Assembly (NCBI GenBank): GCA_003219695.1
Contig: QHQA01000045.1
Coordinates: 1-34,551 of the forward strand
DNA length: 34,551 bases
Source of the DNA: Verrucomicrobiota bacterium
GTDB lineage: Bacteria; Verrucomicrobiota; Verrucomicrobiia; Chthoniobacterales; UBA10450
Reading direction: 5' to 3'
The notes beneath the pieces were generated by a model that was given only the letters and a program-made list of their open reading frames with translations, searched no databases and had not been told where the DNA came from. Shown piece by piece: positions 1 through 34,551 of the stretch. Made by a program: the position numbers and the translations under genes. Numbering within the stretch: position 1 is the first letter of the stretch; every line of letters begins with the position of its first letter.

Positions 1-100
1 TAGGTGTCGAGGTGGGCGTCGCCGTGGGTGTGGCTGTAGGCGTGGGGGTTGCGGTTGGGGTCACAGTTGCCGTCGCCGTAGGCGTAGGCGTCGCGCCGGA
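1..100 (-). repeat. Low-complexity Thr-Pro/Ala-Thr coding repeat
   Basis: Degenerate hexamers coding for alternating Thr-Pro and Ala-Thr residues, read on the minus strand. This is the flexible linker that follows the kelch units in the gene above. Such linkers usually join a propeller or beta-repeat domain to a C-terminal anchoring or sorting segment, which lies outside the window. Confidence 0.7.
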
Positions 101-1879
101 TTGCGCGCAGTATCTCCCGCCGGTGTTGAAAAAGAGGTTGTAGGTGTGGTTGTACCCACCCCAAACGATCATTTCGCTGCCGGTCCACACCGCGAAGTTT
201 AATTGCTGAAGACTGTATCGCGGAAATGGCGCGTTTGTAGTGCTGGTGGGTGTCCAACCGTCGGTACCAGCGTTGTATCTCCCGCCTGTATTAAACTCGA
301 TCCCCGGGCAGCAAAAAACTCCGCCCCAGACGATCATTTCGCTGCCGGTCCACACTGCTGCGAGGGAGTCGCGCGGCGAGGGCGCGCCAATGGTGTTGGT
401 AGCCATCCAGCTATCCGCATCCGGGTCGTATCTGCCGCCGCTGTTTGTATCATTGAAAGTTGAATCTGTACCGCCCCAGACCATCATTTCACTGCCGCTC
501 CAGATTGTCGTGTGGCCCACGCGGCCGAGCGCCGCGCTGGCGGTGCTAGTGACCGTCCAACTATTGTTAGTGGGATCATATCTGCCGCCAGTGTTCAAGT
601 AGGTCGTATCGTTAGTTCCGCCCCAAATGATCATCTCACTGCCAGTCCACACTGCGCTGTGATCCCACCGCGGTTCGGGCGCGTTGATCGTGCTGGTAGC
701 TATCCAGCTATCCGTGCTTGGATCATATCTCCCGCCAGTGTTAAAATTCCCCTGGTTGTAGTTGTAGCCGCCCCAGACCACCATTTCGCTGCCCGTCCAT
801 ACCGCGGCGTGATGGACTCGAGCGGTGGGCGCGTTGGTCGTATTGGTAGGCGTCCAAGTGTCAGTCGTTGGATTGTATCTGCCGCCGGTATTCAAAAAGT
901 CCGTGCCATCACCTCCGGCCCAGATGATCATTTGACTGCCAGTCCAAACTGCCGTGTGAAGCCATCGGGCAACGGGCGCGTTGGTAGTGCTCGTCGCTAT
1001 CCAACTGTCGGTAGCCGGATCGTATCTCCCGCCGGTGTTGAAGAAATGGTAACCATTGTCAAGGAAAGCCCCTCCCCATATAATCATTTCACTGCCGGTC
1101 CATAATGCGGTGTGGCCATCGCGTGCGTCGGGTGCATTCACAGTGTTAGTAGCCGTCCAGGTGTCGTCCGTGCAGTCCGCGATAGGCGAGATTTCCGGTA
1201 GCGTGTAGGCAGGGGAGGTTGGCGACGTCGTTACGGTCAGCCACGGCTGTGCCGCGAGATTTGCAAAGGTAGGGGCAATTGACCTCAATCGCCTGGGCGC
1301 ATCAACAGAATAACGCGTACGCTCGGGCGATTCGGGTGAATCGCCGCTACCTGAACTCACTGCACACTCGGCTCGTAATTCAAAAAACAGGCGCTCCGCA
1401 AGAGCCGGCCTGGCGAGACACTCCGCCATCACAAACGGATCGTTTCCGAGCGTTTCAAACAGTTCGCGCAGCACTTCGGGCCGCCTCGTGTGAGCGGCCA
1501 TTCGCTCCATCTCGGCCTGAAGTTCGCTTGCAGTAATTGGCGATCCTCGTTGAGCGGCGACCAGCTGCGATTTGCGAATATAATCTTCCACTTTCTTTTC
1601 AATCCGACGCTGCGAAATGATCGCGTCTAATGGAGGCTTAGGCCCGGGATTCTCCTTGGGCCAGATGCGATGACGCCAATAGACTTCCTCAATGGCTCGC
1701 TGATACGCTACGCGCGCTGCAAAGGTCAGAGTTCTTTGAGAAACCTTCGCGTGCGCTTCAAGATGCAAGAAGGCCGGCGCTGTTCCCACTGCGATAAAAC
1801 ATCCAGATGCGCAAAGAAGCAGAGCCATTAAAGCGCGCAGACTCAAGAAAGCGCAGTGGGAAATGGATTTCTTTTCCAT
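1..1879 (-). CDS. Secreted kelch-repeat protein, C-terminus cut by the window edge
   Basis: Read on the minus strand from ATG at 1879; the frame stays open at every repeat checked down to base 1, so about 626 residues are visible and the C-terminus is missing. The N-terminus is a signal peptide (basic MEKK start, hydrophobic ALMALLLCASGCFIAVGTAP). Residues about 55-150 are charged and helical (YQRAIEEVYWRHRIWP, then RRIEKKVEDYIRKSQLVAAQ) and resemble SurA-N-type segments. From residue about 259 there are seven kelch-like units of 49-55 residues with cores such as VWTGSEMIVWGG and GRYDPATDSW, all in one frame. The visible end is a Thr-Pro-Ala-rich linker. Kelch units normally form a beta-propeller. 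I infer an exported or surface protein; substrate unknown. No clear Shine-Dalgarno precedes the ATG. Confidence 0.85.
   Translation of the reverse strand, partial: MEKKSISHCAFLSLRALMALLLCASGCFIAVGTAPAFLHLEAHAKVSQRTLTFAARVAYQRAIEEVYWRHRIWPKENPGPKPPLDAIISQRRIEKKVEDYIRKSQLVAAQRGSPITASELQAEMERMAAHTRRPEVLRELFETLGNDPFVMAECLARPALAERLFFELRAECAVSSGSGDSPESPERTRYSVDAPRRLRSIAPTFANLAAQPWLTVTTSPTSPAYTLPEISPIADCTDDTWTATNTVNAPDARDGHTALWTGSEMIIWGGAFLDNGYHFFNTGGRYDPATDSWIATSTTNAPVARWLHTAVWTGSQMIIWAGGDGTDFLNTGGRYNPTTDTWTPTNTTNAPTARVHHAAVWTGSEMVVWGGYNYNQGNFNTGGRYDPSTDSWIATSTINAPEPRWDHSAVWTGSEMIIWGGTNDTTYLNTGGRYDPTNNSWTVTSTASAALGRVGHTTIWSGSEMMVWGGTDSTFNDTNSGGRYDPDADSWMATNTIGAPSPRDSLAAVWTGSEMIVWGGVFCCPGIEFNTGGRYNAGTDGWTPTSTTNAPFPRYSLQQLNFAVWTGSEMIVWGGYNHTYNLFFNTGGRYCAQSGATPTPTATATVTPTATPTPTATPTATPTSTP
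160..1115 (-). repeat. Seven tandem kelch-coding units, 147-165 bp period
   Basis: The same block, coding for (V/L)WTGS-(E/Q)-MI-(V/I)-W, recurs with its central ctgcc (plus strand) at 177, 342, 492, 639, 789, 936 and 1092. Intervals are therefore 147-165 bp, all multiples of three, and the repeats stay similar at DNA level. They are coding repeats, not a CRISPR array. Confidence 0.85.
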
Positions 1880-2074
1880 CAATGACGTTTGCCGGATGCC
1901 GCGAACTCTAATTTCAGCAGCTCACAAATTTTTTGGTAACAACGCTCCATAAAATCATTGCAAGGAAAGGGAACGTGCATTCGCGGAGACACCGGAAATT
2001 ACGGCTGCGAAAAAGACAGGCGATTCCGGCGAAGCCAACGGGCGTGTTGTTGGTGACGCTCGTGGTTTGTCGAG

Positions 2075-2965
2075 CTAAGGACCAGTGGTCGCTGCAAGAT
2101 TAAGCTTGACGTTGTTCGTATCGTAAATAATTACCGGACTCCAGCCTTGGCCCGGCGGGAACGTAATTGAAACGCTCGAGAACTTGGTGTTGCCCAGGCC
2201 GTTATCCGCGTGCAAGAGCGTGTATGTCGTGCCAGGCGTAAAGGTGCCGGTCATCGTTACTTTCAAGCGGCCGGTCAGCGACGCTGCACCATTCGACACG
2301 TAAACATTGTCCGCACTGGCCGGTACAACGTTGGACTCCATGAGAGGGGCAGTGCCGAAGAAGGTGAGATTGCCGCCGATAGTGAGTCTGCCACCACTCG
2401 GCTCAATCGTGCCCTCGATAGTCGTTCCGTTGGTCGTTGTAACCGTGCCGTTACCCGTCAACGTGCCGGATTTGTACACGTGAACGTTCGCCGCGCTTAC
2501 AGTTCCGCTATTCGTAACGCTCAGGAGAGCGATCCCGCCCGGCGTACCGTTGTCCCCGCCCACGTCAAGCCGTGTGGTGACTGTGACGGTTGACCCATCG
2601 ACGGTCACTGTGCCAATCGAGGGCGACCCTGAAACGTTTTGGAGCGCGGCGATTGTCAGAAGTCCGGCAGTAACGTTGCCTTGGTTTGTGATGGTTAGGG
2701 TGCCTTCGCCATAAGCGCCGACCTCAACCTCGTTGGTGACGGTGAGGCTCCCACCATTGACGGATACTGTCCCGGAGTCCACCGCATCGTAGCCAAGAGT
2801 TAAATTGCAGGCCGCGGCGCCGGTGCTGCTTATGTTAGCCGTACCCGCATTGTTGATGTAAGCGCTGGTACCTGCGTTCGGTACGCCATTATTCCACTTG
2901 CCCGCGACGAACCAACTGCCGTTGCTGTCAGTCCAAGTCGTCGTCGGGATACAGTCCGCGGCCAC
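2075..2965 (-). CDS. Secreted beta-repeat protein (T5SS/PEP-CTERM-associated repeat type)
   Basis: 296 codons from a GTG at 2965. The product is rich in Gly, Thr, Ser, Asn and Val, with repeated beta-strand units such as VEVGAYGEGTLTITNQGNVT and LLSVTNSGTVSAANVHVYKS. These resemble the T5SS/PEP-CTERM-associated and autotransporter-associated repeats found in secreted beta-helical proteins. The region after residue about 230 (TGRLKVTMTGTFTPGTTYTL) resembles the closing part of such passengers. I see neither a C-terminal PEP-CTERM anchor nor an outer-membrane barrel. The start is doubtful: a good signal peptide lies in the same frame directly upstream (2966-3067), so the native protein is probably about 34 residues longer. 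Likely exported; function unknown. Confidence 0.75.
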   Translation of the reverse strand: MAADCIPTTTWTDSNGSWFVAGKWNNGVPNAGTSAYINNAGTANISSTGAAACNLTLGYDAVDSGTVSVNGGSLTVTNEVEVGAYGEGTLTITNQGNVTAGLLTIAALQNVSGSPSIGTVTVDGSTVTVTTRLDVGGDNGTPGGIALLSVTNSGTVSAANVHVYKSGTLTGNGTVTTTNGTTIEGTIEPSGGRLTIGGNLTFFGTAPLMESNVVPASADNVYVSNGAASLTGRLKVTMTGTFTPGTTYTLLHADNGLGNTKFSSVSITFPPGQGWSPVIIYDTNNVKLNLAATTGP

Positions 2966-3067
2966 CGCGACGGCAGGCGAGGCGCAAAGAGCTAAGGCGG
3001 TTATGGCAAGCAGAATTGCATTCCTGGTGAGTGTTCGCGGTGTTTGTGAAGTGGATTTCGTTTTGAT
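2966..3067 (-). other. In-frame signal-peptide sequence upstream of the usable start
   Basis: Codon by codon, the minus strand from 3067 reads IKTKSTSQTPRTLTRNAILL, then AITALALCASPAVA, then the GTG-initiated ORF, without a stop. That is a textbook signal peptide (basic n-region, hydrophobic core, Ala-x-Ala site). The frame is open up to a TGA further upstream but contains no ATG, GTG or TTG. The codon where related proteins would carry Met (M-KTKS) is ATC at 3067-3065. This suggests a start-codon change, a non-standard start, or a sequence error. The rest of 3068-3344 shows no gene. Confidence 0.6.
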
Positions 3068-3344
3068 GAGGAGTGAGGAGGTTTTATTTTCGTGTTGAAG
3101 GTTTTTGCTGCCGCTCGTTTTACTAAATCCGCGAAAAGAATGTCAAGGTTCTTCTGAGAAACTTTTTTGCGATGTAAATGTGGCCGAGCTATCCAGAAGA
3201 ATCTGAAACGAAAACCAAAGATCTTGTCACAAAACCCCTAGTTTAATGACTAAAGCTGTGGTCTTAGTCGCGAAATTAGATGATCGAACGGTTGAATCGC
3301 AAGATCGCGAAGCTCCCTTCCTGGCAGCCTGCGCTCCCGGCACA

Positions 3345-4505
3345 TCAGATCGCGGCGAGCGCGGTCTTCAAATCGTCAACCAAATCGCGGACATCTTCCA
3401 CGCCAACAGAAAGCCTGACCAGGGAATCGGTAATGCCCAGTTTTTCCCGTTGTTCCTCGGGCACGGACGCGTGCGTCATCAGTGCAGGATGATTGATGAG
3501 GCTTTCCACGCCGCCGAGGCTTTCGGCCAGCGCAAACAAGTGAGTATTTTCCAGAAAACGCCGCGTCCCGGCGAGGTCCGTCTCCAAAACGATCGTGACC
3601 ATGCCGCCGAAACCACGCATCTGTTCACGGGCGAGATCGTGCTGCGGATGAGATTTAAGGCCGGGGTAACTGACGGATTTCACTTTGGGCTCGTCCTCGA
3701 GCCAGCGGGCAATCTCCAGCGCGTTCGCGCAATGCCGTTCCATGCGAAGGGCGAGCGTCTTCAGCCCGCGCAATGCAAGAAAACTATCGAATGCGCCGGC
3801 GATGGCGCCCACAGCATTTTGCAGAAACGCGATCTTGTCCCCAAGCTCTTGATTCTCTCCGACCACGATGACGCCGCCAACCATGTCCGAATGCCCATTC
3901 AAATATTTCGTCGCGGAATGAACTACCATGTCGAATCCAATCTCGAGCGGCCGTTGAATCCACGGAGTCGCGAAAGTGTTGTCCGAAACCGAAATCAGAT
4001 TTTTCTCGCGAGCGATCTTGGCAATCCCTTCCAAGTCGATCAGCTTCAGGAGCGGATTGCTCGGTGTCTCGACCCACACCATTCGCGTGTTGGACTTGAT
4101 TTCGCGCTCCAGGTTTTCCGCGTCGGTGAGATCGACAAAGGTGAAATCCAGATTTGCGGAGCCACGGCGCACCCGCTCAAAGAGCCGAAACGTGCCACCA
4201 TAGACATCGTCGCTGACAACGATGTGGGAACCGCTTTCGAGCGCGTCGAGCGCCGTGGCGATCGCCGCGAGACCGGAAGCGAAAGCCCATCCCCGTGTCC
4301 CAGTCTCCAGATCGGCGATGCAACGTTCGTAGGCGCTGCGGGTGGGATTGATTGAACGCGCGTAATCGTAGCCTTTATGCTTTCCGGGGCTTTCCTGCAC
4401 GTATGTCGATGTGGCGTAAATCGGCGTCATGATTGCGCCGGTGGATGGGTCGGGCTGCTGGCCGGCGTGAATCACGCGCGTGGCAAGTTCATGCTGCTTT
4501 TTCAT
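3345..4505 (-). CDS. Cystathionine gamma-synthase / gamma-lyase family PLP enzyme
   Basis: 386 residues, the usual length for this fold-type I PLP family, which makes or cleaves cystathionine in the cytoplasm. Family marks: YDYARSINPTR near residue 46 (phosphate-contacting Tyr/Arg), SGLAAIATAL (77-86), WVETPSNPLL (144-153), SDNTFATP (174-181), and the Schiff-base lysine Lys200 in SATKYLNGHSD. Its ATG at 4505 lies 79 bp after a cystathionine beta-synthase gene on the same strand, so I favour the gamma-lyase role (reverse transsulfuration, cystathionine to cysteine) over methionine synthesis. Sequence alone cannot separate metB from mccB/cth. The gap to the upstream gene holds an inverted-repeat element. 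Confidence 0.9.
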   Translation of the reverse strand: MKKQHELATRVIHAGQQPDPSTGAIMTPIYATSTYVQESPGKHKGYDYARSINPTRSAYERCIADLETGTRGWAFASGLAAIATALDALESGSHIVVSDDVYGGTFRLFERVRRGSANLDFTFVDLTDAENLEREIKSNTRMVWVETPSNPLLKLIDLEGIAKIAREKNLISVSDNTFATPWIQRPLEIGFDMVVHSATKYLNGHSDMVGGVIVVGENQELGDKIAFLQNAVGAIAGAFDSFLALRGLKTLALRMERHCANALEIARWLEDEPKVKSVSYPGLKSHPQHDLAREQMRGFGGMVTIVLETDLAGTRRFLENTHLFALAESLGGVESLINHPALMTHASVPEEQREKLGITDSLVRLSVGVEDVRDLVDDLKTALAAI

Positions 4506-4516
4506 GGGCTGTTAAT

Positions 4517-4574
4517 GTAGCGCATGCCTCTGGCCTGCGATTCAAAAAAGGCACAAGCGAGACGCATGTGCTAC
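4517..4574. repeat. Intergenic inverted repeat between the two transsulfuration genes
   Basis: The ends are imperfect inverted repeats: gtagcgcatgc on the left and gcatgtgctac on the right, with a partly self-complementary middle. It fills most of the 79-bp gap between the beta-synthase stop and the gamma-synthase/lyase start. It looks like one of several REP-like families in this genome. Confidence 0.55.
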
Positions 4575-4584
4575 TACTTCCGGT

Positions 4585-5406
4585 TCACTGCTTGGGCATG
4601 TGCAACCGCAAATAGGAAAGCAGATCGGAGCGTGTGACGAGCCCGAGAAATTTATCGTCCTCCATCACGATGGCGACGCGTCCGCGGTCGAAGACATCTA
4701 GTAAATCTTTGATGTTCGCCCGAGGCGAGAGCGTTTCCAAATTGGAGGTCATGGCGGTTTTGACCGGGTCGTTAAAATGCGACGCGTCGCGGTGCACTTT
4801 CACCAGTACATCGGACTCATCTAGAAGGCCAATCGCGCGTCCATTGCGATCGACCACGGGAAGTTGCGAGACGTCGGAGTCGCGCATCCGTTTGAACGCC
4901 GTGAGCAATGTGTCGTCCGGCCCCACGGTAATTACTTCGCCGGCTTCGTAACGGTGTGAGATCAGATCGCTCAGATCGCCATGCGGCGGCCGGTGAATGA
5001 AACCCTGTTCTGCCATCCAAAAGTCGTTGTACATTTTTGAGAGATACTTGTTCCCGGTATCAGGAACCAAGCTGACAACGCGTTTCGGTTTGGTTTGTTC
5101 TCGACAATAACGCAGGGCAGCAGCGACCAGCGTCCCAGTGGACGAACCGCCAAAAATTCCTTCTCGTCGCAACAGCTCGCGCACAGTGGTAAAACTTTCC
5201 TCGTCATCAATTTCAAACGCGTCCGTGACCAGCGACATGTCGGCAATTTCCGGAACAAAATCCTCGCCGATCCCCTCGACGGCCCAACTGCCCGCTTCAA
5301 CCAGTTTTCCTGTTTTGACGTATTCGTAGAGAACAGAGCCCTTTGGATCGGCCAGGATGATTTCGATGCCGCGACGCGGCTTCACGCGGTTTGCGTTCAT
5401 GGGCAA
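4585..5406 (-). pseudogene. Cystathionine beta-synthase, C-terminal part (frameshifted, deleted)
   Basis: This frame holds the second half of a cystathionine beta-synthase. It has the end of the PLP catalytic domain (EIILADPKGSVLYEYVKTGK, EGIGEDFVPEI, DEESFTTVRELLRREGIFGG, then SSTGTLVAAALRYCREQTKP) and, from residue about 135, a tandem CBS-domain pair ending at LHMPKQ. Homology starts only after the first dozen residues; the ATG at 5406 falls inside the old coding sequence and is unlikely to be a native start. Relative to the N-terminal part the frame is shifted by one base. About 35 residues are missing between them, including the glycine loop (typically GVGSGGT) that binds the PLP phosphate. 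A working enzyme is not expected as written. Confidence 0.85.
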
Positions 5407-5899
5407 GCGGATTTGCGGGATTGCCGAACTGATTCGCGTAAAATCCGCCGGGAATCTCCTCGGCCAACCGCATCGCCATATCCTGGTAGTATTCGGGATG
5501 TCCGCGCGTCACGTCCGACCGCGTGATCCGTACTTCGGCTCCCAGCGCTTTCACGTGCGAGATTTTTTCCTGCGACATTTTGTCGGGAATCACCAAGATG
5601 ACGCGGTAACCTTTCGCGCCCGCGACGAGCGCGAGACCGAGCCCCGTATTGCCCGCCGTCGCTTCGATCACCACGCCGCCGGGCTCTAATTTTCCTTCTT
5701 CCTCGGCGGCTTCGATCATCGACAGCGCGATGCGGTCCTTAATCGAGCCGGTCGGATTTTGATTTTCCAGTTTGAGAAAAAGCTGGCACGGCCCGGTGTC
5801 GAACTGCGTGACTTCCACCAGCGGTGTGTCGCCGATAAGCGATAAAATTGCCGGCGGTTTATCGTGGCCAACCGACCGCGTTGGAAAGGTCTCCGTCAT
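5297..5899 (-). pseudogene. Cystathionine beta-synthase, N-terminal part (frameshifted)
   Basis: Starts at ATG 5899, six bases after the thioredoxin-like gene, so the two were probably cotranscribed. It has the fold-type II PLP N-domain: IGDTPLVEV, then KLENQNPTGSIKDRIALSMI carrying the PLP lysine, EATAGNTGLGLALVAGAKGY, and the end of the conserved block FGNPANPLAHE. After HE the frame turns into unrelated sequence (RKPREAASRHRNHPGRSKG) and stops at 5297. The next expected family segment (TTGPEIW...GVGSGGTLTG) is absent in all frames. The intact enzyme condenses homocysteine and serine to cystathionine. This may be a true pseudogene or a metagenome assembly error. Confidence 0.85.
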
Positions 5900-5905
5900 G
5901 AAAGC

Positions 5906-6409
5906 CTACTGGATGGGCGGTTCGCCTTTGTGCGACCACTCCGACTCACTATCTTCGAGAAATTGTTGGAGCACAGGAAAACGGACCTCGCCGTAATTTA
6001 ATGCGTAGCGAAGATCGCCGTCTTTGTAAATCCAAGTCGTCGGGATCCAGGACACCGGCAGGCCGGCAAGTTGGTTGATCTTGTTTTCACCGCGGCGCGG
6101 GCCGGGATCGGCGAGAATGGTCACGTTTGGCTGATCGGCAATGTTGAATTTTTTCAGCATCGCGCGCCCGTCTTCACCATTGTTCCAAACGGAAACAAAA
6201 TAAAATTTCACCTGCGGATTGTCTTTGATGATTTTGAGCCAGCCGCCGCTTTTTAGTTCCGCCTGGCAATTTGAACACCACGGCGCCCATAGATGGATGA
6301 CAGTGAGATCCGGTGATTTGATCGCAGCAAGAACGCTTTGCTCACCAGGAGATTCGGCGCGTAGTGTTGCTACCGCGAGCAACAGGATCGACAGACGCAA
6401 AATCCACAT
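5906..6409 (-). CDS. Exported thioredoxin-like (TlpA-type) protein
   Basis: I place the start at ATG 6409 (MWILRLSILLLAVATLRAES), which gives a clean signal peptide and has an AAGG just upstream; a longer TTG-initiated version begins at 6445. The mature part is a thioredoxin fold with HLWAPWCSNC holding the CxxC redox pair (Cys-Ser-Asn-Cys), VKFYFVSVWNNGEDG, and the conserved cis-Pro region near LPVSWIPTTWIYKDGDL. About 167 residues. Such proteins act outside the cytoplasmic membrane as thiol oxidoreductases; the partner is unknown. It is the first gene of the sulfur cluster, with the beta-synthase start six bases downstream. Confidence 0.85.
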   Translation of the reverse strand: MWILRLSILLLAVATLRAESPGEQSVLAAIKSPDLTVIHLWAPWCSNCQAELKSGGWLKIIKDNPQVKFYFVSVWNNGEDGRAMLKKFNIADQPNVTILADPGPRRGENKINQLAGLPVSWIPTTWIYKDGDLRYALNYGEVRFPVLQQFLEDSESEWSHKGEPPIQ

Positions 6410-6424
6410 CGGCCTTAAGATAGA

Positions 6425-6470
6425 GGGAAAACGCCGAACGCTCAACGCCTAACGCCCAACGTTCAATCTG
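6425..6470. repeat. Short degenerate direct repeats (aacgc-type)
   Basis: Tandem-like copies of a degenerate 8-10 base unit (cgaacgctcaacgcctaacg, then cccaacgttcaatc) directly upstream of the thioredoxin-like gene. They adjoin the inverted repeat at 6470-6585 and may be part of the same composite intergenic element. Confidence 0.4.
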
Positions 6471-6585
6471 TCATTCCAAGCGGAGCGAGGAACCTCACAT
6501 TCGAAGTAGCGCTCACACACCGCGTATCCAGCGTGATGCAGCATCGAATCAAACGGGTGAGACCCTTCGCTTCGCTCGAGATGAC
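6470..6585. repeat. REP-like long inverted repeat (about 116 bp)
   Basis: The left end gtcattccaagcggagcgag and the reverse complement of the right end (gtcatctcgagcgaagcgaa) match closely, and both continue into a ctcac. The element is therefore an imperfect palindrome with a roughly 55-bp centre. It contains no convincing gene. It lies between the divergent thioredoxin-like gene and rpsA, upstream of the S1 translation start. Confidence 0.6.
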
Positions 6586-6698
6586 GTGCGCCGGTAAACT
6601 GCGCACGGCAGTTGACCGACAGCACAAAAACGCCTACTATGGCACCCATTTCCGCTTCCGGCAGCCGCCGGATGCGCGCAGATCCACAGAGTGCCCGA

Positions 6699-6706
6699 AG
6701 GAGGCC
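6699..6706 (+). promoter_or_regulatory. Shine-Dalgarno that fixes the rpsA start
   Basis: GAAGGAGG lies 11 bases before ATG 6718 and is the only strong ribosome-binding sequence nearby. It excludes the upstream GTG at 6691. Confidence 0.7.
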
Positions 6707-6717
6707 TACTTACTTTT

Positions 6718-8466
6718 ATGATTCAAATGCAGGACGTGATGTCGAAGGCGATGCCCGACTTCCGCGAGGGAAGCATCGTGAAGGGGCGGATTTTGGAAAT
6801 TCGCCCGCGTGAAGTGCTCGTCGATGTCGGATACAAATCCGAGGGCGTCATTCCGTTAAGCGAATTTGAGGAGCCCGACTCGTTGGAAGTGGGCGACGAG
6901 GTGGACGTTCTGCTGGAGCGGCTGGAAAACGAAGAAGGCATGGTCGTTCTCTCGAAGGAGAAGGCCGCCTACCGTCAAAACTGGAACAAGATCGTCAGTG
7001 TTTTCGAAGGTGACGGCATGATTCGAGGCAAGGTGAAATCGGTGGTCAAAGGCGGGCTGATGGTCAACATCGGCGTTGAAGCATTTTTGCCGGCGTCCCA
7101 GATCGACGTCGTTCCGCCAAAAGATTTGCAGCAGTTCGTCGGCAACACCTACGATTTCAAAATCGTCAAGCTCAATGACGACCGGAAAAACGTGGTGCTC
7201 AGCCGGCGCGAAGTGATCGAGCAGGAGCGCAGCGAAAAACGCCAGAAATTCCTGGAGGGCGTAAACGTCGGCGACCGCGTCGTCGGCGCCGTAAAAAACA
7301 TCACCGACTTCGGCGCATTCGTCGACCTCGACGGCATGGACGGCTTGTTGCATGTCACTGACATGACCTGGGGCCGGCTGGGGCATCCCAGCGAGTTGCT
7401 CAAAGTCGGGCAGCAGATCGAAGTCGTCGTTCTCGACATCAACAAGGAGAAAGAGCGCGTTTCGCTGGGATTGAAACAAACGCAGAAGAATCCGTGGGAC
7501 CAGATCGAGGAACGTTTCCCAGCCGGTCACCGGATCAGAGGCAGGATCACGAATCTTGTTCCTTACGGCGCATTCGTTGAGATCGAGGAAGGCGTCGAAG
7601 GCCTGATCCATGTGTCCGAACTTTCGTGGACGAAACGCATCATGCGACCCTCCGACATTCTCAGTGTCGGCCAGGGAGTGGAAGCTGTGGTGCTCGGCGT
7701 GAACAAGGAGGAACAGAAAATTTCATTGGGCCTGCGCCAGCTCGAACCCAATCCGTGGGACGAGATCGAGAAGAAATTCACCATCGGCAGCCGGGTCAAA
7801 GGCACCATTCGCAACATGACTGCCTACGGCGCGTTCGTGGAGTTGGAGGAAGGCATCGACGGCATGATCCACGTGTCCGACTTAAGCTGGACCCGCAAGA
7901 TCAATCATCCCAGCGAGATGTTTAAAAAGGGCGACGAAGTCGAAGCCGTCGTGATCGACATCGACAAGGTGAACCAGCGGATCAGTCTCGGGATCAAACA
8001 ACTCACTGAAGATCCCTGGAAAACGATCGATGAGAAATACAAGATCGGCGACCTGGTTAAAGGCAGGGTGACAAAGCTCGCCAGCTTCGGCGCGTTTGTG
8101 CAATTGCAGGACGATATTGACGGGCTCGTCCACATCTCGCAGTTGAGCGAAGATCACGTGGCTAAAGTGAAAGATGTTCTCAAGGTCGGCCAGGAAGTCG
8201 AGGCGCGCGTGATCAAGGTGGACAAGGTCGAGCGCCGCATCGGACTGTCGATCAAGGCCGCCAATTATTCCGAAGAACAACTGCGCAAAGAAGTGGAGTC
8301 CTTCGACACACTGCGTCCCGGCGAAGACATGGTCGGCTTGGAAAAAGCTTTCGCCGCAGCCGAACAGGAAGAATATCGCCCCGGCGAAGCCAGGAAAGTG
8401 GCCAAGGCTGCCAAGGAACCGAAAGAGTCCAAAGGCGAATCAAAGAAAGAATCCAAAGCGGAATAG
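6718..8466 (+). CDS. rpsA: 30S ribosomal protein S1
   Basis: S1 binds mRNA and helps load it on the 30S subunit. I use ATG 6718 (MIQMQDVMSKAMPDFREG) because the strong GAAGGAGG at 6699-6706 lies just upstream; a GTG at 6691 would put that sequence inside the gene. Six S1 (OB-fold) domains follow in order: two divergent N-terminal ones (GSIVKGRILEIRPREVLVDV; GMIRGKVKSVVKGGLMVNIG), then four canonical ones with ITDFGAFVDL, LVPYGAFVEI, MTAYGAFVEL and LASFGAFVQL. The tail is rich in Lys and Glu. About 582 residues, near the usual 550-580. The upstream region holds an inverted-repeat element and no other gene. Confidence 0.97.
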   Translation: MIQMQDVMSKAMPDFREGSIVKGRILEIRPREVLVDVGYKSEGVIPLSEFEEPDSLEVGDEVDVLLERLENEEGMVVLSKEKAAYRQNWNKIVSVFEGDGMIRGKVKSVVKGGLMVNIGVEAFLPASQIDVVPPKDLQQFVGNTYDFKIVKLNDDRKNVVLSRREVIEQERSEKRQKFLEGVNVGDRVVGAVKNITDFGAFVDLDGMDGLLHVTDMTWGRLGHPSELLKVGQQIEVVVLDINKEKERVSLGLKQTQKNPWDQIEERFPAGHRIRGRITNLVPYGAFVEIEEGVEGLIHVSELSWTKRIMRPSDILSVGQGVEAVVLGVNKEEQKISLGLRQLEPNPWDEIEKKFTIGSRVKGTIRNMTAYGAFVELEEGIDGMIHVSDLSWTRKINHPSEMFKKGDEVEAVVIDIDKVNQRISLGIKQLTEDPWKTIDEKYKIGDLVKGRVTKLASFGAFVQLQDDIDGLVHISQLSEDHVAKVKDVLKVGQEVEARVIKVDKVERRIGLSIKAANYSEEQLRKEVESFDTLRPGEDMVGLEKAFAAAEQEEYRPGEARKVAKAAKEPKESKGESKKESKAE

Positions 8467-8669
8467 GCTCGCGAGTTTTGATCGCTGCGGAACAGTTGCC
8501 GACCTGACCGAGAATGAAAGCGGGCACAGCAGTGCCGCACTCGAAAAGGCGAGCGCATGATGTGCGTGGGATCGACGGTCATCCCGCGACTGCGGGAGAG
8601 TGCGGTAGCGCTATGGCGCTTTCAAGCTGGTCGGCTATTCGTGAATAAAGATCGCGGTACTCGCCGATA

Positions 8670-10679
8670 ATGCGTTCTCGATACTGTCCCAATCTCTGGC
8701 ATGGCCTGATCGTCTATTTAATCTCACTGCTTGCCAATCTCTTATTGGCGAGTGAGCCAGGTCGGTCATGGGCGGTCATCCTGCTCGCGGCAGCAGCAGT
8801 GCTGACCGTAGTGTTGTGGGGTCAGCAAAAGTGGATACCCGCGTTTCCGCCTCATCCTACCACTCGGACAGGAAATGCGAATCGCAGGCACTTGTTCTAT
8901 TTGCTCGGAGTCACAGGCGCACTCACGCTAGTGCTGGCGGCGGATCTCCGTTTCGTCGCCGACCCCAACGAGACTTTCGGGCTCGCAGGTACTTTGTGGT
9001 TGGCAGGCATAGGTTCGCTGCTGTGTTCTGCATTCGTCGGGTCACATTCCGTTTGTTCCGACGCACTGCGGCCGACCAAATGGACGACTTTGGAGGTAGT
9101 CATAATCGCCGGGCTGGTCGTCGTAGCGCTGCTTACTCGTGTTTGGGATCTGACGCATTTTCCCGATAACATCTACCCGGACGAGATCATGACTGGCACC
9201 GTCGCCACTCAGGCTTACATAAACCCGATCGGTCGGAGTCCATCGGTTTTCAGCACGCTGTGGAGCGGGATAGATTTACCTGCGCTGTGGTTCTGGATAG
9301 TTGCGTTGTTTCTTAAGTTCGGTGGCAGCACCCTGGCAACGCTAAGGCTCCCTGCTGCTTTATTCGGCGCGGCTACCGTTCTCCCGTTGTACGGACTGAT
9401 ACGCGGGACATGGGGCAGATCCGCTGCAGTCGCTGGAGCGGCGATGTTGGCCGTCAGCGCGTCCAATGTCCATTACAGTCGGCTGGCGCTTAATAACATC
9501 GTGACACAGTTCTTCTGGGCGACGTGCTTCCTTTTCGCGTTGCGCGGACTGCGGTCGCGCCAGCCATTTGATTGGGCGCTGGCCGGCCTGGTAGCAGGTC
9601 TAAGCGAACACTTCTACTATGGCACGCGGCTGTTACCGTTCATCATGTTTGTGTTTTTCGGTTACATATTGGCTGTTCATTGGCAGCAGGCCCGTCAGTA
9701 TCTGAGCAGCTTTTTGCTGCTAGTGGGCAGCTACTTCGTCGGGTTTGGCCCGCCGCTGTTTCATTTTGTTCGGCATCCCAATCTCTATTTCGGCCGGGGA
9801 GCAAGCCTGCTGATATGGTCGGCGCACACCCCAACCAGCCTTGGCGATTTCCAGAGCGTGTGGAAAACAATTTGGGCTGTGCTTTCAGAGAACCTGCTTG
9901 GCATCAGCACACATAGCTCGCAAGACATCATATTTTATGCGCCTTTGCTCTTGCCCGCTGAAGCCGCTCTACTCGTGTTAGGCGTCGCGTTGCTTCTCTG
10001 GCAGTGGCGTCATCCAGCCGCGTTTCTCATGCTTGTTTCGGGCGTGAGTGTGTTCCTCATCGGCGGCACGCTTGTCGGATATCCCAACAGTGTTCCGCCT
10101 TTAATTAACCATTGGACTCCAGCCTTCCCGGCGTTCTACGTGGCCTTGGCTGTACCAGTAGGCGCATGGATGACATCCGACGAGCTATCGGCGCGACTGC
10201 GCTGGGTTATGCCCGTAACACTCGCAACTGGGTTATTCGTGCTTGGCTGGCTGAATTTAGACTTCTACTTTCATCGCTATTACGCCGATCCAGAAAGCCT
10301 CAAGAGCAGCCAATACAGGTTCTCCCAAGAAAATTACGAGGTTCAAACTGCTCAGAGTCGGTATCAAGCATCGCTCGGCCCTCAGTATGACGTATTCACC
10401 GTAGGCCAAAGCCCGTGGCCTTACAATCCGGCGGCTACGCGATACTTGGTGGCTGGCCAGCAGTGGAGCGCCCTGCCGAATCCGTCTGCGCTGCCGGCGA
10501 TGTGCCTTGGAAACAGAGGCCTGGTGTTTCTCTTTTTTCGAGGAAGCGAGCAATATCAGCAGTTAACGCATCAGCTTTATCCCGGCGGAACGGACGGTGA
10601 AGTAACGAGCCACCGGGGCAAGCACCTATTCTACACATACGCGCTCACCCCAGCGCAGGTATTGGCACTCCACAAATGA
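8670..10679 (+). CDS. Polytopic GT-C glycosyltransferase (family 39 / PMT-like)
   Basis: 669 residues, with about 13-15 hydrophobic segments by eye, starting with LIVYLISLLANLLLA and WAVILLAAAAVLTVVLW. After a membrane segment (VVIIAGLVVVALLTRVWDLT) comes the periplasmic loop FPDNIYPDEIMTG, whose Asp-Glu pair fits the catalytic acidic motif of GT-C enzymes using lipid-linked sugars. ALRLPAALFGAATVLPLYG-type and NVHYSRLALNN segments are also typical of the family. The C-terminal part (after about residue 560) is soluble. Acceptor and donor cannot be told. No partner gene is adjacent; it may be a protein or lipid glycosyltransferase of the envelope. The preceding 200 bases (8467-8669) carry no gene. 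Confidence 0.8.
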   Translation: MRSRYCPNLWHGLIVYLISLLANLLLASEPGRSWAVILLAAAAVLTVVLWGQQKWIPAFPPHPTTRTGNANRRHLFYLLGVTGALTLVLAADLRFVADPNETFGLAGTLWLAGIGSLLCSAFVGSHSVCSDALRPTKWTTLEVVIIAGLVVVALLTRVWDLTHFPDNIYPDEIMTGTVATQAYINPIGRSPSVFSTLWSGIDLPALWFWIVALFLKFGGSTLATLRLPAALFGAATVLPLYGLIRGTWGRSAAVAGAAMLAVSASNVHYSRLALNNIVTQFFWATCFLFALRGLRSRQPFDWALAGLVAGLSEHFYYGTRLLPFIMFVFFGYILAVHWQQARQYLSSFLLLVGSYFVGFGPPLFHFVRHPNLYFGRGASLLIWSAHTPTSLGDFQSVWKTIWAVLSENLLGISTHSSQDIIFYAPLLLPAEAALLVLGVALLLWQWRHPAAFLMLVSGVSVFLIGGTLVGYPNSVPPLINHWTPAFPAFYVALAVPVGAWMTSDELSARLRWVMPVTLATGLFVLGWLNLDFYFHRYYADPESLKSSQYRFSQENYEVQTAQSRYQASLGPQYDVFTVGQSPWPYNPAATRYLVAGQQWSALPNPSALPAMCLGNRGLVFLFFRGSEQYQQLTHQLYPGGTDGEVTSHRGKHLFYTYALTPAQVLALHK

Positions 10680-10834
10680 TGCTTCAAAATCACGGCGCCT
10701 TGTAGGCGGGCGTCCACAAGTAAACGGCGAGGCGGCCGACCTCTCGCTCCCGCTTCGGAAAACCGAAATGCTTTCGGGCAGCCACCTCGCCACAGTCCGC
10801 AATGTGATTCGCAGCCTGATAGATATCGATCTTC
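10680..10834. other. Intergenic gap between convergent genes
   Basis: 155 bases between the glycosyltransferase (+) and the membrane protein (-). The only open frame (minus strand, 10626-10838) is Arg/Ser-rich and looks non-coding. I see no terminator with a T-tract. Confidence 0.4.
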
Positions 10835-11566
10835 TCAACTTATCGACTGAACTGCGAGACGCGGCTCAACAGCAATTGAATCGCGGGTAGTTGTTAGTCG
10901 AATCAGCGTGCCGATATGAATCGTCGCGAGGAGCGGCACCAGGAACCCCGGAATTAACAACCACGGCAGTGTCGTCATAAGAAACGCATCCGGTGTCGAG
11001 TAGAACAAACGCAACGGCCCAGGAGACGAGGCCGCGCCCAATCCAACTGCAACGATTAAATCAGCAAGCCCGACGACATTCCAGAGCCACACGATTGCTC
11101 CGGTATTCCGCGCTCGTTTGTAGGTCACCCACGCAATTATGGGCGCGCTAACCCCCACAAAGATGTCGCCCCACCCCGCAATCGGAGCGAACGGCGCTGG
11201 CAGTCGGCCATTCGCATAAAGCACCACAAAAAGAATTCCAATGACGCGAACCGACTGAACACCATTGAGCAACCAAAGGGGCATGCGGAAAAGCCGCTCC
11301 CGCGCCGATTGAACTCGGGCGAATATTACCACGAGAATGGCAATTGGAACTGCCACGGCGATGCCCAGACCGCGTACCCCAAAACCCACGGTGTTATCAA
11401 ATACGCGTGTGGCCGCGAGAGCCACGACAACCGCAAACCAGAAGCCCAGCGAAGCCGCGACTCGAATTCTCGTCGCCGGATTGGCTCCAAGGCAGATCGA
11501 CAAAACTGCAACAACGATTGCAGCCGAGGCCGTTAAGATAACCGCACTTAATAGATCAATGATCAT
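10835..11566 (-). CDS. Multi-pass membrane protein of unknown function, next to marR
   Basis: 243 residues with about seven hydrophobic segments, including IIDLLSAVILTASAAIVVAV, FWFAVVVALAATRVF, IAVAVPIAILVVIFA, IVWLWNVVGLADLIVAVGLG and WLLIPGFLVPLLATIHIG. The ATG at 11566 has a good ribosome site (AAGGAG, 6 bases upstream). I do not recognise a catalytic motif. The gene follows a MarR regulator on the same strand after a 116-bp gap. That gap contains a palindrome (TGTATATACA at 11653-11662) identical to one at the marR promoter, so I infer control by the MarR protein. Possible role in export or envelope stress, unproven. Confidence 0.75.
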   Translation of the reverse strand: MIIDLLSAVILTASAAIVVAVLSICLGANPATRIRVAASLGFWFAVVVALAATRVFDNTVGFGVRGLGIAVAVPIAILVVIFARVQSARERLFRMPLWLLNGVQSVRVIGILFVVLYANGRLPAPFAPIAGWGDIFVGVSAPIIAWVTYKRARNTGAIVWLWNVVGLADLIVAVGLGAASSPGPLRLFYSTPDAFLMTTLPWLLIPGFLVPLLATIHIGTLIRLTTTRDSIAVEPRLAVQSIS

Positions 11567-11652
11567 AGATTACTCCTTGCCGGCTGGTTTGTGTGGATGC
11601 GGACACGAACGCCGGCGTTTTCGCGGTCCCCATCTTTCTTCATCAAAAAGAG

Positions 11653-11662
11653 TGTATATACA
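11653..11662. promoter_or_regulatory. Candidate MarR operator upstream of the membrane gene
   Basis: Perfect 10-bp palindrome TGTATATACA in the common context GTGTATATACAT. It lies about 87 bp before the membrane-protein ATG and about 20 bp after the marR stop. An identical site overlaps the marR promoter. Confidence 0.55.
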
Positions 11663-11682
11663 TATATCATGACAAAGATTTT

Positions 11683-12102
11683 TTATTCGCGTCGAACCGG
11701 ACGCGACTGCAGCCCGAACTGCCGCAGCACTTTTTCGGCTCCGGCATCGGCTCGTTTCCAGACTGGCAAAGCCGCTTCCGCTCTTTTTCGTCCTCTTGCC
11801 GTTAATTGCATCTGCCGTATCCGCCGATCGCGCTGGTCTTTGGCCGTTACCCAACCTTTCAGCTGGAGTAGCCGCATGTTCCGCGAAAGAGTGGTCCGTT
11901 CCAATCCGAGTCGATCGGCCAGCTCCGACATCGAGATTGGGCCCGTCTGGGCAAGCGTAGCAAGAATAGTAAATTGTGTGGCACGAAGGCCGGCGCCGCG
12001 AAAATGGGTTTCGTAATGGCGCGTGAGCGCCCTGGTGGCGTGCCGAAGAGCGGCACAGGCACAAGTGCGACAGGCTATAAACGCATCGGATGATGTCAAC
12101 AT
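11683..12102 (-). CDS. MarR-family winged-helix transcription regulator
   Basis: 139 residues from ATG 12102 (MLTSSDAFIACRTCACAALR), the usual MarR length. The winged helix-turn-helix is clear: FTILATLAQTGPISMSELAD, RLGLERTTLSRNMRLLQLKG, and the wing DQRDRRIRQMQLTARGR. An N-terminal Cys pair (CRTCAC) could be a redox or metal switch, which is speculative. The open frame continues to 12552, but the upstream part has no family similarity. A promoter with TTGACA (12133-12138), a 17-bp spacer and TGTATA (12110-12115) puts the expected transcript start at or next to the ATG, so the mRNA may be leaderless. Probable target: itself and the downstream membrane gene. Confidence 0.9.
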   Translation of the reverse strand: MLTSSDAFIACRTCACAALRHATRALTRHYETHFRGAGLRATQFTILATLAQTGPISMSELADRLGLERTTLSRNMRLLQLKGWVTAKDQRDRRIRQMQLTARGRKRAEAALPVWKRADAGAEKVLRQFGLQSRPVRRE

Positions 12103-12105
12103 GCA

Positions 12106-12115
12106 TGTATATACA
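12106..12115. promoter_or_regulatory. Candidate MarR operator overlapping the marR -10 box
   Basis: The same TGTATATACA palindrome as at 11653-11662. It includes the -10 hexamer of the marR promoter, so a bound repressor would block the polymerase. This is the usual design for autoregulation. Confidence 0.6.
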
Positions 12116-12138
12116 CCTATTAAGATGAGGACTGTCAA
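12110..12138 (-). promoter_or_regulatory. Sigma-70-like promoter of marR
   Basis: Minus strand: TTGACA (-35, 12138-12133), 17-bp spacer, TGTATA (-10, 12115-12110). The ATG at 12102 begins 7 bases after the -10 box, where transcription would start, leaving no room for a Shine-Dalgarno. Confidence 0.6.
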
Positions 12139-12300
12139 AAGTTTCTTGTCAAAATATCGTCCGCGTGCGCGACGTGTGGATTCAAAGGCCGCCGCCTTAG
12201 CCGGTCCTGTTTTCGCGGTCACGAAGCGTTTATAGTGTTGAAGCCGGTTGCTAAGCTGCCCATTAAATACCCAGACTCGCACAAAAGAGTTTTGACTGTC

Positions 12301-12639
12301 ATGCGATTTGCCCTTCGTCGATATAGCTTGGCTATGCAAATCCTCGCAGCGGCCGTTGTGCTGGGTGTGATAGGAGGCTGCGGGAATCGCAGCATCATTG
12401 GCAAATGGCGGATGTCGGGAGGTGCAGAAGCTACGGTTTGGGAATTTTCGAGCAATGGCGCTGTACGGGTCGGGGACGTGCGTGGGAGATACCAGTTCGG
12501 CGACCAGGGCCGAATCAAAATCGAAACGCCGTTTGCCACGGCGGTCTATCAATTAGAAATCTCGGGCGACCACATGACGCTGCAAGAACCCGGCGGCGCC
12601 AAACTCGAGTTTACAAGGATAAAGGAAGCGCAGCGATGA
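12301..12639 (+). CDS. Small lipoprotein with lipocalin-like beta domain
   Basis: About 112 residues from ATG 12301. An alternative GTG start at 12235 would only add a non-signal prefix. The N-terminus is a lipoprotein signal: basic MRFALRRYSLAMQ, hydrophobic ILAAAVVLG, and lipobox VIGGC followed by GNRSIIGKW. The mature part has a short beta-rich pattern (GKWRMSGG, WEFSSNGAVRVG, GRYQFGDQGRIKIE, YQLEISGDHMTLQEP) like small lipocalin-like 'fitness of structure' domains, without a known function. It is divergent from marR across about 200 bp and convergent with asnS. A nested palindrome follows the stop immediately. Confidence 0.75.
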   Translation: MRFALRRYSLAMQILAAAVVLGVIGGCGNRSIIGKWRMSGGAEATVWEFSSNGAVRVGDVRGRYQFGDQGRIKIETPFATAVYQLEISGDHMTLQEPGGAKLEFTRIKEAQR

Positions 12640-12695
12640 TTGGTAGGGTCGGCGCGCTGCGCCGACCGGACGCCGCAGCGCGGCGTCCCTACCAA
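12640..12695. repeat. Nested cruciform repeat, copy 1
   Basis: Outer arms TTGGTAGG and CCTACCAA (8 bp) enclose two adjacent perfect hairpins, each with a 9-bp stem and 3-base loop: GGTCGGCGC/GCGCCGACC (12647-12667) and GGACGCCGC/GCGGCGTCC (12668-12688). A second copy is at 18685-18738. Here it lies between convergent genes and could act as a bidirectional transcription stop, though no T-tract follows. Confidence 0.8.
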
Positions 12696-12698
12696 CAA

Positions 12699-14093
12699 TC
12701 AGAATTCCGCGCTGCCGGGGGTTCGTGCGAAAGGAATGACGTCGCGAATGTTGGGCACGCCGGTGACGAACATGAGCATTCGCTCGAAGCCGAGGCCGAA
12801 ACCGGAGTGTGGGACGGTGCCATAACGACGAAGATCGAGATACCATTTGTAATCGGCAGGATCCATATTGTGCCGGCGCATGTTTTCTTCCAGCACGTCG
12901 AGCCGTTCTTCGCGCTGGCTGCCGCCGACGATTTCGCCAATGCCGGGCACCAGCAAATCCATCGCGGCGACGGTTCTTCCGTCGTCGCTCACACGCATGT
13001 AGAAGGGTTTGATTTCCTTTGGGAAATTGAAAACCGTGACCGGACGTTTGAAATGTTTCTCGGTCAGCCAGCGCTCATGCTCAGACTGCAGGTTTAATCC
13101 GTAGCCGATCGGGAACTCGAATCTTTCGCCGCTCTTTTTCAGAAGATCGACAGCATCGGTGTACGCGATCCGTTGGAACGGCCGCTCAAGGACGAAATCC
13201 AGTCGTGCGAGTAGCTCCTTGTCCACGAACGTGGCGAAAAGTTCCATCTCATCGGGGCAATGCTTTCTCGCGTCTGCGATCAAATATTTCACGAACTCTT
13301 CGGCGAGATCCATGTTGCCGTTCAGATCGCAAAACGCCATCTCGGGCTCGATCATCCAGAATTCACTGGCATGCCGCGACGTGTTTGAGTTCTCCGCACG
13401 AAAAGTCGGGCCGAACGTATAAACCTTCGCCAGCGCCAGGGCGAGCGCTTCTGCTTCGAGCTGCCCACTTACCGTGAGATACGTTTGACGCGCGAAAAAA
13501 TCCTGGGTGTAATCGATCTCGCCATTTTTTCGAGGCGGATTAGTGAGGTCGATAGTCGAGACGCGAAATAATTCGCCCGCGCCTTCGCAATCGCTGCCGG
13601 TAATGATCGGTGTGTGAACATAAATGAAGCCGCGCTGTTGAAAAAATTCGTGAACGGCGAACGCCAGCCGGCTGCGGACACGAAAAACGCTGCCGAACAG
13701 ATTTGAGCGCGGACGCAGATGAGCAATCTCGCGCAAAAATTCCGGTGTGTGTCCCTTTTTCTGGAGCGGGTAGGAATCATCGGCCGTTCCGACAATCTCG
13801 ATGTTGTCGGCGACCAGTTCCCATTTTTGCCCTTTGCCCTGCGAGGCAACCAGCGCGCCTTGGACGACTACGGACGCGCCGGTACTGAGCTTTTGAATGT
13901 CAGCGTAATTCGGCAGCGTCTCCTTCTTCGCGATGATCTGGAGATTGCGCAGAGATGATCCGTCGTTCAGTTCGATGAACGAGAAATCCTTCGAATCGCG
14001 CCGCGTGCGTACCCAGCCCTGCACGCGAATGGCGTCGATCGGCTCAGTGCTTTGCAGTGCGTCTTTAATCGGAGTTGGAGAAAGCTGCGCCAT
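12699..14093 (-). CDS. asnS: Asparaginyl-tRNA synthetase
   Basis: Class IIb synthetase that charges tRNA-Asn in the cytoplasm. I start at ATG 14093 ([13 protein letters not shown]); a TTG at 14135 extends the frame but adds an unrelated stretch. The N-terminal OB anticodon-binding domain is visible ([30 protein letters not shown]). The catalytic core follows: [33 protein letters not shown], motif 2 [20 protein letters not shown] with PEMAFCDL, and motif 3 [11 protein letters not shown]. The insert [20 protein letters not shown] and the ending [17 protein letters not shown] are typical of AsnRS rather than AspRS. About 464 residues, as expected. Downstream of speA on the same strand with a 66-bp gap. 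Confidence 0.96.
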
Positions 14094-14159
14094 ATTAACG
14101 CTTGGAAATTGACTCGAATGCGCCCGGAATGACAAGTGGCGCTGCGAAAAGCCGAGCTT

Positions 14160-16115
14160 TCAACTTAGCGGCAACCAGCTGCCCGGTTGAGGCAATGGTT
14201 TGGTGCCGTTGAAAGTGAGATACGTGTATTCCTGAAGGAGCCGCTCGTAGTCCGCAAGAAGTTTCATCCCATCGTTTGGCTTAAGCCGATCGGTTTTGAT
14301 GGCGACATCGACCTGCGCTTTTAACATGCGCATCAATTCGACTTTGTCCCACTGCGTCATGGCGAGCACTTCGCCGATGGTGCTGCCCTCGATCACTTCC
14401 TCGATGTACCAGCCGCATTCTTCGTCTGGATCGAGGAAAACGTGTACCTCGGTAACGCGACCAAACAAGTTGTGGAGGTCGCCCATGATATCCTGATAGG
14501 CCCCGACCATGAACACGCCGATGTAATACATCTCGCCGGGCGGAATGCGATGGAGCGGCAATGTCTCCTTCACGTCCTGGAGATCGATGAATTTAGAGAC
14601 TTTGCCGTCGGAATCGCAGGTGATATCCACTATGGTGCCGTGCCGGTCTGGCGGGGTCGTAAGCCGATGGATGGGCATGATGGGAAAAAGTTGCCCGAGA
14701 GCCCAGTGGTCGAGCAGCGATTGGAACACAGAGAAGTTGCAAATGTATTGATCGGCCAGGGTGACTTCGAGGTCCTTCACTTCTTCGGGGACGTAGCGGA
14801 GGCCGCGATGCATGTTCACGATTTGATGCGCGATCTGCCAGTAAACGGTGTCGATCTTCGCTTTGGATTCCAGATCGAGCAGGCCAAGGTCGAACGTTTG
14901 TTGCGCTTCTTCCTTTATCTGTTGGATGTCGTGCAGGGTCTCCAGACGATTTCCGCGTTTTAACCGCTGTTTCACGTCGAGAATGTCGCTCACCAGTTTA
15001 TGGTCTTTCTCTGCGAATTCGACCTTGAGCTTGGGCGCAGTTTTCTCGATGGCGCTGAACGCTTCCAGCACCAGCACGGAGTGGTGCGCGACAATGGCGC
15101 GACCGCTTTCGCTCACAATGATGGGATGCGCGACCCCTTCGGAATCGCACACGTCGATGATGTTCCAGACGACATCATTGGCATATTCCTGGAGCGAATA
15201 ATTGATCGAGCTATCGAAATCGCTGCGCGATCCATCGTAATCCACGCCGAGACCGCCGCCGACGTCGAGATAGCCGAGTTCATGGCCCAGTTTGCAAAGC
15301 TTCGCGTAATAGCGCGCCCCTTCGCGCACGGCGCGCTTGATCGTTGAAATGTCCGGCACTTGCGATCCGACATGGAAATGAAGCATTTTGAGGCAGTGCG
15401 CCAGCCCGGCCTCCTTCAACATCTGGCTGGCAGCCACCAGATTGGTGGTGTCCAGGCCGAATTTGGCGTTCTCGCCGCCGCTGGGCGACCATTTGCCGGA
15501 ACCTTTGCTATACAAACGAGCGCGAACACCGATGCAGGGCTCGACGCCGACCTCTTTGGACGCGCGAATGATCTGCTCCAGCTCTTCCAGCTTTTCCGCA
15601 ACGATGATTACCGATTTGCCAAGCCTGCGTCCAAGGAGCGCAGTGCGGATGAAAGCGCGATCTTTGTAGCCGTTGCAGATGATCAAACTCTTCGGGTCCT
15701 TCTGCATGGCAAGCGCCGCAACCAGCTCCGGTTTGCTGCCTGCTTCGAGCCCAAAATGAAATTGTTCGCCTACATCGACGATTTCCTCGATCACCTCGCG
15801 CAGCTGATTGACTTTGATGGGAAAAACGCCGCGATATTCATTGCCATAACCGAACTCAGAGATGGCGTTTTGAAACGCGCGATTGATTGATTCCACACGG
15901 TGCCGGAGCAAATCCTGAAACCGAATCAGCAATGGGAAACCGAGATTTCTCGCGCGCGCTTCATTGACTATTCCCAGAAGATCGATGGAACCGCCATTAT
16001 CCTGTAACGGCCGAGCCTCGACGTTGCCGGCGCCGTTGACGGTGAAATAACCCTCGCCCCATCGATCCACATTGTAGGTGGTAATGGCTGACTCAAGATC
16101 CCACTCAGTTTTCAT
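14160..16115 (-). CDS. speA: Biosynthetic arginine decarboxylase
   Basis: 651 residues, matching the long bacterial SpeA (fold-type III PLP enzyme) that turns arginine into agmatine for polyamine synthesis. Marks: start MKTEWDLESAITTYNVDRWG, PLP lysine Lys101 in RGVFPIKVNQ, GLEAGSKPELVAAL, LHFHVGSQVPDI, YLDVGGGLGVDYDGS, SESGRAIVAHHSVLV, and the C-terminal catalytic cysteine region DITCDSDGKVSKFID followed by YYIGVFMVGAYQDIMGDLHN. Start at ATG 16115. No agmatinase or agmatine deiminase gene lies next to it here. Oriented away from the bifunctional-nuclease gene across about 180 bp, a region in which I see no RNA motif. Confidence 0.96.
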   Translation of the reverse strand: MKTEWDLESAITTYNVDRWGEGYFTVNGAGNVEARPLQDNGGSIDLLGIVNEARARNLGFPLLIRFQDLLRHRVESINRAFQNAISEFGYGNEYRGVFPIKVNQLREVIEEIVDVGEQFHFGLEAGSKPELVAALAMQKDPKSLIICNGYKDRAFIRTALLGRRLGKSVIIVAEKLEELEQIIRASKEVGVEPCIGVRARLYSKGSGKWSPSGGENAKFGLDTTNLVAASQMLKEAGLAHCLKMLHFHVGSQVPDISTIKRAVREGARYYAKLCKLGHELGYLDVGGGLGVDYDGSRSDFDSSINYSLQEYANDVVWNIIDVCDSEGVAHPIIVSESGRAIVAHHSVLVLEAFSAIEKTAPKLKVEFAEKDHKLVSDILDVKQRLKRGNRLETLHDIQQIKEEAQQTFDLGLLDLESKAKIDTVYWQIAHQIVNMHRGLRYVPEEVKDLEVTLADQYICNFSVFQSLLDHWALGQLFPIMPIHRLTTPPDRHGTIVDITCDSDGKVSKFIDLQDVKETLPLHRIPPGEMYYIGVFMVGAYQDIMGDLHNLFGRVTEVHVFLDPDEECGWYIEEVIEGSTIGEVLAMTQWDKVELMRMLKAQVDVAIKTDRLKPNDGMKLLADYERLLQEYTYLTFNGTKPLPQPGSWLPLS

Positions 16116-16293
16116 TTCGATTTCTCACCCGGCCGCAAAATTCTAAAAACGCATATTCAATCAGCGCGTTGAACATTCAAGCCCGCAGAATGAAATTTTC
16201 ATTTCGCTGATATCTACCCTGTGTCTCATGAGATGAATCGAGCGAATGCAGCACGCCGCTTGTTTTTCATTTCGCTGCGGATAACGTTCGCTC

Positions 16294-16764
16294 GTGAACA
16301 AAACGGTGATCGAGGTGCAGGTGAGGGCAGTCCTGCCAACCAGCGGCGGCTGCGCGGTGTTTATCGGGAATAATGAGAAAGTGTTCATCATTTATGTCGA
16401 TCAGACGGTGGGCAGTGCCATCACCATGTTCATGCGCCAGATCACCAAGGAGCGCCCCCTCACCCACGATCTGATGGCGCATTTGATGGCCGCCCTCGGC
16501 GCGAAAGTCGATCGAGTCATCATCAATGATCTGAAAAACGCGACCTACTATGCGCGAGTCATTATCCGGGTACAAAACGAGTTGCAGCAGAAAAAGATCA
16601 TAGAACTCGATGGTCGGCCGAGCGATTGCATCGCCATGGCCACCCAGCAGAAGGCCCCCATCTATGTGAGCCAGGACGTCTGGGACGAAGTCGATGATAT
16701 GAGCGACGTCTTGCGCAAGATGGAGGAAGAGGGATTAAGACCGGAATCAGAAACGGAAGAGTAG
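16294..16764 (+). CDS. Bifunctional nuclease (BFN/DUF151) family protein
   Basis: 156 residues from a GTG (16294); I see no ATG option and no clear Shine-Dalgarno. The DUF151 pattern is intact: GGCAVFIGNNEKVFIIYVDQ, TVGSAI, RPLTHDLMAHLMAALGAKVD, INDLKNATYYARVII, ELDGRPSDCIAMATQQKAPI and YVSQDVWDEV. Family members include bacterial and plant bifunctional nucleases; the true substrate in bacteria is poorly known. The last 20 residues are acidic. It is convergent with ptsI, 106 bases away. Confidence 0.88.
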   Translation: MNKTVIEVQVRAVLPTSGGCAVFIGNNEKVFIIYVDQTVGSAITMFMRQITKERPLTHDLMAHLMAALGAKVDRVIINDLKNATYYARVIIRVQNELQQKKIIELDGRPSDCIAMATQQKAPIYVSQDVWDEVDDMSDVLRKMEEEGLRPESETEE

Positions 16765-16784
16765 CGCGATCTCCGATTGCGCGT

Positions 16785-16851
16785 GTAAAATCGTTACAAG
16801 ACCTAGATCGTTACAACGGTGTTCGTATGTAAGGTTGTAACCGTTTTAAAC
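16785..16851. repeat. GTTACAAC/GTTGTAAC inverted repeat between convergent genes
   Basis: The sequence repeats cgttacaa twice directly, then gives its complement gttgtaac about 20 bases later, followed by cgttttaaac. The GTTACAAC/GTTGTAAC arms could form a stem-loop between the ends of the DUF151 gene and ptsI. A role as terminator is possible but not strong. Confidence 0.4.
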
Positions 16852-16863
16852 TCTTAACTTTTG

Positions 16864-16888
16864 CTCGGCGTCAGCCGAGCAAGTCCCC
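16864..16888 (-). other. Stem-loop spanning the ptsI stop codon
   Basis: TTGCTCGGC and GCCGAGCAA form a 9-bp stem whose loop TGAC holds the TGA stop. No T-tract follows on the minus strand, so I do not call it a terminator; it may protect the mRNA 3' end. Confidence 0.4.
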
Positions 16889-18640
16889 GTAACGTTTGTC
16901 CGCCAGTTCGAGACAACGTGCCAGTATTTCCGAAGCGGTATTAAGCTGAAGCGCTGCTTCGACCAGCTCGCGGCATTCGGGAATGGCCAGACTTTGCACG
17001 GCCCGCTTGACTCTCGGAACTAAAATCGCGGCGGTGCTAAGCTCGTCCATCCCGAGGCCCAGCAGGAGTGGGACGAAGGCGACGTCTCCTGCCATTTCTC
17101 CGCACACGCCCACCCAGATATTACCGGCATGAGCCGCGTCGGCGACCATCTTCAGCAGACGCAGGACTGCTGGATGGGTCGGCTGGTACAGGTGCGCGAT
17201 CTTCTCGTTCACGCGATCGACGGCCAGCGCATATTGAATCAGATCGTTTGTTCCGACACTGAAAAAATCGACTTCGGATGCGAGCGCGCCGGCAGAGATG
17301 GCTGCGCCCGGGATTTCGATCATCGCGCCAACCTCGACCTTTTCGGCCATCTGGTTTTTGGAGTTGCGCAACTCTTTTTTGCACTCTTCCAGCACGGCGA
17401 TGGCGCGCCGCAATTCATCCAACCCGGAGATCATGGGAAACATGATTTTTACGTTGCCGACGGCGCTGACGCGGAGAATAGCGCGCAACTGCGTCTTAAA
17501 GATGTCCAGGTTCTCGAGACAGAAACGGATCGCGCGCCAACCAAGAAACGGGTTTAGCTCATCGCCGATATCTACTGTGCCTGGAGCCAGTTTATCGCCG
17601 CCGAGATCGAATGTTCGAATAATCAACGGGTGGGGCCAGACGCGCTCGGCGACTTTTCGATAAGTTTCACATTGCTCGTCCTCCGTTGGCAGAGTGGTTC
17701 GATTCAAATAGAGAAACTCGGTGCGATAAAGCCCGATGCCCTCGGCTCCGTTGGCCGCCACCGCCTCGACGTCTTCCGGGAGTTCGATGTTTGCCGATAA
17801 AACAATGTGACGACCATCACGCGTCGTTGATGTAGTCTCCCGAAGTTCTTTCAGTTGCGCCGCAACTTTGGCTCTTCGTGATTCGATCTCCCCGTACCGC
17901 GCAAGTGTTTCCGGCATCGGATCGACGATCAGACAGCCATCGCTTCCATCAAGAAGGACGTGCTGACCGGTCTCCAGTTTTACCGTGATATCGTGCAAGC
18001 CAACTACAGCGGGAATACTGAGAGAACGCGCTAAGATCGCCGCATGTGAAGTGCGGCTGCCCAGGTCCGTCGCGATCCCGAGCACGTTTGCCCGGTTCAT
18101 GCTGGCCGTATCCGAGGGAGTCAGATTGTGCGTAACCAGAATGTGTGGCTCGGTCAGGGCAAGAAATGTCTTGGGAGCCTTCCCCTGGAGATTGCGAACG
18201 ACGCGTTTTGTTACGTCCTGGATATCCAGCGCGCGCTCCCGCAGATAAGGATCGTCGATTTTGTTCAGCGTCTCAGCATAACGCGTGGCAACTTCCTGGA
18301 AAACCCACTCGACGTTGCAAAGGTCCGTCTCCAACTTGCGGAGCACTTCGTCGATGAGCGTGCGGTCTTCGACGACGAGCAGATGCGCATCGAAAATGGC
18401 GGCATCTTTTGTCCCGATCGATTCCGCAATGCGCTGCTGCATTTCCAGAATCTGCATGCGCGTTTGGATAAGGGCGGTTTCGAAGCGACTGATTTCATCC
18501 GCCACCTGGGAAGGCGCAATGCGGTAACGCACCACCTCGTCCAGCTCATCGCGGACGACGTGAATCTTTCCGTGGGCGATTCCGGGCGAGACGCCAGCTC
18601 CTTCAAACCGAACTTCCTGCGGCGCGTTGTCGTCGCTCAT
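16871..18640 (-). CDS. ptsI: PTS enzyme I (phosphoenolpyruvate-protein phosphotransferase)
   Basis: 589 residues, full length. Takes phosphate from phosphoenolpyruvate and passes it to HPr. Starts with FEGAGVSPGIAHGKIHVVRD. The active histidine is His199 in DLGSRTSHAAILAR, the phosphohistidine domain ends at VVGL, and the PEP-binding barrel has GIGLYRTEFLYLNR, RTFDLGGDKL, FLGWRAIRFCLE, MFPMISGLDELR, DFFSVGTNDLIQYALAVDR and the catalytic cysteine in VGVCGEMAGD. Lies 99 bp after ptsH on the same strand, with a nested palindrome in the gap. The stop codon sits in the loop of a hairpin (TTGCTCGGC/GCCGAGCAA). No EII permease gene is in the window. Confidence 0.97.
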   Translation of the reverse strand: MSDDNAPQEVRFEGAGVSPGIAHGKIHVVRDELDEVVRYRIAPSQVADEISRFETALIQTRMQILEMQQRIAESIGTKDAAIFDAHLLVVEDRTLIDEVLRKLETDLCNVEWVFQEVATRYAETLNKIDDPYLRERALDIQDVTKRVVRNLQGKAPKTFLALTEPHILVTHNLTPSDTASMNRANVLGIATDLGSRTSHAAILARSLSIPAVVGLHDITVKLETGQHVLLDGSDGCLIVDPMPETLARYGEIESRRAKVAAQLKELRETTSTTRDGRHIVLSANIELPEDVEAVAANGAEGIGLYRTEFLYLNRTTLPTEDEQCETYRKVAERVWPHPLIIRTFDLGGDKLAPGTVDIGDELNPFLGWRAIRFCLENLDIFKTQLRAILRVSAVGNVKIMFPMISGLDELRRAIAVLEECKKELRNSKNQMAEKVEVGAMIEIPGAAISAGALASEVDFFSVGTNDLIQYALAVDRVNEKIAHLYQPTHPAVLRLLKMVADAAHAGNIWVGVCGEMAGDVAFVPLLLGLGMDELSTAAILVPRVKRAVQSLAIPECRELVEAALQLNTASEILARCLELADKRYGDLLG

Positions 18641-18684
18641 CCACCTGCGAGAGTAAAGCAGATGTCAAACATTGCGAATTTGCG

Positions 18685-18738
18685 TTGGTAGGGTCGTCGC
18701 GCTGCGACGACCGGACGCCGCAGCGCGGCGTCCCTACC
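18685..18738. repeat. Nested cruciform repeat, copy 2
   Basis: Same design as 12640-12695. The first hairpin is GGTCGTCGC/GCGACGACC instead of GGTCGGCGC/GCGCCGACC: both arms changed together, keeping the pair. The second hairpin is identical. This copy lies inside the ptsH-ptsI gap of an operon, so it cannot be a strong terminator there. Confidence 0.8.
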
Positions 18739-18739
18739 C

Positions 18740-19051
18740 TCAATCTTCGTTAAATCCCGCGTTGATCAGCGCCTCGAGCTCCTCCATAGCTTTGTCGGCG
18801 TCTGGTCCCTCGCAACGGATACGCAGCTTTGATCCCTGTCCAGCAGCCAGCATCATCAGGCCCATGATGCTTTTGCCATTTACCTCTTCTCCTTCCTTTG
18901 ACACCCAAACTTCCGAGCGGTAACGGCTCGCAATCCGCACGAACATGGCCGCCGGGCGGGCGTGAAGCCCCAGGCGATTCACAATTGCAATTTCTTTCTC
19001 AATCTTCTGGGCCGCCGCCGTCCCGCTCGCTCTTCGATACAACAAGCCCAT
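18740..19051 (-). CDS. ptsH: HPr phosphocarrier protein
   Basis: 103 residues against about 88 normally: residues 1-15 (MGLLYRRASGTAAAQ) are an extra N-terminal piece. The active histidine is His30 in NRLGLHARPA, and the regulatory serine is Ser61 in NGKSIMGLMMLAA, the target of HPr kinase. The start codon overlaps the hprK stop (TAATG), which signals translational coupling. It carries phosphate from enzyme I. With hprK next to it and no permease in view, I infer a mainly regulatory phosphorelay. Confidence 0.95.
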   Translation of the reverse strand: MGLLYRRASGTAAAQKIEKEIAIVNRLGLHARPAAMFVRIASRYRSEVWVSKEGEEVNGKSIMGLMMLAAGQGSKLRIRCEGPDADKAMEELEALINAGFNED

Positions 19052-20097
19052 TACGTCGCTCCCTTTCCTGCCACGCCGGAGGTCGCCGCCCCGAAAGCTT
19101 TCGGGGAAGGCGGGCGCTCCATCAAACGGAGCAGCCTCGTGTTGAAATCGACCGCACTGTTTTGTCCCAAGCCTTTTAATTTTTCGTCCATCGCTGCGAC
19201 CTCGATCAGACGCGCCATATCGCGACCGGGCCGCACCGGAATGGTGACGTGCGGCACTTTAAGGCCGAGAATTTCATAAAATTCCCGATCGAGCCCGATC
19301 CGATCCACCTCTTCCACCTCTTGCCAGTCCTTGAGCGTAACGACAAGGTCGAGACGCTTTTCCACGCGAATACTGCCGACGCCGAAAACCTTTGACACAT
19401 CGATAATGCCAATGCCGCGCACTTCCATATGATTGCGCGTCAAATCCGGCGCCTTGGCCATGAGCTCGCGTCCCTCGATCATTGTGATTCGCGTCACATC
19501 GTCAGCGACGAGACTGTAGCCACGCTCGATCAGCCCAAGGACACATTCACTTTTGCCGATGCCGCTGGCGCCGCGAATCAAGACGCCCACGCCCAAAATA
19601 TCCACCATGCTGCCGAATTCAGTCACAGTGGGGGAAAAATCCATTTCCAAGGCAATGGTCGCCGCGTTAATGAACTTCATTGTGATCATCGGCGTGCGAA
19701 ACACTGCGATCTCCGCCTCATTCGTCACCGCCAGCAAATCCGGGAAAAGATGAAAGCCGCGCGACATCACCAGACACGGGATCTTACGCTCGCATAGTTT
19801 CTGGAACCGCTGCACCCGCGTTTTCAGAGGCAAACTTTTCAAATACGAGTGCTCGGCTGCACCCAGCACCTGGATACGTTTCTCGGCGAAGTAAGTGTAG
19901 AAGCCCGAGAGCGCGAGTCCCGGCCGGTTGATGGTGGGCTCGCGAATTTTTCGATGAAATCCCACGCGCGGTCCTTCCAGCTTCATCTGCAACTTCTCAG
20001 CGTGCGAATTGTAAAAGCTCTCCACGGTCACAACGGGGACACTCTTCTGTTGATCGCTCGGAGAAGTAATTGTTTGGGTCCCGCGTTGTTCGGCCAT
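19051..20097 (-). CDS. hprK: HPr kinase/phosphorylase
   Basis: 348 residues. Phosphorylates or dephosphorylates the HPr regulatory serine. The N-terminal domain covers residues about 20-150 (CLVMSRGFHLFPDLL). The P-loop is GASGIGKS at 176-183, followed by GYSLVADDVTRI with the conserved Asp pair and the signature HMEVRGIGIIDVSKVFG. The C-terminus is longer than usual and ends in a Pro/Ala/Gly-rich tail. Odd point: where the Gram-positive and proteobacterial enzymes have an invariant His-Gly (VHGVLVD) just before the P-loop strand, this protein has EFGSMVD, so that histidine is Phe. First gene of the hprK-ptsH-ptsI unit. Confidence 0.94.
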   Translation of the reverse strand: MAEQRGTQTITSPSDQQKSVPVVTVESFYNSHAEKLQMKLEGPRVGFHRKIREPTINRPGLALSGFYTYFAEKRIQVLGAAEHSYLKSLPLKTRVQRFQKLCERKIPCLVMSRGFHLFPDLLAVTNEAEIAVFRTPMITMKFINAATIALEMDFSPTVTEFGSMVDILGVGVLIRGASGIGKSECVLGLIERGYSLVADDVTRITMIEGRELMAKAPDLTRNHMEVRGIGIIDVSKVFGVGSIRVEKRLDLVVTLKDWQEVEEVDRIGLDREFYEILGLKVPHVTIPVRPGRDMARLIEVAAMDEKLKGLGQNSAVDFNTRLLRLMERPPSPKAFGAATSGVAGKGAT

Positions 20098-20214
20098 CAG
20101 TCCTAACTTTTAGCGTGAATAGCGCGCAATTTCCAATCTGCATCCGATGTTGCCCCACTGGCCGGGCATGAATCGCACGCCGCATTCCGCCCGCGCCTCG
20201 GTTATGCCTATTGC

Positions 20215-20340
20215 TCCAAATGACGAAGTTCTAATGACGAAGGACGAAGGAATGTCGAAGCCTGAATGTCGAAACGCGTTCAACGTAGTGCGCTGTTTCG
20301 GATCTCGTCATTCGTCATCTGGATTTCGTCATTCCTTTTC
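20215..20340. repeat. REP-like inverted repeat built of aatgacgaa units
   Basis: Left half: several copies of aatgacgaa/gacgaaggaatg. Right half: their complements (ctcgtcattcgtcatctgg, then atttcgtcattcc). The element separates hprK from the end of dynamin-like GTPase 1, and its right arm codes for the last residues of that GTPase. Confidence 0.6.
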
Positions 20341-22362
20341 CCATTCCCGCAAAATCCGAAGATCGTTTTGAATAGCTGACGCGTCGGTTGTCCCTGCTGC
20401 TGCCTGCGCAGCATCAAAGTGCGCGCGATGCATATCAGCGAATACATTAAACGCGTTGCGCAGCGCGTTGATGCTTTGCTCCATCCAGCGCCGGAGGCGA
20501 TTTGCGTAAAGGCTCAGAAACTCCAGCAATGCGCGATCGTATTCCGTCTCCAGTTTTCGCCGGATGTGCGAGGCGAGCGCGCCCTTGCCGAGCAACGAAA
20601 GCAGGCGCGGCTTTTCGACCACAACTTTTTGCGAAATCTCGTTTACGTCCATCATCGGCATGCCGGCCGGTTTTGGTAATTCCTCGGCTGCATCCTCACT
20701 CAAAGCCGAGGCCACAACGTCCATCGCTTTTGCCAGAGCATCGCGCGTCTGCTCGATTGAACGGAGCGTTGCGGCAACAGGCTCGGCAATCATCTGCGTC
20801 AGCGTCTCGGAAAAAATTGAGGACGCATCCACATCGTCTGACTCGATCAACGCCGCTGAGATTCGCTCCGCAGCGACATCAATGATCGGGCGTTGCATCT
20901 TCGTAATTTTTTTGGTTAGAAAAAAGGACTCGCCTTGCGCGCGCTCCAAAATTCGGTCGCCATTGCGCAAGGCTTCGACCGCTTTGCCGGGACGGGCGAG
21001 CTCCTGCGAGCCCGGCGTCGCTCCGCCCTCCAGTCTGCGCTCCAACGCGCCAATGACCGCCTCGCGCAAAGCGCCGATCTTACGCTTTTGTGAAGTGATA
21101 GCGAGTTCGCGATGTTGCGCCAAGAACGGGCGCAATTCGGATTCAAACCAGCGATCGCATAACGCCGCATCGGCGCCGAAGACGCTGACGGCATGCACGG
21201 GCGGTTCGACGTCAAGCTGGGTGCGCAGGTTTGTTTTCACGTACGTAATCATTTGCTCTCGATCGGCGGCACTAAACAGATCGGCTTTGCTGATGAGCAC
21301 CATCGTGCTCGCGCCGGCTTGATAAAGCGCCTGCACCACGACCAGATCATCCTGGGTAAGGCCTGCGCTCGCGTCGATTAGGACGATGCCCAGATCGCAT
21401 CGCGGCAGATACGCGATTGTTTCCTCCGCGCCGGCAACCGCCAGCGAGCCAAGCCCTGGCGTATCGACGAAAGTAACGCCTTCCGCAAGGCGGGCGGACG
21501 GCAGCTTCACGAAGATGCGGGTAACATGCTTTTTGTTTCCTGGATTCTTCTGCTCACTCGCAAATTCAGGCAACTCGGACAGTGGAATAATTTGCGGCTG
21601 CGCTTCGGCAAATTCGATTCCCGCTTCGGCAACCGGTCCATGGCTGATGCGCGTCGGTATCGCTGTGACCGGCGTGACGCCCACGGGCAACACGTCGGTT
21701 TGCAAAATGTAATTCAGTAGCGACGACTTGCCGGAGCTGACTCTGCCAAAGACGCCGACTTCAAACGCTGCCGATTCCATTCGATCCAGCAGCATGCCTA
21801 CTGTCCCGCGAAATTCGACGAGGCCATGCGCGGTGACGATCTTCTCGGTCTCACTGAGCAACCGAATCTCATCGCCGGTTTTGCCTAACTGCTGAAGCCG
21901 CTTTTGCAGATCGCCTCCTGCGCCTTTGCCCAGGAAACTTCGCAGCTTGGCTACCAAACCATCCAGCTCGGCGCGGATGCCGTCTAAGTTATTGGCAGCC
22001 TCCGCGGAAAGCGGTCCGTAGGCGAGCATACGTTCCGGCGTAAGCTCGTTCAGTGAGATCGAACAGTACATCAAATTAATCGCGGCGGCCCATATGGCGC
22101 CCGAGTGTGGCTCGGATGCTGGAATGTCCAGTTCCTCCATGATGCGACGCATCGCCTCGCGGATTCGCAAGATGTAATCGTGCGTCACCTTGCGCTGAAT
22201 CGGCGTCGTATCGTCGGAATGTCTGCGGAATGGCGATGGCGAACCGGCATCCGACATGATGTGCTCCGCTTCAGAAAGCAACTTGTCGATGTACTGAAAC
22301 GTGGTGCGCACATGCCGATGATGGTGCTCGCTGAAGCCGTGCGTGTTTTTTTCCTCGTTCAT
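20329..22362 (-). CDS. Dynamin-like GTPase 1
   Basis: 677 residues. A helical N-terminal region (His-rich near residue 12-17) precedes a dynamin-type G domain: G1 GRVSSGKSS (206-214), switch I threonine in PVTAIPT (231-237), G3 DTPGLGS (300-306), G4 SKAD (358-361). Long helical segments follow (AAERISAALIESDDVDASSI, ETLTQMIAEPVAATLRSIEQ, then RRKLETEYDRALLEFLSLYA), as in bacterial dynamin-like proteins that assemble on and remodel membranes. No transmembrane segment is obvious; a short hydrophobic piece (RLLSLLGKGALASHI) could act as a membrane paddle. Its ATG overlaps the NTPase gene stop by 4 nt. It is the last gene of fluoride-riboswitch unit A. Confidence 0.88.
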   Translation of the reverse strand: MNEEKNTHGFSEHHHRHVRTTFQYIDKLLSEAEHIMSDAGSPSPFRRHSDDTTPIQRKVTHDYILRIREAMRRIMEELDIPASEPHSGAIWAAAINLMYCSISLNELTPERMLAYGPLSAEAANNLDGIRAELDGLVAKLRSFLGKGAGGDLQKRLQQLGKTGDEIRLLSETEKIVTAHGLVEFRGTVGMLLDRMESAAFEVGVFGRVSSGKSSLLNYILQTDVLPVGVTPVTAIPTRISHGPVAEAGIEFAEAQPQIIPLSELPEFASEQKNPGNKKHVTRIFVKLPSARLAEGVTFVDTPGLGSLAVAGAEETIAYLPRCDLGIVLIDASAGLTQDDLVVVQALYQAGASTMVLISKADLFSAADREQMITYVKTNLRTQLDVEPPVHAVSVFGADAALCDRWFESELRPFLAQHRELAITSQKRKIGALREAVIGALERRLEGGATPGSQELARPGKAVEALRNGDRILERAQGESFFLTKKITKMQRPIIDVAAERISAALIESDDVDASSIFSETLTQMIAEPVAATLRSIEQTRDALAKAMDVVASALSEDAAEELPKPAGMPMMDVNEISQKVVVEKPRLLSLLGKGALASHIRRKLETEYDRALLEFLSLYANRLRRWMEQSINALRNAFNVFADMHRAHFDAAQAAAGTTDASAIQNDLRILREWEKE

Positions 22363-23099
22363 TTTCTCGTTGTGGTATCGGCTTCCAGCCGATCTCTTGG
22401 GTTCATCGGCCGAGATGCCGATGCCACAATCTCGTGAATCCGCCGGTCCAGATCGAGCAGATCGAGGCCGAATGAACTGTCGATCTTGTACTCGCGTGCT
22501 GAAAGTTCGATGAGCAGTTCTTCCAATATTCGCGGATTGCCACCGCTCATCCTGTGCAATTCATTCGCGTACTTGCGCGCATCCATCTGGATGTTCTCCT
22601 GCGCGACGGCCTTTTCGATAAGCATCCGCGTCTCAGTTTCAACAAGAGGCAAAAGTTCAATGCGCGCGAACCGGTAGAGGTTCTGCCAGATATGCCCGAT
22701 CTCATCAGGCCGGTCGCAGCGACAAGCGATCCAGATTGGGACCTGCTCGGCAAGAAGCGCGATGAATCGACCGACGCGCGGCGGAGTATGCGCTACCTGA
22801 TCTAAGGCCATTGGCTCGCCGCGCCGGATTAAATAAGCAAGCAAACGGTTCTTGCGCTCAACGACATTCAGCTTGAGATGAGCCCAGCCAAGCTGGCGTT
22901 CCAAGCTGTCGCAAATGCGGCGCAGACTCGATGTTTCTTCGCAAACCAGCAACGGACATTCTTGTCGGACTTGCCTCAAAAGCGCTGTCTTTCCGATGCC
23001 AGCTGGCCCCACAATGAGCACGTGCTTGCGCAAAGCGTAAAGACGCCGCAGCTCATCGATCTCTCGCTCCCGCCCAAAGAACGCGAAACTCTTGTTCAT
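22359..23099 (-). CDS. P-loop NTPase (AAA/ORC-like), accessory to the dynamin
   Basis: About 246 residues from ATG 23099, which overlaps the previous stop as ATGA; a TTG at 23108 is a weaker alternative. Starts FFGREREIDELRRLYALRKH, then Walker A GPAGIGKT (31-38). The middle (VPIWIACRCDRPDEIGHIWQ) occupies the expected Walker B/sensor region but has no classical hhhhDE. The second half (LPLVETETRMLIEKAVAQEN, HRMSGGNPRILEELLIELSA) matches the lid/sensor-2 part of ATPase_2/AAA_22-type NTPases. Such proteins often regulate partners by nucleotide-driven switching. Its gene overlaps both neighbours by 4 nt, so a joint function with the dynamin and the Cys/His protein is likely; the exact role is unknown. 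Confidence 0.8.
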   Translation of the reverse strand: MNKSFAFFGREREIDELRRLYALRKHVLIVGPAGIGKTALLRQVRQECPLLVCEETSSLRRICDSLERQLGWAHLKLNVVERKNRLLAYLIRRGEPMALDQVAHTPPRVGRFIALLAEQVPIWIACRCDRPDEIGHIWQNLYRFARIELLPLVETETRMLIEKAVAQENIQMDARKYANELHRMSGGNPRILEELLIELSAREYKIDSSFGLDLLDLDRRIHEIVASASRPMNPRDRLEADTTTRK

Positions 23100-23776
23100 G
23101 GAGCGCAATAATCCTCTGCACCAACAAGATGAACTAATGCGCGGAGCGAAGCGTCTTCTTCATCCGCGCTGATCAGGTCGCGCCGGAGCGCCTCGCGCTT
23201 TGCTGCATAGTTACGCATCTGCTGCGTGACCTGTTCAAATCGACGCGACGCAGTCGTTAGGAGGAATTTGCGAACAGGGTTTGACACAACCGCAAACATC
23301 CGCGCGAGGTGCGGGAGACAAAGTCCTCCCGAACGCTTGTAGAGCTGCGCTCCTTTTTCCTCAGAAATAAAAGTGGCCAGGCGCTCCACGTAAGCCGCCT
23401 CTGCATCCTTGAGCATCGCGCAGATCCGGCAATTCTCCCGAAGCCGCGGAATTTTGTGAACATTAGAACTGGCGGTTTCATCGCATTCTGTGTTCGCCAA
23501 CGCGTGTGCGATTTTTTCTGTCAACGCCGAAAGCCCGATCGACTCACCCCAAGGCGAAGACATGCTGTGAAGTTGCCAAGCGTGACGCGGACAAAACCCC
23601 AGCTCTGTTGCAAAACTCTCCTGTGCTGCTTCGTCCGACGCGAGCGCGTACTGCCAGTGGGCGAAGAAATCCCGGGCCGTTTTGATGACATAATTACAAA
23701 CTGGGCACCCGCGCGTGCGCAAGTTTGCAGGGAAATCGTTGTCCTTTTCGATTACTGCCGTTTGGGATGTGCTCAT
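23096..23776 (-). CDS. DUF6062-like protein with two Cys2-Cys-His metal-site repeats
   Basis: 226 residues, soluble. Two similar halves each carry CxxC and then CxxH: Cys24-Cys27 with Cys62-His65 (CPVC ... FCPRHAW), and Cys116-Cys119 with Cys153-His156 (CRIC ... LCLPHLA). The spacing between the pairs is almost the same (34 and 33 residues), so the protein looks like an internal duplication, each half able to hold one zinc or iron. This fits my memory of DUF6062, a family without a known role. The start lies 6 bp after the MFS stop, and the stop overlaps the NTPase start. Confidence 0.8.
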   Translation of the reverse strand: MSTSQTAVIEKDNDFPANLRTRGCPVCNYVIKTARDFFAHWQYALASDEAAQESFATELGFCPRHAWQLHSMSSPWGESIGLSALTEKIAHALANTECDETASSNVHKIPRLRENCRICAMLKDAEAAYVERLATFISEEKGAQLYKRSGGLCLPHLARMFAVVSNPVRKFLLTTASRRFEQVTQQMRNYAAKREALRRDLISADEEDASLRALVHLVGAEDYCAP

Positions 23777-23782
23777 GAGTTG

Positions 23783-25051
23783 TCAATTCGTCGCGTTTGG
23801 ATTTTCAAATCGCCGATACTTGCGGCGCACGATGAAAAAGATCGGAATGGCAGCCAGCTCGAGCGCGACGCAGAAGATGACTACCGCGACCACGGACCGC
23901 TCGTAGAGGAATCCCATTGGCGCACTGCCGAGGACCCAGGCCACGCCGTAACCGGCGGTAAACAACCCGTAGGCTGAAGCGCGCCGTTGCCGCGGCACCA
24001 TCGGCGCCACCGCTGCCGGGACGATCGATTCGTGCACGCCCATCCCAAGTCCCCAAAGCGCTGCGCCCAGCAACGCCGGCCATGTGCCGCCGAGAAAAAC
24101 CAGCGGCGCAAACACTGCCGAGACGAGCGTGAGCGGAATCAGAATCCCGATGCCCACTCGGTCGAATAATCGCCCAAAAACCAGGGAACCGGCGCCGCTT
24201 ACTCCCATTGCGATCGCATACGCGACCGGCACCAGATCTCTCGGCACCGACGACGTCTTTTGGAAATGAAATGCAATCAACGGGAAATCCGCGTAGCCCG
24301 CCGCTACCAGCGCCGCACCTGCGAGGTAAATCCAGAAAACACGCGGCAACCCTTTCCCGTGGATGTTCGGCGTTTCGGTTTCCATTTCTTCCGGGCGCGG
24401 GTACAGCCAACGCGCAATGAGAAGAAGCGTGAGGCAGACGACCGCCGGAATGAGCAGCGCGGCAAAAGCGAAAGGATAATCACCGCGCCACGCCAGGATC
24501 GCCGCGACAGCCAGCGGCCCAAAGAACGCGCCAAATTGGTCGAGCGCTTCGTTTACGCCAAACGCCCAGCCAAGCCCGAGCTCCTTGCCCGCGTGCGAGA
24601 GCATCACGTCGCGCGGCGGATTGCGCGTGGCGCGCCCGACGCGTTCGAGAATGATCAGCGCAGCGGCTGTTTGCCAGTTACCCGCCAGTGCGAGCGCTGG
24701 CACCGAGAGTAATTGGACGAAGTAGCCGAGAATCGTGATTGGCCAGAATTTTCCGGTGCGATCCGCCAAACCGCCGGAGACCAGGCGCAAACTGTAGCCT
24801 AACAACTCGCCCACCCCGCTAACAACCGCCACCACAACGGCGCTCGCCGACAACATCCCCAGATACGGCCCCACAATGCTGCGCGAGCCTTCGTAGGTGA
24901 AATCGGCAAAGAAACTCAGCACGCCGATCATCAGCACAAATTTCAGCGCGGCAGATTTTTTTCGCGTCGTCGGCATCGCGGTACCAATCGTCATCCGGTG
25001 GAAGTTAAACCTTTCTGGGCACAGGTCAGATATGCTTGTTATCGCTTTCAT
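23783..25051 (-). CDS. MFS transporter in a fluoride-riboswitch unit
   Basis: 422 residues from 25051; ATGs at 24994 and 24976 are also possible, the last giving MPTTRKKSAALKFVLMIGVL, a more normal MFS start. About twelve hydrophobic segments. The first cytoplasmic loop GLADRTGKFWPI fits the MFS signature, and the second half repeats it (GRLFDRVGIGILIPL). ILERVGRATRNPPRDVML is also typical. Substrate is unknown; the riboswitch about 255 bp upstream suggests fluoride or a fluoride-linked ion. The next gene follows after 6 bp. It is unrelated to CrcB/Fluc or CLC-F, the usual fluoride exporters. Confidence 0.85.
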   Translation of the reverse strand: MKAITSISDLCPERFNFHRMTIGTAMPTTRKKSAALKFVLMIGVLSFFADFTYEGSRSIVGPYLGMLSASAVVVAVVSGVGELLGYSLRLVSGGLADRTGKFWPITILGYFVQLLSVPALALAGNWQTAAALIILERVGRATRNPPRDVMLSHAGKELGLGWAFGVNEALDQFGAFFGPLAVAAILAWRGDYPFAFAALLIPAVVCLTLLLIARWLYPRPEEMETETPNIHGKGLPRVFWIYLAGAALVAAGYADFPLIAFHFQKTSSVPRDLVPVAYAIAMGVSGAGSLVFGRLFDRVGIGILIPLTLVSAVFAPLVFLGGTWPALLGAALWGLGMGVHESIVPAAVAPMVPRQRRASAYGLFTAGYGVAWVLGSAPMGFLYERSVVAVVIFCVALELAAIPIFFIVRRKYRRFENPNATN

Positions 25052-25190
25052 CTTTCGTCAGGTAGCCGGACGCTTGCCGGCTGAGATTGACCTGATGCTT
25101 TTTTGTATAGGCCTCGAAGATTTCGTCTGCGCTGAGTTCCAACACCTGCGCGGCACTGCGAAATCGTTGGGGAGCCGGCCTCCTGGGCAT
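25026..25190 (-). pseudogene. Short remnant ORF, possibly the C-terminus of a dimeric dUTPase
   Basis: The last about 40 residues (LELSADEIFEAYTKKHQVNL, SRQASGYLTKDESDNKHI) look like real protein and resemble, from memory, the C-terminal helix and tail of all-alpha dUTPases (AYxKKxxxNxxRQxxGY). The N-terminal nucleotide-binding part is absent; upstream the frame runs into the riboswitch. It may be a decayed gene between aptamer and MFS gene, or a small leader ORF. It overlaps the MFS start at 25051. Low certainty. Confidence 0.35.
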
Positions 25191-25275
25191 GTTGGCGCGG
25201 CGCGGGCCGGCGAGATTCTCTGCAGCCGCTGGCGCAGCAGATAACGCCGCGTCAATGTGATTTTCTGATGAAACT

Positions 25276-25316
25276 GACTTCACTACCAAAACACGGAATT
25301 GCGGTTGGTAGGAGTC
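25276..25316 (-). promoter_or_regulatory. Expression-platform hairpin of riboswitch A
   Basis: Minus strand: GACTCCTACCAA can pair with TTGGTAG plus AGTC about 17 bases later. The 5' arm is the 3' strand of the fluoride aptamer, so aptamer folding and this hairpin exclude each other. No clean T-tract follows, so the mode of control is unclear. Confidence 0.5.
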
Positions 25317-25383
25317 ATTAGCCCCGCGGCTGCGGGGCGCTTCGGCTTCGAAGGATTTTCGAAACCCGGCAAACTCCACTGCC
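25307..25383 (-). ncRNA. Fluoride riboswitch (crcB motif) A
   Basis: Minus strand, 5' to 3': GGCAGTGGAGTTTGCC (25383-25368), an optional hairpin (GGTTTCGAA/TTCGAAGCC), a 7-bp P3 stem (GCCCCGC/GCGGGGC), and then TAATGACTCCTACC (to 25307). This follows the crcB fluoride aptamer order: GGCxxTGG-GTT-GCC, stem, GC-T(A/G)ATGAC-CC. The GGAG in the 5' block pairs with CTCC in the 3' block. It lies upstream of the MFS-DUF6062-NTPase-dynamin genes on the same strand. The plus-strand FGE-like gene starts 79 bp from its other side. Confidence 0.85.
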
Positions 25384-25461
25384 GTCATGAACTAGCCACT
25401 GTTTCTGAATGAAATCAAGCTTCCAGGGATTACGCTGAAGGCCCGGTGGGCAAGCGCTGAG

Positions 25462-26271
25462 ATGACTAAAGCGTGGACAAACGAAAAGGATGGTTCGCTG
25501 ATGCGACTGATTCCCGCAGGCGAATTCACCATGGGATCCACCATCCAGCAGACCGAAGCGGCGAAGCGAATGGACAAGGCTGGGCCGCAGTTTCCGCTGT
25601 TGCATGAAACCCCGCAGTTGCGCGTCAGAGTCCCTGATTTCTATCTAAGCGTTTTTGCGGTGACCAATGAACAGTTCGCGCGGTTTCTTTCCGAGATAAA
25701 GCCAACGCCCGAACAACTTCAGCGCTGGGTTTCGTGGCTGGACCGCATTGTCCCGCTTGGCGGCTCCGAACCCTATCGCGCTGTGCCCGAATTCAAAACG
25801 CACCCCGTGATCAACGTTACGTGGTTTGGAGCCGACGCGTATTGCCGCTGGGCCGGTTTGCGATTGCCGACTGAAATTGAATGGGAGAAAGCTGCGCGAG
25901 GAGATGATCACCGCATTTTTCCGTGGGGCGACGAATGGGACCCGGATCGGCTCAACTGGTGGGGCAGTCACGATGAGAAAGAGACCACTGCGCCAGTAGA
26001 TGCTTTTGAGAAGGGCTGCTCGCCGTATGGCATTTTGCAAATGGCCGGTAACGTCGAGGAATGGTGCGCCGACTGGTATCAACCGGATGTTTACAAGCGT
26101 TACGCCACGGGAAATCTCGCATTACCGCGCGCTGGAATCGGTCGAGTCATCCGCGGCGGTAATTGTCTGCGCAAGAATAGGCTTGAATTCCGCTGCGCCA
26201 TGCGCCGCGCAAACACTCCTTCATTCACCAACATCCTTTTCACTGGCATCCGCTGCGCAGCAGATCGGTAG
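25462..26271 (+). CDS. SUMF1/FGE-fold protein (formylglycine-generating-enzyme family)
   Basis: 269 residues from ATG 25462. Covers the whole SUMF1 fold: LIPAGEFTMGST, YLSVFAVTNEQFARFL, HPVINVTWFGADAYCRWAGL, RLPTEIEWEKAARGDD, FPWGDEWDP, SPYGILQMAGNVEEWCADWY, and RVIRGGNCLRKNRLEFRCAM with NTPSFTNILFTGIRCA. The copper-binding cysteine pair of true FGE (GGSxxCxxxxC) is not there: the aligned stretch is GGNCLRKNRLEFRC. So I call it the fold, not the activity; other members are iron-dependent oxidases or glycan/ligand-binding proteins. It points away from riboswitch unit A, and no sulfatase is nearby. Confidence 0.85.
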   Translation: MTKAWTNEKDGSLMRLIPAGEFTMGSTIQQTEAAKRMDKAGPQFPLLHETPQLRVRVPDFYLSVFAVTNEQFARFLSEIKPTPEQLQRWVSWLDRIVPLGGSEPYRAVPEFKTHPVINVTWFGADAYCRWAGLRLPTEIEWEKAARGDDHRIFPWGDEWDPDRLNWWGSHDEKETTAPVDAFEKGCSPYGILQMAGNVEEWCADWYQPDVYKRYATGNLALPRAGIGRVIRGGNCLRKNRLEFRCAMRRANTPSFTNILFTGIRCAADR

Positions 26272-26404
26272 GTCTAACTGACCGTCGCTCATTGACGATA
26301 TTATTCATCTACAGGAGGCGCTCAATGTGATGATGCAGGCAAACAGTGGCGCTCTCGGGAACTTCCGTCCAGCAATGCGGACAATAAAATGTCGTCATCA
26401 CGTT

Positions 26405-26500
26405 AAACGATGGAGTGTTGGAGTATTAGAGTGCTGGAGTGATGCGGCATGCCTTCCACTCCTCCATCACTCCATTACTCCATTACTCCATTACTCCCTC
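26405..26500. repeat. REP-like inverted repeat built of tggagt units
   Basis: Left half: tggagtgttggagtattaga followed by gtgctggagtgatg. Right half: tccatcactccattactcca repeated three times, its complement. The arms also carry short direct repeats of 9-10 bases. It separates the converging ends of the FGE-like gene and dynamin-like GTPase 2. The right arm codes the last residues of that GTPase. Confidence 0.6.
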
Positions 26501-28286
26501 GCCTCGCCGCCAACAGTGCCTGCTCGATCTCCGTTAATTTGGACAACGTTCGCTGGCTGCCCTCGATATCGGACTCAACCTGTTCAGCGTGTCGTTTGCG
26601 TTGCTCGAGTGCTTTTTTCATGGCGCCTCGCGTAGCGTCCAGACTCATTGCTAGTCGCTCGTCCAGTTCTGCACCGAAACGGCGGAACGTGTCCTCCAGG
26701 TTTTGCCGGGTGGCCCAACGCAGATTTTCCACATTGCGAATGACCACGGCATCGATCTCTTCGAGCAGGCGTTTTCGCATTCTTCTTTTACGCATCGGCG
26801 CGGGTAAAAATCGATCGAACGCGCCCGGGGGAATCGGATTCAATTCCGTCGTCCGCGCAGCGGTGAACCAAAACGGTTCGCGTTTGGCTTCGAACGCCTC
26901 GCTGCTTTCCGGCGCGTGGAAAGGAATCTCCAAAAGATTGGCCGCTGTCTGCCTAACGAGGGTGATCAATTCGTCGGCGCGACTTTGATGGACCCGTAAT
27001 ACTTCCTCCAAGCGCGCGCCTACTTTGTGAATCACGTCTCGCAGCGCGTCTTCGAAAAACGCGATAACCTTCGCGCTAAGCCGTGCCTGCGCGCTCTCAG
27101 AATCTTCACCGGCGACGAGCGACTCGTCGAGTTCGCGTTCAAGAACGGCGCGAGCCTCAAACCGAATTCGTTCCGCTTCCGATTCGAGCTCTTGCAATGC
27201 GCGCACACGATCGCCGGCCAGCAGATCATTGGCTGTGCGCCGTTGTACCTCGAATTGTTTTGCCGCCTCATCGAACGTGGTCATCCGCTGCTCGAGATCC
27301 TCAACCGGCAAACGCAATGACTTGAGAGCGATCTCGGTCTCGAGTTCTAGCTGCGCAACCAATGCCGCTGCTTTTTGCGCGACCGCTGCGTTGAGGGTTT
27401 CGCGTTTTTCATTCGCCAGGAACTGGACCAAATGCTTTTCGAGTGCTGCAAATCCACTGGTTCCGAACGCTTCAGCGTCGCCAGATTCTTTCGCGCGGAG
27501 AGCGTCACGCGCCGAAAGACTGAAGATTGGCGTCAATGGACCAAGCCCGGCATGATCCACAAGCGCGTTGCGCAGGAAGGCTTGAGCTTTCTCGCGGTCA
27601 TGCGGGTCGATCATGTCGATTTTGTTTAAGACAACGATCAATCGCGCGACGGTTTCTCGAATCCGCGCCAGATATTCGATCTCGATCTCCGTAATGGGCG
27701 GATCGGCGGAAACGACGAGAAGCGCCGCGTCGCATTCAGGCAACACGGCGTCCGCTGCGGCGGTTTGGTGACGATGCGTCGAACCAACACCCGGCGTATC
27801 GATGAGAACCACGCCGCGTTTGAGAAGTTCGGCAGGCAAAAATACATCCACGCGGGCGACGTTTAATATGTTCCGCGGATTTGCTTCCTCTGTGACGAAT
27901 GCGGTCAATCTGTCGCGTAGTGCGTCCGCGTTCTTCAGTTCAAACTCCTCCACTTCGCCCGAAACGTACGTCACGCGAAGCTTCGAAGCAGTCCCGCTAT
28001 TGCAGGATTCCAGAAATGTTGGGATCGCGGTGACCGGTACCACGCCAATCGGCAACACCGATTGTCCAAGTAGCGCATTAAGCACCGTGCTCTTCCCGCG
28101 TTTGAATTGACCGAGCACGGCCAGTTGAAAACGCTCGGTGGCCAGTCGCTCACGCAAGGCATTCAGCCGCTCCAGGATTTTGGCCTGGCTCGCGGAAGGG
28201 CTATGGACAATGGCGGGAGCTTCATCCAAAAGTCGCGTCCAATCACGACTCGTTGCGACATCCGGACAATGCTGAGCTGCTAGCAT
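26475..28286 (-). CDS. Dynamin-like GTPase 2
   Basis: 603 residues from ATG 28286, 47 bp after the antiporter stop. A short helical N-terminus leads to the G domain: G1 GQFKRGKST (59-67), switch I threonine in PVTAIPT (84-90), G3 DTPGVGS (163-169), G4 NKID (221-224). The rest is helical and charged (LRLPVEDLEQRMTTFDEAAK, ELESEAERIRFEARAVLERE, RKRHAEQVESDIEGSQRTL), fitting the neck and trunk of bacterial dynamin-like proteins. No membrane span. It shares the PVTAIPT switch with GTPase 1 but is otherwise distant. Bacterial dynamins often work as unequal pairs, so the two GTPases may form one hetero-complex. Confidence 0.88.
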   Translation of the reverse strand: MLAAQHCPDVATSRDWTRLLDEAPAIVHSPSASQAKILERLNALRERLATERFQLAVLGQFKRGKSTVLNALLGQSVLPIGVVPVTAIPTFLESCNSGTASKLRVTYVSGEVEEFELKNADALRDRLTAFVTEEANPRNILNVARVDVFLPAELLKRGVVLIDTPGVGSTHRHQTAAADAVLPECDAALLVVSADPPITEIEIEYLARIRETVARLIVVLNKIDMIDPHDREKAQAFLRNALVDHAGLGPLTPIFSLSARDALRAKESGDAEAFGTSGFAALEKHLVQFLANEKRETLNAAVAQKAAALVAQLELETEIALKSLRLPVEDLEQRMTTFDEAAKQFEVQRRTANDLLAGDRVRALQELESEAERIRFEARAVLERELDESLVAGEDSESAQARLSAKVIAFFEDALRDVIHKVGARLEEVLRVHQSRADELITLVRQTAANLLEIPFHAPESSEAFEAKREPFWFTAARTTELNPIPPGAFDRFLPAPMRKRRMRKRLLEEIDAVVIRNVENLRWATRQNLEDTFRRFGAELDERLAMSLDATRGAMKKALEQRKRHAEQVESDIEGSQRTLSKLTEIEQALLAARRGSNGVME

Positions 28287-28333
28287 GCTCTACCAAATTG
28301 GTTCTCCTGCATTCACAAGCACGCCGCGAGGTT

Positions 28334-29656
28334 TCAAACTCGGCTTTCTAGATGGCGCTCCTTGCCCATCTTCGCGACCTCGCTTTCGGTCTCCGTATCG
28401 ATGTCTTCAACTGAGAGTGTCCCAAGCCGTCGCCGATAGAGATGACCCCACGCGTGCATCATCTCGACCGTTGGCTGGAAAAATTTTTGCGCGATTAACG
28501 TCGGCACAAATGCGCTTAGGATGACAACACTGACCAGGATCGTGTACTCCTTCTGGTCGATGATCCCGTTTTGCAAACCATACAAGGAGGAGATAGTTCC
28601 AAATGTCAGACCCGTGGCCATGAGCAGCGTGGTGTAGCTCGCCTCCTTCATCTTCATGTAATGCAATCGGGCGAGCGGAAAGACCCCCGCGATTTTGGTC
28701 ACCATCTTCACAGCGAGAAACGCGCTAATCACCAGCAGCCCGGTCCACAGGGCCGGCAGCGACACGTACAAACCGGCCTTGATGAAATAGAATGGCGTGA
28801 AGACAGCAAACGCAATGCTGCGCATGCGACGCACCAGCGTTTTGTCGCGAAGAAATACGCCGGCAACCACAAGACCGAGGAGATAGGCCGGCAGGACTGC
28901 TTCGCTTTTGGCTGTCGTGGCGAGACCGCCGAGAAAGAAAAGAACAAATAAGATAAATTTTACTTCCGGCTCGCTCACCTGCGTCGCGCCCAGGCGCATG
29001 ATGATCGCTTGTGTCCAGCGCGGCATGAACCACAGAACAATGAGCGTCACAATCACAAATAGCAGCAGCCAAAAGTTATAGTTGGCGAACAGGGTGCCGA
29101 GCGCGAGGACCGTCCCGAAATCGGTAATGAAACACGCAGCCAGGATCATTTTGCCCATGGCAGTGTCGCTGAATCCGCCCTCAATCATCACCGCATAGAC
29201 CACTGCGACGGAGGTCGTGGAAAGCGCGATGCCGGCAATCTGCGCCTGGTGCAGAGACCAGCCGAAAACAAATTGGGCGAAGATCCATGCGGCAGCGAAC
29301 GGAATGGCAAACGAAAGAACACCGATTAGCATGCTCGCGCGCCAATTCGCCTTCAGCGAAATTGGATCGATTTCCGTGCCAGCGAGAAACGTGAGCACGC
29401 CGCTGCCGAGCAGCGCGAGGAAGTTTGTCCACTCCGTCGATTGCAGGACATGATGCAGGTTTCCTGCGCCAGCGCCGGCGCCCGCAATACCGATGTGCAA
29501 CGTGCCGCCTTCCAATCCCACGGCGAGATTGCCGGCCACGACGCCAACCAGAATTTCAACCAGTGCGACTGAGATACCAGTCCGGATCGAGATCAAGCTG
29601 CCGATGAGCGCCAAGCCCATCCAGACTGCGGCGATAAACCAGATGTTTTCGAACAT
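28334..29656 (-). CDS. CPA2-type cation/proton antiporter under a fluoride riboswitch
   Basis: 440 residues from ATG 29656. Eleven to thirteen hydrophobic segments, including IWFIAAVWMGLALIGSLISI, VALVEILVGVVAGNLAVG, FLALLGSGVLTFLAGTEID, IAGIALSTTSVAVVYAVM and ILAACFITDFGTVLALGTLF. The LSTTSVAVVY and ITDFGTVLAL stretches match the discontinuous-helix and Asp regions of Kef/NapA-like antiporters. There is no RCK domain; the tail (DIDTETESEVAKMGKERH) is short and charged. It exchanges a cation for protons across the inner membrane. The ATG follows a U6 tract that also ends the riboswitch terminator. Na+/H+ antiporters are among known fluoride-riboswitch partners. Confidence 0.88.
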   Translation of the reverse strand: MFENIWFIAAVWMGLALIGSLISIRTGISVALVEILVGVVAGNLAVGLEGGTLHIGIAGAGAGAGNLHHVLQSTEWTNFLALLGSGVLTFLAGTEIDPISLKANWRASMLIGVLSFAIPFAAAWIFAQFVFGWSLHQAQIAGIALSTTSVAVVYAVMIEGGFSDTAMGKMILAACFITDFGTVLALGTLFANYNFWLLLFVIVTLIVLWFMPRWTQAIIMRLGATQVSEPEVKFILFVLFFLGGLATTAKSEAVLPAYLLGLVVAGVFLRDKTLVRRMRSIAFAVFTPFYFIKAGLYVSLPALWTGLLVISAFLAVKMVTKIAGVFPLARLHYMKMKEASYTTLLMATGLTFGTISSLYGLQNGIIDQKEYTILVSVVILSAFVPTLIAQKFFQPTVEMMHAWGHLYRRRLGTLSVEDIDTETESEVAKMGKERHLESRV

Positions 29657-29683
29657 AAAAAACTCCTTCCTGCTTGGAAGGAG
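29657..29683 (-). terminator. Riboswitch-controlled terminator that doubles as the ribosome site
   Basis: Minus strand: CTCCTTCC-AAGCA-GGAAGGAG followed by TTTTTT and then ATG. It is a perfect 8-bp stem with a U6 tract. The 5' arm CTCC is the 3' strand of the aptamer; the 3' arm GGAAGGAG is the Shine-Dalgarno, 6 bases before the ATG. Ligand-bound aptamer would keep CTCC busy, so the gene would be on with fluoride. Confidence 0.8.
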
Positions 29684-29738
29684 TCATTAGCTCACGCAAT
29701 TTTCTCCCGCGTCGCGGGAGAAGGCAAACTCCATTGCC
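29680..29738 (-). ncRNA. Fluoride riboswitch (crcB motif) B
   Basis: Minus strand: GGCAATGGAGTTTGCC (29738-29723), an inserted hairpin TTCTCCCGC/GCGGGAGAA (29722-29702), then TTGCGTGAGCTAATGACTCC down to 29680. The two conserved blocks match riboswitch A almost base for base (GGCxxTGGAGTTTGCC; GCTAATGACTCCT). P3 is very short here (GC-GTGA-GC) compared with 7 bp in A, a point to check. It sits directly before the antiporter and overlaps its terminator. Confidence 0.8.
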
Positions 29739-29850
29739 TTGCCGGATTTTACGGAACGTTTATTCCACGTCAACTCAAACGCTGATGCGGTGCAGTCCCG
29801 GAGTGCTCCGCTTCAACGATTTAACCATTTAACCTGGCGCTAAGGCGCCG

Positions 29851-30636
29851 TCACATCTTGAAACGTTCGCCAAGATAAAGCTGGCGGCTGATGGGATCGT
29901 TGATGAGAAAGTCTTTTGTGCCTTCGCTCTCGACGCGACCATCGTAAATCAAATACGCGCGATCCACGATAGAGAGAGTCTCGCGGACGTTGTGGTCGGT
30001 GATCATGATGGCCAAGCCCGATTTCCGGAGGTTTACGATGATCTGTTGCACATCGTAAACGGCAATGGGATCGACGCCGCTGAACGGCTCATCGAGCATC
30101 AACAACCTCGGTTGTGTGACCAGCGAACGCGCAATAGTCAAGCGCCGTTTCTCGCCGCCGCTTAACGTCAGCGCGGTATTCTTGGCGATCCGCTCGATCC
30201 CGAACTGGTGCAGCAACTGGTCGCAACGGTTTCGTCGTTCCATTTTGCTCATGGGAAGCGTTTCCAAGATCGCCATAATATTTTGCTCCACCGTCATTTT
30301 GCGAAAGATCGATTCTTCCTGCGGTAGATAGCCCATGCCCAGGCGGGCGCGCTTGTACATCGGGTAGTCTGTTACGTCGGTGTCGCAAAAAATCACCCGA
30401 CCGCTGTTTGGCCTTACCAAGCCAACGATCATATAAAAACTCGTGGTCTTGCCGGCTCCGTTTGGCCCGAGAAGTCCCACGATCTCACCCGCGTGGACGT
30501 GCATGTTGACTCCGTCCACAACTGCTCGGCCACCATAAATCTTGACCAGCTGATCGGTGGTCAAAACGGTTTCTGCCTTCGTTGCAACCGGCGAACGAAC
30601 TTTTGGAGTCGAAACAGGCGCGGTTTGACTAATCAT
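29851..30636 (-). CDS. lptB: LPS export ABC transporter ATPase
   Basis: 261 residues, with about 25 extra N-terminal residues before the ABC core. Powers lipopolysaccharide extraction from the inner membrane. Walker A GPNGAGKTTS, Q-loop YLPQEESIFRKM, signature LSGGEKRRL, Walker B LLMLDEPFSGVDP, H-loop ITDHNVRETL, and the LptB-type ending YLGERFKM. ATG at 30636 overlaps the lptA stop by 4 nt. LptF/LptG are not in the window. Confidence 0.95.
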   Translation of the reverse strand: MISQTAPVSTPKVRSPVATKAETVLTTDQLVKIYGGRAVVDGVNMHVHAGEIVGLLGPNGAGKTTSFYMIVGLVRPNSGRVIFCDTDVTDYPMYKRARLGMGYLPQEESIFRKMTVEQNIMAILETLPMSKMERRNRCDQLLHQFGIERIAKNTALTLSGGEKRRLTIARSLVTQPRLLMLDEPFSGVDPIAVYDVQQIIVNLRKSGLAIMITDHNVRETLSIVDRAYLIYDGRVESEGTKDFLINDPISRQLYLGERFKM

Positions 30637-31352
30637 GGTTTGGGCAGAGACGGAGCGGGTGACACCTGGGTGGCTGGAGTCGGGGACGGACTTGCTTGTC
30701 CCTTTTTTTCGTCGTCTGGCTGCTGAATAATGTCGGTACGACTGGGCCCGTGCGTCCGCAGCTGACTATTCTGACTGATGATCATGACCGTATCGGGGCT
30801 GGTTGCCATGTGCAGGTTTGGTCCCTCTTGCACCCGCGGTGTTCCGATCAATTCAACATCGCCAGTAGCAGCTGTATAGGTGGCTTTATCGGAGCGACCA
30901 ACCGCTCGGGTCGGAGGGCCGCCATTCGCAGCGGGCCGGTCGCGAATGAGGCCAACATTCCCTTCGGCGATCGCTTTCTCCAGACTCTGGTTTTGTCCCT
31001 TTGTAATGAATACTGTCAATTTGTCAGATTGAAGATTGAAACGCGGATCGACTACCTTCACACGGCCGCTAAAGATGCCTATGTTCTTGGTTGAATCAAA
31101 AAAAGCCTCATCGGAGTAGATTTCCGTCGTTGTCGGTCCATTGGACTGCTGCCCCGCAGCGCCTGGGCCAAATAGGTTCGTCCCGGATGACTTGTCATCT
31201 TTCTTTTTGTCTTTGTCTTTGGCTTTCGCCTTTGCCGGCTTCGCCGTGTTCGTCGGCGAAGAGGAGCCCACCGGTGCAGCGGCAGTCTGCCCGGGCAATC
31301 GCGCGGCGATCACGCATACAATAAACAAAACCAACACCGCTAATCTTTTCAT
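30633..31352 (-). CDS. lptA: LptA/OstA-type periplasmic LPS-transport protein
   Basis: 239 residues. Signal peptide MKRLAVLVLFIVCVIAARLP, then a long Lys/Ala-rich low-complexity linker (KPAKAKAKDKDKKKDDKSSG), and the OstA beta-jellyroll: EIYSDEAFFDSTKNIGIFSG, VKVVDPRFNLQSDKLTVFI, AEGNVGLIRDRP, SDKATYTAATGDVELIGTPR. The C-terminus is Pro/Ser-rich. Forms the bridge carrying LPS across the periplasm. Overlaps lptB and lptC by 4 nt each, so the order lptC-lptA-lptB is clear. The charged linker is unusual for LptA. Confidence 0.85.
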   Translation of the reverse strand: MKRLAVLVLFIVCVIAARLPGQTAAAPVGSSSPTNTAKPAKAKAKDKDKKKDDKSSGTNLFGPGAAGQQSNGPTTTEIYSDEAFFDSTKNIGIFSGRVKVVDPRFNLQSDKLTVFITKGQNQSLEKAIAEGNVGLIRDRPAANGGPPTRAVGRSDKATYTAATGDVELIGTPRVQEGPNLHMATSPDTVMIISQNSQLRTHGPSRTDIIQQPDDEKKGQASPSPTPATQVSPAPSLPKP

Positions 31353-31906
31353 TCCTTCGGGCTGGGTGTTACAGTCAGATGGGATTTGTCAGTGATCACC
31401 ATCTTTACATTTCCTATCAATCGCCCAGTCTTCGAGTTCGTGTCGAATTGCACTGAATCACCAGCGATGTTGAAATCCGCGCGCTTTATTGTGGTGCGTT
31501 CTTTTGAGCTCAAAATGCGCGTTTTTAAATCAAGTACGGATGTGCTCATGTCGATCTTGAGGTCAGGCTGACTCTCCTGAGTGTAAGTCGTAATCTTAAG
31601 ATGTTGAAAGCCGACGTGTTCCTCATCGATCCGGTGCGCCGTACCCGCTTCAAATCTTCCTCTTAAACGGCCGTTGGCATCGAAATCTGGCAACACAAGG
31701 CCTTTGGCTTCATGCCCGATTGGCAGCGGAATGTTCGTTAAGTTTTGTTCGCTTGGGGAACCGCTCGGCGTCGCGAGCCCCTTCTTTTTGCGCCCTTTTG
31801 ACTGACCGGACACTTGAGGCGCCGCAATCAAAACAGATAGCACGATCGGTAGAAACCATACCAGCCAGCCCCAATATGTGGAGCGGCCACTATGATACAG
31901 CAGCAT
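31349..31906 (-). CDS. lptC: LptC-type LPS-transport protein
   Basis: 185 residues, close to the usual 190. One N-terminal membrane segment (WGWLVWFLPIVLSVLIAAPQ), a basic linker, and an OstA-like/LptC beta-fold: LVLPDFDANGRLRGRFEAGT, KITTYTQESQPDLKIDMST, LDLKTRILSSKERTTIKRAD, FNIAGDSVQFDTNSKTGRLI, NVKMVITDKSHL. Anchored in the inner membrane, it hands LPS to LptA. ATG at 31906 lies inside the end of kdsA (17-nt overlap). Assigned mostly by fold and position, since LptC sequences are weakly conserved. Confidence 0.8.
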   Translation of the reverse strand: MLLYHSGRSTYWGWLVWFLPIVLSVLIAAPQVSGQSKGRKKKGLATPSGSPSEQNLTNIPLPIGHEAKGLVLPDFDANGRLRGRFEAGTAHRIDEEHVGFQHLKITTYTQESQPDLKIDMSTSVLDLKTRILSSKERTTIKRADFNIAGDSVQFDTNSKTGRLIGNVKMVITDKSHLTVTPSPKE

Positions 31907-32714
31907 GAATAGCCTTTAACATGCGCAAATGCTTCGGCAACACCTTTAGCGGAATCTGATTTGGTCCATCCGATAAAGCGCGCACCGGATTCTCGTGCAC
32001 CTCCATAAGGATTCCGTCGCAGCCTGTCGCCATTGCGGCCCTGGCCAGCGCGGGAGCCAAAACGCCGTCACCCGAGGTGGAGTCCCCTGCCCCGCCCGGC
32101 CGCTGCACCGAATGGGTTGCATCAAAGATCACATGATAGCCCGCCTCGCGCATCCAATAGAGCGAGCGCATGTCGGCAACGAGATTGTTGTAGCCAAACG
32201 TGGTGCCGCGTTCCGTGAAACAGAACCTTGAATTGCCAAAGGCAATCAGTTTCTCGGCAATATTTCGCACGTCCCACGGCGCGAGGAACTGACCTTTTTT
32301 CACATTAATCGCGCGACCCGTTTCCGCAGCAGCACGCAGCAGATCGGTTTGCCGGCAGAGAAACGCCGGAATTTGCAGCATATCAATCTTTTCCCCGGCA
32401 ATCTCCGCTTCCGTCGGGGAATGAACATCCGTCGTCACCGGGATTTTCAATTCGCGCCGGATAGCCGAAAGAATCTCGCAGCCTTCGCGCACGCCGATTC
32501 CGCGAAATGAGCGTACCGAAGTTCGATTCGCCTTGTCGTACGACGCTTTGAAAATGAAATCAACATCTTCGGCAGCGCAGATGCCGGCGATCTTCTTCGC
32601 CATGCGCCAGACAAACTTCTCCGACTCGATCACGCACGGGCCAAGAATGAACGCCGGATGTTTGCCGCCGATGGCGGCTTTGCCAACGCGCAATGGTTTT
32701 GATTTCTGGCTCAT
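31890..32714 (-). CDS. kdsA: 3-deoxy-8-phosphooctulonate (Kdo-8-P) synthase
   Basis: 274 residues. Joins phosphoenolpyruvate and arabinose-5-phosphate to make Kdo-8-P for the LPS inner core. Marks: FILGPCVIESEKFVWRMA, FKASYDKANRTSVRSFRGIG, TTDVHSPTEAE, LQIPAFLCRQTDLLRAAA, NVKKGQFLAPWD, CFTERGTTFGYNNLVADMRS, FDATHSVQRPGG, MEVHENPVRALSDGPNQI. Cys27 in GPCVIE marks the metal-dependent class (E. coli has Asn there). First gene of kdsA-lptC-lptA-lptB, coupling Kdo supply with LPS export. Confidence 0.96.
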   Translation of the reverse strand: MSQKSKPLRVGKAAIGGKHPAFILGPCVIESEKFVWRMAKKIAGICAAEDVDFIFKASYDKANRTSVRSFRGIGVREGCEILSAIRRELKIPVTTDVHSPTEAEIAGEKIDMLQIPAFLCRQTDLLRAAAETGRAINVKKGQFLAPWDVRNIAEKLIAFGNSRFCFTERGTTFGYNNLVADMRSLYWMREAGYHVIFDATHSVQRPGGAGDSTSGDGVLAPALARAAMATGCDGILMEVHENPVRALSDGPNQIPLKVLPKHLRMLKAIHAAVS

Positions 32715-32722
32715 AATTGTAC

Positions 32723-32793
32723 GGCGGGCGCTCCGCCTGCCAACCTATTCAATTACACATCTCTCTTTCCCCTCGGCAAGCGAAGCGCTTGCC
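32723..32793. repeat. Two intergenic hairpins upstream of kdsA
   Basis: An imperfect hairpin (GGCGG/CCGCC, 32723-32741) and a perfect one with an 8-bp stem, GGCAAGCG/CGCTTGCC (32775-32793), separate the YwaF-like gene end from the kdsA start. They resemble REP elements; the perfect one could also end transcription, though no T-tract follows. Confidence 0.5.
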
Positions 32794-32811
32794 CTACAAG
32801 ACATGCTTTAC

Positions 32812-33528
32812 CTATTCGCGAGTCCTGAGGTTCGCCACCAGATCGAAAACGGCAAATGGCGAATAGAGCACGAGAAAAAATAGCAGTGCAACTCCATGCA
32901 TTTCCAAAAGATAAAGCGGGCGGTAATCGGAGAGAAAACTCAAAATGGAAAATGCCTCAGGTTTATGCAGCAAAAATCCGTAGTTAACCCCAGTGATCTC
33001 ATCAACCGCAAGCGTGACTACGAAATAAAATTCCGACCATAGCCAGACCCGCACCATCGACATCGGGTAGGGGCGATAGCAGCGAGTCAACATCAGGAAA
33101 CCCACCCCGATAATGATGCCGCAATGCGAAGTAAAAAAGCTGATGAACCGCCAATCTGGAAAAGCAAAGCGCAGATTTGGGGTGAGCACGGCCTGCAATG
33201 TGCCGCCGATTCCCCAGAAGTATGCCACCTCAAACCAGCGCTGATTTCCGGTCCACATCGCTGCGATCACCACCACCATCCCCCAGTCGCACATTTGCAT
33301 CGGCAACATCTGCTGCCAGGCCACCACTCCGCGGCTGCGAATAAAAATTAAGTAAATGACATAGTTCAAGACCAGTACGGCCGAAAGCGCAGTGAGAATC
33401 GCCTTCTCGGTCCGCTGCGATTTTGTGCGCCAGACGATTGCGGCAAGCGCAAAGGGCAACACGATGGTGAGCAAAATGACCGTGAGATGCGGCAGACCGT
33501 AGGCCTGAAATTGCGGCGCCTGATTCAT
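32812..33528 (-). CDS. YwaF/TIGR02206-like integral membrane protein
   Basis: I start at ATG 33528 (MNQAPQFQAYGLPHLTVILL), giving 238 residues; the extra 20 residues of a start at 33588 come from a repeat element. Six to seven membrane segments: LTVILLTIVLPFALAAIVW, LTALSAVLVLNYVIYLIFI, MQMCDWGMVVVIAAMWTG, FISFFTSHCGIIIGVGFLML, FYFVVTLAVDEITGVNYGFL, HGVALLFFLVLYSPFAVFDL. The LPMQMCDW, YFWGIGGTLQAVLTP, and HCGIIIG motifs are typical of the TIGR02206 family. Biochemical role unknown. Confidence 0.85.
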   Translation of the reverse strand: MNQAPQFQAYGLPHLTVILLTIVLPFALAAIVWRTKSQRTEKAILTALSAVLVLNYVIYLIFIRSRGVVAWQQMLPMQMCDWGMVVVIAAMWTGNQRWFEVAYFWGIGGTLQAVLTPNLRFAFPDWRFISFFTSHCGIIIGVGFLMLTRCYRPYPMSMVRVWLWSEFYFVVTLAVDEITGVNYGFLLHKPEAFSILSFLSDYRPLYLLEMHGVALLFFLVLYSPFAVFDLVANLRTRE

Positions 33529-33534
33529 GCGAAC

Positions 33535-33662
33535 GAACAGAAATTCCAAAATCCAAGCTCCAACATCCAGAGAAATCCCAAGCTCCAATGTTCCACGACT
33601 TGCGCCAAGCCATCAGTTGGTGATTGGCGTTTCTCTGGAGGTTGGTTATTGTAACTTGGAGC
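33535..33662. repeat. REP-like inverted repeat built of ccaagctcca units
   Basis: Left half: aaatccaagctccaacatcc and cccaagctccaatgttcc. Right half: complements gtttctctggaggttggtt and aacttggagcttcc. The element fills the gap between the usp stop and the YwaF-like start and provides an in-frame false start for the latter. Confidence 0.55.
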
Positions 33663-33668
33663 TTCCGC

Positions 33669-34499
33669 TTAGCGGATTACCCAGAGATTGCACGGAATAA
33701 CATCCGTTATCCAGGCGATATTGCTTGGTAGTTGCTGCTGTATCGCCCCGGCGGCTTTCGGAAGTGGCACTGCAAATAAATCCGCTTCCACCGACTGGAC
33801 AAAATCGGACGCGGCCAACCCGGTAGCACCGCGAATCCAGCGGGTCTCGATCGGCACCTCGGTCGCGCCGGCTGCCAGAACAAAGTTTTCAAGTGCCTCC
33901 TCGGCCTCATCCTTTGCCTCACGTGTGCGACCAGCAACCGCATTGCCGCGGATAGAAGCGCGCGCTTCATCAAACGCAGTGCTAATCGCAATCACATAAA
34001 GTCGCTCGCACGGTTCTGCTTCGGCGAGCCGCAAAACGATTTTCAGCGCCTGCAGCGCGTATTCTGAACGGTCGGCAATGAACACGATCCGGCGAAGTGC
34101 TCTCGGCTCTAGTTCGGGCCTCGTGAAAAGCATCACCGAACAGGGCGCTTCTTTCACGAGGCGGCGCGCGACCACGCCAAGAAATGGATGCAACACCACT
34201 TCCTTTTCCAGCGCGCCGGCAACGACCATATCGATTTGCTCCCGCGCAAGCGCGCGCAAGATCGCTTCGGGTGGATCGCCTTGCTCATAATGAATCGCTG
34301 CGTCGGGTGGCAGATGTAGTTGCGCAAGCGCATCGCTAAACTTCTTTGCCGTCTCGTCATTTCTCCTGCCCACATGAATCAGATGAAGATCGGCGGAAAA
34401 CCGGTCCCGCATTCGCTTCGCCTCGGCAAGAACGTGCCTGAATCGCGGAGAAAACGTCGTCGCCACAGCAATGGTTTTGTATCGCGATGGAGCGCGCAT
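33669..34499 (-). CDS. Tandem universal stress protein (UspA-type)
   Basis: 276 residues in two Usp domains. Domain 1 (about 1-130): KTIAVATTFSPRFRHVLAEA, DLHLIHVG, then IDMVVAGALEKEVVLHPFLG and ...APCSVMLF. Domain 2 (about 135-276): RRIVFIADRSEYALQALKIV, LYVIAIS, VEADLFAVPLPK, PCNLWVIR. The ATP-binding GxxGx9G(S/T) motif is not intact in either domain, so it may not bind ATP. Usp proteins help cells survive stress or growth arrest. Alone in its unit here. The 52 bases after 34499 show nothing. Confidence 0.88.
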   Translation of the reverse strand: MRAPSRYKTIAVATTFSPRFRHVLAEAKRMRDRFSADLHLIHVGRRNDETAKKFSDALAQLHLPPDAAIHYEQGDPPEAILRALAREQIDMVVAGALEKEVVLHPFLGVVARRLVKEAPCSVMLFTRPELEPRALRRIVFIADRSEYALQALKIVLRLAEAEPCERLYVIAISTAFDEARASIRGNAVAGRTREAKDEAEEALENFVLAAGATEVPIETRWIRGATGLAASDFVQSVEADLFAVPLPKAAGAIQQQLPSNIAWITDVIPCNLWVIR

Positions 34500-34551
34500 G
34501 AGCGGAGCGCCAATTTCGTGTTTCCTCAGCTCTAAGCAAACTCGGAGCGAA

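Follow-up and report, generated by a model that had tools for sequence, protein, structure and literature searches.

Two dynamin-like GTPases are encoded behind two fluoride riboswitch aptamers, together with ion transporters, in a 34,551-nt stretch of a Verrucomicrobiota genome (contig QHQA01000045.1; hereafter, the window). We propose, with a probability of roughly two in three, that these dynamins are induced by fluoride and act with the ion transporters as membrane scaffolds, sealing or remodeling the membrane and/or organizing the transporters. This proposal is built on genome sequences, in particular on the recurrence of relatives of one of the two dynamins close behind fluoride aptamers in about 16 phyla.

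Two operons behind fluoride aptamers

The source organism of the window is a soil bacterium. The features discussed below are as follows.

19051..20097, minus strand: HPr kinase (PF07475/PF02603), downstream syntenic anchor in the genus
20329..22362, minus strand: dynamin 1 (DYN1), an N-domain fused to a dynamin GTPase (PF00350 Dynamin_N, E 1.5e-23, 84.1 bits versus a cutoff of 27)
21934..22341, minus strand: N-domain of dynamin 1 (profile match, E 2.4e-8; hhalign probability 96.6, E 6.8e-10)
22359..23108 as called, 22359..23099 from ATG, minus strand: small P-loop NTPase, AAA_16-like (PF13191, E 3.1e-9)
23096..23776, minus strand: DUF6062 protein (PF19538, E 2.8e-13)
23783..25051, minus strand: MFS transporter, first gene of unit A (PF07690, E 1.3e-23)
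25270..25325, minus strand: hairpin pairing the 3' strand of aptamer A with downstream sequence (minimum-energy fold)
25302..25392, minus strand: fluoride riboswitch aptamer A (RF01734, 38.4 bits versus a gathering score of 34)
26475..28286, minus strand: dynamin 2 (DYN2; PF00350 Dynamin_N, E 1.3e-26, 94.0 bits versus a cutoff of 27)
28334..29656, minus strand: CPA2-type cation/proton antiporter, first gene of unit B (PF00999 Na_H_Exchanger, E 2.7e-35)
29661..29685, minus strand: terminator-like hairpin of unit B (10-pair stem followed by TTTT; also folded)
29671..29747, minus strand: fluoride riboswitch aptamer B (RF01734, 35.8 bits versus a gathering score of 34)
29746..29773, minus strand: sigma-70-like promoter of unit B, TTGACG-16-TAAAAT (consensus scan, 10/12 matches)
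29851..30636, minus strand: ABC ATPase (PF00005), presumably LptB-like, upstream syntenic anchor in the genus

An earlier, sequence-only reading had called two fluoride aptamers in the window, and both pass the RF01734 covariance model; a search with this model found no others in the assembly. The genes that it had named were all recovered by Pfam, and its junctions are exact: 6 nt between the MFS and DUF6062 genes, a 4-nt overlap between the DUF6062 and NTPase genes (counted from the ATG at 23099), a 4-nt overlap between the NTPase and dynamin 1 genes, and a 47-nt gap between the CPA2 and dynamin 2 genes. The nearest solved chains to CPA2 are Na+/H+ antiporters (4bwz and 5bz3), and its match to TIGR00932 lies under the cutoff of that model. 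An NTPase homolog (278 bits) is found downstream of an aptamer and CPA2 in another genome (G125), and relatives of the MFS transporter (384 to 485 bits) occur at at least seven DYN2 loci in other phyla. No match to CrcB/Fluc (PF02537) or CLC (PF00654) was detected in this genome, the assembly of which is 92.9% complete. The locus suggests that a CPA2 antiporter is able to replace the CrcB channel.

In unit B, the end of the promoter coincides with the first bases of aptamer B, and the aptamer and the hairpin have a 3' strand in common. The right arm of this hairpin, GGAAGGAG, is the likely ribosome-binding site for the CPA2 ATG. With a promoter, an aptamer, and a terminator hairpin over the CPA2 ribosome-binding site, unit B resembles a textbook ON switch. 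The 3' strand common to aptamer and expression platform is clear in unit B; in unit A, the strand pairs with no clear T run behind the hairpin, and about 250 nt separate the aptamer from the called MFS start. A scan for sigma-70-type promoters over 10 kb yielded two sites (shuffled mean, 4.1). The same scan, which covers the sigma-70-type consensus only, detected no site in the 47-nt gap. None of the outcomes that the earlier reading had named as refuting it (aptamers failing the covariance model, fluoride-independent promoters of the dynamin genes, lack of conservation in relatives) has so far been observed.

The locus is not a local oddity of a single contig, an explanation rejected by searches of the order, the phylum, and all species. 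Among 213 genomes of the order, 70 had an aptamer match at E 0.001, with 61 over the cutoff; one genome just below it (G177, 33.9 bits) was counted among the aptamer-bearing members of the genus. The ABC ATPase and HPr kinase genes flank 21 of the 33 aptamer loci in the genus.

A dynamin 2 family behind fluoride aptamers

The sequence-only reading had proposed searching for dynamin genes downstream of fluoride aptamers in Verrucomicrobiota. In a search that started from DYN2, the association was seen well outside the window. Relatives of DYN2 numbered 203 in 84,980 species, and a same-strand fluoride aptamer lies within 800 nt upstream in 59 of the best 80 of these 203. The distance between the aptamer's end and the first position of the tblastn match was 76 to 260 nt (median, 143) at 53 of the 80 loci and 300 to 800 nt at 6; the aptamer was farther upstream at 7. 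At 14 loci, no aptamer reached the gathering score in the available upstream sequence (<400 nt in 5 and >400 nt in 9). The first possible start codon followed the 53 close aptamers at a median of 25 nt; 15 of the 53 frame calls begin ahead of the aptamer end, so the called starts are tentative. The aptamer-linked relatives span bacteria and archaea and about 16 phyla, a tally taken from record titles and tree labels, and those outside the genus are 36 to 47% identical. The locus count includes three loci with cmscan-accepted aptamers (L186, L214, and L235, the last classed as farther) and L231. The 80 loci are partly nonindependent: L186 and the G170 contig are the same, L212 and L213 match the G219 and G359 contigs in both length and position, and L206 is close to L219.

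Fifty genomes with DYN2 relatives contained 86 aptamer matches in 160 Mb, a count made with stricter filters at which weak matches are lost; these aptamers were assigned to loci by converting coordinates and were inspected as sequence. At this density, a given gene has a chance on the order of 1e-4 of being preceded, at 300 nt or less, by a correctly oriented aptamer. The 3' strand of the aptamer pairs downstream at 48 of the 53 close loci, compared with 28.2 +/- 2.9 when the downstream part was shuffled, and such pairing is trailed by a T run at 12 of 53 (2.8 +/- 1.2 shuffled). No fluoride aptamer was present at any of 12 control loci, which surround other dynamins from the same phylum (3 to 19 kb each, with five covering just ~3 to 4 kb around the match). 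These observations weigh against the view that the dynamins sit in fluoride operons by chance or for housekeeping unrelated to fluoride, which we regard as very improbable. Operon membership by itself is weak evidence, 14 of the 80 loci are without an aptamer, and several members of the genus have lost dynamin 1 or carry a broken copy, all of which would fit such passengers. However, chance or housekeeping would not readily yield 53 aptamers within 300 nt, with coupled hairpins, in about 16 phyla, and no aptamer at the controls, or the repeated exchange of domains with other fluoride-operon proteins that is described below.

Clustering of the genes that lie no more than 4.5 kb from DYN2, with representatives checked by Pfam, gave CPA2 (17 of 80 loci), the N-domain (15), enolase (15), MFS (12), MutS-like (10), CrcB (6), Usp (6), ABC ATPase (6), DUF190 (5), and DUF6062 (4) proteins, along with unnamed proteins. 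A dependence of DYN2 on CrcB was rejected; DYN2 genomes neither require nor avoid CrcB, which is present in 20 of 50. CPA2, MFS, or CrcB genes lie within 4.5 kb at 29 of the 80 loci and are immediately adjacent at 16. Pairing of a transporter with a dynamin in each unit, as claimed earlier, is therefore not a rule, and unit A itself has no MFS gene in G170 and G172, the two genus relatives with dynamin 2.

The same neighborhoods bear on a role in defense, in which the dynamins would form a set like LeoABC that acts against phage or in secretion. PADLOC yielded weak matches of DYN2 to LeoA (4.6e-18) and LeoBC (5.4e-15) and of DYN1 to LeoA (1.7e-4). However, the 12 control loci of other dynamins are without aptamers, and the recurrent neighbors of DYN2, which lie outside the PADLOC scan, are enolase, antiporter, CrcB, and Usp genes; we consider a defense role very improbable. 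A plasmid or phage origin was likewise rejected: one plasmid record matches the window DYN2 at 35% coverage, 12 match the Moorella DYN2 at 29 to 43% coverage, and one phage match is weak. On a Lichenicola plasmid (L276), a dynamin gene is divergent from an aptamer-crcB-Usp operon, and no aptamer was found directly ahead of it.

Dynamin 1 and its N-domain

Of 35 genomes of the genus, 10 carry DYN1, intact or broken, at the aptamer locus. It is broken or reduced in four of these 10, and DYN1 is thus dispensable. Five genus genomes have a simple form, aptamer-CPA2-DYN1, with an overlap of 4 to 11 nt (DYN1 is in pieces in two). The association with fluoride aptamers is conserved in the genus for DYN1 and across about 16 phyla for DYN2. 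A widespread DYN1 family was not supported: full-length DYN1 was seen within the same genus only, and matches in a phylum sample of 387 genomes fall in the GTPase part. Judged from these matches, the wide family is that of DYN2, not DYN1. The two share ~30% identity in the GTPase domain, and DYN1, a long branch of unsure placement, was not supported as a recent duplicate of DYN2. The dynamin tree, which has long branches and 18 open forks, separates the fluoride dynamins from seven others with support of only 90/87, and we rested no argument on it. Hydropathy revealed no transmembrane-like segment in DYN1 or DYN2; any contact with the membrane would therefore be peripheral. The GTPase motifs look intact in both.

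The N-domain, for which no match was found in Pfam or PDB, has a homolog that other fluoride operons encode as a separate protein. This stand-alone form is directly behind CPA2, with a 4-nt overlap, in three genomes (G143, G127, and G146) and behind CrcB-DUF190 at L167 (by Pfam) and, by eye, at L163 and L166. This arrangement, the fusion of the same domain to a dynamin in DYN1, the simple aptamer-CPA2-DYN1 form, and the 17 loci with CPA2 near DYN2 would also fit GTP-switched organizers or regulators of CPA2, MFS, and CrcB that assemble transporters with no membrane reshaping, the N-domain being an antiporter adaptor. We hold this reading to be possible, though unlikely, as no CPA2, MFS, or CrcB gene directly adjoins 64 of the 80 DYN2 relatives and a dynamin-antiporter contact is putative.

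Two-dynamin loci and DUF6062 fusions

Two unequal dynamins are encoded together in the window, in G170 and G172, and, in other lineages, at L202, L209, L227, and L248; the form seen outside the genus, in Selenomonadales, Sporomusaceae, Rhodopila globiformis, and a Xanthobacteraceae MAG, has a different kind of second dynamin. At L227 and L248, a separate aptamer directly precedes the gene for the second dynamin. L227 is the R. globiformis locus, where the 312 nt available ahead of DYN2 show no aptamer. DUF6062 is fused to the second dynamin in four genomes, two of these fusions being immediately downstream of their own aptamers. At E 1e-6, the DUF6062 profile matches in 9 of the 50 DYN2 genomes; four matches are strong, three of them being fused to a frame of dynamin length. 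The DUF6062 protein of the window is 48% identical to the C-terminal domain of a Sporomusaceae dynamin. Eight Cys/His residues, invariant in six aligned rows, look like two metal sites. No meaningful PDB match and, in the literature searched, no paper on DUF6062 were found. The idea of a fluoride-switched two-dynamin module thus holds in part: sequence supports fluoride control of the dynamins, and the two-dynamin form recurs, but such loci are a minority among DYN2 loci.

Proposed role of the fluoride dynamins

In our preferred reading, that of membrane scaffolds acting with ion transporters, fluoride entering the cell would bind two ON riboswitches and switch on both operons, supplying ion transporters (CPA2 and MFS) and two dynamin-like GTPases. 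Dynamin 2 would belong to a widespread fluoride-response family, encoded mostly close behind an aptamer whose 3' strand could pair with the leader of the dynamin gene itself; dynamin 1 would be a second, diverged fluoride dynamin. The N-domain and DUF6062 are probably adaptors, because other fluoride operons encode them as separate proteins or as fusions. Induced in vivo and working as partners, the dynamins may bind the cytoplasmic membrane as GTP-driven peripheral scaffolds, which would seal or remodel it and/or organize transporters as the proton gradient collapses under HF and F-, thereby protecting the cell.

GTPases bind metal fluoride with GDP, which mimics the transition state. Fluoride could thus both induce and switch the dynamins, as direct chemical sensors locked or assembled by such complexes. 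The apparently intact motifs and general GTPase biochemistry would allow this, but trapping is possible for any GTPase, and we find the idea doubtful. No less doubtful is an extension of it, a dedicated two-domain fluoride dynamin whose assembly is driven by metal-fluoride/GDP trapping, so that fluoride induces and switches a machine protecting or rebuilding the membrane, with CPA2 replacing CrcB in the genus.

With a dynamin family directly behind the fluoride switch in about 16 phyla, membrane-active GTPases would become part of the fluoride response, and bacterial dynamins would gain a defined inducer and stress. The searches name strain-level hosts (Moorella sulfitireducens SLA38, where DYN2 is directly behind an aptamer at L211, and Rhodopila globiformis DSM 161) and bring out two partner families, the N-domain and DUF6062.

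Comparison with known systems

The known RF01734 (crcB motif) regulon includes CrcB/Fluc, CLC-F, Na+/H+ antiporters, enolase, and pyrophosphatase. DYN2 relatives share its aptamer and several of its partner genes. A review ranks antiporters as the next commonest riboswitch-associated class after exporters and describes the fluoride response as export, pH and ion homeostasis, and overproduction of inhibited enzymes (PMC11139923). In the literature searched, the scope of which did not include the gene list of Baker et al. 2012, no paper joined "fluoride riboswitch" and "dynamin," and "dynamin" is absent from the main text of PMC2864571. This points to a fluoride-response role for dynamins with no prior description in that literature.

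LeoABC is a dynamin set encoded in one cluster. The window dynamins have weak, partial profile similarity to it, with no full-length Leo match, and differ from it in their fluoride-type context and regulation. DynA of Bacillus subtilis is a long, double-headed protein, and we know of no fluoride-switch control of it. The NCBIfam DynA model gives DYN2 59.4 bits, far under its 1600-bit cutoff. The likeness is that of a stress-linked bacterial dynamin, DynA being described in stress-linked membrane surveillance (PMC8844932).

The DYN2 profile matches BDLP (2j68, E 1.4e-37), with the alignment confined to positions 40 to 352, and IniA (6j72, E 1.4e-22). It also matches 5owv (E 3.9e-25; DYN1, E 4.8e-17), which is listed as a GTP-binding protein and which we take to be the Campylobacter DLP1/DLP2 pair. 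In bacteria, most dynamin genes occur as pairs within operons, and side-by-side heterotypic pairs are known (PMC6104087). Unlike BDLP, DLP1/DLP2, and IniA, the window dynamins combine fluoride aptamer control with N-domain and DUF6062 fusions and have no transmembrane-like segment.

Dynamin genes behind fluoride riboswitches

Judging from their genomic context, the two dynamin-like GTPases of the window, DYN1 and DYN2, are very probably under fluoride control (probability of about 0.93). A sequence-only reading had proposed two fluoride-riboswitch units, each pairing a transporter with a dynamin, and both aptamers matched the Rfam model RF01734 above its gathering score of 34 bits. They were the sole two fluoride aptamers detected by the aptamer search in the whole assembly.

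Features of the fluoride locus
33669-34499: universal stress protein (Usp) gene, ~4 kb upstream of aptamer B
29747-29671, minus strand: fluoride riboswitch aptamer B (RF01734, 35.8 bits)
26475-28286, minus strand: DYN2
25462-26271, plus strand: FGE-sulfatase-like gene, between the two units and divergent from unit A
25392-25302, minus strand: fluoride riboswitch aptamer A (RF01734, 38.4 bits)
20329-22362, minus strand: DYN1

By Pfam annotation, unit B consists of aptamer B, a CPA2 antiporter, and DYN2, and unit A of aptamer A, an MFS transporter, a DUF6062 protein, a small AAA_16-like NTPase, and DYN1, in these orders. The gene junctions described earlier (a 6-nt gap, two 4-nt overlaps, and a 47-nt gap) proved exact. 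The FGE-sulfatase-like gene is also present in genome G172 and is split into two pieces in G170.

The end of a promoter-like site in unit B, TTGACG-16-TAAAAT, is the start of aptamer B. The 3' strand of this aptamer, GACTCCTTCC, doubles as the left arm of a hairpin that has 10 base pairs and TTTT directly after it; the right arm of this hairpin is GGAAGGAG, which lies at the expected ribosome-binding site of the CPA2 ATG. Because the aptamer strand takes part in a terminator hairpin covering this ribosome-binding site, unit B is predicted to be an ON switch, in which the ligand-bound aptamer would break the hairpin and expose the CPA2 start. An earlier report proposes this mechanism for crcB RNAs that have an overlapping terminator (PMC2864571). 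The 3' strand of aptamer A pairs downstream too, but no clear run of T follows, and ~250 nt separate aptamer A from the called start of MFS. A consensus scan of 10 kb, covering one promoter type, gave two promoter-like sites, against a mean of 4.1 in shuffled sequence. The unit B promoter is one of the two; the CPA2-DYN2 gap contains no such site.

DYN2 relatives across phyla

Among 387 genomes of the phylum, DYN2 orthologues were found in two from another family (G359 and G219; 457 bits, 44 to 46% identity; next match, 117 bits), each directly behind a fluoride aptamer, with the layouts aptamer-DYN2-N-domain and aptamer-DYN2-CPA2. Scanning the DYN2 alignment over 84,980 species yielded 203 relatives. 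Among the best 80 of these 203, which were analyzed, 53 had a same-strand aptamer <300 nt upstream of the match start (76 to 260 nt; median, 143 nt), 6 had one at 300 to 800 nt, 7 had one farther up, and 14 had none upstream on the same strand, 5 of them with <400 nt of upstream sequence. Counted from record titles and tree labels, the 53 direct cases span about 16 phyla (Thermodesulfobacteriota, Myxococcota, Bipolaricaulota, Bacillota, Calditrichota, Chloroflexota, Planctomycetota, Latescibacterota, Acidobacteriota, Atribacterota, Spirochaetota, Synergistota, Sumerlaeota, Pseudomonadota, Verrucomicrobiota, and methanogenic archaea). At 12 control loci, each centered on some other dynamin from the window's phylum (L169-L175, L179, L181-L183, and L185), no fluoride aptamer occurred.

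Of the 53 direct cases, 48 have an aptamer 3' strand that pairs downstream, compared with 28.2 ± 2.9 after shuffling of the downstream sequence, and pairing followed by a run of T was found in 12 of 53 versus 2.8 ± 1.2. At some loci (e.g., L228 and L254), the partner strand was seen by eye to be AGGAGG just ahead of the dynamin's start, which argues that the dynamin is the regulated gene there.

Gene clusters within 4.5 kb of DYN2 in the 80 loci comprised CPA2 (17 loci), N-domain (15), enolase (15), MFS (12), and MutS-like (10) proteins and, more rarely, CrcB (6), Usp (6), ABC ATPases (6), DUF190 (5), and DUF6062 (4), along with unnamed proteins; a Pfam check covered one or two proteins for every named kind. 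Two reports give several of these kinds as known fluoride-riboswitch genes (PMC11139923 and PMC2864571). CPA2, MFS, or CrcB was immediately adjacent to DYN2 at 16 of the 80 loci. CrcB is neither needed nor barred, being present in 20 of 50 DYN2 genomes.

In Holophagaceae (L253, 1665-14512), five fluoride aptamers occur in 15 kb around CPA2, DYN2, MFS, CrcB-DUF190, and one N-domain gene; L241 (3580-8668) has a single run of fluoride aptamer, two MutS-domain genes, and DYN2. On a Lichenicola cladoniae plasmid (NZ_CP053712.1; L276, 3611-7494), a dynamin gene is divergent from an aptamer-crcB-Usp operon. Usp genes, as in the window, also neighbor DYN2 elsewhere. Another protein that recurs near fluoride dynamins (L038, 6452-6859; L201, 3343-3723; L252; L265) is ~130 aa long, has HEAT repeats (by Pfam, for L201), and begins with a zinc-ribbon-like segment; in L201 it lies behind its own aptamer.

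Exchange and fusion of module components

The first ~140 residues of DYN1 (N-domain, 21934-22341) are homologous to a stand-alone ~150-aa protein (hhalign probability, 96.6; E value, 6.8e-10), which had no Pfam or PDB match and whose profile matches the window (E value, 2.4e-8). The stand-alone gene lies right behind CPA2 in four genomes (G143, G127, G146, and G125), and a fluoride aptamer is near five of six further phylum N-domain loci (L162, L163, L165, L166, and L167; none at L164). The stand-alone N-domain occurs in 16 DYN2 loci, not counting the fused copy in L186.

In Sporomusaceae (L209), the C-terminal domain of a second dynamin shares 48% identity with the DUF6062 protein of the window; in this fusion and in Selenomonadales (L202), DUF6062 and dynamin domains both exceed the Pfam cutoffs. 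More distant fusions are those of Rhodopila globiformis (L227; Pfam DUF6062, 22.8 bits against a cutoff of 27; in-house profile E value, 5.6e-47) and a Xanthobacteraceae MAG (L248; no Pfam DUF6062 match in the second dynamin, 31% identity in the DUF6062 alignment, a 348-bit match with the protein of L202), with aptamers 70 and 310 nt, respectively, before the called frame of the second dynamin. Eight Cys/His residues common to six DUF6062 rows (C24, C27, C62, H65, C116, C119, C153, and H156) are interpreted as two putative metal sites. When two proteins are fused in some genomes and encoded side by side in others, they usually work together, and it is mainly because DUF6062, the N-domain, and the dynamins show this pattern that we treat them as one module. 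The module is not universal, since the DUF6062 profile matches just 9 of 50 DYN2 genomes, 4 of them strongly.

Fluoride loci in the genus

Aptamer matches were found in 70 of 213 genomes of the order, over the cutoff in 61, and 30 of 35 genomes of the window's genus had fluoride aptamers, at 33 loci in total. Twenty-one of these loci, including that of aptamer B, sit between an LptB-like ABC ATPase gene (29851-30636 in the window) and an HPr kinase gene (19051-20097); three have the LptB-like gene only, aptamer A has HPr kinase only, and eight, both G170 loci among them, have neither. The first gene after the aptamer is CPA2 in 19 genomes and CrcB in 9 others, never both; neither is in view in G159 (contig end) or G172 (contig starting inside DYN2). 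Since the two are mutually exclusive behind these aptamers, CPA2 may stand in for the Fluc channel as fluoride exporter in the genus. No CrcB or CLC was found in the window's genome (assembly 92.9% complete), and a CLC-type gene exceeded the cutoff in seven genus genomes.

Among the aptamer genomes, 10 of the 21 that lack CrcB contain DYN1 or remnants of it, versus 0 of the 9 that carry CrcB (Fisher P = 0.013, ignoring relatedness). The simple form, aptamer-CPA2-DYN1, is found in G158, G164, and G168 and, with DYN1 in pieces, in G160 and G182; G173 and G176 hold DYN1 fragments. Some of the breaks in these last four genomes (L039, L082, L098, and L050) may be assembly errors. The two-unit form with DYN2 is found in the window, G170, and G172 (unit B start off the contig). 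The proposed transporter-dynamin pairing is seen in the simple form and in unit B of both the window and G170; for unit A it is confined to the window, because unit A of G170 and G172 (aptamer, DUF6062, NTPase, and DYN1) lacks MFS.

Possible roles and comparison with known systems

PDB matches of the DYN2 family profile were BDLP, 5owv (which we take to be the Campylobacter dynamin structure), IniA, and mitofusins. On inspection, the GTPase motifs look intact in DYN1 and DYN2. Neither protein has a transmembrane-like segment (top 19-residue hydropathy, 1.53 and 1.59, respectively), and 10 of 81 fluoride dynamin family members reach 1.6; of seven other dynamins of the phylum, six reach 1.68 to 2.22 and the seventh 1.59. 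In DYN2, a conserved P-x-W and a run of basic residues around positions 471-505 could, at a guess, be a peripheral membrane tip.

Known dynamin behavior (PMC6104087, PMC8844932, and PMC2862293) and the transporter neighbors make it fairly likely that these dynamins work at the membrane during fluoride stress. Membrane sealing, organization of transporters, and direct switching by metal fluoride are candidate roles.

Full-text searches, with few subscription papers covered, returned no paper joining fluoride riboswitch and dynamin, none for fluoride with dynamin-like and riboswitch, and none for DUF6062; the gene list of Baker et al. (2012), which lies outside this coverage, may already contain a dynamin entry. 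Matches for crcB with dynamin concern human cells, going by titles and abstract openings. In a combination for which we found no description, a known switch is joined here to a known protein superfamily.
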